This document shows, in pieces, positions 1 to 64,000 of a stretch of 64,000 nt of DNA. The stretch covers positions 17,659,501 through 17,723,500 of the forward strand of contig OX485805.1 of the NCBI GenBank assembly GCA_950295325.1, in the 5' to 3' direction. A model generated the notes under the pieces. It ran no database searches. It was not told the DNA's origin and worked only from the letters and a program-made list of their open reading frames with translations. The translations under genes and the position numbers were made by a program. Every line of letters begins with the position of its first letter. The stretch's first letter is position 1. This DNA comes from Polytrichum commune (Eukaryota; Streptophyta; Polytrichopsida; Polytrichales; Polytrichaceae).

Positions 1-111
1 ACAGGACATTTGGCATGGTTCCAAATGGTCCTTCCTATTAACTTTTCAATTTGTTGTTTTGCCTCTAGGTCCTACAGTACAACAACTCTGTCAATCAGAA
101 GTAAAGATTAC

Positions 112-2398
112 CTTCCAGCGATCCGGATATTTTAGATATCTGGCTACCTTGTCAAGAACAGCACTGACAAGCGGCCTGCAGCAGACAGAGACACAAGTCT
201 AATAAGTATGTTTATAGGTGCTGGCATTGAGATGTCAAGCTTCTGAAACGGGACTCTACACCTGGAACACTTGCATAAGGAAAATATTATTTACTAAGAC
301 CTAAATGAGAAGGGATGATGAAAGGTTGCTTGGTTTTATCCTGAAAATTTGATGAACATGAAAGTAGAAATTAAATGAACATGAAGTCCCCAAGACACTC
401 ATGTAGCTCTACTGCAGACAGTATCTCCAAGATGGGACAGTGAATATTGAAGAGCAACCTTTGTGGTGGATTCAAAGCAGCATGTGCACATAACATGAAC
501 AAGGCCTGGCAAAAGACAAACTTCAGTTAAAATCCATGAATAATCAAGTCAAAACTTGCATGCAACTACTGAAGTGTTTCCTCAACTTCCATAAACTTTG
601 ATGGATATGTCTAGGACATTAAACCCACAAACTTTGAAAAGAAAAATCTCAATCGTTTTTTCAAATTTCAACTGTAAGGCTGAAAGAATTTTTCAGCAAT
701 GAAGGACAAGTAAATATTACCTCGCCTTCTACTTTGTCACTTATTATAGCAATCTCTCCAAGTGTGAAGACAGCAGTCTCTGTATAGGTAGCACCTTGCG
801 TGTCTGCGAATACAACTTCAGATGCTGGCACCACTTTGCTTTTTGTAACCATCACCATCTTCACTCCAAAATTATCACTGGAATATCATTGATAATCATA
901 AGTTCGATTTCATATTCAACTAAACCTCTAGATCACATTCCATGAATTCTTTGGCAAACTGATCAACAATAACTTAGATAAAAACATCCACATTCAGATC
1001 ACTCATTTGAACTGCAAAAGTTAGGACCCATAGCAACCAGATGACCATATGACAATAAACAGGTCAGGAAGAATTGACTTCCAAGGACAACCAACAAACT
1101 CAAAGAAATGAAGTTGAGCTGAAAATCAAGACTTCTACTCGAATTTGTTGAACACAGCTAATAGATATAATTATGGACTTCAACTAGATCTCAATTGGCA
1201 AGCTCACCACACATCCTGAAGCAGACCAAGATGACCATTCCAAGTCTTAAAAAAGACCTTGATTCTTCTGGATAATAGCCGTCTTACTCGATATTCTGGG
1301 TCTTTGATCAAGATTAATAGCTTCTCTATCAGACCCTGCACACTCAAAACTATGCATCTTAGCATTGCAACAAAACACAACTTGAATCTATGATTGTACA
1401 GATTTTATAAGAGCGGCTCCGTATATTTTGCATCTATGGTTCTCATGTAATATCTAGCATGTATCAACCAAAAGAGCATATTAATTTAGTAGTAATTTCC
1501 TGCATCAAAATATCATCAACATTATGTATCCACATAGAAACCAGCCCTCAGAAGATTATGTATAGATAAGAGTCACCTGAGCCACATTTGGAGAAGCAAG
1601 GATGAAGTTGGAAACCGTGTGAACAAACTTTGCTCGAGTGGGCCACAGGAGCAGGCCAACAGTGGCGATATCTCCCACTAGAGATGACAGCCGTGACAAT
1701 GTCTGGTGCCCTCCTCCCAAGCAGTTGGAAAACAAGCTTTAATATTCAGAGTCTAAAACTTTTAAGTGAGACCTTCCCCAGCTAAGAAAATTTGAATTTT
1801 ATGGGGTTTAGATGTATTCTGCAGTTCTATACTAATGTGCTATTTCAACCTAAAAATAAATTACAAAAAAAGCAGACTACATTGCCAAAGGCAGTCAAAT
1901 TCCAAAACAAATATGTATTAATACATTTTTCTATCTTTCAACCTCCACTGATCCTATCAGAAAAACAAATTACCGACCAAGTTGTTACCAGCTGGCTTGG
2001 TAAAAGTGTGTTCCAGCAGCTATAAAGTTTGGATTTGCCAGCCTCACACAGTCATATAGTCATATAAGTCAAAACAGTATCCAATATAAAGAAAATCATG
2101 TAACTAGTATATCGACTTCCGAACAAAATATATTATTCTATACCTGAATCTTTAATACAGATTCAGAACCTCTACAATTTTGACAACTTCATTCACAATC
2201 TCAAGTCAAAGAGAAGTCAACCTTTTCAGGTACAAGTGGGAGATTATCCTGTGGGGAATGAAATCTGGCAGAACTGCCACAGTAGTTCTCATCTTCTGCC
2301 AGTAAATTCATCAGTATAGCATCAATGGCAGTCAGCAAATTAAATCGTGCAGATTCACTGCTCTGGCATTCTTCACGAGACTCCTCCAGGTAATGCAC
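112..2398 (-). CDS. Left-edge exons, probable ATM continuation
   Basis: Four exon-like minus-strand segments with good splice borders: 2222-2398 (VHYLEESREECQSSESARF to PLVPEK), 1577 to about 1735 (TLSRLSSLVGDIATVGLLL to ASPNVAQ), 721 to about 863 (VVPASEVVFADTQGA, then YTETAVFTLGEIAII), and 112-175 (LVSAVLDKVARYLKYPDRWK). All are helical, HEAT-like in style. They are collinear with the ATM exons to their right and may be its next exons. The ETAVFTLGEIA block also looks like text from other HEAT proteins such as condensin subunits, so a separate minus-strand gene cannot be excluded. Phase between 2222 and 1735 does not close, which suggests a missed exon. The model leaves the window on the left. 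Confidence 0.5.
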
Positions 2399-3198
2399 CT
2401 GAAAGAAAAATTTGGTGACTGAAATTGAGATCGATTTCATGTAGGTCGTAGTTTAATCACCAACATCCTTTAACGGCATAACGGCCAGTGAAGAAGTTAC
2501 TGAAAAGTACAGCCTCAGATATGCACCCAGGGTTACATCAACTCATAAAGGCAATCTTCTAAGCACTTCCAATCCCATCATTGCAAGACCTCATTGAATT
2601 TGGAATGAATGATCATGAAAATCCAGGAACAGTCTAAATGGTCAATGTCAACATGACAACTCAATGTTGAGACACACTTATCAGTAACAAAAGTGAAGAT
2701 GCTGAACAGCTGAACTGAAACGCCAGTTATTCTTCAAGATGCCCAGAATAAGAAAGCACCTTGTCTTTGAACAAATCAGAAACGATGTTCAACAAGCACA
2801 ATAAAAGCGATAATTCTAAACCCACCACTTCCGGTAAGTGCACCAAAGTCGTGCCTTTCATTAAGGTGCACAAATTAAGGAGAACATTCCAGCGAACCTA
2901 CACCAGAAGAATGCACAGCTCAGAGAAGTTTGTAAATTGTAGTCAGGTGATGAAAGAATATAAATCAACCTACTCATTGGAGAAATTTTAGCATCGACTT
3001 GAAATCAAACATGAAAGCTTGCAATTTTAGCATCAACTTGTCCAGTCCGTAGGTAAGGGAAACTATACTTCTTGGATCGGACTAGGTCTTATAGAAAAAG
3101 CTTCACTGAAGAATGCTTCGTTTAAAAACAACACGTACTAAATTGCATATGCATAGTCCATTTCTAAAGTCAGAGGGGCCAGGTTGGATGATGCACAC

Positions 3199-3790
3199 CT
3201 TTGTGTCACTCTCTTTATCAAGGAATTTAAGCAAAACAATGCATGTCCTCTTAGGCAACACAAGCCCGATATCAGCAACCATTTTGATAACAACTCCCTT
3301 CCATTGGTCATATCCACCAGTATCCCCTCTCTTTTTCGACCATAGCCCCAAAGCAGACTTTCCCTCTCCATTTTCATTTGAATCCAAAAACTCGTCCAAA
3401 TCAACATCCATCAGTTTTGGGCCCCCATCCCGTTCCTGGGTTGAAGTTACAGGACTGCCAAGTTCTTCTCGAACTGAGATAGCTACATCTGAAGCAATAG
3501 TCAGGGAACTTGAAAGAAGATCCAAGAACTTGGTCATAATGGGCACATTGATTGTGGGAGCACTCAACTCGTTAGCGACACCTCCACTAGCCACTAGAAC
3601 AGCGCGACCAGGTGATGATAGGAAATTTGACAGACTAGATATCATTGCCGGTGTAAAATTTTCAAGGAAAAGCTTCAAAGAAGCAGAAAGTCCACCGCTT
3701 GAAAGAGGCTCAATTGGTTGCATTTGATTTTGGCACCTTTCGAGCAGTGACAGACAGAGCTCCAGTATGTTGGCTAGTCCTAACCATACT
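3199..3790 (-). CDS. ATM: Probable ATM exon 21, upstream border unclear
   Basis: A long open minus-strand segment ends at a GT donor after ESDTK (3199). It contains SLSNFLSSPGRAVLV, an acidic KLMDVDLDEFLDSNENGEG stretch and IGLVLPKRT. In the same frame the opening extends upstream to about 3790 (LANILELCLSLLERCQNQ). Just upstream a different frame reads sensibly and is phase-compatible with exon 20 (SSTWNCDKDAITSLM, then GDKDFLIGALRVEYG), then meets TAG. So either a very short intron (about 55 nt, GTTAGG to CGAAAG) or a one-base shift separates the two. I treat this as continuation of ATM because no promoter or terminator-like sequence is visible, but I do not recognise the segment itself. 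Confidence 0.55.
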
Positions 3791-4157
3791 CGACCCTTAG
3801 TGCACCAATCAGGAAGTCCTTGTCCCCTGTATTCAGTGACTTCAGAATCATTAGGCTAGTAATAGCATCTTTGTCACAATTCCAAGTTGAGCTTCAACAC
3901 AGATCACTAGAAATTTTTGTTGCTTAAGGGAAGAATTGAAAAAGGCATGAAAGTGTGACATTCTTTACGAACTCCAATAATCTAGATGAAGATTCTACGA
4001 TACTGTAGGGTGCTTACCAAGGCTACTTTCCAGACAAGAGAATACAACACATGCAATTGCTCCATGGCTTCTTCATACCTACTTCTAAACTAGATAAAGT
4101 TTGATGAGCAACAATCATGTGAATACAAATGTTGGTGACAACTGTGTCATGCCGAAC

Positions 4158-7100
4158 CTTCTTTGTATCAAGCATTCAACTCCAAAGATGCTGGAGGATA
4201 GCACTGCACACAAGGAGAAGAGTTGCGGTAATGAAGGAGACAGATTATTCTGAAGTGCAACATTCACTTTCTGCAACAGCATCTCTGATAAGTGCTGCAG
4301 GAGGATGTCACTGCTCGAACGAGGCAAAGGGTTGCTCCTTGGAGAAGGATGAGCACCTTTCTGCTAATCCAGACAAATATGTACTAATTAGTCACTTGTC
4401 CTAGTGAAAAGTACTTCTTTACCATTAAACACAGGTATGATTTATGTTTGAGGTGTGAATTCTAACGTTTTCTATGCTCATTTTCAAGCATCAGAGGCAC
4501 AGTCCAAGCACTGCAACAAAATCTAGAAAAATTAGAAGTGGATAAGAACAATAATCTTGTACTTCTTTACAGGAATCTCATTGTTTCCTGATTCAAATTT
4601 TAGTGGAGAATCCATTTGGAGTCTCTGGATGTCTATGCTCTAATACTTACAAATTCTTGATTATTCTAGCAATCCTGATCAATACTTGAAAACTTTGTCA
4701 ACAAAGCAACTACTGTAGACTCAAAATAGGAATTGACAGTACCAAATCAGGACAAACTCCTAGGTTGAAGGAACGGTCCAATGACTTGAGCTCCACCTCT
4801 TGTTCCTTGAATTGCTGTGCTTGCACCTGCAACTACAAATGAGCTCAAATAAGTAAGGGTTCTACAATAGATTGCACGGATTGAGTACACCACATGTGAC
4901 AATTCCATACGCATTGTCAAGCTTTAGGAGATTTCATATTCTGCAAGGAGAGTCCATGATGTTTGTCCCCACAAACTTCTTATGTTTACTCTCCTGCAAC
5001 ATGATTAACCAACTCTCATCAGTGCTACATGGTTGTTTTTTTAACTCTCACTAGCAACCAAATACTACATAAACTTCCTTTGCAGTTGACACATATGTTG
5101 AAAGTACTATGAGCTATACTGTAACTTTTCGAGTGCTACTCTTGCCTAGAAACAGTTGCCTGCATTTTGTAATTCAAATGAAGGATCTGAAGTCTCAATA
5201 CTACATTGCAGCAGACATAACACTTAAGAAGAAAAGAAAGGTACTACCTCTGACCAGTGGACCAATTCTTTGTTCAGATTCAGCAAATTGTAAGTCACAG
5301 GTTGTAGTGATGCTTGATTACTGTGTGGAAGTGGAATGAAGCCCATACTCAGTGCCATTAATGCACAATTCAGTAGATTGGTAGAAACCGATTCTGATGA
5401 CGTCAACCTTGCCTTTGCAGCATCCTGTGTATTGAGTATGAAAAAACTCCAACTATGATGACCAGTTGCATATGAGCATATGCTTTGATAAAATATTCCA
5501 TGTTAAATATAGGTCAAATAAGGTGATTTGGAAGTTCTTACATCCATCCGTAATCCTTGAGAGCAATACATATACAGTATATGAATTAAACAAGTAACTA
5601 TCAAGAATTCATGTATACTGCAGAAACCATCAAACTTACAACCATCAGTTTGCATTTCACATGCAAGGGATATTATGATTATCTCTGACCTGTGCATCTA
5701 GAGCTCTCAATGACCACTCAAGAAGCTTGCTGCGAATGTCAAGGTCACCTTTTGCTACAGCCTGGCACAAAAGGAAGAAAAATACCAAGGTATTGTCAAA
5801 CACTCCACCAACTAACATACTGCTTTATCAGACACTCTAAAACTCAAATATCCTCCGACCAGGTTAAACATCTCAATCATTAGATAACAAGGGAGTGCAC
5901 ATCACTGTCTGCAAAACATATATCAAGGCCTCTTCTTCTGGTCAACACTCTCCTCACTGAAGCTTCACAAGGCTGAAAGCTCCCAGACACACCAAAAGCA
6001 TATTCACATTCTTGTTTGCCTGTCTTCCAATTTCTATTTCTGCATCACTTTCTTTCCCTCTTAGAGTACTCCCAGAGGACTAAAGTGATGATACACGTCG
6101 TCATCTTACAGCAAACATGAAGGTCTACTTATATAGACCCGTTTCTCCAATGTTTGTCAATATATTCACTTTGTATATTTTCTCTACCTCACTCTCAGTA
6201 TGGAGACAAATCAATCAAGTACATGTTAGACAATAAAATGAGCAAACACAAGTCCATGTTTCCTGGACTTGATTTCCTGTGCATTTGTTCCTAACCCCTG
6301 AGTCATGCAAGTTAATGTTAGAACTATGGAGGAGATGAAAGCACCTTAGTCTCAGAGCTTCCAAAGAACGCCGCAACAAAATAGAGCAGGTTTCTGATGA
6401 TTCCATTTGACGTCAAGACAAACAGCAATATCAATCCCAAACGTCATTGAACCAAACCACAACTGTGTGACAAAATCAGCTCCATGAATCTTCATATTAG
6501 CAGAGAAGGGTCATATGAAAATAATTGATGACCTAAATGGATATGGCAGTTGGCTCTTACAGAAAGAGAAACAACATACTTGACATGCTATGACTATGTA
6601 CCTAACAAATAGCAGTCAGGACTTCGAGGTGATGGACAACGAAGTTTAAGCTTACCCAGAAGGCACCTCCGAAAAAGACTGAAGCTCCCAGAAGTCAGGA
6701 GAAACAGTGCACGCTGGAACCAATTGCTACAAAAGTGCAAATGCAGGTACTCATTTGAAAGAGGAGTGGCAATATAAGTAGCTAATGTGTTAGATATCTG
6801 ACTATCTACCTCACCAAAAGCATCAGCCTCTTATGCTGCATGCAAAATTATATACAGTCCCAATTCCTCTGATTGAACATGGGTTAGTTGAATCTAAACT
6901 GAAACAAGAAAGCTTTGGTGAGAGAAGAAAATAAGCAGAGGTTGTTGATACCATGGTCGCTAGAAGCCCAAGCAGACGATATGTCTCATCCACCTGCAGA
7001 AAATAATTTGGGGAAGTCAACATCCTTGTGATGCAAACTTCTATTGTAATGTTGAAATAATCACAACAAAAATTGAGTTCCACAAATTATGCTTCTTACA

Positions 7101-8402
7101 TAGAAAAACTCATTTTGCACCTGGTACACAAAATATAGAAGCCGCAAGTGTCAAGGACATTTGACAGGGTACAGAGCACAATTACCATGACTGTAACATT
7201 GATATATAGTGGCAGCCAGTGCAGCATAGACTCCCATATGCTTTGCCAGACTTTAGACTTCTGCAAAAAACATTATCAACTTATCTCTCCAGCATACAAA
7301 TAGTCCCAAACGACCCATAATTTGCTCAGAGCCTCAAGACAAAGTGTTGGCATCTTCAACTTGATTACTTGAGGACATAATAGCAATCTACCTTATTCAT
7401 AACATCAGTCGAAGAAATCAATGTCGTAGGCCAAAGAGTGCTCAGCTCTTGAAGACACCTGCACAATACCGAAGGATGTGTATAAAAGGAGACTATATTA
7501 TGCTTTGTATTTTAGAAACGGCAACAACCCCAATAGAAGCAACCATCATAAGCACCTTTCTATCCAGGACTATCTGCAAAATCCCCCCAATCTCCAGTCA
7601 AAGACGTCACACATGATTGGAAGTCTGACTTTACACGTTTAAGAGCTCAAAAACAGAACCGTACAACTACAAATGGGTTTTATAATCAGTCAACTTGTGT
7701 CACAACATACAGAGATGTTACATAGTATATTATGGGGCATTTGAGGTAGATAAGTACCGAAGAAACCAAACAGGACTGTCAAATGCGCGTGTATTGACAG
7801 CTTCACCCATGACTCTACAACCAACACATAATCAAATTCAAGTTACCTAGTGAGATCACAAGCATAATTAACTAAAGTCACATCATGATTTCAGATGAAT
7901 ACTGTGCATCCAACAAAGTATGCTATCTTATCTTCTGTCTTCAAGGTATACAAATCTAGCAGCACCTTTCCGTCAGTTGTAAAATTAAAGACCACTTCCC
8001 ATATTCATATTATCATGAAGATATAAAAAAATGTTGAGAATACAAGACATACCGTTCTAAGTTGCCAGCTAAACCTTCAAGCCAATCACTAAGAACACCA
8101 GCAGATAGCTGGAGACCAAAATCCCGTATTAGAAAGCAAAAGGCTCCATCCCTGCAGAAAAAAGAGAAAGACAGCTGCTTGTTTTGAGGATGCAATATAA
8201 TATGACCCACAGGAATCAGTGACCGATATGAATGCTAAAAGTTCACGTTTGAAAGAAAGACTAAATCCACAGCTGGAGTCAGGACCTACCACAAAGTCTT
8301 GCCAGAAGCTATCTTGTGCTTAATGAGACAGTAAACATTTTCCTTCCGCCGCCGCTTATTTTCATGAATATGCTGCACTCCACCCTCATCCCTTCTACCA
8401 AC
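4158..8402 (-). CDS. ATM: ATM/TEL1 homolog, exons 9-20 (HEAT-type solenoid)
   Basis: Continuation of the same gene. Phase-compatible exons: 8290-8402, 8053-8151, 7758-7814, 7392-7458, 7186-7260, 6952-6993, 6656-6726, 6345-6393, 5690-5761, 5248-5424, 4743-4832, 4158-4360. Exon 9 (VGRRDEGGVQHIHENKRRRK, ending KTLW) lines up with the basic stretch ending in KWLW of Arabidopsis ATM as I remember it. Exon 10 (WDGAFCFLIRDFGLQLSAGV) follows without a phase break. Many short exons (42-203 nt) separated by introns of about 80-600 nt is the usual build of plant ATM. No catalytic residues are expected here. The conceptual protein reaches about residue 727 at 4158. Exon 16 to 20 boundaries rest on open frame and splice consensus rather than recalled homology. 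Confidence 0.82.
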
Positions 8403-8654
8403 CTACAACAAACACTATGTCATCAACAATTTCTGAGTCATCTTGAAGAGTTTCCCCGCCTTCATGAATAGCAAGAAAATTGCAATATGACATGGTTACA
8501 TTCCAAGCTCTTTTAGCACATGTGCCAAGTCTCTAAGGTGTGGACCTCGGACAAAAGAGGCCCTCTAGGAGACTTCAAAAAGCAAAGAAGCCTTGCTGTA
8601 TTCAGATGGCTTTCACCTTTACACAGTTTTTAAAAGTCCAGAGAGAAGATCTAC

Positions 8655-11600
8655 CTCAAAGAGAACAGCTGCTGCAAGTTCAAGAAAGTTCTGTTCACTT
8701 CGGCTTACAGAACCAACTTTCTCCTCCCGCATAATATCAGGTCTGCAGGAAACAAGGAAATTTTCCTTCATCATAGTCCTGCTTTCTAAATGACATTCCC
8801 TACACACTCTCATGACTAAAAAGGACTGAAGAAAATAAAATTGTTTAGAATGTCAACAGGAACCAACTTCAGGACCAACCCCCATTCCCCGAGTTCTCAA
8901 CCTGTGCCGTCCAGTGAGGGAAATTCTGATCTGATCTAGCTCCTTCTCCACTAGCCCCATCAGCTCCTCCAGTGCACCTCCTTCATCCAACGTCACGACA
9001 TATTGTAGCTTCAATTGCATGCGGGTATACAATATAAGCTCATCCTGCGAAAATAGCACATTGAATACTCAAATTAGATGAAACTTTGATGGCACCAAAC
9101 CAAACTGCAAACCATCAAAGTCTACAACAGCCATGGTATTGAGAGTTTAGAGCACATTTTATTAAGCTTTTATAAATATGACAGAAGCAACATACCTTAA
9201 GATCCCGATCCCGAGTAGTCAACCATGTCTGCACCAAAAATGGTCGGATACTTGTATGGAGTTTCACCACTTCATCTCCAATATTGAGTCCATTGATCAA
9301 CAGAAATGCATTTAAAGATGACAATAGTTTTTTTGTTATCCGGTCTTCGTCTCTGCAAGTACAGCAAAAATATTAGCAACTTTCAGACAAATGTCTGTAC
9401 AAAAATTTTGAGGTGACACCATATTAAGCATTGTCTGTTCCATCAGTTCAGTCGAGAACAAATGGATGACGTTTTTGATTAGCATGTAATTAGCATGCTC
9501 ATCTGATAATATGGTGAATTTTATTATACAGGTCAAACCACCCATTGCATCTATAGGATATTCTTGAATGTGGTGGTCTTCCCACTATAAATAAGCATGT
9601 GTAGCCAAATAAAGGCATAGATCACAACAGTATCCTAGGTGATTAATGAGCTGCATATTCTGTAAACCTACAGTGTAGTAGGTGTCATCTCAAGATTGGA
9701 ATTCAAACTATGTTACTGTGCATTGTGTTAAGGAGAATACCGATGAAAGGAAAACACATCACAGAAGCCATCAATGATGTCATCCTTAATATATGCAGCC
9801 AATTCTCCAGGTGGATATTGCAGTAAAGTGAGTAATGTCAGCATATTTCTAAAGGCCTCTTCCTTTGCAACCGGAGCTTCAATTGATCGGCCATGGACAA
9901 TATCCTTTGCCTTGGCTAGGTAGATGGCAACAAGATCTACACACATGTAAACAAGTCACCTTACCAAATCATTCCACAACACAGGACTTTCCTCAGTAAT
10001 TTAGGAACAAATTCTTAACAGAGGTACGGAGTAATTGAACAACTTATACAGCCAACACCTCCTTCATCAAATTGTCACAACCTTCACAACTGAACAATTA
10101 TACAGCCAACACTCCAAGTTGTGACCAAAGAACTTATTGGTCGAAGAATACTGAGGAACTCTACACATTACAACCTCAGTTCAAAAACTGTGTAGAACCA
10201 CACTGAAAGAATGTGGAGTACCAGTCCAGGATGGACAAGAAATCGTGCAGCAAGTAAGAGAACAAGTTCATGTCTTGGTCTTCTCATATGAGATTCCCGC
10301 AACACATAAAGATACACTTGATAGTGAACTCCAGAGATTTAGAGCTCAACCAAGCTGACAGTTAAGCCGAAAAGCGCTAACCATTATATATCTTCTTTCC
10401 CATGCGCAAGCGGTATTCAACGTCAGGAAGTAGCTGCCGCAGAATATGGCCATAATCAGATGAAAATGCTGGCACATCCTGAATCATATCCAATAGATGC
10501 TGAAACAGTTTCTTTATTTTGCGCAACAGAGGATGAGTTTTTCCTGGGAACCAACATTTCTATTAATAAAAACTGACACATGTTATGGACCAGAAAAAAT
10601 ACAGTGACAGGTTTGAAGACTCTCAGAAGAGAGATTGGAAATAACAAATGAAACTGGAATTTGGAAAAAGTAGATATAAACATGCCACCAAGGAGATGCA
10701 AAGACATAAGCACCTAAACAGAACATGCATATATAATGACACTCATGACCACTACAGAGTATGAATAGCATGCTAGCAAGAAGCAATCCACAGAGCAACT
10801 CTAAGAAACTCGGTGACTGACAAAACCAAGTTGTAAAGCACTCCTGAGATCAAAGCACTATCTTTATTGATACTGACCGAAAAATATCTCATTTCAGTAA
10901 TACACTTAAATTAAGAAATTCATACCACACCACAAAAGTACTGTAGTGGCTCTAGAATAACCCAATAGACAGGCATAATGTTAGAGCAAGGGTCAAGATT
11001 TGTGCAATTATGAGCATCCTTGTGCACCTGAACGACTAACATCTTCAGCCTTCTGGACGAAGCTTCTTAGGGTCTTGGCAAGGAAAGGTTTGGGTCCGCG
11101 CTTTTTGTTGGCTGCAACCTCCATCTCTATACACTGACAAAGAGCGTGTAGCATCCCAGGCCATGTTGCAGCTGCACCACATTATAATTCAGGCCTCAAA
11201 TCATACACCAACACAATAAAAAAATATAGCATTTTCTCAAGAAATCAAACTTAAACAATGTGTTTCCGAGGTTCTAATACAGAAATGACTTGCCCCCTAG
11301 GACTTGGCAGACTTGACAATGTGCCAATGCAGCAGGGTTTACAAGAGACAATGCAGATATGAAATAGGGTCTAGGATTTAAGCACTTTACTGAACAACAT
11401 GTCATGGTTTCCTTAGGATTGAAATTAAAAACTCATACAACATCAAACACCCACTTATACATCAATACTTGATGCCATACACAACCCACTAGGACCTAAA
11501 AATTCCACAGGTGGAAACGAGTGAAAAGATTGGAGTTATTCGCTCTTCTGGCCGACAAATTTTTTAATCTTCAGGATTTAATTACGATAGCAGGAGTGTA

Positions 11601-12545
11601 TCTTCGGACCCTCCCAATTCTCTGGACAATGTCCATCATTTCAGAATGAATATCAATCATTGGAAAGAAGACAGCTCGCCCACATCTAAGGCTGTATAAT
11701 TCCAAAAGTACAAACCCCTGATATCCCCAGCCTTAGCCGATAATTCAGGTTTGACAAGATTTGTAGCTCGATAGAATGTCGCTCACAAGTGATTCGGTCG
11801 TTTGGGTGAAGAAGAGCAGTCTGGTGATCCAATAAAGGGCAAAGGCTAACCCCAGCTGCACCGTCTAAGTAGCTCCCCAAAGCTTTCACTCCCTCCTGCA
11901 ACCCACTCCCTTGTTCAAAAGCGTTCTAAATACACCTTGATATCAGTTTGCAGCACAATTATAGTAGTGCACGCAAGTTTTTTTTGTTTTTTTTTTTTTG
12001 AATTAGTAGCTCAGCAAAACATTATTGGAGCTGGACAAGTAATCAAAGGGATACCAATGATGAGGCCCGCCACAAATGCAATTAGCCTAGCAACATCAAA
12101 TTCAAGGCCAACATAAAGAAAACCACGGGTCATCAGCTTTTGCATGTATGACCAGCAGTTGCAATAATATCAATGGATTTGCAGCATCAGCACAGGAGAT
12201 TCGGGTCTTAAACCCTCGGGTATAATAACAACTTCTAAAACATGTACATATGCAAAGGGATACCATGATGAGGCCCACCACACATGCAATTGGGCTACCA
12301 ACATCAAATCCATGACCAACATAAAGAAGAGCACAGTTCATCAGCCATTGTATGTGGAGCTAGCAGTTGCAATAGTGTCAATTAATTTGCAGCATCAGCG
12401 AAGGAAACTCGGGTATAATAACAACTTCTAAAACATGTACATATGTAAGAGTTTTAGAGGAAACGGCAAGACAGACCTCGCGAACTTTTGCGCGCTCCGA
12501 AACAAGCTTGATGTTGAGATCCTCCGCATCCTCCACACTTATCAT
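8655..12545 (-). CDS. ATM: ATM/TEL1-type PI3K-like kinase, N-terminal exons 1-8
   Basis: Large nuclear kinase that signals DNA double-strand breaks and helps maintain telomeres. Exons read on the minus strand with GT-AG borders and consistent phase: 12477-12545, 11787-11895, 11028-11171, 10382-10543, 9741-9936, 9196-9352, 8902-9044, 8655-8742. The start at 12545 gives MISVEDAEDLNIKL and is preceded by an in-frame TAA. Residues about 12-33, across the exon 1/2 junction (KVRE then EGVKALGSYL), fit the TAN motif of Tel1/ATM N-termini. Other blocks recall Arabidopsis ATM from memory: CQCIEMEVAANKKRGPKP (exon 3), EEAFRNMLTLLTLLQ (exon 5), VQTWLTTRDRDLK (exon 6). This part is helical repeat scaffold only; the kinase domain would lie beyond the left edge. 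Identification is confident, single splice sites slightly less so. Confidence 0.9.
12044..12445. repeat. ~205-bp tandem duplication in ATM intron 1
   Basis: Two adjacent direct copies, about 12044-12252 and 12253-12445. Both start with CAAAGGGATACC and end with TAACAACTTCTAAAACATGT, and they differ by scattered substitutions and a short deletion in copy 2. The array lies wholly in intron 1, between exon 1 (12477) and exon 2 (11895). Confidence 0.85.
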
Positions 12546-12910
12546 CTCCTCGCCTTAGCGGAATCTCCACCTTCACACCGACCTTAATACTATGTGACGA
12601 TGATTTTTCGAACTCCTCGCACAGCTGAAAAGAAAAGGGAAGTAATAGAAACCCTGAGGAGATAAAATCTCAACATAATCAATTATTTCGAGCTCGTTGA
12701 CACATAATCGGACCACATTCTCCACTCAGGAGTCTTCGAGGGTGCAATTGGAACAGAAAAGAGAGGACAGCAACCAAAAATAAATAAAAAATCAATAAAA
12801 ACCTCCGCGACTTCGATCCTCCGCAGTTCATGCAACTCCTGTAGTGCGAAGACCATTTCGAGTATGCATCCTCAGATCTTGCGAGCGAATTTCTGGCACT
12901 CAAAGAATAC
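12546..12910 (-). promoter_or_regulatory. ATM 5' leader with likely intron and overlapping uORF
   Basis: Upstream of the ATM start a GT donor at 12802/12803 and a pyrimidine-rich AG acceptor before 12624 define a probable leader intron. Joined, the flanks give an open frame from ATG 12856 (MVFALQELHELRRIEVAE then LCEEFEKSSSHS) that runs through the ATM start codon in another frame. It could be an overlapping upstream ORF that dampens ATM translation, or an alternative N-terminus. Confidence 0.4.
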
Positions 12911-13684
12911 TTGCGTTTGAATTCACGGTCTATATAAATGCTCCATTCGTGATTGAGGTGTCACGGCTACCGGGCTCCCTCGTCCAAATTCCTTGAGCAA
13001 AAGAAAATGCGTACGATGAAGGCTAACAATTTGTAATACTGATTACGAAGTTAGTAGGAAATGGCTGCGGGGATCTCCTTTAAACAGCATCATGAGGCAT
13101 GGAATGACACTATGTCGTTGGCAAAGGACGAAGAAACTGGCAACGACCATCGCCGGCAACCGGGTGGGACCGGTGACGTGGCCCCAGTTGTAGGGAACCT
13201 TATGTATGTATATATATGCATATAGTATGAAAGGTACGTGGGTGTTAAGTGGCTTGTTTTCCATGTTCTCCAACTAGATCGATCGTTTTTATGCTACGAA
13301 ATTTGTATCGTAATGGCATATCTATGATGAAGCAAGAGCAAAAAATGGATTGAGAATCGGATGGCCCCTTATTAAGTTTTGATTGTTGGAAGTGAATGTA
13401 TGTTGAATTTGTATATGAATAATTAGCTTCTCTTAATTGTGTTTATTATGGAGTCTAGAATGGTTGATGGAATTTGAGAACATAGTTTTGTAAACACATG
13501 TCTTGTTGAGTTTTGTTCTTAGGTTCAATCTAACCTCAAATAACCGAATAGGGTCCAACTACCTAGAAGAGGGTGGGGGGTTATGGTGGGTTTACATTAG
13601 CATACAAGATTAAAGAGACTCCAACAACAAGCAGCTTTATTGGATGAGAAAATAAAAACCCGAGGAATTGGCACTGGGGCCCAA
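12911..13684. other. Intergenic, upstream of ATM
   Basis: No gene seen. It holds the likely ATM promoter side. A TATA-like alternating stretch sits near 13205-13225, too far from the leader to assign as a core promoter with confidence. The rest is AT-rich sequence without repeats I can define. Confidence 0.4.
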
Positions 13685-14060
13685 ATCTCAAGAGTAAGAA
13701 ATTGACACAAGGTGCTAATTTGGCACAAGTTTCCTGTCAAATCTCGTTGGTCCCAACTCAATAAAAAATTCCACACATTTTGGGAAATTGAACTTCAAGC
13801 TTGGGCTCAATCAACCTCAAGTTTGAAGGAAGGGTCCAAAATTGAAAGGGTCTTTTGGACCCCAAGTGACAGTTGTTGTGGAATCGCTTTCCCGCCAAAT
13901 CTCGACATTCTGTACTCAAGAAATTATTGTACTCTCCTAGTTCGAGAAACCAATGTTTGAACTTGAGTCCAAAAGTAAGGGCCATGAAAAGGTGTTTTGG
14001 ATCTATATGGGCAAAAGTAGCCACAACATGTCCATTGATCTCCACAAAAACAATTTCTAA
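13685..14060 (+). repeat. Diverged direct repeat with protein-like similarity between copies
   Basis: Two roughly 150-bp copies (about 13712-13860 and 13868-14010) align imperfectly. Each contains CAAATCTCG after a CCTG/CCCG run, a leucine-lysine rich stretch and ends in TTTTGGA. Their plus-strand translations are alike (WHKFPVKSRWSQLNKK and WNRFPAKSRHSVLKKL), so this may be a remnant of a tandemly repeated coding segment. No family recognised; no start or splice signals seen. Confidence 0.4.
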
Positions 14061-15480
14061 AGCGCCGTATGTCACAAAAAGGAAAAGAAGAAAAAAAACC
14101 CATATCCTCTCCTGATATCATTCAAAAACACACATGTTACATAAGGTAAAGAGTTGCGTAATTAAAGAATTAAACTAAGATGTAAGTAAATGTAAATAAT
14201 GGGCTTGTCCAAAAAATATCATGCATGAGGGTATTGCACATTCAATACATGCATATTGCAAAAATAAAGTATTTGATGATAAAACCTAGAAGTTGTGTGG
14301 AAATCCCCAATTAGATATACTTTGAGAAGTAATATGGTCAAAACACGAAGCAAAGGGTAGATATTGCTACTTCAAATCTAAATTTATCAAATATAACGTA
14401 ATGTATATTATGTGACAAAATAGTGTTCACAACAAGAGATGTAGTGCACATCTCTAGATAAATTCCACAAATTCTATCATAGGGTTTGTGGATAGTTCAT
14501 TTTGTACATATAATTCATCTTTATGTATGTCACTTTATATTTACTCTATACCCTCTTTATGCCAATGTATTGGTGAATATGTCCATGTATTAGATTGGAT
14601 AACCTCTTGATAACAAAATAGAATGAGGTCTTTCAAAGTGTTGATTGTCAAAATATTAGGTCACATGCTTAGATGTCACAATTCTAGCCTTCTATGTGCC
14701 TAGAGGTGGACTCTTCATACCATGTAAGAACTAAGGTGAATATATACAAAGTGGAGGCATTTATCGCATGAAATTGAAAAGCTTAGTATGAGTTCATTTT
14801 CTAGCACGCCGTTAGTACGTATACATTTTTTTTCTTCTTTATGAACTTCTTGCAAGTAAGGGGTTTGATTTCATACCAACCCATTCACTTCATTTAGGTT
14901 TCTAGTGAAGAGTCCACCCCTAGGGTCTTTGTCTAGGAAATTGAAGGTGAGATCCCTACAAAGAAATTTTGGTAAAACCAAATACATGACAACTAGCAGT
15001 TTTAAGTGAGGTATTCCAAGAACGAATGACCATTCTTTGATCAATGATTGGCACTTCTTGGGTTAATCTCAAGGCCACAAGGGTCATCGTACAAAACAGA
15101 ACCCACAATGTTATTATTTGAGAATGAGCACACCATTAGGTGCAACTGCTTGATTCGGTTTCCAATGTCTCAAAAGAATAGGCTTTTAGAATTTTAAGTG
15201 CCAAAATTTCCAAAAGATTTGAACCTCTCACCTCACATGAAGGAAACCAAGGCCATACCAATAAACAACTCCCACTTCCCGATATCTAGCAATATGAATA
15301 CAAGAGACTACATGAAAATATGCCCCAAAATTTTTAAATAACAAAGAGGATCCCAAATGCATCTCTCCTATACACACAAATTTAAACCATGAATAGTTCA
15401 AACTAAACACAATGATGATAATGTTGTGGCCAATGTTCACAAGCATTGTTCAATGCTCATGGCATGAATTTATTATGTAA
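14061..15480. other. Intergenic, nothing recognised
   Basis: AT-rich sequence with stops in all frames. I see no gene, long repeat or transposon end here. Confidence 0.5.
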
Positions 15481-17869
15481 CACCACACCACAAAAGATGA
15501 GGGAGGCGGAATCCTACCACAACCAACAAAGAGCAAACCTTCAGGAGCGCTTAAAATCGTGACCACAGAGGCGTACATACAGAGGTTGGAGCGAAAAAAA
15601 CAACCACATAAGAAAGATTATGGCAAAAGCAACCCAAAATAAGAAGCAAATATCAAACCTTAGACCAAAAACAAAACAAACAAAAACAAAACAAAAATCT
15701 CGGCAAGATATACAAACGAGTACATCCAACAACACCACGCCACTTCTACCTCACCCTCATCTCACTCCCACAAACTCTTGGCTCTCCCCAACTTGCACCA
15801 CATGTGGTCATATCCCCAACATCGCTCTCTTCAAGCCCCAACTAGGGATCCACACATGCCATTTGCTTCCAATCCAATCCTACATTCCCATGAAATGAGT
15901 ATCACCATATCCTCCAATCATGAAACGCACACTCAACCCTAAACTCACTCATAGAGCCCTCCAACAAGCTCATATATACACACCCCTTGATCAAAATTAC
16001 AACCACTAGCAAACACATATCAACCAACAAAGAACGATAAACAACCCAACCATAGCAACAAAAACATTATTAACATACCCACAACCACCATCAAAAACTC
16101 ACTGATAAACAACAAACCCTATAACCCTAGATGATAACTCACGCCTCCCAAATACAACCAAAAACAAAACAAACAAACAAAATCAACCCCTTTTACCACC
16201 GAACCCATTTCAACGCTCGGTAAGCCCCAATCCAAGCTTCAATCCATGCATGGTAAACCACAAACTCTCCCCAAGAACATCGAATGCCCCCTTACACCAA
16301 CAAAACCATAACATGTATGATGCATATAGCCCAAACTATATTCACTATAACTCCAACATTGGCCAATCCAAAACGATGGCACAACACCAAAGGCCATCCC
16401 TAGAAAGGGCAACCAACCTTCATCCACCAAAACATAGCAACCATAACGAGCTAGACATCCACACACCACTGAAAAATCAATCAATTTTTCACAAACACAA
16501 ACAACAAGCTTACCTCAATTGGCAACCTTGACACCTTCATATCCCCTCACCACCCACTCCTTCAATGCACACTTCTCTCTCATCCACCCTTCTCAGTTCA
16601 CAATGGCACATAGGAAGCAAACAATTGGCTACATTGAGCAAATATACAAGCACAAAATCCATGGGACTAACTCGAGAAAAACCATTGAATATCATAAGGA
16701 AGAGGTTTTTAAACACCAAGAGAAGGAAATACAACAAGACCCCAAGCACAAGGACACGGAATGAAGCATAAATATAGACCAGTTGATAGACCAACAATGG
16801 AAACAAATGAATTCACAACAACAGCAACCTTCTCCCATCTTCAACACAAACTTGGAGGTGGAATTTAAAGACATTCACCCAAACACGGCAAAAACTCCTA
16901 CCAACTCGTGCAATCACACAACATTAATTACAACAAAGCAATCATTTGCTATGAAGTTATGAATCTTGCAGCCAACACCACCATCACTCTTCCATACAAA
17001 AACCCAAAACATGAGGATGCAATCTATACCCATAATGCAAAGCACATGAAGGCAAACTCCACCACCAACTCCACACCATCCACCTACAACTCCCATCATG
17101 AGCTCTCCAGCACAAAGAGGCCATCCCAAGCATCGACATCTTGTCCCACATATGCCTCGGATTTCCCATACATAATGAGATCACGCATCATGAGGGAAAG
17201 TTGCCCATCAAGAAGAGCCACTCGGATACCAACTTCCACAACATAGGTAACCCCCCCCCCCCCAACAAAATCATTGAGTTCCGCACCTTAAGGCATGCAT
17301 TCCTAAGGGTATTGCAAAAACAAATTTGCAATGACAGACTGGATGTGGTACCGAGGCACCATCTTCTCTTCACCCAACTCCCTAGCCAAGAGAAGACCAA
17401 CATGGAATATAACCTCTCCGATAGTTTCCACGTGATAGTTTTTTTAACATTGATGAAACTGGAGTTGGTGAAGGATTTTGCATTCCTCACATAATCAACC
17501 AAAGAGGCAAGAGACTCCATCTTCGCACGTGGACTCACATACAACTAAGGGGCGGTTTACACTATGGACCATGAAGTTGGACCAGGGCTCTGCAAGGCAG
17601 CTGATTGGCTCTTGAAGTTGTCCCGGGACAACTTCGGTTTACACTAAGGAAAAAATGGCAGAGGGACCATGGAGGTTGAGGTCCCCAAAATATAATTTTT
17701 AAGGCCTAATAAATGCACTGACATGGTCCAACGGGTTTTGCGTTGAGAGAGGCAAGAGAGGTGGTCTGGTAGGAAAAGGCAAGGGCCCATGTCAGAGAAA
17801 TGCCATTTCAAGAATGTTTTAATGAATCTACCTTTTATGTGCCTTAATTATATTATAGCCCATGAGACA

Positions 17870-19040
17870 GGCAGACGATATGCTACCCCCTACGAGCTTT
17901 TCGGGGGGGGGAATATTCTGTCAGGGGGCAGCCCCCGACATTTTTCCTGCACCCGCCCGAAAACTGCTGCCCGCCCGCCCGATTTCGAAAAAACTAGTGT
18001 ACTTGCATTTTTGAAGGCTACTTGTCCACAAATCCCATATTGAGTGCACTTCATTTTCAAGGTCTCAAATCCAATATATATGTTCACTTCCATTGAGTAA
18101 ATAAGCAATTGACTAGATTTCATTTTCAAAGTGAAACCGTCAATAAAGCATGTAATTAACTTGGAAGTCAAAAATATTACAAAATCCTCATTACCGCTGA
18201 GGTTATAATTTTTGTCACTTACAATTGAAGGGACTTTGTCATTCTAAAATGAAACTAAAATTTATGATTTGTTTTTTTATTTTTTTATAATTTATAATAT
18301 AGTTAATACCTTCTACTATCACAAAGTTTTCATATGCATTTAAACTAGTTAAGTAAGATTGAATGCAACTAAGTCTAACATATTCGCGACGATGAAGGAC
18401 ACATGAAAAACGATGAAGGACGATGAATGACATCCATGTTCTTCACAGTGCTTATGTGTTCCTCGATGTCCAAAGCCGTGTACTACACCCTATACAGTGT
18501 CCTTTTGTGTTTCTATAATTAGGATTAATAAAAAATTATTAGACTTAGTTGCATTCAATCTTACTTAACTAGTTTAAATGCATATGAAAACTTTGTGATA
18601 GTAGAAGGTATTAAATATATTAAAAAATATTAAAAAATAAAAAAATAAAATTTAGTTTCATTTTAGAATGACAAAGTCCCCTTCAATTGTAAGCGACAAA
18701 AATTATAACCTCAGCGGTAATGAGGATTTTGTAATATTTTTGACTTCCAAGTTAATTACATGCTTTATTGACGGTTTCACTTTGAAAATGAAATCTAGTC
18801 AATTGCTTATTTACTCAATGGAAGTGAACTTATATATTGGATTTGAGACCTTGAAAATGAAGTGCACTCAATATGGGATTTGTGAACAAGTAGCCTTCAA
18901 AAATGCAAGTACACTAGTTTTTTCGAAATCGGGCGGGCGGGCAGCAGTTTTCGGGCGGGTGCAGGAAAAATGTCGGGGGCTGCCCCCTGACAGAATATTT
19001 CCCCCCCGAAAAGCTCGTAGGGGGTAGCATATCGTCTGCC
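17870..19040. mobile_element. Mutator-like foldback element, 9-bp TSD
   Basis: Nearly identical inverted arms of about 480 bp (17870 to about 18360 and about 18545 to 19040) start with GGCAGACGATATGCTACCCC and surround a spacer of about 180 bp. A perfect 9-bp duplication CATGAGACA flanks it at 17861-17869 and 19041-19049. Long terminal inverted repeats with 9-bp duplications are the mark of Mutator-like elements. There is no transposase, so it moves, if at all, by a partner's enzyme. It sits inside the Harbinger-like element and is therefore the younger insertion. Confidence 0.85.
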
Positions 19041-19161
19041 CATGAGACATACCAGCACTATCTTGCCCTACCCTTTAAACCCGCTTACACGTGTTTCATC
19101 AAACAACGCGGGACATCTAGAACTCAAGAATTCAAGTGCAGATTTGTTTTTTTGGTCTACC

Positions 19162-19345
19162 AGCTGCAATGTTTGGAATTTGGAGGCGTGTAATATACCG
19201 TTGGAAAGGTCTTGAAAATACCTTTCCAACGGTATATTACACGCCCCAAAATGTTTAAAAACTACAGTTGCAAAAGAATAAAGAAAAATACATAGTCGTT
19301 TAGTGATTGTAGATCAGGGTGGTCAAAAGAAGCGCAATGGGAAAT
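19162..19345. repeat. Hairpin-bearing repeat, copy 1
   Basis: A perfect 26-bp stem (19185-19210 with 19220-19245) and a 9-nt loop is followed by a segment with GTCGTTTAGTGATTG and CAATGGGAAA. The same layout recurs at about 28258-28437, so this is a dispersed repeat family rather than a chance hairpin. Confidence 0.75.
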
Positions 19346-21825
19346 CTTCTAACATTAATTATCAAAGAATTGAAATTTAGTGTTGAGCAAGGTTGGGTGG
19401 TAACAACATTAGATATAATCAAACACTAAATATCCTATTTAGTGTAGTGAAACACAAGGTACATGTCACATGTACAATTGAATCGCTCATTTTCTTTTTG
19501 TAAAAATTGTTGTGAGAAGATTTGCAAGCCACATCTTCGACACATTTAACAAGAAGTGAAGATAGTTGAAGCCTAAGAGATGACAAGAGAATGATCAAAC
19601 TTTAAGGCGAAAAGAAGAAAAAACTAATTGACAAGATAAGTGAAGGCATATGCAGGCAAGTGAAGGCAAATTGAAGTCAACAAAATGGTCAAACTTCATT
19701 TTTCCCCAAAACTGCCCTTTTTGGGCTTATATTAAAAAAATCAGCACATCCACTTCTTGCCGCATGGTCATTCTTCATGGTCCACATTCGGTTTACACCT
19801 AGTGAAGGGCCCATGAACCATGAAAACTAATATTTTAGTAACTCGGACCATGGAAGTCACCCCATGAAGTCGTCCCACGCAAAATAGGCCTCTTACGTGG
19901 GACGACTTCATGGTCCATAGTGTAAACCACCCCTAAGAGAAGACCAAAGTGACCATCACAAAGGATAAGGAGGCTAACAACCCTTCATAGCTCCACAATA
20001 GTACTACATTGGTAGCTCAAAACATTCCTCAAGAAAAGTCTCAAACTACATTCGTGAAAACAATCAAGAAACTATGTGGTAAAGGTAACATAATGTATGC
20101 GAGCTTCGGACATAATACTAAACACACGCAAGACAAACAATATGGGTGATGCCACAATCAATGTCTTGACGAGGCGGTGTCTACAAAATGGTTCAATCGC
20201 TTCGTCATCGTGTTGGGTTGAAGAGTTGATTTCATACCTCATAAGGTATTATTGATGTCGTCAAACTCAACCACACCGCCATACAACTCACCCATACATT
20301 GACAAAGGATACCATGATGGAGAAGATTCAAGCCATGCATAATGCAACCACCAACAATCCATCCATTGTTGAAAAAACACTCATCAAGACCGTGAAGGAA
20401 TAGGAAACTAAGCTAGACAGTAAGTAGCCACAACTCGCCTCTTCAATCAACCTCAACACCGATTGATGAGTGGAGTTGGCAACCGAGGCTCTCATGCATC
20501 AAGCCAATGACATCCATACTCTAGTGGGTTCTATAGTAATGGAATTTCAACTCTCCAACCAACGGATGCCTTCACATGTGCACCTCCCTACCCCAAATTC
20601 AAGACAACACGTGTACCCGTATCCTAAATCTCCAAGAATTCCACTACTAGACCGAATCCAAAACAATAAAACAAATACTTCTTCAAGCTAGCACCATATT
20701 TCCACCCATGATACATTTAAACAATAACACCATATTGCAGCCCCCAACTTTAGTACATATGCCACAACCACCAACACTTAACACCGATCCCCAACCCACA
20801 GCCTCTCTCCCCCCCCCCCCCCTTCCCATTTGTATACCCATAACACATAACACCACATTAAAACAAATACAAATGTCATTGGCACACACATGAAGCCAAT
20901 TAACATCCTATATGAACATAACCTACTCCTCATCACAAAACTCACACATGCCACAAAAGAACAAGCCATAAAGTTAAATCTTGTACACACTCATGCCACA
21001 CCCCAATCAAAAGATAGAAGAAACATCCTTCCAAGCCTAATCATCCCTTGTCTCACTCTACGCACCCAAGAATGCAACCCATATAAAGATGCCATAGCAA
21101 ACATCGCCCAAATCCATGACCAAGACAAAAATTACCACACCACAATAACACTAAAATGACTCAAATGAATATAGGAAAAATACTCTACACGTGAACAACA
21201 TGCATTAACCCCACCCCCACATGACTTTGCCACAAGAGTCATGCTACTAATAAATACATTACCCATAAAAACTCCAACTAGTATCCTTCCACCACACAAC
21301 CACCATACACCCCCCCCCCCCAACAATCTTACGAAAACACATCAACACCTTTCAACTCCCACACTCCTACCTCTCAAATCCCTCACAAGCCCCTCCAAGT
21401 ACCCAAGGTAACCCCTATCATAATAGTCCCCGTGTATACCCAACAATACATTTCCCACCCTACATTCCTTACTTATTATAACATCAAATAACCTCTCCTA
21501 ATCTCCATTCTCCACGTCTCTAGAATAAACAACCAACACAACATACAAACATTTTTGCAATCCCTACCCAACCCCAACCCCAACCCCATCACTAACACAA
21601 GCACCACGCTTCAAATAACAACCCCCATCCCACTCCAACAACAACCCACAAAAGTCCCAAAAGCATGGCAAAAAAAACCTACCCCCACCCAACATGCCCC
21701 ACAAACCACCATCGTTCACCCATAAGATATCCTCACACCCAATCATACTACACAAATAACTCATTTACACCCCCAAATAACAAAGGAAACATAACAAACT
21801 CATGAGTATTTAATGGACTCCTACA

Positions 21826-22110
21826 ACACATGTCGTTGTTGAACTCTATGCAATACTACTTGCAATAGAGCACACCAAAACCCTCACTACTGACATAACC
21901 ATATTCACCAATGGTTTAAATAATGTCTATCTTTTTTGCGACCACAACAAACACCCCTCCTCACAATACAACCACATGGACAAACTTCTTATTACACTTA
22001 TCATAGCCGCCATCAAATTCTCCCCACATAACTTTAAAATCAAGAAAGTCAAAGCGCACACATTATCATAGCAAGTAACGATGAAGCAAATAAGATTGCC
22101 CCAAACCCCA
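21826..22110 (+). pseudogene. RNase HI-like fragment of the plus-strand retroposon
   Basis: Plus-strand translation gives VVVELYAILLAIEHTKTL, then DITIFTNG, HPSSQYNHMDKLLI and KKVKAHT, followed after a small frame slip by NDEANKIA. This follows the RNase H order found in retroelements: the AELYAI glutamate, the FTDS aspartate, KVxAHT and GNExADxLA. The FTDS aspartate reads asparagine here (FTNG), so the domain would be inactive. Stops follow shortly after. Confidence 0.6.
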
Positions 22111-22253
22111 TATATGGAAACACCCTTAAGGCTTGCCATTCCACCAACATCCACCCAACATGACGGCCTTATTCGAAACCTCAAATGATATATAAACAAA
22201 GAGGCATAAGAGGGCATGAGCAACCAATTCCCTCCCATACATTAACAAATGGT

Positions 22254-22664
22254 CCCGGGGAGTGCACTTAAAGTTAAGATTAGGAATACACGTGAGTGCG
22301 TTTTAATGGCATACCCCCTACAATACTTGGCCTTAAAATAATTTTTAAATTAATACTTTTTAAGTGCCAAATCATTACGTATATATCTATCACTTGGTAT
22401 AAATTTCAGGACGAAAAGTTTTTAAAAATTATTTTAAAAAATGATAGAAGTTTGAACTAAAATGCGTTGTTTTTTGCTTCAAAAATCAATTTTAAAATAT
22501 TTACAATTGATTTTTTTGAAATTTATACAACAAGAACTTTAGATTGTGTTTAACAACTTCATTTTTTTTTACAATTTTTAGATGATTTTTTAGTACATAC
22601 ATAGGGGGGTCAAAAGTACGCACTCACGTGATTCCTAGTCTTTACTTTAAGTGCACTCCCCGAG
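22254..22664. mobile_element. hAT-like miniature element, 8-bp TSD
   Basis: Inverted ends CGGGGAGTGCACTTAAAGTT and AACTTTAAGTGCACTCCCCG-like, with similarity running about 45 bp inward (to CACGTGAGTGCG). Flanks CAAATGGT at 22246-22253 and 22665-22672 are identical. The 411-bp interior is AT-rich with no ORF. An 8-bp duplication fits hAT, though the CCCGGGG ends are not a textbook hAT end. Confidence 0.75.
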
Positions 22665-23996
22665 CAAATGGTTCTCCAACACATACCACCACCCAAAAGG
22701 ATCGAATACCTTTTGAAATGCCAAATGGATTACAAATGCACAACTTTCACAAATATTAAAAGTTTGATAGGGAGAAATAAATAATTAATTAAACAATCGT
22801 GTACTAATATATGACATCTCCCCATTATGGAACATCTGCAACCTTAGAGAAAATGATACATGCCTACACCTACTCTCATGTTGCAACAACAAACATATAT
22901 ATAAACAACCTATGAACCAACATACAAAACAAGGCAGAACCACAAATCAGCTAACACCCTCATGGCACACCCAAACACACATTGTTTCACATTAATAAAT
23001 GCAAGTACCCGCAACGAAAGAACACGAGATGACATTATCCCATCATGCACTCTCCCATACACATGCTACCTCCCAAGATGCAAATGTTCAGCCTGACTAC
23101 GTCCATACATTGTGTGTATCTTAGGCACACCACCTAACGTCAAAGCGCCAATCAAACCTCCAATGGCAACCTCAAAATTGGCATCTTTGAATTTACATAC
23201 TACAATGACAAATTCCTGGAAACAACAACATCCCACAAACTAAAAATAATAATGACATACTCCAACCGCTCCTCACATAATGGTTGGAATGTCCTCCTTC
23301 CTATCATCATCACAACCGATATTAGAAGCTCCATACACAACCCAACAATTAAGTAACTAATCAACCTCCAAATACTCCAACATGAATTCAACAAACCAAT
23401 GGAAAATTTCTCACAAATCATCCTTAACCTAAAAGATTTTTTTTTTAAAAAAGTTGGAAAAGAACCATCCATTGATACAATTAAACTAAAACATTTACTA
23501 GTAGATTATGACCAACATGGGGTCCACTTACTATAAATAAGCATAAAGTCACCTTTGGGCCCCATGTCCACATGGACATGGGTAGGAGGTTGGTGAACAT
23601 AGAGCACATGTTGGTGTAATACACTAATGTTTTTTTAATTGTTTACTATTTATTACATCAAACGAGGTAAGGTACTTAATATGATCTCTATATTGATACA
23701 TGCAAATTTCAAGATTTATATACACTATGGAAATAAAATAGTATATTTTTAAAAGAATAATACTCAAAACTAAATGAGGAGGAAATTCCATGAGTGGTTC
23801 AATTTAGAGATGATCTAGGAGAAGGTCATTAGAAAAATAAATGATGTGGATGGTCGAATTTGTGCACACTTAATTCCATAATGTTTTATTATTGCCCACA
23901 AGTGGTTGAATGGTTGTCCTACAAAACACTTAGCTATTTTAAAGCTACATGTGCATGGTGTAACGTAAACGCATGTTCTAGGTGAACTTTCATGTC

Positions 23997-24172
23997 TGAT
24001 TAGTGTGGGTTGCCATTTGGAGTTACATGTTGTTATAACTTTTAACAATTAAGTTGTATCATTTTTTTGGGTGTGTGTACTAACTACTTATGTTATTCAA
24101 GTTTAGAATAATATTTCTCAATGAAATGCTATAGCAATGTGTAACTCCAAATGGTGACCCACACTAATTAGC
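23997..24172. mobile_element. Short inverted-repeat element (MITE-like)
   Basis: About 30-bp ends, ATTAGTGTGGGTTGCCATTT at the left and its near-complement at the right (AAATGGTGACCCACACTAAT), enclose an AT-rich core. I could not define a target duplication. Confidence 0.55.
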
Positions 24173-24179
24173 CAAAAGG

Positions 24180-27100
24180 GTGTAGTAGAAGCGTTATGTG
24201 AAATGTCAACACCTAGTGTAATTTAGTGGGGGGATAGATATGGTAGATAAACAATAATGCACAAGATGTGAAAATAAGAACATTATGCAATTGTTTCTAG
24301 TTAAGAATTTAATTGTGAAACACACATATGAATGGTGAGCAAGTGTGAAAGCCAAAATGAATGTCTTTTGCGAGGTGTGTGCACGGGACAACATTGCATT
24401 ACAACAGTGATGGTATTGTACTTCGATAAAGGTATCTTATTCATCCTAACTTTAACCATGTTCTCAAAAAGAAAGTCCATTGATGCGAAGTGTTGTCAAA
24501 GTAACTAAGACTTTTTGCACATCTCGAGTGTTGAAATACATTATAACTTATACATATTCACTGCATTTTTTTTGGGTACCAAAGTCTTCAACCATAGCTC
24601 TCTAGCAGCTTGAGCAGAAAATAGTTAATTTGAAGGGTGTCTAAATGTATGAGAAATTAATTTTGTTGAGTGTCAAAAAATAAAATAAAATCAAGAGTGC
24701 CTAAAATCACAATATTGCAAGTGACATGCACTGGAATCCAACAAAATAGCATAAAATCAAAGCAAAACGTGTTGCCAAATATAACCCTGACATACAAGTA
24801 AAAGACAAACTTTAGGGTAAGGAATGTTGGTTAAGGGAAGTGCTTTGGTTAATCGTAGCTGCCCATAAATGAAATTAGGACAACCATCCATGAATTATAG
24901 AAATGACTTGGTTGAATGTCTAACTTATTTTAAATTTATTTTTTAATGTGCCCAATTTTAGTGTATTGTTTTCTAGGTTGCCTAACATACTTTCACACTT
25001 TAATTGATTATTAAGCAGAAGGTGCCCAAGCTGCTAAAGACCTATGGTATATGCTCTAACACTTCTATTTGAATCCACATTTATCTAATAGAAAACTTCA
25101 TGGTGCTCCACCCAATCATTGATAACGCCTTTTTATTTAGAATTCATGATTTGTATTGTCAAATATGCATTGATTCAAATTTGGATACTGAGACCATTTA
25201 TAAGTTGTTTATTTGAATATTGGCATATGCCATGGGGGGCTTGGTGAAATATATCCCCTACATGTTCACTTTGAGGAATCATGTACATAATATATTATTA
25301 TTATTATTATTTTATCATACTAATATTAAAAATATCATGTTACTCTATAAGAGCACACATGAAAGAATTTAGGGGTAAAATAACGTTTAAAAGTGTCAAG
25401 GTTTCAAGTCAATTTGAAGATATTTTATAAAATGTAAAACCCAAAGCTTCCTCCTTTAGCTCAAACAAACGAGCATCTCCAATTGTGTTCACTAAGATAA
25501 CATCAAAATATCCATCCACTATCTTTCTTGTGGTTGCACAAATTGAGACATATAGATTCACAAACCAATGATAAAAAGAAGGAGATTTGAAAATTACATC
25601 GCAATTTGCAAAGGCAGTTTATTTTCCATGAACACACAAACATAGGCTAACTTACCACATGAAAATTCAAATTGCACAAAATTATCAATTTTCACAATTT
25701 GATGTTGAAACTAATGTTTAACCCTTGCTTTGATGACACTATTCTCTTTTATTATCAACGTGTTCAACTCAACCAGCGAGAGGAGATAGAAACATGGTGA
25801 TAGTTTTTTGACTCATTGATACTTGAGAACACATAATTGTTTAAAAGTTACACACATCAAAAACCTGGAAAATTACTTTTCAACAACATTAAGGTACGCT
25901 CTTGCAAGGATTGACCCCATTGTTAGGTGCAGTTCATGTTGGAGCACTTCACAAGATTCTCAACAAGAGTGATAGGTACAATTTATTTGATCATTGCAAA
26001 GTGATGGCTCATATTGCCTTGGATGAGGACACTAAGCTATAGTTGCTATGCAATTTCAATGCACTTTGTGCCATAGAATTTGGTTTCAAGTTTGAAAGGA
26101 ATCCACAAAATCTAGTAAAATGTAGAAGGATATGTTGCATTCTCAATTTCGTTGTTGTAAACTCATGTTTCAAGTGAAAGGACAAGTTGCAATTGATATT
26201 GTGTGCAACCCTCTTAGCAAGTTAGGAGGTGTTCTCATTCAACAATTTTTGCTTTTGGATCTTTGGCAACTTCAACTCCATATCCAATACATACCCTACC
26301 CATCCTCCTTGTCACTTCATATCTCCTCTTTCTATCTTTACACCCCACCTATTTCGCCGCAACTACTACACATATAAATAACACGTTCAGTTCAACTTTA
26401 ATGTCGAATTTTAGATGTATAGAACATGCCCAAGATGAAATGTATGTTTACAAAACATGACCAAAATAAAATGTAGATGTATAGAATATGGCCAAAAACG
26501 GTAGTTGAAACCTCAATGGTTGGGCACTTTGGAGTTCATCACAAAGGCCACAAACCATCTTTGACTTTAGGTTGTCAATGGAATTATCTTTGTGAGAATT
26601 GAGGATACTAAGTAACATTTATAGTAGGGCAATTACATTTTGATGCATGTGGTTTGTATTCTATACATGTAACATGAATACAAAAGATTGTTTGCATGCT
26701 TTTCAATGTAGAGTTAGTTTATGAAAGAAAGAAAAATAAAGATATTAAGTTGGGTTCCAGATTTTGTGGCTCAAACATCCTGCATCATGATTGAAGTAAC
26801 ATGTTTGCAACTACCATAGAGGGCTCTTTATTCAAACACAAAACTATCATTTCCCCTCAAATTTTGCCACTTGTCATGCTCACAATTGCCACAACCCACT
26901 TGTATCCCAAGTGCAAACTACAGTCCGGCACATGTAAAAATGAAATGGGGAGCCCTTTACAATGTGATCGTAATGTGAGAGTATAGAGAATTCTATATGG
27001 GGTAGTTGACTCTTATAGAACTCTTATTAAACTCTTCTATAACAGTGCTTCTACGAACCTCCTGTACAATTGATGTTTCTTGAATTTGGTATTAGGATAT

Positions 27101-28149
27101 ATTATTAAGGTATAAAACGAATATTATGGGATATTTCTCAACAAACATTTACTATGTGATTTCTACAATCAAGTGTTGTGTTGTATTTCATTTTCACTTT
27201 CAATTTCACCAAAAAATTTGGTCAGTCTAATGTACCAATCCCTTCATCAAGTATTATTTCTAGTGAAACTTCTTATGAATAAGTTTACAAGTATTGTCAT
27301 GGATGATTGAAATTTGGATGAAATCCATACCAAAACTTGATATATGTTGCATCCTATCATTTATGATGAAATATTGTCATGAATGATTGAAATTTGGATG
27401 AAAGATCATTTAATAAGTGACATGATTTGCAACATTGTATATCCATAATGCCGAAAAACGTTTACAAGAACAAATAATGTTAGGTTTACATTTAATGTTG
27501 GTGACACTACATGGGCGATTTACAATCAGTATTGAGCAAGACAAATTGAATTGGTGGCACTAAATACAATACTTAGTCTACTTATATGGAGGCCCAAAGA
27601 CTAAAGTTGTAGGTGCAAGTTGCATGGAAGGGAGTAGTACACCTACGTTATGTAATCCCCACTACAAGGTTGGTGCGGCCCACACTAACTACCACAATGA
27701 GTGTAGCTCACATATGGGTACATGGCTTGTGTGTGCGAGGAGCCATAAAAAGAGTCTTAAGCAACGGACCAACAACATGGGACCCACAATCAATAAATAA
27801 AAAGTCCTCTCCACACTAATTTTGGTTTGGATGAAGAAAATTGATGTTTATTTACATAAGTTCGTAAAACTAAGCATGCCACCCCATGATTTATTTATCG
27901 ATTTTGGATTTTCTTTTTTAAAATTGGTGGTTCCCACTTCATTAGGTAGAGTGGTCCATAGTAGGTAACATAAGAAGAAGAATTTTGGTCTCCTAAGGGG
28001 GGTCATAGTGAATAGAGTGTATGTTTGTAGAACATCCGTGGTCATGCCCTTAAGGACAATGACTTTGGATGTAAAACAACTTCACCCTTTGCAGGGAGTA
28101 GACATTACATAAAAAACTAGTAATCATAAGTAATAGCTATGAGTGCATA
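24180..28149. other. Gene-poor AT-rich stretch
   Basis: No recognisable gene. One fragment at about 25900-26150 stays nearly open (LQGLTPLLGAVHVGALHK, then FDHCKVMAHIALDEDTKL and one TAG) and looks like a relic of coding sequence, family unknown. A direct repeat of about 30 bp (ATTGTCATGGATGATTGAAA and following) occurs at 27294-27325 and 27372-27402. Confidence 0.4.
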
Positions 28150-28157
28150 CTCGTGGG

Positions 28158-28758
28158 CAGGGGCGGAGTTAGGGGGGCTAGGGAGGGCTCAAACCCCCCT
28201 TACATCAACAGTAGAACACTATGTGAAAACGACTACATAATTTTCTTTCTTATTTTGTGATTGCAATGTTAAAAATTTAGGATGTGTAATGTAGCCTTGG
28301 AAAGGTATTTTCAAGACCTTTCCAACGGCATATTACACATCCTAAATTTCCAAAATTTCAGTCGGTAAGACCCAAAAAAATATGCAGTCGTTTAGCGACT
28401 GCAAAGCAGGCTGGTCAAAAGGACCGCAATGGGAAACGATAGTGGTCCTTTTCCTTAATATATGATACGACTATGTTGAAGGAAAGTCGGGCATTTTCTT
28501 ATTACTGGCGTTGTTTATTGGTGATGATTGGATGATCGATCTTATGATCATCTATATCGAAAAAACCATTGCCAAAGCTTTGGATATTAACGACATTATC
28601 AAAAAAACACTGATGGGGATGTCAGCTCGATGAATCCAAATCTCTCACTAAATAATCAAATTCGACCACTTATTGACATTTGAAAATAAAACATACATTG
28701 GATATTTCCATACTATGAAGTTAGCCCTCCCTGGATCAAATCCAAGGCTCTGCCCCTA
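28158..28758. mobile_element. hAT-like non-autonomous element
   Basis: The left end CAGGGGCGGAGTTAGGGGGG is the familiar plant hAT-type terminus; the right end closes with GGCTCTGCCCCTA. Flanking 8-mers CTCGTGGG (28150-28157) and TTCGTAGG (28759-28766) match at 6 of 8 positions, consistent with an aged 8-bp duplication. The interior holds the second copy of the hairpin-bearing repeat (28258-28437) and no ORF. Confidence 0.7.
28258..28437. repeat. Hairpin-bearing repeat, copy 2
   Basis: Stem of about 33 bp with a few mismatches (about 28273-28305 with 28316-28349), centred on TTGGAAAGGT, then GCAGTCGTTTAGCGACTGCA and CAATGGGAAA. It is homologous to 19162-19345. Confidence 0.75.
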
Positions 28759-29953
28759 TTCGTAGGCTCTTGGATGTTTGTTCAAGAAATAATATGACTA
28801 CTTAGGAGGTATGATATAAGGGTGGGTTGTGGGGTGTGGGAACACCATGTCATTTAAGTCCTTGATGGTTGGGAGTGAGTGTTAGATCCGTATTAATCCA
28901 GTCCGGGTTCGATTATTGTTTGACTCATTTAAGTGAATGTGGATGAAAATGATACGGGACTGCCACATGAGTACATGTAGGAAATGTAGTATTAGCTAGT
29001 GGCCTATCCTTAGACAATTGTTAATGGGCTGTAACAATGGTTTGTGCCACTATTAAAGCCATTCAATGTTTTGTGATGGATCTAAGGGATGTGTGGTGGA
29101 TTTTTTAGTTTCAAGGTGCAATATGGTATTGACATACGTGGGTCGTGTTCTAGTGACTTCATTGTTTTTGTTTGTCCAAGGTGGGTTTTGGAGATCTACA
29201 ACAAATTATTGTTTTTTCAGGTTTTTTTTTTTTGTGTGGACTAGTATGGAGTGTGCATAGTGTGTGGCGATTGTGTTGATTTTCTTAAGTGTACTTTTTA
29301 TTTTTGTGGCATGGAGTTTGAGATTAGTTTCTAAGTTTCTCATTGATGGGATATGTGTGGTGCTTTTGCTCTTGCGATTAAAGCCATGAGTGGGGCTACA
29401 TTCCATCCTCTTGCTGTGATATTGTTAATGAGTGGTTGGTAATTTTTATTTCAAGAGTCTTTGCAACAAGTCTATCATTGCAATATGTAAATTTTGTGAA
29501 TTGTATTATGACTTATAGTGTGGGGGTTGTTGAAGGGGGGGGGGAGTTGGGTTGTTGTAGGCTATATGGGTGGCCTATGACACAAAGTATCTAGGGTTTA
29601 AACTTGGCATTGCAGTGGCACCTTTGGCTCCACATGTGCATGACATCATGTTGCAATTGTGTTTCCTTGAGATAGGCCACTATAGGTTCATGCATTCATA
29701 AGTATGTAGTGTTTGGATACTTTGTTTGATATAAGAAGCTTACATATTTCCCAAATGGTCTTGTTGTCTTTTGGTTATAAGTGCATGAATGTGTTGTTGT
29801 TTGCATTTCAATAAAAATATGTAGCCATGTATCTACATCATATGAGTTGCAAATAGGGCACGTTCTTGAGGGGTAGGTGTTTTTACCAAAGAAAAGTTGT
29901 TTGCAGGCCTAACCCATATATTGTCCAATCTAAAATTTGAGGATACATGTATT

Positions 29954-30295
29954 TTATTTGTTAGTTATAGCCAAGTTTCTCCATAAGTTGTTTAACAATT
30001 CCTTGTCAATGTCTGTATTTTTAAGCCATTTGTGTATTTGGTGTGTTTGGTCCGCTAGGTGTCTAAGATTGTTTTGCCATATATTGAGAATGTGTTTTTT
30101 CAAGTGTCTAATGTGGCCTTTATCCAACGTTTCGTGCATAGAGTGCCACCAATCTTTTAAAAATAGTATGGGTGGAGTGGGCATGTTCATACGGGCTCCA
30201 ACGTTTTTGTTGGCTTGCTTCTGTCCCATTTTGGTTAGTTTGTCATGTTGTTTGTTACCATCAATATTAGCGCGGGCTTGTACTTTGTACAACAT
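29954..30295 (-). pseudogene. 113-codon open fragment, RNase H tail plus C-terminal region
   Basis: Longest intact piece of the minus-strand remnant, beginning in the degenerate RNase H end (VQARANIDGNKQHDKL) and continuing through a charged helical region. The catalytic His and Glu expected around KAHT and GNE are lost (QARA, GNKQ). Confidence 0.5.
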
Positions 30296-30699
30296 GGTGA
30301 TTTATGTGCGGAAGTGTAACATTTGGACTATGAATTTAAGAAATATTCTATTCATGGTGGTTGTTGTGTAGGGTGGGGTGTTTGATTCATGTGTTGAGTA
30401 GGTATAAGATGACGAGGCAAACTATAATATTGTGGGCGGGTTCGTTTTGATATTTGGCAGTGAGTATTTGAAGAGTTGTGATGAATGGCCATCATTTCAG
30501 CGCATACGCTTGGTAACCTTTTGGCAGTCTTTAGGTCTTTGATGGGGATATACATCCACGTAGTTTACCATTTCCAATTTCTTGGGGTGATTTCTCTTAA
30601 GGGTTTGAACGGCTCAATGGAACAGTAACGTAATTGTGGTAGGAATTTTGGAGGTAGGCATTTTTTTGAGGTTGGTGATTGGTGGTATAGCAAAATGTT

Positions 30700-30703
<4 letters not shown>

Positions 30704-30734
<31 letters not shown>
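30704..30734. repeat. (TG)n microsatellite
   Basis: About 15 uninterrupted TG units inside the decayed minus-strand remnant. Confidence 0.95.
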
Positions 30735-30737
<3 letters not shown>

Positions 30738-31720
30738 GTAATTTGTGGGGGGAGGGTGGTTTGTGTGAATAATTGGGGTATTTGGAGAGCGTCAACAATG
30801 GTTTATGCAAAAAATATGGAGAGCACAACTTTTTGTTATAGGCTTAGTTCATAGGTCTGACGGGATTGTTGGTTCTTTTTAGGTGATGATGTCAACTTTG
30901 AAGTGTTCTATGATGTGTGAGTTTGGGAAGGGTCCTATACAAAGGTTAAAGTTTTGATGCCAATTTGTGTCTAAAGTTAATGTAACAAAGTTTGGGTCAT
31001 TTTGAATTGCAAATCTTGCCTAATGCATGGCTTGTTGGGTGTCAAATTCATTATGTGGGTGGGCAAATATGGTTCCATGACATTTATGTTGGAAGGTTGT
31101 TCCTAGTGACTTGAAGATGGCGTCTTTGAGGGAACTGTGTGAGTGCGGTGGAGCATGTTATTGGCAAAGAGGAGTATGAGGTTTTAGTGAGGTGTTTGAG
31201 AATGGGATCTGCAAGTGTATATTGTGATGGTTTGAGGGGGGTCAATTTTTGGAATAATATACTTGTATCATTCGTGCAACCATACTAATTATGTTTGAAA
31301 TGGTTGAGTAGGGGGTTCTAGAAGGTGAAGTTTATTTAGTGCCAAATGGTATTGTTGCCATAGCGATTGTAGTCTAGTTTTAGGGATAGTAATTAAGTGT
31401 ATATTGGTGCTTTTGTAAATGTGTGCAACATTGTGTTGGATTTGGATGGTGTTAGTTGTATATGCTATATTATGTTGTTTTACGAGTTGCATTTGTGTGT
31501 GTGGGGGGGGGGGGAGTGGGGGGATGTATCTAGTATCTTCTGTTTGTTCTTTGTTAAAGATTGTTCTTAATATGTTGGTGAAGTGTTGGTGTTGTTTTTG
31601 AGTGTAGTATTGCGTAAGGAGTAGTATGTTGTGATTGATGATGTTACAATTATTCCATGGGAATAAGTCTCTTTGTGGTATCCATTTATGGTAGGCTATG
31701 GTGTTTGGGAGTGTCCATTA

Positions 31721-33709
31721 ACAAAGATATGACAACAACATTGTTTAGCCCTACATGTTATGGTTGCATATCAACTTCATTGTCACATGGTTATGAAATG
31801 TAGGCATCACGAATTTAAGTAAATTTGGACATATACTTCAAAATTTGAATTTTTTGATTGCTTCAATTCTTTGAGGGGATAAGTTGATAAATTTTTGATA
31901 TACTTAATTTTTGTGGGAATATGTGGATCCATAGTAATTATTTGAATATTCATGCTATTAGAATATGATGGAAATATTTAACATTAAATTTGTTATGTTA
32001 AAGTATTTAAGTAAATGTTGAAAAGTGAAATACGATATAAAAACAAATCTTTTCATATTATCCTAATCAACTTTGTGTATTTTATTGAAGGATCTTACCA
32101 TACAATTCTATCATAGGATTTTATGATAGAAATCAACATGTTATAATTTTGGACTTAGACTTACTTCAATTTTACCTAAATACTAGATAGGTATATTTGG
32201 ATCGTAGTAAATTAAAAGATGGACCACAATCTATTGATTTTTAAACACATTCTCAAATTAAATCTTGTTATCAATTGATAAGTTTTAATGGACATGGAGA
32301 CACAAATGTTAATGATGGATACCCCAAGGGCATGCTAGGGGGGGGGGGGTTGCCATAGATGAGAAGGTTAGTTAATGCTTCGAAGTAGCATCATGGAAGC
32401 TTAGAAAAATTAGACATGTAATGTTGAGTATACACTAGACATATCCAATTTGTATCAAACCTCCCACAAGTTTGCCACCAACTTTCACAATAACGAGCTG
32501 CTAGGGGCCAAAGGCCCACCGCTGGTGGGAGAAAAAGTTTGCAAGAAAGTTGAAACGTAGGAAGTTGATAAATTTCAACCTTCACACTGAGTAACTCAGT
32601 AAGACATGCATACCTTAAGTCGTGAATTGATTAACTGAAATTAAAGACATGTTGTCTGCCTTCATCGAATTCCTCTCTACAAAGACTATTTGACCTAGAC
32701 AATCGCACTAAAAATTATTTCAACCGCTAAACCAACCAAGAATCAAAGAACATAAGGATGAAACCCTAAGAATCACCCATTTTCTTCATAATTAAGCATC
32801 CACTTCTCATAGGATGTGCAACACTTAAAGAGAACAGACAACAAATTGACAAACCCAAATCGTGGCCATGACAATTCTTGTAATTTTCGGAACTCGTACG
32901 AATATCTTATTCATTATCAAAAGACTAATGTCCACAATTTTGCCAACACTAAAATCCCAATATTTTGATTGAATATACATTCCAATGTCTCATATATGAT
33001 GCTGAGTTGTACACCACATAAGGGATATTCGGAGGTTTGTTCTTATTTGAATGACATTGAGTACATATAATCATTTTGTAACATGAGGCGTTGGTTGTGA
33101 AGTTTGCAAGATATGCGTTTGTTGCTTCATATGGGGTTGACCCTTGCATGGACATTGTAGCATCAATGTATGAATTATGTACTAATCGATATTTTTGCCT
33201 ATGATTTTCCATTTTTGTCACGCCACATATTGCACAACAATGTAAGTATTTGAAAAATGAATTCGTAAGTATTGACCAAGAATCGTACATATCACTTCTG
33301 TGAGACCACGATCGATCCCATGGTTGAAATCGTTGCATACGCCTTATTCGAATTCGTTCGTGTATCCCTTTATTGAACCTCATCATATTAATTATGTCTT
33401 GCTTCAGCCAATCAATTCAATTCAATTCAATATATTAAGTTGTTTGAAGACTTGTTTGTTTGAAAAAATTAGGGTTCTGGATTTTTGTTCAATGTTATAA
33501 CTTCGCTTAATTGCTCTTGTAGAATATGCACAATGACATGGTCTTATGTAGGACTCTCAACATATTATATCGCACTCGTAGGTGCAACGCAAAAATACGT
33601 ATTGCAATTGATTATTCAAGCAGATGAATCTAATATATTGATAATGAATTTTGATATAGTTTGAAATACAATATCTTGCTCTGAGTTTGTTGAGGACGTG
33701 CAAATAATT
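31721..33709. other. Intergenic with one dispersed repeat
   Basis: No gene seen. A poly-G run lies at 32338-32350. The segment 32680-32785 matches 63105-63205 (see the entry there), so a short dispersed repeat is present. Confidence 0.5.
32680..32785. repeat. Dispersed ~105-bp repeat, copy 1
   Basis: Shares CTCTCTACAAAGACTATTTG, then GACCTAGACAATCGCACTAA and AACCAAGAATCAAAG with 63105-63205 in the same orientation, with scattered mismatches. Copy 2 lies in intron 1 of ARG1. Confidence 0.8.
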
Positions 33710-34878
33710 GAATAGCACCAACAACTATAAGTAAGTTACTATAAGTTGTGGGTTCGAAGGTCTCCACCTCTGAGTGCCGAGTGGATGGTGCAAGCTACCG
33801 TGTTAATTTCATTGAATTAACGTAGAGGAACATTTCATCATAATATAAGCAACTTTATTAGCATGTGGGAATAAATCGTAACTTCCATTCATATATATAA
33901 CATGTACAATTTGCACTTCCGTCAGCACACAAGCGAATCTAACATGATATATAATCTACATGTAGGGGAAAAAAAACATGATAGGATGGAGACGATATTT
34001 TTGTTATTTATTTGTGAATTTCCTCTTGAACATCTAATACAAAGGGTCGACCGGATGGGCGACCTCTCATAATATTGTAGCTTCGGATTGGTACATGCGT
34101 ATTAGTTGTTTCTGCTTCTTATCAGCTAGTTACTTTCGTATAGTGGTGTAAACAACGTCCATATGGAAATGTTGTACAAATGGAACGTATAGTCTAACGT
34201 CACCCCTCATATTGAGAGGTGGGGACTGGCGTGTTGACGTAGTGGCTTGTGTGGTGATATCGGTTGGCCTACGTACACTCGCCTATTGTCCATGACATGA
34301 ATTATGCAATATATTGGATATAACTCTCAATTCTCATTACATTGCATAATTCATGTCATGGATAATAGACGAGTGTACGTAGGCCAAACGATATCACCAC
34401 ACAAGCAACTACGTCAACACGCCAGTCCTCACCTCTCAATATGAGGGACGACGCTAGACTATACGTTCCATTTGCACAACATTTCCATATGGACGTTATT
34501 TACACCATTACACGAAAGTAACTAGCTGATAAGAAACAGAAACAATTAATACGCATGTACCAATCCGAACCTTTCCGAAGCTACAATATTATGGGAGGCT
34601 GTCCATCCGGCGAACCCTTTGTATTGGATGCTCAAGAAGAAATCCACAAATAAATAACAAAAATATCGTCTCCATCCTATCATGTTTTTTTTCCCCTACA
34701 TGTAGATTATATATCATGTTAGATTCATTTGTGTGCTGACGGAAATGCAGATTATGCATGTTATATATATGAATGGAAGTTGCAATTTATTCCTACACTC
34801 TAATAAAGTTGCTCATGTTATGATAAAATGTTCCTATACGTTAAGTCAACGAAATTAGCATAGTAACTTGTACCATCC
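33710..34878. mobile_element. Foldback element, left part (split by the gypsy insertion)
   Basis: Arms at about 33710-34310 and 34341-34878 are inverted copies, roughly 90% alike, around a 30-bp spacer. The right arm stops at 34878 and resumes at 44851, where about 85 bp (to near 44935) complement 33710-33790. The pre-insertion element was therefore about 1.25 kb. No ORF and no clear target duplication at its outer ends. A transcript would fold into a near-perfect hairpin of about 600 bp. Confidence 0.85.
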
Positions 34879-34986
34879 TGTCGTGTAAACTAAGATCGTT
34901 AAACATAACAGATCGAGTGTCGTTGTCAACATCAATTAGCAAAATAAAATAGCAAACTAAAATGCTAAACAACCACTTCTTCAAGA
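34879..34986. repeat. 108-bp direct repeat outside the 3' LTR body
   Basis: Near-identical to 35423-35528 (TGTCGTGTAAACTAAGATCG to AAACAACCAC). It directly abuts the target duplication, so it behaves as the true outer end of the 3' LTR in this copy, yet no counterpart follows the 5' LTR body at 44415. Confidence 0.85.
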
Positions 34987-35420
34987 TGAGGGTTTCTCTC
35001 TCCAAGCTCAAGAAACTAAAATGTCTCATTACAAAGCTTAAGAAACTCTAAAATTCACACACAAGAGTCAAGCTATCTCTCACTCCACGAAGGGAGAATC
35101 CAAGAGTGCAAGTGGTGGAGAAAGAATGCAAAGGCTTTACTCATAATCTACTACACCATAGCCATGAGAAAGCAACAACAAGCTCTCTCTCTCTCTCAAA
35201 AACACACTCACAAGACTTGACTTGACAACAATGGCAAGTCAAGAGGCCTTCCTCTCCATACAACCCCAATCCTATGTGGAGTTCAACCATGGAGTGGATG
35301 AACAACTAACTAGGACTCCCAATGGAGTCCGTTATTCATCCCAACACACATGGACTCCTAATGGAGTCCATTTACTCCTAAATTGACGTAACTTAGCCCC
35401 CGATGTCACCTCACGTGACA
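34987..35420 (-). repeat. 3' LTR body of the gypsy element
   Basis: 434 bp matching 44416-44850 with about eight differences (roughly 98% identity). In element orientation it starts TGTCACGTGAGGTGACATCG. It carries a CT-rich run and two GGACTCCNAATGGAGTCC dyads (35313-35330 and 35352-35369) in what should be U3. Confidence 0.92.
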
Positions 35421-35422
35421 GC

Positions 35423-35528
35423 TGTCGTGTAAACTAAGATCGTTAAACACACAGATCGAGTGTCGTTGTCAACATCAATTAGCAAAATAAAATAGCAAAC
35501 TAAAATGCTAAACAACCACCTTTTCAAG
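35423..35528. repeat. Inner copy of the 108-bp repeat
   Basis: Second copy, separated from the LTR body by two bases (GC). Together with the outer copy it brackets the 3' LTR body. The junction resembles two LTR ends joined head to tail, as in 2-LTR circles or tandem copies. Confidence 0.85.
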
Positions 35529-35852
35529 TGCCCCCACTAGCAGATAAAGAGCCCTTCCAATCGGCTAGGAACAAACACACTCATCGGTAGAGTTGTTGAA
35601 CATGATGAAGTTGTTGCTACATCTTTACATATTTAATTGGGTAGTAGTAATCGAAGGAATTAAACTCGTGATTGACAAAGTAATCCAAGAACTATAGGCT
35701 GGGTGCAATGTGAGCCCCATCCTTAATCGCCTTCAACAATTAATGTTGAATTCTTGGATAACTCTTTCAATGTGGTCTTAATTCCATAAAATTTCCAACC
35801 AACTAAATAACAATTTCACCACTAAAATATGTGGTAAACATCCACAAAATTC

Positions 35853-36950
35853 TCAATCATGACCATTAACGGCCACGGAATGAGAGGCTTTCCGACAACG
35901 AGGACAAACCCAATTGCCAGAAGGAAGAGTCAAAAGGGGAGGTGTCAAACATGCCATGTGCCATCCACGTTGACATTGGTCGCACAATAACATTGTTGCA
36001 GCTCCTTTCTTCTCTCCACAAACATAACAAGGCAGACCCTGTGGTACAACCGCCAACTCGGGATGCACAGAGCCGTCGATGGGAAGGTGACATGGAGCAC
36101 AATTCTTTGAATGCTCACGACATTCCCGTCCATCCTTGCCTTCAAGCAATAATATACCACTTGGCAAGACATTTTTTACCCGCAAAATCGTGCGCCCAGC
36201 CTTGACATCCAATGTCGTAGGCGCCTCCCGTTGTAAATAAACATAATCCCCCTTGGAAAATCTACGAACCTGAGGTCGATAAGCTCCACTGCGGATCCGG
36301 GCATACCGTAATGTATCACGATGTTGAGCAATATTTAAGTTCTCCATAGCCATAGGCATGGCCTTTGGGAAGAACGTTGCTCGGTCATGAAGACATTGAG
36401 CCCAAACATCTGGATCATCCAAGTTTACCACGGGAGCCAATTTCTCTCGCACCGAGTTAGGTAAAATTGGTTCCCGTCCATACAAGAGTTGGTAAGGACT
36501 ATAGGATGCCAAAGATGCTTGCCTGCTGAAACGATAACCCATTGCTATCCATGGTAACATCAAGTCCCAATCGCGATGGTTGTCATGAAGCAATCCATAC
36601 TTCCGCAAACCGCACTTAACCGTATGAACAACTCGTTCAGCTAAGCCATCTGCCTCAGGGTGATCTCTGGAAGTTGTCTGATGATCAATCAAAGCCTTGG
36701 TACACAAAGCCTCGAAAGATCCAAGGAATTCTCTCCCTTGATCTGTCAACACTTCTGCAGGTGCTCCAAACCGTGCCAAAACTCGATCAAGAAATGCCAT
36801 AGCCGCCAATTCTGAGGAATTTTGGGGAAGAGCCACGAGTTCAATCCACTTACTAAAATGCTCCACCATCACAAACACATAGTTGGAACCACGTGGAGTG
36901 ATAGTAAGCGGTCCGGCAAAATCCAAAGACCAACGATATCCCAAGCCCAA
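35853..36950 (-). CDS. Integrase core with C-terminal PHD finger
   Basis: 365 codons, shifted relative to the upstream frame by the 17-bp duplication. The rve core begins SLDFAGPLTITPRG (Asp), then EVLTDQGREF (Asp) and DHPEADGLAERVVHT (Glu), a complete D,D-35-E triad, followed by the usual SPYQLLYGREPILP. After a basic linker (YRPQVRRFSKGDYVYLQ), residues 308-352 form a PHD finger: C308-X2-C311, C323-X2-C326, H331-X2-C334, C349-X2-C352 (CYVCGEKK, LLCDQCQRGWHMAC, WVCPRC). PHD fingers commonly read histone H3 tails. Here it occupies the place that a chromodomain holds in chromoviruses, which suggests a role in choosing integration sites. Confidence 0.92.
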   Translation of the reverse strand: MGLGYRWSLDFAGPLTITPRGSNYVFVMVEHFSKWIELVALPQNSSELAAMAFLDRVLARFGAPAEVLTDQGREFLGSFEALCTKALIDHQTTSRDHPEADGLAERVVHTVKCGLRKYGLLHDNHRDWDLMLPWIAMGYRFSRQASLASYSPYQLLYGREPILPNSVREKLAPVVNLDDPDVWAQCLHDRATFFPKAMPMAMENLNIAQHRDTLRYARIRSGAYRPQVRRFSKGDYVYLQREAPTTLDVKAGRTILRVKNVLPSGILLLEGKDGRECREHSKNCAPCHLPIDGSVHPELAVVPQGLPCYVCGEKKGAATMLLCDQCQRGWHMACLTPPLLTLPSGNWVCPRCRKASHSVAVNGHD

Positions 36951-36964
36951 CGATATCCCAAGCC
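36931..36964. repeat. 17-bp tandem duplication causing the integrase frameshift
   Basis: CAACGATATCCCAAGCC occurs twice in a row. Both copies encode MGLGYRW-like text on the minus strand, and 17 is not a multiple of three, so the duplication alone explains the frame change. Confidence 0.95.
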
Positions 36965-37336
36965 CATAATAGGTAAAGGCTGAAGTTGAGGTGACAAAAT
37001 ATTAAAACTTGACCTGACCCGGTCACATACTTCACACCGATAAACATAAGTGGCAACCTGTTGATACATACCAGTCCACCAATATTGGTTGCGCAACATA
37101 GAGTGCGTCCTTCGCACTCCAAAATGTCCAAGCTCCTCGTGCACTTGCCGTACCAAAGAAGCTCTTTGACCTGGCCTTGGAACGATGCGCCTCGTTCCGT
37201 TCAGCTACACACAAAATAACAAGTTGTTTGCCCAACGAAACCTTGTTATCCGGTGACTAACTCTATCTCGCTCCATAGCAGATAATCCAAGAGGAAATAT
37301 CCCGTGTTGAAGTTTGTGCAAGACCGCCTGGTCTTC
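36951..37336 (-). pseudogene. Integrase zinc-binding part, frame 1
   Basis: Still in the original frame: VRQVHEELGHFGVRRTHSML, then YRCEVCDRVR, the H2C2 zinc module (H-X4-H and C-X2-C) of gypsy integrase. The frame is lost at the 17-bp tandem duplication at 36931-36964. Confidence 0.85.
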
Positions 37337-37927
37337 CTACACATCACTAACAACGAAAGATTTATCAACCTCCTCATCATGTTCTTCTACAAGGATCTCA
37401 GCAGCCAATCCCGACATCATTGTGAGATATGTGGCAGCATGCCAACCCGGCACTGCCTCACGATCACAATCTCCATGCCACCTGGCTCCAGTTAAATCCT
37501 CATCTGAAGGACTTGGATTGCGAGACAATCCGTCTGCATCCAAGTTGGCAATTCCTGCTCGGTGAACAACTTCAAAATCATATTCCTGAAGTAACAATAC
37601 CCACCTACCAAGTTTCCCGGTGAGCTTATCTGATTCCATAAGCTATTTTAAAGGCTGATGATCAGTCACCAAAGTAAACTTTTGCCCATACAAATAAGGT
37701 CGAAAATGTGCAATGGCCCAAACGGCCGCCAAGGCCTCGCCTTCATAAGAAGAATAATTAGATTCAGCACTATTATTGCTTCTAGATGCATAAGCCACCA
37801 CATATTCCTTTCCTTCTTCATCTTTCTGTGTCAATACCGCTCCCAATCCCACTGCACTCCAATCCGTGTGCAATTGAAAAGCTCTAGACACATCCGGGCG
37901 TCGAAGCACTGGCGCTGAACCGAGCCT
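37337..37927 (-). pseudogene. RNase H domain and connection, broken by stops
   Basis: Same frame. FQLHTDWSAVGLGAVLTQ, YEGEALAAVWAIAHFRPYLYG and LVTDHQPLK are gypsy RNase H, with the catalytic acidic residues present. A TAG at 37643-37645 falls where relatives read tryptophan (PLKWLM). Afterwards comes GRWVLLLQEYDFEVVHRAG and NLDADGLSR, the typical end of the domain. A further TAG lies at 37337-37339. Confidence 0.85.
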
Positions 37928-39013
37928 CTACTTCAATGTATCAAATGCCTGTTGTTGTTCCCGACTCCAAATCCAAGATTGGTCTTTCCCCGTGAGAATG
38001 GTAAGAGGTTTGGCAATCAAACTAAAGTTTTTGACAAACCTCCTATAATAATTTGCCAATCCTAGAAATGCACGAAACCGTGGTACATCACTAGGTGCGG
38101 GAATTTTGTGCAAAGCATCCACCTTCGCCTGTTGCACATCAAGACCGCGATGAACAATCATGTGGCCTAAATAGGGCAATTGATCATGGAAAAACTTACA
38201 TTTTCCATGATGTAAACGGAGTCCCCACCGTTGAAGTCGTTCAAATACTGCTTGCAAATGTCTCACATGATCCTGTGGACTATTACTAAAGATGATAACA
38301 TCATCAATGTAACATCTAGCAAACGGCAAACCAGCCAATAATTGGTCCATCACCCGCTGAAATTCAGCTGGTGCATTCTTGAGACCAAATGGCAGAAATT
38401 TCCAATGATAAAGTTGATCCTTGCCATCTTTATCAATTCCCCAAAATGCGGTTTTCACCCGATCACCCAACAACAAAGGTAATTGATGATAACCAGACCT
38501 CAAATCCAAAGTGCTGAAGATTCTAGAAAATCCCAGTGCATCAAACAACTCCTCCGGCATCGGCATTGGATATCGATATGACTTGGTCTTGCGGTTGACT
38601 GGACGATAATCACCACACATCCGTTTTTCCGTCCAGTTGCCAAAGATATCATTCTTTGACGGCATAACCGTGGCACAAGCATACTCTCCATTGGAGAGTT
38701 CAATCAATTCCGCTGCCAATAACTCTTGACATCGAGTTTGAACACCCAACCTTTCAGAGGTACTAAGTCTGTACGGCCGTCTGAAAATAGGGTGGTCGTC
38801 CTCGAGTTGAATACGAACAGGTTTACCTTTATATCCTTCAAAATCATGAAGACTAAAGGCAAAACAATTACGGTAAGAGCGAATAAATGCCCGTACCTTT
38901 CGTGCTTCGGCACCAGTAAGCTTTGGCCCCACTTCAATTGGCCAATCGTCAAACTCCGTGGTTTCTTTCTTCATAGAAGGATTGCCAATTGGTGCCAGCA
39001 CAGCCTGTGATTG
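37928..39013 (-). CDS. Reverse transcriptase domain
   Basis: Same frame as the upstream ORF (43111 and 39001 differ by a multiple of three). Sequence shows KRMCGDYRPVNRKT, FSTLDLRSGYHQL, FLPFGLKNAPAEFQRVMD and the catalytic RCYIDDVIIFS (YxDD box), then FLGLANYYRRFVKNFS. These are the standard Ty3/gypsy RT blocks in order. No ATG opens it, so it would come from the long polyprotein or by readthrough of TAG 39014. It ends at TAG 37928-37930, just before RNase H. Confidence 0.95.
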   Translation of the reverse strand, partial: QSQAVLAPIGNPSMKKETTEFDDWPIEVGPKLTGAEARKVRAFIRSYRNCFAFSLHDFEGYKGKPVRIQLEDDHPIFRRPYRLSTSERLGVQTRCQELLAAELIELSNGEYACATVMPSKNDIFGNWTEKRMCGDYRPVNRKTKSYRYPMPMPEELFDALGFSRIFSTLDLRSGYHQLPLLLGDRVKTAFWGIDKDGKDQLYHWKFLPFGLKNAPAEFQRVMDQLLAGLPFARCYIDDVIIFSNSPQDHVRHLQAVFERLQRWGLRLHHGKCKFFHDQLPYLGHMIVHRGLDVQQAKVDALHKIPAPSDVPRFRAFLGLANYYRRFVKNFSLIAKPLTILTGKDQSWIWSREQQQAFDTLK

Positions 39014-39520
39014 CTAGTCCGTGGAGAGGGCAACACTTTTGCCCCCATCATCTGCACTTGAATCCAAATGCGTATCCTCTCCACTACAATCAGTTTGTGT
39101 AGCTAAATAGCTACCCACATATGAAGTATCACCAAGAAATAGAAGTGGAAACATTTTATGGGCCTCCAACTTCCCAAACTCTTGGGCCAAAGCCGAAAAA
39201 ATACGTTGGGCTCGAAGCTCTTCCGCAACATGAAGTTTCAAAGGAAATAATCCCTCGGTGTCATTGACCTCAATGTGATCCTTGGATTGCGGCTCCATTG
39301 CCCCCTGACCATTATTTTCTGCCCTCAGAGTAAGCAATTGGTCATCCATACGTTGTTGAGCAGTAAGACAAATTCCAATTATCCACACAATGCTATTAAG
39401 ATCCATAGCTTGCCCCAATAGGAAACGTCTCTGACCTTCCTGAAGCCCGTGAGCAGCCGTGGTACCTGTAAGAAAACCCATGGCGCGTTCCCGCTCATCT
39501 GCCGTAGGCTCCTCATAAGT
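39014..39520 (-). pseudogene. Methyltransferase C-terminus and linker, same frame
   Basis: In frame with the preceding ORF, between TAA (39521-39523) and TAG (39014-39016). ERERAMGFLTG and QRRFLLGQAMDLNSIVWI correspond in position and character to motifs IX-X of DNMT3-like enzymes (ER-FGFP, RxRLLGxSWSVPVI). So the first stop cuts the methyltransferase itself, between motif VIII and motifs IX-X. The remaining linker (to ALSTD) is not recognised. Confidence 0.75.
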
Positions 39521-42500
39521 TTAGGATTTGGAATCCCAAACCATGCTAGGTCCACGAGATCGAAATGCAAAAGACTGTGGATATGTCACAAAAGTAGGTA
39601 GTGCACCTCTCGGAATTCCCACCTTGTTAATTAATGCAAATGACACGGTGTCATCCTTGGTAACCGCCAAGGAAACACGATGATCATTTAAAATGTCATC
39701 CACCTTGCGATCCATAAGGCGGGGAATGCGGGCAATCGCCGCCGAAAGCACCCGAGGTGATACCAAGTTGGTCCAAAACCAACGAGGCCGATGAGCAAAG
39801 GATCCCAAAGATGCAACATCCAAAAATGTTGGAGTACCCAGAATTTGGTTAATGTACTCACCATCCTTCACCACTTTGTGCCGGGTATCACCCAATAATG
39901 GTACATTTTTGAAAATGTACCTTGGCGGAGTTGATTGGTGGGTAAACCACCATTGCGTCAATCGCATCAAATCCGCAAACAAACTAGACCTAGGATCATC
40001 CAATCCCTGGCCAGTTCCTGCCCGCGAATGGCCTTGACAAGGCCATCCTGCAATAATCAAATCCACGTGGCCCAACCTTCTCAAATCCTCATCACTAATC
40101 ATAGTGACATCTTGAGGAAGTTGACCACAACATTCATGAATGGCAGAGGCTGACAATTGTGCGGGGTATATCAACAACAATTGTTGGATGTGGTGTCGGA
40201 CGGCTCTGTTAGCTGCATACCCATTGTCCACATGAATATATCGCCAAACTGTAATTCCAGCTTCCAACACTGCCGCCAAACCTGTGCCAATGCCTCCAAA
40301 GACCTCCACAAGGACAATACCTTCAGGTGATGGTTGCCAACGAATGGGTTGAGCAAAAGAAAATGAGGATGAAGTTGGGGGTGCCTCTCCAAGCTCCAAA
40401 TCCGCTACAATGTGTCGACAATGGTCGGATAACTCCTTAGGAGTTCGCCATGGTGGAGGTGGATCCTTGAAATGTCGAGCAGGAATTTGAAAAGATGGTA
40501 AAAATTGTTGTTCTGCCGCATTACAAGTGTAGTCCATTGTTTCCTCCAATAAAACTGGAGCACAAGGCAAATCTGCAACTAAACCGCTGCAACCAAACAT
40601 TGCCTCCGCAACCATAGTCATAGCAGTGGCTGCAAATGTGACGGGAATAAATACCTTCCTGCCATCTCCAGTGGACCATCCCGGTCTAATCCATGCCTCT
40701 TCCGTCCAATTATCCAAACCAAAGCCAAGTGGGTAAAGAGCTTGCTGACCAACAAGTATATCATAGTTGGTAGCATTAGTAACAACACACTTCATTGACA
40801 AATGAGTGTAAGTAGGCCCTGCCCCCACATGAAAAATCAAACGTAGAGGTGCCTTGGTGTAACCTGTTGCACGTTCAGTGCCCCCTACTGAAGTCACAAT
40901 AGTGAATGGACAAGGATCCAAGCTTGCTGGCGTCAATCCAAGACTGTCAGCAAGTCCTTTGCCAATCATAACCGGTTGAGCACCGGAATCCATCATAACT
41001 CTCAGTGGTGTAGCACGGATAGTAGGCATATCCGTACGTGAAACGACAAACAAAGATTTGTCGTTTATCAGCCGTACAACTCCTGGTTGCAAATTATGCC
41101 GTTCGCGAGCAGGCCTTGCAGAAATGTCTGCAAGATATGCCGCTCCGGACGCATAATTCGCAAACGACGTATCCACTGCTGAAATTGATGCTGGAGGAAT
41201 ATCAGTTTGCTTACCAAAAGCAATGATCGCCGCATCCGCAAGACTCGCTCGCAAATTGGCTAAGTCCTCCACCTCCTCAGCCACAGGTACGTCAACCACA
41301 GCTTGGGATACTTGAAGGGATGGCAAATCCGCCTTACCTTCTAACATTCTCCCAGCTAAATGAAAAACTGCAGCAGGCTTGAAATCCGAAGCCATAAACT
41401 CCGAACCCGAGAAAATTGGCATATGGAGAATTTTATATGCCAATGCCTGCGTAACATCCTTCGAGATGGAATCCCCATCTCTCAAAAGTACAGGGTTTTT
41501 AGCCCCAACAACAGTGGTGTCTACCAATCCAAATGAAAGAGGTAAATGTGCTTGACCAATTTGATCAGCTGGTCCGGCATGGCGAGGATGTAGCACCTCG
41601 TTGCTACCACCACTCGTGGAAGCCACCGCATCTGCCAATGTTTGTGAGCGAGTAGAAGCCGCCGCCACCACCTCTCCAGCTGCTCCAAACATATACATGT
41701 CCGAACCCGAGGTGCCACCACCCACATGCGGCTCAGAAATTTGAGCAAAAGATGCAGAAGATTTGAGCTTTTGCTCAAGCTCTGCCACCTTAGCCTCAAG
41801 ACTCTGCTCCCTTGGAGACTTTCCAGTGACATAACTGGCAGGCCGCATCTCAGGATGAAGTAGGAAACAATGATCCACATCGTGATTAGTGCCACCACAA
41901 TGGCTACATTTCAATTGTCTCTTCTTAGAATTGTCCCATGCCCTTACTGGTTCCATCTTTTGTTTTAATTTTCCCAAAGGCTGAGTTTTCTTCTTCTTAG
42001 GACAATTGGGATCATTCTTCGAATGACCAGCTTCTCCACAACCCCAACAATGCAAAATCTTTTGCTCCTTGACGGGTTGAGTCTCAGCTAAACTACTAGT
42101 AGCTGTGACAATTCTTCTTGGTTTCGGACTCTCTGTCATCCAAGATACCATATCTGTGGCATCATGTTGGCAAAGAGCCCGATCACATTTCTCAACCACG
42201 GCAAACGCTTGTGCAAGCGTAGCTCGGCCCTCGTAGTCGAGGATAATCCGAGGTGATGCCAACTCAAGTAGCCGCTTGTCAATCTTAGACAAAAAGATTT
42301 TAACAAGCTGACTCTCAGCAAAAACACCTCCCGACTCCACAGCAAATCGCGCGAGTCGCGTATACATGGTCCGTGGAGTATCATCCTTCTCTCGGCGGAA
42401 ATCCTGGATGCGCTGCATCTGGTCTCGCCGAAACCCACCATATTCCACTTCCAAATGTGCGACAAATTCAGTAAGGGGGTTAAACGGAGGTGGTGGACCA

Positions 42501-43111
42501 ACAGCCGTCAATGTTGCCTGTGTAGCACGTGCCACCCGTGAAAGGGTTGCCGTGCTACTGCTAGCCACCATTGGCCCAAGTGCCAGTTCCGTGTCCTTAG
42601 ACTCCGCCGGCGATTCCTCCTCCTTTAAGGTGGGTGGAGCTAAGGTAGCAACCGCCCCATCCTTAAGGGCTGAAATGAACTCAACTCGAGCCTCCCAATA
42701 CTGCTCCACCTCCCGAAGTTGTCGTTGATGACCCTCTGTCCAGCGTTCATAAGTTTGGAGTGCCTCATACTCCAAATGTTGAGGCAGAAGTTCAAAGGCA
42801 TACCAATCATTGAAATTGGAAGACCTTTGGCGTTTCTCCTTAATCCAGGTACGAAACCGGAGTTTCCAATCGGGCAAGGAAATGCCCCCAGCTCGACCTG
42901 AAAACCGATCACGCAATGAATTGTGGCGATCGTCCTCCATGTCGTCGAACGTGCCGACACTCCAAATCCGAAGCCTATTAGTAGTGTCCAACGCCGAAAT
43001 AGGCTCAAAAGCCTCGTTGGTATCTACCTCTGACTCAAGATTTGTGGTATGCACGTCCTCCAAGTAATCTGGTGATGGAGATCGATAATATCGGCTCCTA
43101 GTTTGCACCAT
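39521..43111 (-). CDS. Gag, protease and C5 DNA methyltransferase polyprotein part
   Basis: 1,196 codons from ATG 43111 to TAA 39521-39523. Residues about 50-310 are capsid-like (DWKLRFRTWI). Two zinc knuckles: 355-370 (CWGCGEAGH, C-X2-C-X4-H-X6-C, widened) and 402-415 (CSHCGGTNHDVDHC, canonical). A coiled stretch lies near 436-450. The retropepsin has DSG at 708-710 and ILVG at 785-788. From about 930 a C5-cytosine methyltransferase follows: motif I VEVFGGIGTG (935-944), motif II around HVDNGYAANR, motif IV GWPCQGHSRAG with the PCQ cysteine at 1025, then LDDPRSSLF, motif VI as KNV (1068-1070, normally ENV) and motif VIII AHRPRWFWTNL. Binding pattern and PCQ look intact; the lost glutamate should abolish catalysis. 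The frame continues after the stop. Confidence 0.93.
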   Translation of the reverse strand: MVQTRSRYYRSPSPDYLEDVHTTNLESEVDTNEAFEPISALDTTNRLRIWSVGTFDDMEDDRHNSLRDRFSGRAGGISLPDWKLRFRTWIKEKRQRSSNFNDWYAFELLPQHLEYEALQTYERWTEGHQRQLREVEQYWEARVEFISALKDGAVATLAPPTLKEEESPAESKDTELALGPMVASSSTATLSRVARATQATLTAVGPPPPFNPLTEFVAHLEVEYGGFRRDQMQRIQDFRREKDDTPRTMYTRLARFAVESGGVFAESQLVKIFLSKIDKRLLELASPRIILDYEGRATLAQAFAVVEKCDRALCQHDATDMVSWMTESPKPRRIVTATSSLAETQPVKEQKILHCWGCGEAGHSKNDPNCPKKKKTQPLGKLKQKMEPVRAWDNSKKRQLKCSHCGGTNHDVDHCFLLHPEMRPASYVTGKSPREQSLEAKVAELEQKLKSSASFAQISEPHVGGGTSGSDMYMFGAAGEVVAAASTRSQTLADAVASTSGGSNEVLHPRHAGPADQIGQAHLPLSFGLVDTTVVGAKNPVLLRDGDSISKDVTQALAYKILHMPIFSGSEFMASDFKPAAVFHLAGRMLEGKADLPSLQVSQAVVDVPVAEEVEDLANLRASLADAAIIAFGKQTDIPPASISAVDTSFANYASGAAYLADISARPARERHNLQPGVVRLINDKSLFVVSRTDMPTIRATPLRVMMDSGAQPVMIGKGLADSLGLTPASLDPCPFTIVTSVGGTERATGYTKAPLRLIFHVGAGPTYTHLSMKCVVTNATNYDILVGQQALYPLGFGLDNWTEEAWIRPGWSTGDGRKVFIPVTFAATAMTMVAEAMFGCSGLVADLPCAPVLLEETMDYTCNAAEQQFLPSFQIPARHFKDPPPPWRTPKELSDHCRHIVADLELGEAPPTSSSFSFAQPIRWQPSPEGIVLVEVFGGIGTGLAAVLEAGITVWRYIHVDNGYAANRAVRHHIQQLLLIYPAQLSASAIHECCGQLPQDVTMISDEDLRRLGHVDLIIAGWPCQGHSRAGTGQGLDDPRSSLFADLMRLTQWWFTHQSTPPRYIFKNVPLLGDTRHKVVKDGEYINQILGTPTFLDVASLGSFAHRPRWFWTNLVSPRVLSAAIARIPRLMDRKVDDILNDHRVSLAVTKDDTVSFALINKVGIPRGALPTFVTYPQSFAFRSRGPSMVWDSKS

Positions 43112-43265
43112 AAAATAATCACTTGAGTACCTGCAACTATCTACAAGGTAATGGCAACCTGCACCTGTTGCGGGCTATCTAAATGGCAATCCCTTGCCAA
43201 ATGCCAAGTGTTTATGCCCCCAGAATTCCAAAATTGTGCAAAGGTTGGAGATTGGTAATTAAAAT

Positions 43266-43700
43266 GAAAAATCAGCGTTGAAAAGGCTCATTTCCAAGGT
43301 GATTATGAACTCCAATCAACAAACTAAGTGCACCAATGGACTCCTAGGAAGATTTCACACAAATTAGGCTCAAATTTCACTCCAATCGGAGTTAATTTGC
43401 TCCCAAAAACAAAAATCAGCGTTGAAATTAGCAATTTCAGCAATGATTTTGACTTCCAATCAAAAATCCAATTACACCATTGGATTCCTTGGCAAATTTC
43501 ACACAAATTAGGCTCAAATTTCACTCCAATCGGAGTTAATTTGCTCCCAAAAACAAAAATCAGCGTTGAAATTAGCAATTTCAGCAATGATTTCGACTTC
43601 CAATCAAAAATCCAATTACACCATTGGATTCCTTGGCAAATTTCACACAAAATAGGCTCAAATTTCACTTCAATCGGAGCTAGTATGCCCCCAAATTTGA
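43266..43700. repeat. 144-bp tandem repeats in the gypsy leader
   Basis: About 2.6 clear copies with period 144 bp (starting near 43329, 43475 and 43619) plus a worn partial copy before them. The core is TCACTCCAATCGGAGTTAAT within CAAAAATCAGCGTTGAAATT. It lies between the LTR and the Gag start. The period is a multiple of three, so both strands stay open by chance across it. Confidence 0.9.
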
Positions 43701-43869
43701 GCCTCAAAGTTTGTGACAATGAAATGCCAAATTTGAAAGTGAAAGTAAAAATTAAAAATTAAAAAAAAATAAAATCCGGTTTATTTAAAAATTTTAAAAA
43801 TAATTAACTTAATCTAATTAACTTAATTAACTTAAACTAATGAAAAAAAAAAAAAAAAAATAAAAAAGT

Positions 43870-44100
43870 GGCCTTACCTGCAAGGTAAGGTGCCCCTGTA
43901 AAGGGGGGAGCCAGCCTGGGCTTGGCCGAGCCCGCCCGCCCGTGGGGCCCGGCCGGCGCCCGCCCGCCTAGCTGGCCTGGGGGCCCGGCTTGCGCTTGCC
44001 CGGCCCCGGCCCGGTTTGCGCCGCCCGTTAGAGTTCAGAACCGGAGCTCCAAGAGGGTCCGGTGAGCTCCGGATCCGTCCGGAGCTCCACCAAAATTAAA
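43870..44100. other. GC-rich island in the gypsy leader
   Basis: About 230 bp of strongly GC-rich sequence (GCCCGCCCGCCCGTGGGGCC and similar) with many CpG sites, in a surround of A/T. It includes a palindromic GGAGCTCCGGA / TCCGGAGCTCC pair. It sits after a long A-run (43843-43860). It is likely to be strongly folded in the RNA; role unknown. Confidence 0.8.
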
Positions 44101-44415
44101 ACTAAATCGGATTTTGAATTTGGTTTATGTTTGTATTTAAATTAAACTTTGCTTAACAATTTGCAAGCAAGAAAATGTGACTTGAGAATCTCGAAACTAA
44201 ATGGAATCTCAAGATTCAAACATCAACAATTGAAGAAAATACAAGAGACAACAAAAGAAAAATGGGAAGATTTCTCTCAAAATCTTCTTGAGGATTGCAA
44301 GAAATGATGAACTAAGCTTTCAAACACTTGTATCACTCATTTGCTCTCATTACTGGGCCATTCTGGCTCAGAAATACAACCAAAAATGAAAAATTTGAAC
44401 AATTGTTGTCAAGTA

Positions 44416-44850
44416 TGAGGGTTTCTCTCTCCAAGCTCAAGAAACTAAAATGTCTCCTTACAAAGCTTAAGAAACTCTAAATTCACACACAAGAGTCAAG
44501 CTATCTCTCACTCCACGAAGGGAGAATCCAAAAGTGCAAGTGGTGGAGAAAGAATGCAAAGGCTTTACTCATAATCTACTACACCATAGCCATGAGAAAG
44601 CAACAACAAGTTCTCTCTCTCTCTCTCAAAAACACACTCACAAGACTTGACTTGACAACAATGGCAAGTCAAGAGGCCTTCCTCTCCATACAACCCCAAT
44701 CCTATGTGGAGTTCATCCATGGAGTGGATGAACAACTAACTAGGACTCCCAATGGAGTCCGTTACTCATCCCAACACACATGGACTCCTAATGGAGTCCA
44801 TTTACTCCTAAATTGACGTAACTTAGCCCCCGATATCACCTCACGTGACA
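44416..44850 (-). repeat. 5' LTR body of the gypsy element
   Basis: 435 bp, partner of the 3' copy. In element orientation it starts TGTCACGTGAGG beside the ATCC duplication and ends at ACCCTCA. The same two dyads are at 44743-44760 and 44782-44799. A small plus-strand ORF across it (44592-44816) is antisense to the element and probably meaningless. Confidence 0.92.
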
Positions 44851-44935
44851 ATCCACTTGGCATTCGGAGGTGGAGACCTTCGAACCCACAACTCATAGTA
44901 ACTTACTTATAATTGTTGGTGTTATTTGAAGTTTC
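44851..44935. mobile_element. Foldback element, displaced end of right arm
   Basis: Complement of 33710-33790 (GGTGGAGACCTTCGAACCCA here against its reverse complement there), separated from the rest of the arm by the 9.97-kb retrotransposon. It begins with the second copy of the target duplication ATCC. Confidence 0.85.
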
Positions 44936-46640
44936 TAAGGTCGTAAAGCGTTGTGAAAAAATGACGTGGCCTCATGAGAGGCCAGAAGCTCAATTCAACT
45001 CCCATATACTTCTTCTCGACAACTACAAATCGAAATGATAAGTTAATGAACTCAATTTATTTTCTTTGTGACGTTTAATTACAATAATAGACCAATTAGA
45101 TCTTAGTCTAAGCTCAACCGCCCAACCATAGGAAAAAGACAAAAAAAAATCCTCGTTCCTCCCCTGAGTATCTTCTTATGTCAAAGATACTACTTTTACT
45201 TTTTATTTTCAAATATAATAAAACATTATATTTATAGCTTTATCTTTTAGTTATACTATGAATCTCCTATCTTTTATTCTTCTAAAACCTTCTTCCATCT
45301 TTCAACTCAATCGCATTCTTCCAGTTGGAGTTGTCTAATTCCAACTTGATTCATCTATCCATTGAGTTTTGTCTAGGTCCAACGAATAACGTCCAACTTT
45401 CACTTTCTAAATCTGAAGTGGTCTAACTCCAATGCATCTCGTCCATAGTTCTTTAATTCTTGTGCACATGTTCTCAATATGAAATGGTCTAATTCGAGTG
45501 CACTAAATGTGAAGTGGTCTGACTCTAGTGCACATACTATCAATTTGGAGTTGTCTAACTCCAGTCCATCCATCTTCAATAGGGAGTTGTTGTTTTGCTC
45601 CCATCATCATCTACTCACACACTGACACATGTGGTTAGAATATTCAATCATCCATCAATACTTCTAGTTACATAACACAATGATACTCATCAATATATAT
45701 AATATTCCACAAATATGCACATGACTTCATACCCACCCCTCTTGATAGAAATTTCAAATTTTCAATAGTCAAAATAATTTGTAATATGTTATCATTGATA
45801 ACACATCCATTATGATGTTCATAGGATAACTTGCAAATTAAGGGATAAAAATTGATTGCAACAAGAATAAAAATGAATAGTACGAGATTAACAACCGACG
45901 TCCGGTGGGAACCACCGACCGTTAGTGTGATAATACATCCATAACTTTACTCAAGGATATTTACACTAGGGTTTGGGTCCAAGGTATGAAATGAAGTGGT
46001 GGTGATGTAATATCACTTTCCTGGGAAATCTTAAGATTGTGTTTAATCTTGGGTTTGAAAGTAAGGTTTATTTAAAGGATGTTTTCAACTGCAAGCTTCA
46101 TGGACTTTAATCCAATGCAAACCCACCCTAATGATGCGTCTACACACAACCATTGTTTTGGTGGTCGATGATTGTACTATACTTTCTTTGGCTTTTTTTT
46201 TAAGGATAAGGAGGAAAAATGCACATTATTGACAACCACAACCATGACTAATACTTGCCCAAATAATGATACAAGGTGTAGTTAGGAGTACTTGTGATGG
46301 TCGTCATTTACTTCCTTTAGCTCTCTTTTGTCTATGGTTACTAAGTATGTGGGACTGGAAAAAAAAACTTACATCCAAAACTTGGGAGAAGATTTGTAAA
46401 AGACAATAACTCTTAGACAAACTTTCCACTAAAACTATGAAATGCTTATCTCCAAACCACAGATCATTGAGTTAAAATCCACCCTTCAACCTCAAGAATG
46501 GTCGTGAGTAAACGGAGAACGGTCGTAGTTGTGGTTGAAAGTGGGCCCAAACCAAAAGGCAACCACTGTGGTAGTTGTGTGTGAACGCACCTTCAAAGGA
46601 GCCATCAAGATTCAAGAGCAATGGAACAACGTGGGGCCCA
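44936..46640. other. Intergenic, nothing coding; motif-repeat patch
   Basis: No gene seen. At 45321-45600 a loose array repeats the phrase AGTGGTCTAACTCCAGTGCA and variants five or six times at uneven spacing of 30-60 bp. The rest is AT-rich. Confidence 0.5.
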
Positions 46641-48616
46641 TCAGGCGTGGGGCCCGCCAAATAATACTTGAAACCCTAACCCTAAGAGATAGGGGCAGCC
46701 CCACCACTCGCGTGGAACGAAGGCAGGTCACGGATGCCCAGGGCACAAGGAAGAGGGCATCTTTCGTGGGAATCTGTGCAGCTTCCATCGCCGATTCGCC
46801 ATGCCTCCGCTCCAGGCACAGGTCCCGTTGCCCGCGGATGCTCTTCCCGCCTCGTTGCTAGGGGAATAGCGCCTCGCTGGCTCGAATTTGGTGGTTTTTG
46901 GAGCAAGATCGGAGCTCCTGGGGTTAAGTTACCGAACAACGTCATGTATGCATTGATGTCGGTGGTGTTGTTGCGGGAATGACGTGTTGTCAGCAGCAGC
47001 AGCGTCAGACCTCCGAGGCGGGCAGGCGTGTCGGTGGTCATCGTAGAGTAAATCGACAGCAATCTCGTCGCGGAGGATTCAGAGTCGAAGCGGGGTTATG
47101 AGTTTGAGGAAACATTATCGCAATTTCTGGATGGGGATCACTAGGAGGTGGTTGTTGTCGTTGGCTGAGCTTGCCGGTGCCATCTGGTGCAGAGGCAGTT
47201 AGACTTGGTGAGGATTGGGAATTCCTGGGGGAATTGCAAAGAAAAGTGTCCCAAGGATGATGTCTCCAGGATGACACAGCATGGCAAGGTGATTCTGGTC
47301 CATGTTGGGGGCAGCAATCACATCACGGCAGAAATATTATATTTGATCTGTCTAACGCAACTGGAGTTAGCTTTATTCACATAGAGAGTGTAGATCCAGC
47401 TTGGGTTGTGTACTCTTGCCTTGCAATCTTCGAGGATTTCAATGGTGTTTCACGAATTTGGCCAATCACTGCTAATTATGGTTTAGTCCTGAAGCTCAAC
47501 GGGCTTTGCTGGCTCTTTGGGCCACGACGAGGGGCTATAGGCTGAATTTGCAGAGTGTGGATCGAGCTTTTGTCAAGGAACTCATGATTTTATTCAGAAA
47601 CATCAAGCAAGCTGTTATTTAACATGAGGGTGTGGACCAGGATTCTGAAAAGCCATCAGAATTTGGAACCTCACGGGATTGATGTATGTCTGCCTTTTCT
47701 AAAATCATTGAGCAAGATTCACTTGTTTTTTGACACCACGATCCTCGAAGCTTGAATCTCGAAACTCACAAACTGTGTTTGAATCGCACAAAATTTCTGC
47801 TTGAATCCGAGTGGGAGACAATCCTTCGGTAAATGTAGGAAACAATTGGTCTTTAATGGTTACGAAGTGCTGAGTGTCAGACAAGTGGGAGACATGCAGA
47901 GCTCAACTGTATCTGAAACGAGAACGAACAGTACCAGCTTAGTAATGCTATATTGCTGAGGTAGATTGGAAAGGATTCGGTCTGTGACTTCTAGTTTATT
48001 ACTGATAAGGGAGGTGACTTGGAAGTGAATCACAGTTCTTCTGGTGCATCCTGATTCTTAACGTTCAAGCCCATGTCCTGAGTGTATAATTAGAATATAA
48101 ACCAGAAAGTTTTTGAGAGCTTTGTTCTATTATATGTCTGGCAAATTCTAAATATGATATCATATACAATATATCATTCGTTCCGCAGTGTTTGTGTGCA
48201 TTTCCTGATTGATTGGTATCTTTTTGTGTGCAGGAGTTGCAAATACATTATGGAAGGGGAGCTCACACTCAATATGCTTCAAAGTTCTATTTGCATGCAG
48301 TGACCGAGGCTCTTCAATTTCTGCAGGGTCATTCTGTACAGGTTGGGAGAACGTGGTTATATTTTTTATTTTTTGAAATGTCGTTTTTCCCCCCTGAACT
48401 TGGATTTCTTACGTATCCACATGGAAGAAAGAAGAAATGGAGAGGTTGATGGTCTTTGTAAGTTGTATAGGACCTCTGTGACCCACTAGAACAATCCCGA
48501 TCAAAGGAAATTGAAAGTAGTTGTAATGTACAAATGAGGTTTTATTCAAGCATTCTTTGACTTGGACCTTGTATACGACAAAGTAATCAAACTGGTGACC
48601 TGCTGGATGTGTGCAG
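46641..48616 (+). promoter_or_regulatory. Probable URT1 promoter and 5' untranslated region
   Basis: GC content rises at about 46640-47250, as at a plant transcription start. An upstream ORF of 22 codons (MPPLQAQVPLPADALPASLL) starts at 46801. The acceptor GTGTGCAG just before 48617 implies a leader intron. I could not locate its donor. Confidence 0.4.
48234..48341 (+). other. Orphan exon-like segment
   Basis: 108 bp bounded by TGTGTGCAG and a GT donor, open for 36 codons (ELQIHYGRGAHTQYASKFYL, then HAVTEALQFLQ). It joins neither the URT1 frame nor another visible exon. It may be a leader exon, an alternative first exon, or a relic of another gene. Confidence 0.35.
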
Positions 48617-48626
48617 ACCATCATCC

Positions 48627-51600
48627 ATGAACCCCTCCCCGTCATACCATCCCCCACCCTCATTGGTGGGCACGTCCTCTTTCACCCCTTCCCCTCCACT
48701 TTCACAATCCAATCTGGGAGTGATTGGGGAGCCCTCTGCCCGCCACCATGGAATTGAACCAAACGGAGAGTTCCTTCTACAGCTCCTGCAGGGTGGGGGA
48801 AGAGTTGGGCAGCACAATTCAACTGGTGACCGAGTGGGTGAATGGCCATCTAGTTTGGAAGAGCTCCCCCTCTCGCTTGGAGTTGAAGATTTTTCCACTT
48901 GGCAGATTCGAGATCCAGCAGTAGCTGCCCTGGGACCCAGCCATCCATTCCATGCAGTGGAGGCACCTAATCAGCTCTTGCAGCCAAACCCGTTGTTCAT
49001 GCCACCACAATATGCAAGTTTGCAGGGCGGTGGAGCATGGTCTTCACAGCAGCAGCAGCATCAGTTCTTCCCGCCGTCCATTGATCATCGTGACTTTGGA
49101 GGATTGCATCCAAGAGGTTCTCATCAGGTTGGGTCGAGTCAGTTCCCAGCATATCCACTTGCACAATCCCTGGAACAGGCAACACATAGAGTTGATAATC
49201 CTATCTTGGATTTCTCCAGGCGACCTGATGCACCCTGGCTCCCTCCTCCTCATGTACGACAAGGAATTAATGATAGTCCCCCAAATGCACATACTTGGGG
49301 TGGCTCGATGCAGGGGAATGTTTTAAAAACGCCCCTACCTCCCCCTCTTCCACCTCTACCAACTCCTCCTCCGCAGCAATTCTTTGGGGATGGCAAAGAG
49401 TTATTGCAGCTTTTGTTAGGTGGAGGCTCTCAAAACTTGGGATCTCACAAGCTCCAGAAATCATCTGTGAAGAATGCACAGGGTGTGGTTATTGATGCAG
49501 GTTCTGCAGAAGATATTATAGGGGAAGGGCTTACAGGGGGTGCCCAAGTTGTGTTACCTAGGACACAAGTACATGGTCCAATTGGGCCCCCCAAACGTGT
49601 TGAGGCCTCTCAGCCGGAACAATATCCTGCAGGAGCCGAGTATCTACTTGGTAAGCTCTGGGCAGCTCCTAATGCTACAGCAAATGGGTACCCTGAATCC
49701 AGCAGAATCTTAAAACCTGGTCTTACACTTGGGCAGGAAGACTGTTCACGTGATATTTCTCATGGCGGAATACACATGAAGGAGAGCTTGACGTCATTAT
49801 TTGAGGCTTCAGAAGTACAGCAGCAGAGAACATATGATTTTTTTGCAGAGCAGTCAAAACCTATTGTGAAAAAACCACCAGGATTTACCACTGATCAGGA
49901 CCGATTAAGTGGCCTCCCTCTCGAGTCAACTATTTTCTCTTCCCCTGTCAAGGTGTTGCCACAGAAAGGAGATGTTTTGGGAGGGAGGGATGGAGCAATA
50001 TTGAGCACTTGGGATGGTTTTCAGGAAAGACCAAGTGACATAAAACCAGAGCATCAACTTAGGCCTACTGATGACAAAGGTGAACCTCTGCAGCTTGGTA
50101 GATAGCCTGTATCTGGAGGTCCGGCTTCAGTCTAGATTGGTAATGGGCAGTGAAGTCCCTCTGTTCTCATTGAGTTAGGCAAGGACACCATTGTTGCAAA
50201 CAAGATATATCTTCCAATATGTAACATAGGATTGTGTGAGTATATTTTCAAGATATTTGCTTGATTTGTCACCAGAAAGAGTTCAGCTTGGGGATGGTTA
50301 ATGCGGTTCATATGTGGATGTTTGAAATTTTCAAAAAAATCTAGCCCATATTCTTTTATTGTTGTATTGCAGCATTCCACCAGTTTCAACGACATTCCAC
50401 CAGTCTCAATGGCCCAGCGAGAAATAGAGAGGAAAGTTATCAGGCTATGTCTATCACCACAGGTTCAGTTAAGGATAATATGGCCACCACAGACTTTTCT
50501 GGTGCTTCAAAAGAAAATGAGACCGGTATTTCACGAGAATATGCTCGAATGGGGGGTAGAGGGAGTGGTCGGCGTGGTGCTTCTGGGAGAGGGGAAATTG
50601 GTCGTTCTGGAGGCCGAATGGTTACTGGACAGTGGGTAGCTGTGCAAGATGTGCAAAGAGAGCGGGACAATGCAAGAGATGTCATCACCACCCGAAGTCT
50701 TCTAGATACTGTAGATGTCTCAGCAGATCAAGGTGCCTCATACCTAATGAAGGTGAATTCCACTGGTTCTATCTCAACTACACTGGCAGGCAAATCACCT
50801 CCCCCAAGGAAGGAGGATTCACCAACATCCTTGAAGGATGCTGGGAGTGGAGGAAAATCAAAAGAAGATAGCAAACGTCGAAGAGGGCAAACGCAAGAGT
50901 GGAGGATGAAGCAACCCTCGCCTCCTCAGAGCAAGTCCTCAGAAACACTGGCTACACTAGATTCTCCTTCTCAGCAACACATGCACTCTGCAGGAATTCT
51001 TCCTCTTGCTTCACAGGTACATGAACATCATTTGCACATTATCAGGTAGCTGCGTATTTATGTGATTACACTCTTTGGCACACGTGTCTGTCCTTGCAAT
51101 TTCATCATTGGCATATGCGGTTCTTATTTTGACATTTTTGAGATAAGTCCACTGATGATCCTAGAACCAAAGTTCTCCACTCAAGCATTTCAATGAATGG
51201 ATACTTGAAGGAAATCATTACACATTGAAACTGAAGAGGTCTTTTTAGACATCTTTAAGGGCAAGAGTTTGATGAACTTGAGCACCTGATGTCAATGCTG
51301 AATTTTCTCTTTGGGTGGTATTGGGTTAGTGTTTGGTATGCAGATTATGCTCAAAACCTAGGATGGGATGGGTAGAATGTAGTGGGTAATTTAGCCGAGA
51401 GCTGCACATTTGTATCTTGCAAGTTGTAACTTTCCAAATTTTGTCAACATTTGTAAATCATCTTGTCAAAATGTTTTGGTTTAGGGTTCTCCATGGGAGC
51501 CTAAAATATGATGTTCAATGTGCAGGTAGATCATCCTGGTTTACCTTCCAATATGGTGCAACACTCAGTGCCAGGTTCTGCCATGGATGAATCAAAGCAG

Positions 51601-54600
51601 GAGTTACACCATCGCTTATATGAGGGGGTTGGCAATGAAGGTAGAGAGAGGTCTGGACGATATAGTATAGATGTCCAGGGCCATGTGCGTCCAGCGTGGG
51701 AAGAAGGCCTTAGCAGAGAAGAAGAGGAAGATTTCATACGAGAATTTTCTTATGCAAAACTTTTGGATGAATCTGACCAGTTGTCTGTGACACCTCCCCA
51801 CCACACAAGCCTTGCTGCTTGTTTAGCTCGTGAGGTACCTGGAATTTGTTATTTACGTTTCTAGCAACTCAATTATGTTGGGATTTTCTTCTATTACAAG
51901 TTTGAAAGAGAATTATTAAGCTGTTGTTGGTCTTGTACTTGTTGGCATTAATTACAAAGTCACCATTTTGAATGAGACAGGCGGTAACATGCTGCACTGT
52001 ATATTTCTTCATCCAGTTCAAAAGGTTTCCAAACTTTTTACTAATTGCAAACCTTACAACAAGGACAAAGGTGGAACTGTGCTTTGATTTCTGGATTGCT
52101 ATTGGCCTCACAGGAGGCCGAATCTGAAGGGAGGCATGAGAATCTACGGGATTCACGAGAAGTTCGTCGACCCCACCAGCAGCAGCGCACAATTCCCTCC
52201 AGTGGTATGAGAGGAGATGTGCAGCGGCCTGATTTGGCAACTTTCACCCCACAGCTCCTGACAATTTACAAGGTAGAAGAATGTTGTGTACTAGTTGAGG
52301 TTAGATGTTCCATAGTAATATTCATTTCTTATGGTATCTAATAGTTGTGTGACATAGTTGTTCTACAAATTTTGGTTGCTGTACTGAATTTTCTGTCTCT
52401 TTCTTTGCTGTAATCAGTTATTCTTTGTGTAGGGACTGATACCTTCACATGAAGAAGTTCAAAAGCGACGCAAGTTTCTTGGCCATCTGGATAGTCTTGT
52501 CTCCCATGATTGGGCAGGTGCCAGGCTGTTCTTGTATGGTTCATGCGCAAACGATTTTGGCGTGTGCAACAGTGACATAGATATCTGTCTGTCAGTTGAT
52601 GAACAGTTGCCCAAGGCTGAGCTTGTCATGAAGATGGCGGGTATCCTGCGCTCTGCCAACATGCAGAATGTACAGGTAGTAAACTACCTCTGAAAATAGA
52701 CACATTATGTGTGCACAGATACACATAAGAGCTTTTGATTGCAGGTCTAGCCTGGATCTCTTTGTGCCCTAAGTCTTACTTAAATCTGGCTACAATATTA
52801 TCAATGTCTCTGTGAGTCGTTCTAAGTGTCCACCTCATTGATGTGATGAGATTTTGCAGGTAAGAGACTGGACGTGACTTTCAGGATTATGGGAATGACT
52901 AGATTCTTAATACAATCTTGGTTTATATAGAAATATAAGATTTTCTGTATTGGGTAAATGTAGCTGGTACCTGTTAAATTATTGTGCACTGGCGCTAAAG
53001 TTGCTGAGCTTGTTGACAGGCATTGACTCATGCTCGAGTGCCAATTGTGAAGTTCACGGATCCAGAATCAGGAATAAATTGTGACATATGTGTGAACAAC
53101 ATGCTGGCTGTGGCAAACTCCAAGTTGCTTCACGACTATTCTCAAGTTGATCCTCGCTTGCGCCAGCTGGCTTTCCTGGTGAAGCACTGGGCAAAACAAC
53201 GCCAAGTTAATGAGACTTATCGTGGCACTCTCTCAAGCTATGCGTAAGTCTCTTCTTACATGAGGTCTTGTTAGCCATCAACTTAAAGAGCAGTATTGCA
53301 AAGGTGCTGAAGAGCTGAGTTCATCACTAAGCAATGTGTAATTTCATAAGAATAAGACTTCCCATGTGTTTGAAGTGTTCCTTGGTGCATTTTCATAGCA
53401 CTATCAAAACTTAGTCAGACAAAGTCCTTGGTCCAACGAAATGTGGAAGGTCCTTCCCACATTACATTTCTTTTATGGTATTCCAGTTATAATTTTGAAC
53501 GTTGCTTTTACACAATTTCTTTGTGTGGGATGAACAGCTATGTGTTGATGTGCATCCATTTTCTCCAGCAGCGTAAACCACCCATTCTCCCCTGTTTACA
53601 GGTGTGATATTCTCAGACCATGACTATTGTATGCGTGTTGATTCTCGAATTACTAACAAGTGAATTCAAATAATAAATGGATACCTTGTGCAGAGTTTAA
53701 AGGGGATAGAATTGGAACCCCTTGAAATTTATTTTAGAATGCTCAGAGCCAATGACCTGTGTTTTAAACTGTAAGATAAGGAGCAGTCAGTAAGATCAAT
53801 TTATTCTATAGTTTAACAGATGCCTTTTGAAGATTTGTCCAGTGCAAATTATATTGTTGATTTGTCCAGAACATACACAGATGAGAAAGGGGGCCTTAAT
53901 TGACTTGAAACATGAATCATGGTTTTAACACATTCTGGTTGTTGTTGGAATTGATAGATATAATTTGTGATTTGTTCAGGATATGCCACCAACCTATCAG
54001 GTCATTGTGGGAAAAATCAAGTGTGCTTACTTTGATAAGGTGGACGAGCTCAAAGATTTTGGTGCACGCAACAAGGAGCCAGTTGGAGAGCTTCTTACAG
54101 CTTTCTTTGATTACTGGGCTAATCACCATGACTACAAGCACTCTGTCATCTCGGTTCGCACTGGAGGTATCCTCAGGTAGGGCTGGATTACAATCAACTT
54201 ATTCTGCTCTGGTTTTGTGTCCACTTATCAAATCATTCTCGACAGCATAGTTATCTCATTGAAGGCTAATAATTGAGAAGAACAAATTAATAACTACTTT
54301 CAGAGAAAAAATATGACAAGTAGCACAATATCCTGAGAGAACATAGCTCCTTTGGAACCTTTACATACTGTGACTTGTTTCAGGGTTTCTTCGATGCATT
54401 TTGCATATCTTGAGGGGGCCAATGTTTTCATTGTTTGTCGGGCTTGTCTTGGGAGGACAAACCAGAAAAGCTTGCCAGAGGCATTTAAGCTGACCTTGTA
54501 TGCTTTAGGTAATACATGAGAAAACTTGAGATGGATATGTGAAGGCAATTTTCTCATGATGTGTCCATAACTAAATTATGTGTTGACGTTGTCTCAAGGC

Positions 54601-54898
54601 TTTTAATGTTTAGTTTATTTGCTGTTAGGTTGATCTCCTTGTAGGTATCTGACCTAAAGTATACTTTGGGTGTTCCAGCAAGGATGAGAAAGACTGGACT
54701 CGACGCATTGGTAATGAACGCCACCTCATCTGCATTGAGGATCCATTTGAAGTAACTCACGACCTGGGGCGAGTTGTAGACCGACATAGTATTTGTGTGC
54801 TGCGGGATGAGTTCCACCGAGCCGCAAAAATTCTGCAGCAGGATCCTAACCCGGCGACAGCTCTTTTCGAACCCTTCATCCGCAAGAAGGTTCAATAG
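48627..54898 (+). CDS. URT1: UTP:RNA uridylyltransferase 1
   Basis: Adds uridines to oligoadenylated mRNA tails in the cytoplasm, limiting deadenylation and marking transcripts for decay. Exons, all phase-compatible: 48627-50097, 50373-51016, 51526-51834, 52114-52272, 52433-52675, 53020-53243, 53538-53601, 53980-54176, 54679-54898 (stop TAG); about 1,176 residues. The first 800 are disordered: [12 protein letters not shown] near the start, proline runs, Gly/Arg-rich [15 protein letters not shown]. Catalytic core: YGSCANDFG with SDIDIC (two metal-binding Asp), INCDIC (third Asp), [20 protein letters not shown], then [13 protein letters not shown] and HDLGRVVD, the nucleotide-recognition segment. 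These match Arabidopsis URT1 almost block for block from memory, but that protein is only about 760 long; the extra length is N-terminal. ATG 48627 follows an acceptor; 48609 in the same frame is possible only without splicing. Confidence 0.95.
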
Positions 54899-57800
54899 CC
54901 AATTTGCTCTCTCTAAAAACTTAAAATATGGGAATTCAGGAAGAGGAACTGTCCGGGTACTGGAAATGAGATAATATTGCTCAAACTTGTCAGTCCCCGT
55001 TCTGAAAGGAAAGTTGATAGTTGTACTCATTTCTGGAAAGAGCTGAAAATGTGATTTCAGGTTGCCAAAGTGGGGTTAACTTGGCAATCTGGAAACGAGG
55101 ATTGTGAAGACAAGGATTTTTATTTTTATTGGGATTATAGGGCCCATTATATGGATCTGTGTAACTTTGTAAATAGCTATCAAAATCCTGATTGTAGTCC
55201 ACCCCATCTTCAACCGAGATGCACTTTCATGATATGATTACACAGAATAGGAACCCCCACCTTGTGGTACCAGCCTTATTTTTCTAATTATAGGTAGTCG
55301 TCAATCTGATGACACAAGATGAATACTATTCTGATTATACACCACGAATTTACAGATGGCCGTACCACTTTTGGACTGTTGCATACCTGAGGATTTACTC
55401 ATAAAGGTCTCAGAGTTTGGTCAAATTGTATGATGTAGTAGTCTTTACATCCATTCATTCAAGTGCTGGATTGAAGTATTGAGCCTTGTAGACCTTTTTT
55501 CAAGAGTTGATATCAGCAGCTGCCACTTCCAAATGCATTGGAATGTTACTTTTGTATATGAGAGCTATCTATTGCTGATGATGACAACTCTGGAATTGTG
55601 ATGAAATATTTTCATCCGAGTAAAAAGTCCACAGATGAATGTGGAGAAAGATTTTTGAAAGGAAGACTGTAGAATGATGGCTAGTAAGGGCATGAATTTC
55701 TAAATTTTAATGAATTTGAAGAATGCCATTGTCATTTGAAGAAATGCCTATGAAAAAATTCCATGCTTGTGAGTGCTTTGAAGGTGTTGCTTGAAACTAG
55801 ATAGTCTTATCTGGGTCTCGGATTGGAGGGAGTTTTACTAAGAATGAAATTAAATTATTTTAAAAGTCCAGGTAGCCAAAAGTTGCATAGGACTAGGACT
55901 ATATCGAGATGGTGGTCTCCATGATATACCAACTATCATAACTTTAATTGTCCAATTGGAAGAAAGCCTAGTACTACATTTTGACATAGGGAAGGAAACT
56001 TATCTCTAGTGAAATTGTAGAGGGGACACTCCATACCATAATGTGTCTCATTTTCAGCTACATTGTAAGAGCAAAAGTGATGTACACAAGATTGATTATA
56101 TAGAATTCACCTTAACCTAAGATTGAATTTTAATTAACAATAAACTTTTAAAGTTCAAATCTTGGTTCTTTCTCAAGTGAAGTAAATGTAACTTTTTGCA
56201 CAATATTGCTAAGTTTCACTTACGACTTACCCTACATATGAGAATAATAAGCCAAGAAATGATTAACTGGAAATAAAAAATTAATGATTCTCAAAAAATG
56301 ACACCTCCAATATTACCGCCACAGCAAGGTCCCCATGGAACACTGGCATCTCTTTTAGAAAGGATGGGGGATGATGAGGCTTACAAAATGTTATGTTTGT
56401 AAGGAAGCCCCAAAATTCTTCACATCAGCATGAATTTCAAGTTAAGATGTTGACAAGTGTTCGTGCCTCACAGTGTCCTCCACTGAAAAGCAATTTTGTC
56501 ACAATAACAAGAGTTCATGTGTACCCTATATCAGCCCACCTCACCCTGGCAACAGTACAGATATCTTCCCAAAGACATACCTTTGAACATTCTACACCTA
56601 ATCAGTTCGATCACAGTACAGATGCTTACAACAGTTATATCCAGCATGTGCCCATATATAGGGCTCCTCGAACAAAGTGTATGATGGTAAGCACAACACT
56701 TATAATACAGGTTTGTGTAGTTAAGATGGATATATTCTGAATTCTGAAAGCGTTGCTCATAATTTTTCGTTCTCTATTATACATGTACATTTCAGAAGTT
56801 GAGTATGTACAAATTAGAAAGTGTTTCAAATGGTGTTTGAAAGGCATGTTTTCCTTCTATTGTGGGTCCACAAAAGAATGCATATATGTAGACAGTTCTG
56901 CCATTTCCTTCCATCGCAATACTACCCACCAGAATAGTTAGGCAAGCCTCACTGCTCAGCTCTATCTGGATATAGTATGATAACTCTAGAACTAGTAAGA
57001 CTTCATTAATAATCAAATTAACACTTCATACAGTAAACTATCGTTGAAATAATAATAAAAGGAAAGTTGTATTGTTTAAAATAATATTAAAAGAAACACG
57101 AAATGGAACATCAATTTATTATGTATGCAGCTCAATGTAATCAAGTATATTGTGATCTACAAACTAATGTATGACACACAATCCTGTACAAACGAACATT
57201 ACCATGATACATTTGTAATTTCGGTTTGAAAAACAGTGTAGCTGATATTTCCTCAATGGACATGCGTAATAAGGCAAGGATGCCCCCAAAAACGGCAATG
57301 GCAGAGCAATTATTCTCTTACTCAAGGGAAATTATGTTTTGGGGATTGATGTTATTGTTGGTTTTCCTACCAGAAGAAACGATATTGGGTTTTAAGTTAA
57401 GATAGCTGAATGGCACAGGAAGCAGAAGCTTATACCGGAGAAAATATCATGTGCCAAGACCTTGTCTTCAAAAATACAACCTTCCAGGAGTCAAGCTGCT
57501 CAGATCAGCTGAATACGTCCTACAGAACATTTACCTTGTCAAATTTGCAAATTCCAACTATCTAGTCATTTTCAGCAACAATTTTATGTGCTATGAAACA
57601 CCAGAAATTTTGCCTCAGTAGAGTACTTCAATACAAGGAAGAAAAACCAACCATTTTTAATCCGTAATGATCCAACACTCTTAACTAATTTTACTATTCA
57701 AAACCAAACATCAGATTGAAAGTGAAACGTACTGAAGGTTAGAAATCATTAAAATTCCAAATTTGCTAAAAAGAGGAATTGTACACCCAAAATGTTTCCA

Positions 57801-58358
57801 TTGAATTTGACATTAAACCTAGATACAAGGCCAGAAAAGCGCAAACAACTACCTGGAAGGTCTGAAGCCTTCACAAATTAGAGTGTCACAAACCAAAACA
57901 GTAATAGCTGCACCCTGACAACTCAACAATTCAGGACTCAGGAATTTGCTGAATGTTCTCTGATCAATAACCCAACTCAGATGTTGGGAGGAGTGTGATT
58001 GTACTATCTTGAATCCTGCAAAGAATAAACTCTCATGGCAGAAATTAACTCTACCTCGAGAGACTACTAGTGACATAAAGACGCAAGAGATTTATGAAGC
58101 CAATAATATCACATGGGCATGTGAGACTATCTCTTTCTCTCTGGCAAGTGTATATCTAAATTCTGTTGACGTTGATTGATTGATCCTTTTCTACAGGATG
58201 TTTGGCCTGTTTCTGGCATGGCTCAAACACTTTAAGAGATGCAGCCATTCTGGCTTCAGGGGAGGAAATGGTATGTCAATAATACCCAGGAAGAATTTTG
58301 CAACCAGGACTTTGTAACACAACATACAGAGAGAAGCTGGTTCGTGGTGAGCAAGCTG
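54899..58358. other. Intergenic between URT1 and ARG1 3' ends
   Basis: The two genes converge here. URT1 3' untranslated sequence probably covers the first few hundred bases. A 34-codon ORF on the plus strand (56298-56402, MTPPILPPQQGPHGTLASLL) looks coding-like but has no partner exon. Nothing else recognised. Confidence 0.45.
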
Positions 58359-61300
58359 TTATTTGCCAGCCGACCCAACACTCGACTTGAAATTTAGACT
58401 GAACCACTTCTTTTTGTTAGCTTTTTCATTAGCTGACTCCTCCGTAGTAGGTGACCCTCCCTCATCCATAGTGGCCGCAGAGTCTTCGCTAACACCCCTC
58501 ACATTCCCACTGCTACTTACTTTCTTCGGAGTTACAGGCACAGAGGTGAAAGACTCTTGGATCTTATCCCGAGATTTGAGGAGTTCGTCCACCTGTAAGC
58601 GTCAACAAGACAAAGATGTAATTCTCATTTCAGATTGTAAACCAGATTTATTTTCAGTACATGATGCAAGTCCTTTCACTTTACTTTGGTGAATCTCAAC
58701 TTCACTAGATCAATTGTTCAAGAGCCCCTAAAAGGGTTTATTCAATTTATCAGGTTGCACGTCCCAGACACTACTGATGTTACTCCTCAGATACACAAAT
58801 TAGTTGTTTCTCTCTGTCATCTCAAGTTGATGCAACTTCTCAAAATTCAAAACATCCAAATGAAGCTTGGCATGCACAAACACCAACCCTGGACATACCC
58901 CTTGTTTCTCCTGGGCATATTTGCTGGTTACTGCTGTAAATCTTGCCAAAGCCTGTACATTCACAAAGTTTTGCAATAAACACAATTAGCTGGATCAGTA
59001 CTCCATCAACATTGAAGTTCATTGAAGGATGTGCCATCAAGAAGTTGAATATTAGAAACATCTTTAGAAAGCATTCTTTATGTGATTAGCAGGTCAGATA
59101 CAATGCACAGCAATATTCTGGTCATTCTACAGGAAGTCGTGCTTGAAATTTTCTTGTTTCTCGAAGTTGTACAGGATATACCTCACGATATTCGGACTCA
59201 AATTGCCGAAGCTCATTGCGCTTTGCTAGAATTTGGGCCTCGACTTCTTTAAGCCTCACTGCTGTCTCCAAGTACGTTTCAGCACAGATTGCCTCAATTG
59301 AGTAGCTGGCACTCTTGAAAAAATTGTCACCTTCACAAATTCAATAAACCACACAGAAGTATATACAAATATATTAGTGAATTCGATATGAAAAATAATG
59401 GCTGCTAACAACACAAAAATTGTACACAAGCAAGAACTTTGAAGAGCCTATGAATAGATATTTTACACCCTCGATGTAGATCTATTCTCCATCTGAAGTA
59501 ATTCCAGATGCTCCTTGCTTGTCACTTCGAGCACATAGAATTTAGACCCGCAAGTATGTCAACTCACCATATACAGCAAAAATATGAGTGCCCGCCTTCA
59601 GCTCTGACATCTCACAAGGTTGAAGTCCCTCCAACCTCTTGAAGAATGCAGCATCTGGATCTTTTGCAATTGCTAGCTGCACATTAAAACAAACAGAGAT
59701 TGATACAGGATGCTACAAGGCATAAATGTGAACAATTTCAACGAAAAAAGTTCTATAGCACATGAAAGGATTATAAAATATTATTACAGATCTGTACAAT
59801 GCCTTATAATTTAACTGATCTCAGATAGATCTTGGAGTCATGCCCCTTGGGCTCCGCAGGAAATTGAATAGCACATTTCAAATCTCCAAAGTAACAGTAA
59901 TATATTCGGAAATTACGAATGCTCCCATTAGAATATTCAAGAAATATCATCAATATTGCTGAGAACCAATCACATCAAGACCAAGCAAAGCAGGTAAAAT
60001 TTGAAGGTGAACAAAATGAATGTGGAAAACAACAAGTTTTCAAAAGATTTAATGAAATAGATAAAATTGTCAAAGCAACTCAGACCCAAAATCACTTCCA
60101 GAAACCTATCCAAACAAACATATTATTCAAGATAGCACAGCTAGCAGCAATTCTTAAAAGGAGTAAGATAATAAGTCTAGGCAACCAACCGCATTGACTG
60201 TCGGATCCAGGCGATAGACTTGAAAATGTAGGAAATACATGCCAGCAGATGTAACCTTCCCAGTTTTCACACTGTCTTCCTGCAACTCAAGGTAAAAATA
60301 AGATCACATAAAAATGTTGTAAGCAAACATTAATTTGCATATCTCTGTACAGCCATTGACAGGAACAATCCAGATGTACTAAACTAGTCTACAATGAATA
60401 TTTCAGTAAGTGCAAATTATAAGCTTTATCACCATGAACCACTGATCTGAATGTATATAGAAATTAGGCTTTTTGGTTTCCATCCTAGTTGGATAGAGTA
60501 GATTGTTCAAGACTTGTAACTTGAATAACAAAGAAGAATTCAGAAATTTTGAGACAGCATACCTGTAATGCTAAACCCAGTCCACCATTTTCTTCTTGCT
60601 CAAAATACAGTAGCTGTATTAACAGCACAGTACAAGACATTAGCACACATTCTGCAAACAAGTATCACATCTGCAATGAAGTTATTCCATGATAAAACAC
60701 CACTAAATATTTGGAATGGAATGACAACACCATCAGTGTAGACAACTTTCGGGCTTAAAAATACAGGCTTAAAAAAGTGACCATATTGTTATCGAAAAAT
60801 TGTCTTGCATCACATTGGACCCACAGTTAAAATTTGGACTTCTGCTACATACACCCAAGCTAATAGGAGGAGTTCAGAGACACAAACACCTCCAAAATAA
60901 TCCAGAAGTGGGACAATATGATGATGAGTACCATGGGTCAAATCCCCACTTTCTAGTAACCCTATTCACAAAAATCAACTCCCATGTACTACTTTGGGGA
61001 CTCAGAGTATGAATATAACAAATTCTGGACTAAATATAACCACCAGGAACCTTGATATTTATCTTTGGGTCAATTGATAATTGATAATTATTAGAAAGTG
61101 GGAGCTGCACATACTTTGAATTTGCTTTGAACTGGTGATACAACACGGATAACAACCCCTGCTTCTGCTTGTGCTTCCGAGATGGTTATGCCAAAAAAGT
61201 GCGCCCCTTGCTTCTCCACCTATCACACAAAGAGGGAACAACCATTGAAGTATTCGTAAGATTAACAATTTATAACAGCAATTCCGGCACTTCTATGGAC

Positions 61301-63642
61301 AAAACAACAGAGGTAAATAGCACAGAAAGAGAGAAAAGATATGTAGTAGAATAGTGCAACATGGAACAATTTTTATGAATTACTCAAGGTCATTCAAACA
61401 GAAATATATGAGAAGTTCCACCTTATCATGAACAGGTCGTCCCAAGGGAAGTGGTCTTATTGTCACAGTCCCATTAAGTGCTTCTTCAAGAATAGTGGCC
61501 GAAATTGTTGTCTTAATTGGCACTCCTAACTTGCTGCAAAAATACACATCATTGTTCCACTTTCTTAAAAGGCTCAGATTGAACATTCTTCACACAAGAA
61601 TTACCTACGTGGTCAAAAAGATGAATGCTTATGACCCTGCTTACGTATACATGAGTTGCATTATTAGGTCGATACACGCTTTCATATGCTCTGACTATGA
61701 CATCCTCAGCAAGTGTTGAAGGGACCTGATTGTACACTTTACCCTAGAGCTTAAGAGCCCGTGACCATTGAAGTCAACTATCTCTCATTGATGGAGAAAG
61801 GCAAGACTGTACAGTAGAGCTTGAGGAACCAAGGGACCAAGAAGTTTAAATGGAGGGACAAGCCTACATGAAGTCTACCTGACATGCAATAGATCAACTT
61901 TCCTGCTAGACCAGATTTTATTTCAAGCCCACCTCAAAGAGGTGGGTCTAATACAAGACCAGGATACCATGACACTTTAAAATATCACAACCCTTGATTG
62001 ATTATAACTTGATTATAACTTGATTGATAGGATGGTAGTGAATTAGCATTTGGTTGAGATCCCAGTCACAGAAGTCGTGCAGGCTTGTGACAGCACTAAA
62101 ATCAATCCCATTTTTTTCATGGAACAACCTCCAGATAAGTTTCAGGGGGCCTCACAACTTCATGGTCACGGCACTTCACCTTAGTGTAATGTAGCCCCAA
62201 ACAAGACCAAAAACCTAGCACAATGCATACCTACTCCCAAACTAGTGTCACTATACCTGAACAGTGCAGCAAACATAGTGTTGACAGTCCCAAGATTTGA
62301 GAGGTCTAGCTCCATGTCCAACCCTTCCAGATCTACAGCCTGAATACATTCAGAATTAACAGGTTATACAAAAAAAGTTTTTATGCTCAGTAACTAGGTC
62401 CAGTTCAAATCGCAAGCTGCAAATTACAAGCTCTTACAAAGCTAGACATCCATGAACAAAAAGCATGTCATAACCAAGGTTACCCAAAATACGAGAAGTT
62501 GCACGTTCATTATCAGGTCTCTACATCAGGTTTTTATTTTAAACAAGGGGAGAAATCAGTTGCAATTTAAGAGCTGCAAAATAAAATACCTCAAATCCAG
62601 CTGCATCATACGGCCGTCTCTTCTCCGGATCTGAAAGTATCCCATACGAATAAGCAACTTCCTTGAACTTATCTGCAGCATCTGGACTGCTTGCATTCTT
62701 GTCTGGATGATACCTGCTTTAGGAGTCACCCAAGATAGGGAAAAAATTGCAAGGTTTGAAAAAATCATCGCCCTCATTATGCTTGTATTGCAAAACCTGC
62801 TCCTACAATTGGAATACAGGATCCACCTCCTTGATACAAACAACAGAGGATGCGTCCCCCTAACTACTAGACCTGACTTCTTCAACAATCCACTGTCAAA
62901 ATATCTCCTAGAACACTATAATTGCAAAATAGCACTCGTTTCAATGTTACTCTTGTAATCTGAAGATGAAGGTCAACTAATTATCATAAGTATCCACGTG
63001 ACCCTCACTCGCTTCGAATCCAAAGCTCTACGAGCAACACTTCACTGTCTGCACTAAATACCAGATGATGAAGCAATCCAAGATGTTCCATGATTCTTAC
63101 TAATACCTCTCTACAAGACTCTTTGACCTAGACAATCGCACTAAAGACTATTTCAACTGCTAAACCAAACCAAGAATCAAAGGACCGAAAGATGGAACCC
63201 CAAGATTGCGCTTGACCTACAATGCCCTTCTCTATGACATACCAGTAATCAAGTCACATAATATTGAAACTGTTACGTCCACTATCCCAATGCTTTAATG
63301 CTTACTAAGGAAACCGATGTCATGGGTTCTCGCATTAAATACGACACAGAAGATGATAACGGTGCCAGAATTCTTCACATCGCATTCTGACACATGGTCT
63401 CTTCGCCATGATATGGGGAGAAAAAATGTGAAGAAACCTAAAAGTTCTGGAACCATCCAAAAACCCCGATCGTCAAGGGAGGGAACGCAAACTCACTTCA
63501 AGGCCAGCTTCCGGTACGCGCTCTTAATTTGCTGGTCCGTTGCATCGCGCGGGACGCCCAGAACTTCGTAAGGATCTCGGCGCCCAGGAGAAGGCCGCGT
63601 CACCACAGTTCCCGCATCTTGATGCCCCCCTGTTTCCGCCAT
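58359..63642 (-). CDS. ARG1: ARG1-like DnaJ protein (DnaJ15)
   Basis: Type II J-protein. The Arabidopsis ortholog is a peripheral membrane protein needed for early gravity signalling and auxin redistribution in statocytes. Complete gene, minus strand, eleven exons: 63497-63642, 62590-62713, 62257-62339, 61422-61533, 61115-61219, 60563-60613, 60190-60279, 59568-59676, 59182-59330, 58899-58952, 58359-58592; phases close throughout to 418 residues (about 410 in Arabidopsis). The J domain (RRDPYEVLGVPRDATDQQIK, then YHPDKN with HPD split from exon 1 by the first intron) is followed by MELDLSNLGTVNTMFAALF and LGVPIKTTISATILEEALNG. Then GTHIFAVYGDNFFKSASYSI and a coiled-coil (LKEVEAQILAKRNELRQFES, to YAQEKQG). 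The C-terminus ends NKKKWFSLNFK. Start chosen at the only upstream ATG in frame with the J domain. Confidence 0.95.
63105..63205. repeat. Dispersed ~105-bp repeat, copy 2 (ARG1 intron 1)
   Basis: Matches 32680-32785 in the same orientation (CTCTCTACAAGACTCTTTGA, then CCTAGACAATCGCACTAAAG) with scattered mismatches. It is wholly intronic. Confidence 0.8.
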
Positions 63643-64000
63643 TCTCTCTCTCTCTCTCTCTCTCACTCAGACGCCTTCCAATTCTGCGTCCGCACAGTTA
63701 CTAAACCCCTATACAGATCAGAGCAACTGCCTCAGGAACCACAGGTGTGCACTCTCATGTTCGACCTGCCTACTGGATCCAGCACCGGTCTCTCTCTCCC
63801 TCTCTACCTTCAAAGAGCCTTTCCTGCGTGCCCAATACTTACAAGCTGGGTTCACCCTCCATATGAGCAAAATTACTCCTCGCCGCCCGCTGTGAACCCC
63901 GTCGCAAGCAGAGATCCGCACAAACACACAAACACCGCCCAATTTTAGGAGAAGTTCTGGATCGCTCAGGGTTAAAGTTAAGTTCAGTCACGAAAAACTT
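63643..64000 (-). promoter_or_regulatory. ARG1 5' leader and upstream region with CT tract
   Basis: A CT dinucleotide run at 63643-63664 lies directly before the start codon, and a second pyrimidine patch (CTCTCTCTCCCTCTCT) at about 63790-63805. Such GA/CT runs are common in plant 5' leaders and core promoters. No TATA box placed with confidence. Confidence 0.5.

What the first reader, a model, noticed from the sequence alone, without database searches (positions are those of the whole stretch)
39364..40324. Retrotransposon-borne C5 DNA methyltransferase between protease and RT
A full set of C5-methyltransferase landmarks (motif I GGIGTG, PCQ, LDDPRSSLF, motif VIII AHRPRWFWTNL, and a motif IX-X-like tail) lies in frame inside the gypsy polyprotein, after retropepsin and before RT. 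It cannot be a neighbouring host gene, since it has no intron, no own start, and lies between the LTRs. Retroelement-encoded methyltransferases have been described in dinoflagellates and charophyte algae, as I recall, but they are rare. Motifs IV and VI-VIII mix bacterial Dcm-like and DNMT3-like traits. A plausible role is methylation of the element's own DNA, either to persist quietly or to tolerate host methylation.
Basis: partly seen in the sequence, partly recalled or inferred. Interest (0 to 1): 0.95.

Follow-up and report, generated by a model that had tools for sequence, protein, structure and literature searches.

The report
Methyltransferase-carrying gypsy retrotransposon family in plants
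This is one broken copy of a large, recently active plant jumping-gene family that carries its own DNA-methylating enzyme; with relatives in liverworts, mosses and green algae, it shows a known but rare kind of element to be widespread in the green lineage.

Summary
A DNMT3-type cytosine-5 methyltransferase lies between protease and reverse transcriptase of a Ty3/gypsy element on the minus strand (34879-44850). Two corrections: this copy is dead (motif VI Glu is Lys; a TAA precedes motifs IX-X), and the domain belongs to ORF1 (gag-PR-DNMT), which ends in UAG-CAA-YYA, the TMV-type leaky stop, before ORF2 (RT-RH-IN-PHD finger). That stop context is kept in 21 of 21 copies examined. The own genome holds at least 206 matching places. 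Of 113 listed RT copies, 99 have the domain just upstream; 5 of the other 14 were opened and carry it too, one truncated. Between two subfamilies the domain is under purifying selection (dN/dS about 0.12), but recent copies are laxer. Repeats are split (A-coding-B-A-B; 4-bp target duplications in 17 of 18 copies), and the primer site pairs with a stretch of the repeat, co-varying between subfamilies. Relatives occur in Marchantia, Calypogeia, Sphagnum, Closterium and, partially, Volvox. Closest known: KnitGypsy-Dnmt3 of Klebsormidium (PMC5890265). Likely function, inferred: methylating the element's own cDNA. A new variant of a known kind.

The parts
34879..44850 (-). whole element, A1 - coding - B1 - A2 - B2, termini TGTC...GACA
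   Evidence: repeats; same arrangement in 17 of 21 copies
44851..44854 (.). target-site duplication GGAT (the other copy at 34875-34878)
   Evidence: 4-bp duplications in 17 of 18 copies with both ends placed
44409..44850 (-). repeat A1 (5' side)
   Evidence: 98% identical to A2
44650..44662 (-). putative self-primer ATTGTTGTCAAGT inside A
   Evidence: reverse complement of the primer-binding stretch, 13 of 13; co-varies in subfamily S
44402..44414 (-). putative primer-binding site ACTTGACAACAAT at the A1/internal border
43261..43692 (-). three 144-bp tandem repeats in the 5' leader
39014..43111 (-). ORF1: gag, two zinc knuckles, retropepsin-like protease, DNMT, tail; ends in TAG
   Evidence: relative P0001 ends in the same STD residues
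40640..41080 (-). retropepsin-like protease
   Evidence: weak Pfam matches PF13650 and PF13975, both below their cut-offs; MMDSGAQ motif in window and P0001
39371..40324 (-). DNMT3-type cytosine-5 methyltransferase domain, inactivated in this copy
39908..39910 (-). Lys codon in place of the catalytic Glu of motif VI
39521..39523 (-). premature TAA inside the DNMT, only in this copy of 25
39008..39016 (-). leaky-stop context TAG CAA TCA between ORF1 and ORF2
   Evidence: 21 of 21 copies fit TAG CAR YYA
35853..39013 (-). ORF2: RT, RNase H, integrase, PHD finger; broken here by stops and a frame shift
   Evidence: relative P0148 aligns along it at 60-65% identity in two pieces
35890..36040 (-). 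C4HC3 PHD finger behind the integrase
   Evidence: PF00628 3e-11; spacing pattern checked
35531..35538 (-). putative polypurine tract AGTGGGGG before B1
   Evidence: GGGGGCA in both subfamilies
35422..35528 (-). repeat B1
   Evidence: 96% identical to B2
34981..35420 (-). repeat A2
34879..34985 (-). repeat B2 (shares CTTGA with the end of A2)

Best explanation
Shown: this is a decayed copy of a multi-copy Ty3/gypsy retrotransposon family whose first ORF codes for Gag, protease and a DNMT3-type cytosine-5 methyltransferase, and whose second ORF (RT, RNase H, integrase, PHD finger) follows a TMV-type stop context. Inferred: ribosomes mostly stop at the UAG, so Gag-PR-DNMT is made in excess and occasional readthrough gives Gag-PR-DNMT-Pol; protease frees the DNMT inside the particle, next to the nascent cDNA. 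Reverse transcription starts from a self-primer made of the transcript's own repeat. The DNMT methylates the new cDNA, probably at CG sites, before integration. The PHD finger steers the integrase to chromatin. The new copy thus arrives methylated, which host maintenance enzymes can keep; this either hides it as 'self' DNA or limits damage to the host, and so favours long persistence.
Against: No activity, expression or methylome data for this family. The K. nitens gypsy DNMT showed no activity in yeast, which its authors call inconclusive. Recent W copies show weak constraint on the DNMT: dN/dS 0.67 over all W pairs (RT 0.21, IN 0.24; PHD 1.28), and pN/pS 0.60 among ten young copies against 0.15-0.31 for RT, IN, gag and PR, with 0.90 for the short PHD, so it may be dispensable in the short run. 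C-to-T decay occurs in all contexts (CG 12 of 80 sites, CHG 8 of 81, CHH 57 of 418), which fits host methylation at least as well as CG-only self-methylation. dS between W and S is saturated, so 0.12 is rough (47 of 60 pairs usable for the DNMT). At least one relative in the sister clade (P0228) has no DNMT match between RNase H and integrase. Readthrough, transcript start and self-priming are inferred from sequence.
Confidence: 0.55

Rival explanations
1. The DNMT acts in trans on the host: it raises or disturbs methylation at rival elements or silencing genes, as a counter-defence, rather than on its own cDNA.
For: High copy number (at least 206 places) and expression at Gag level would give much enzyme; a chromatin reader (PHD) sits in the same element.
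Against: The PHD is on ORF2 behind the integrase, not on the DNMT; no targeting domain such as PWWP or ADD was matched in ORF1; in K. nitens the methylome stayed land-plant-like despite such elements (PMC5890265, section read).
Confidence: 0.15
2. The DNMT part is kept for a non-catalytic job, such as nucleic-acid binding or as a spacer of the Gag precursor.
For: Catalytic Glu lost in 3 of 25 copies; DNMT laxer than RT among recent copies; one long relative (P0203) gave no DNMT match with the profile used.
Against: By simple patterns, EN of motif VI is present in 36 of 38 and CQ of motif IV in 37 of 38 DNMT rows from widely separated elements; dN/dS 0.12 between subfamilies.
Confidence: 0.15
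3. Recent one-off capture of this plant's own DNMT gene by one element, without function.
For: The domain is of host DNMT3 type.
Against: Same domain before RT in Marchantia and Closterium proteins and in metagenome relatives, and behind PR in a Calypogeia protein; W and S subfamilies are about 63% identical with saturated dS; DNMT and RT trees show corresponding groups.
Confidence: 0.02
4. On the split repeats: the replicated linear DNA (repeat unit B+A at both ends by primer and polypurine positions) is circularised and then cut by the integrase at the palindromic B|A junction GACA-GC-TGTC, not at the usual repeat ends.
For: The A2|B2 border equals the expected end-to-end junction; termini TGTC...GACA with 4-bp duplications in 17 of 18 copies; copy L019/L020 is A-coding-B with a duplication, as a one-unit circle would give.
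Against: The other cutting product (A-B-A at the 5' side) was seen in none of 17 W rows (not tested for S), although both junctions look alike; L019/L020 can also come from recombination between B1 and B2.
Confidence: 0.35

Closest known systems
KnitGypsy-Dnmt3 of Klebsormidium nitens (PMC5890265)
   Same: Gypsy domain set with a DNMT3-type, unrearranged DNMT; repeats described as arranged like those of DIRS elements although the domains are gypsy; several copies; purifying selection on the DNMT (section 9 read). Other K. nitens elements fall in the same RT clade as ours.
   Different: There the DNMT is reported inside the Pol ORF; here it is in the Gag-PR ORF before a UAG-CAA-YYA stop. No K. 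nitens DNMT appears among the rows listed, so kinship of the DNMTs themselves is untested. 'PHD' does not occur in that paper's main text, while one K. nitens relative here, P0202, has a PHD finger.
SymbioDIRS-Dnmt3 of Symbiodinium (PMC5890265)
   Same: Retrotransposon-borne DNMT3; the tested domains are active on CG in yeast.
   Different: DIRS elements with tyrosine recombinase; here a DDE integrase and target-site duplications. P0028 (DIRS-like RT by recalled resemblance, DNMT behind it) is a distant tree neighbour only.
Tf1 of fission yeast (self-priming; recalled)
   Same: Primer-binding site complementary to a stretch of the element's own repeat.
   Different: Transcript start not mapped here; sequence evidence only.
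TMV-type leaky stop UAG-CAR-YYA (recalled)
   Same: Consensus met at the ORF1 stop in 21 of 21 copies.
   Different: Used here between Gag-PR-DNMT and Pol; readthrough not measured.

Membership tests
Ty3/gypsy LTR retrotransposon | gag, PR, RT, RNase H, DDE integrase in this order | tested here: met
Ty3/gypsy LTR retrotransposon | two equal direct LTRs bounding the element | tested here: not met
   A at the 5' side, B-A-B at the 3' side in 17 of 21 copies; target-site duplications are nevertheless present. I therefore call it a gypsy-type element with split repeats
DNMT3 | unrearranged motif order and closer to DNMT3 than to DRM, bacterial or DNMT2 enzymes | tested here: met
   profile E-values 3.8e-25 (DNMT3A), 1.9e-7 (DRM2), 3.7e-8 (M.HaeIII), 4.3e-6 (tRNA C38 enzyme); fold match
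DNMT3 | methyltransferase activity | not testable with these tools
   window copy lacks the catalytic Glu; 22 of 25 copies keep it
KnitGypsy-Dnmt3 | DIRS-like repeat arrangement with gypsy domains | tested here: met
   compared with the legend read
KnitGypsy-Dnmt3 | DNMT in the Pol polyprotein ORF | tested here: not met
   DNMT and RT are separated by a conserved TAG
KnitGypsy-Dnmt3 | DNMT sequence kinship | tested here: inconclusive
   no K. nitens DNMT among the rows listed; RT clade shared with K. nitens elements
DIRS | tyrosine recombinase, no target-site duplication | tested here: not met
   rve integrase; 4-bp duplications
TMV-type stop readthrough | UAG CAR YYA | tested here: met
   21 of 21 copies
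TMV-type stop readthrough | measured readthrough | not testable with these tools
   sequence only
Tf1-like self-priming | transcript 5' end complementary to the primer site | tested here: inconclusive
   13 of 13 pairing in 13 of 17 W rows; L011 and L021 have one change, L019 two, L041 lacks both sites; S: 13 of 13 in L045 and L047, one mismatch in L043, two in L039; shuffles; transcript start unknown

The most novel reading that the evidence does not exclude
A single old clade of green-lineage gypsy elements, defined by a PHD-tipped integrase and a captured DNMT3, has carried its DNMT since before mosses, liverworts and zygnematophytes parted and perhaps before streptophytes and chlorophytes did. 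The DNMT sits at two different places in the polyprotein in two sister groups. These elements replicate through self-priming and a circle cut inside the repeat, make the DNMT at Gag level through a leaky stop, and integrate as DNA that is already methylated.
Probability: 0.25. Interest if true: 0.85.

Novelty: new variant of a known kind. Interest (0 to 1): 0.6.

Why it matters
Retrotransposons are the classic targets of DNA methylation, so an element that brings its own DNMT, and keeps it over long evolution, asks what methylation does for the element. The gypsy case that I found in print was a charophyte alga. Here land-plant and other green-algal relatives, a Gag-level expression signal and hundreds of matching places in one genome make the question testable in plants. 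It also warns that DNMT3-like hits in plant and metagenome annotations may be transposon genes.

Tried and rejected
Host gene or neighbouring exon: rejected by repeats on both sides and conserved order in many copies. Domain lacking in sister copies: not found. Of the 14 RT places without a listed DNMT, 5 were opened: 4 hold the full stretch and 1 a truncated one; of the 9 unopened ones, 3 have a DNMT match 4.5-12.5 kb upstream on the same strand. Bacterial Dcm origin: weaker than DNMT3 in each comparison. Tree with host DNMT3/DRM/CMT: not possible; the PF00145 search of the own genome was filled mainly by element-like matches, and two matches that start at profile positions 1-2 (C2:4703606, C5:47587802) may be host exons and were not followed. 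DRM chains are not among the 50 fold rows shown, which excludes nothing. K. nitens DNMT: not among the rows listed in three protein searches. Other copies in the window: none by blastn or tblastx. No tRNA gene in the window. Automated end-finding misplaced the 5' ends of L009 and the S copies; for these I used the repeat-defined ends, where L009 still has no duplication. Rows dropped: in dN/dS the copies with stops or short matches, listed (gag gave no W-S value; IN only 4 pairs); in the RT tree six short or oddly ordered rows. A first RT tree set-up caught only 7 rows and was redone. In one search a slicing slip printed long relatives' sequences; from that call only the PHD spacing and the upstream lengths were used. 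In print: searches gave no paper on DNMT-bearing gypsy elements in bryophytes; I read passages of PMC5890265 (and its section 9 whole), PMC6338049, PMC12344493, PMC6453930, PMC10952607 and PMC5784723, so a report elsewhere is possible. Searches on PHD fingers with LTR elements, a Polytrichum genome, split direct repeats and readthrough gave listings that I did not follow.

Full report
What is there. The element lies on the minus strand between 44850 and 34879. Its termini are TGTC and GACA and it is flanked by GGAT on both sides. ORF1 starts with MVQTRSRYY at 43111; the relative P0001 (75% identical in the DNMT stretch) ends in the same STD residues as the window's frame at the TAG of 39014-39016. 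ORF1 holds a gag-like part without a Pfam match, two zinc knuckles, a retropepsin-like protease (weak, below the Pfam cut-offs) and the methyltransferase. ORF2 holds RT (6.5e-31), RNase H (by alignment to relative P0148), integrase (2.1e-13) and a PHD finger (3e-11). In this copy ORF1 has a premature TAA inside the methyltransferase, motif VI reads KNV instead of ENV, and ORF2 has stops and a frame shift: it is a dead copy.

Copies in the own genome. The genome held is 408 Mb in 64 contigs. A protein search lists 144 places (534 candidates, 144 scored): 129 at 86% identity or more (subfamily W), one at 75%, and 14 at 62-63% (subfamily S). A PF00145 search (352 candidates, 123 scored) adds 62 further places, at least two of which may be host genes, so 206 is a lower bound for matches and not an exact count of elements. 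The 113 RT places scored (of 2114 candidates) were compared by coordinates: 99 have a DNMT match upstream on the same strand, 1.1 to 1.9 kb start to start. Of the other 14, five were opened: four carry the full DNMT stretch and one a truncated one; nine were not opened. So the domain is a regular part of this family. Of the 144 places, 15 list an open frame of 1386 aa without a stop in the match, and at least 19 of 113 RT places one of 1047 aa. A1 and A2 are at least 99.3% identical in 11 of 17 copies (the copies were chosen by DNMT score, which favours young ones). The family was recently active.

Leaky stop. In the window and the 20 fetched copies (21 of 21) the ORF1 stop is TAG followed by CAA and YYA: TAGCAATCA in W (TAGCAACCA once), TAGCAATTA in the four S copies, while the residues around it differ between W and S. 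UAG-CAR-YYA is the tobamovirus readthrough consensus (recalled). This puts the methyltransferase on the abundant side of the stop, with Gag and protease.

Selection. Between W and S, dN/dS is 0.12 for the DNMT (47 usable pairs), 0.12 for PR, 0.035 for RT, 0.03 for IN (4 pairs only) and 0.10 for the PHD, with dS saturated, so these are rough; gag gave no value. Within W the picture is weaker: 0.67 for the DNMT, 0.49 for PR, 0.31 for gag, 0.24 for IN, 0.21 for RT and 1.28 for the PHD. Among ten young W copies (8 to 10 per segment) pN/pS is 0.60 for the DNMT, 0.90 for the short PHD, and 0.15, 0.19, 0.29 and 0.31 for RT, IN, gag and PR. The DNMT is thus kept over long times but tolerated in damaged form for short times. 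Single changes in the DNMT piece of 20 W copies are 77 of 109 C-to-T or G-to-A, at similar rates per site in CG, CHG and CHH, as expected for a heavily methylated element. It does not say who methylates it.

Ends. W copies have one repeat A at the 5' side and B-A-B at the 3' side; with two S copies this was seen in 17 of 21. One copy (L019/L020) is A-coding-B; three were not resolved (those of L035, L039, L045). No B was found on the 5' side of 17 W rows. Four-bp target duplications flank TGTC and GACA in 17 of 18 copies with both ends placed; the exception is L009. K. nitens gypsy-Dnmt3 elements are described with the same DIRS-like arrangement (legend read). A purine-rich tract precedes B1. 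The stretch right after A1 pairs over 13 nt with a stretch inside A in 13 of 17 W rows (L011 and L021 have one change, L019 two, and L041 lacks both sites). In S the pair reads ACTTGGCAAGAAT and ATTCTTGCCAAGT, so two positions have changed on both sides: 13 of 13 in L045 and L047, one mismatch in L043, two in L039 (shuffle test). This suggests self-priming; the transcript start is not known.

Relatives. DNMT searches found named relatives in Marchantia polymorpha, Calypogeia fissa, Sphagnum troendelagicum, Closterium and, by its locus name only, probably Spirogloea, plus many unnamed metagenome proteins. An RT search listed 120 of 2103 rows; of the 118 new ones, 33 match the DNMT profile in the same protein: 20 before RT (Closterium and others) and 13 behind RNase H (including a partial Volvox reticuliferus protein); 56 of 118 have the PHD finger. 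Many of the other 85 begin at RT, so their DNMT state is unknown. On the RT tree the second kind falls in one clade of 15 rows (SH-aLRT 100), 13 of them with the DNMT in that place; P0228 and P0220 gave no match. K. nitens elements fall, with ours, in a clade of 98 rows (100). On the DNMT tree the second kind is again one group (10 rows, 99/99), and the moss, Marchantia and Calypogeia rows share a group of 15 rows (86/95). Without host DNMT3 genes these trees cannot tell one capture from two.

Function. The inferred role is methylation of the element's own cDNA inside the particle. Support is precedent (SymbioDIRS-Dnmt3 domains methylate CG in yeast; the K. nitens gypsy domain gave an inconclusive negative; passages read), the place on the Gag side of a leaky stop, and long-term constraint. 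No step of it was measured here.

Verdict. The finding is real and its core reading is right, but the kind is known since 2018. What is new here, as far as searches show, is the extent in land plants and other green algae, the two-ORF layout with a leaky stop, the PHD-tipped integrase, and sequence evidence for unusual ends and priming.

Noticed in passing
P0232, P0237, P0240, P0260: Related gypsy polyproteins carry PF05869 (Dam adenine methyltransferase, name recalled), three of the four also with a PHD finger: another DNA methyltransferase type in such elements.
   Followed up: no
P0030: A 455-aa protein named 'DNA cytosine methyltransferase' in a Candidatus Obscuribacterales MAG groups with this element family; it looks like plant retrotransposon DNA in a bacterial bin.
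   Followed up: partly
P0016-P0027: Marchantia gene models annotated as hypothetical proteins look like pieces of these elements; a Marchantia study lists five DNA methyltransferases (PMC5784723, passage read).
   Followed up: partly
L019 and L020: One copy ends A-coding-B with a 4-bp duplication and lacks A2-B2.
   Followed up: partly
P0203: A 2028-aa relative with RT-RH-IN-PHD and a long N-terminal part but no DNMT match to the profile used; by eye a remnant without PCQ may be present.
   Followed up: no
window 43261-43692: Three 144-bp tandem repeats in the 5' leader of the element.
   Followed up: no
window 3103-3855 and 48561-51049: Open frames that may be parts of host genes lie at a distance from the element; not identified.
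   Followed up: no
G000 C1-C7: Seven large contigs of a 408-Mb genome suggest about seven chromosomes; by recall this fits a moss of the Polytrichum group, not tested.
   Followed up: no
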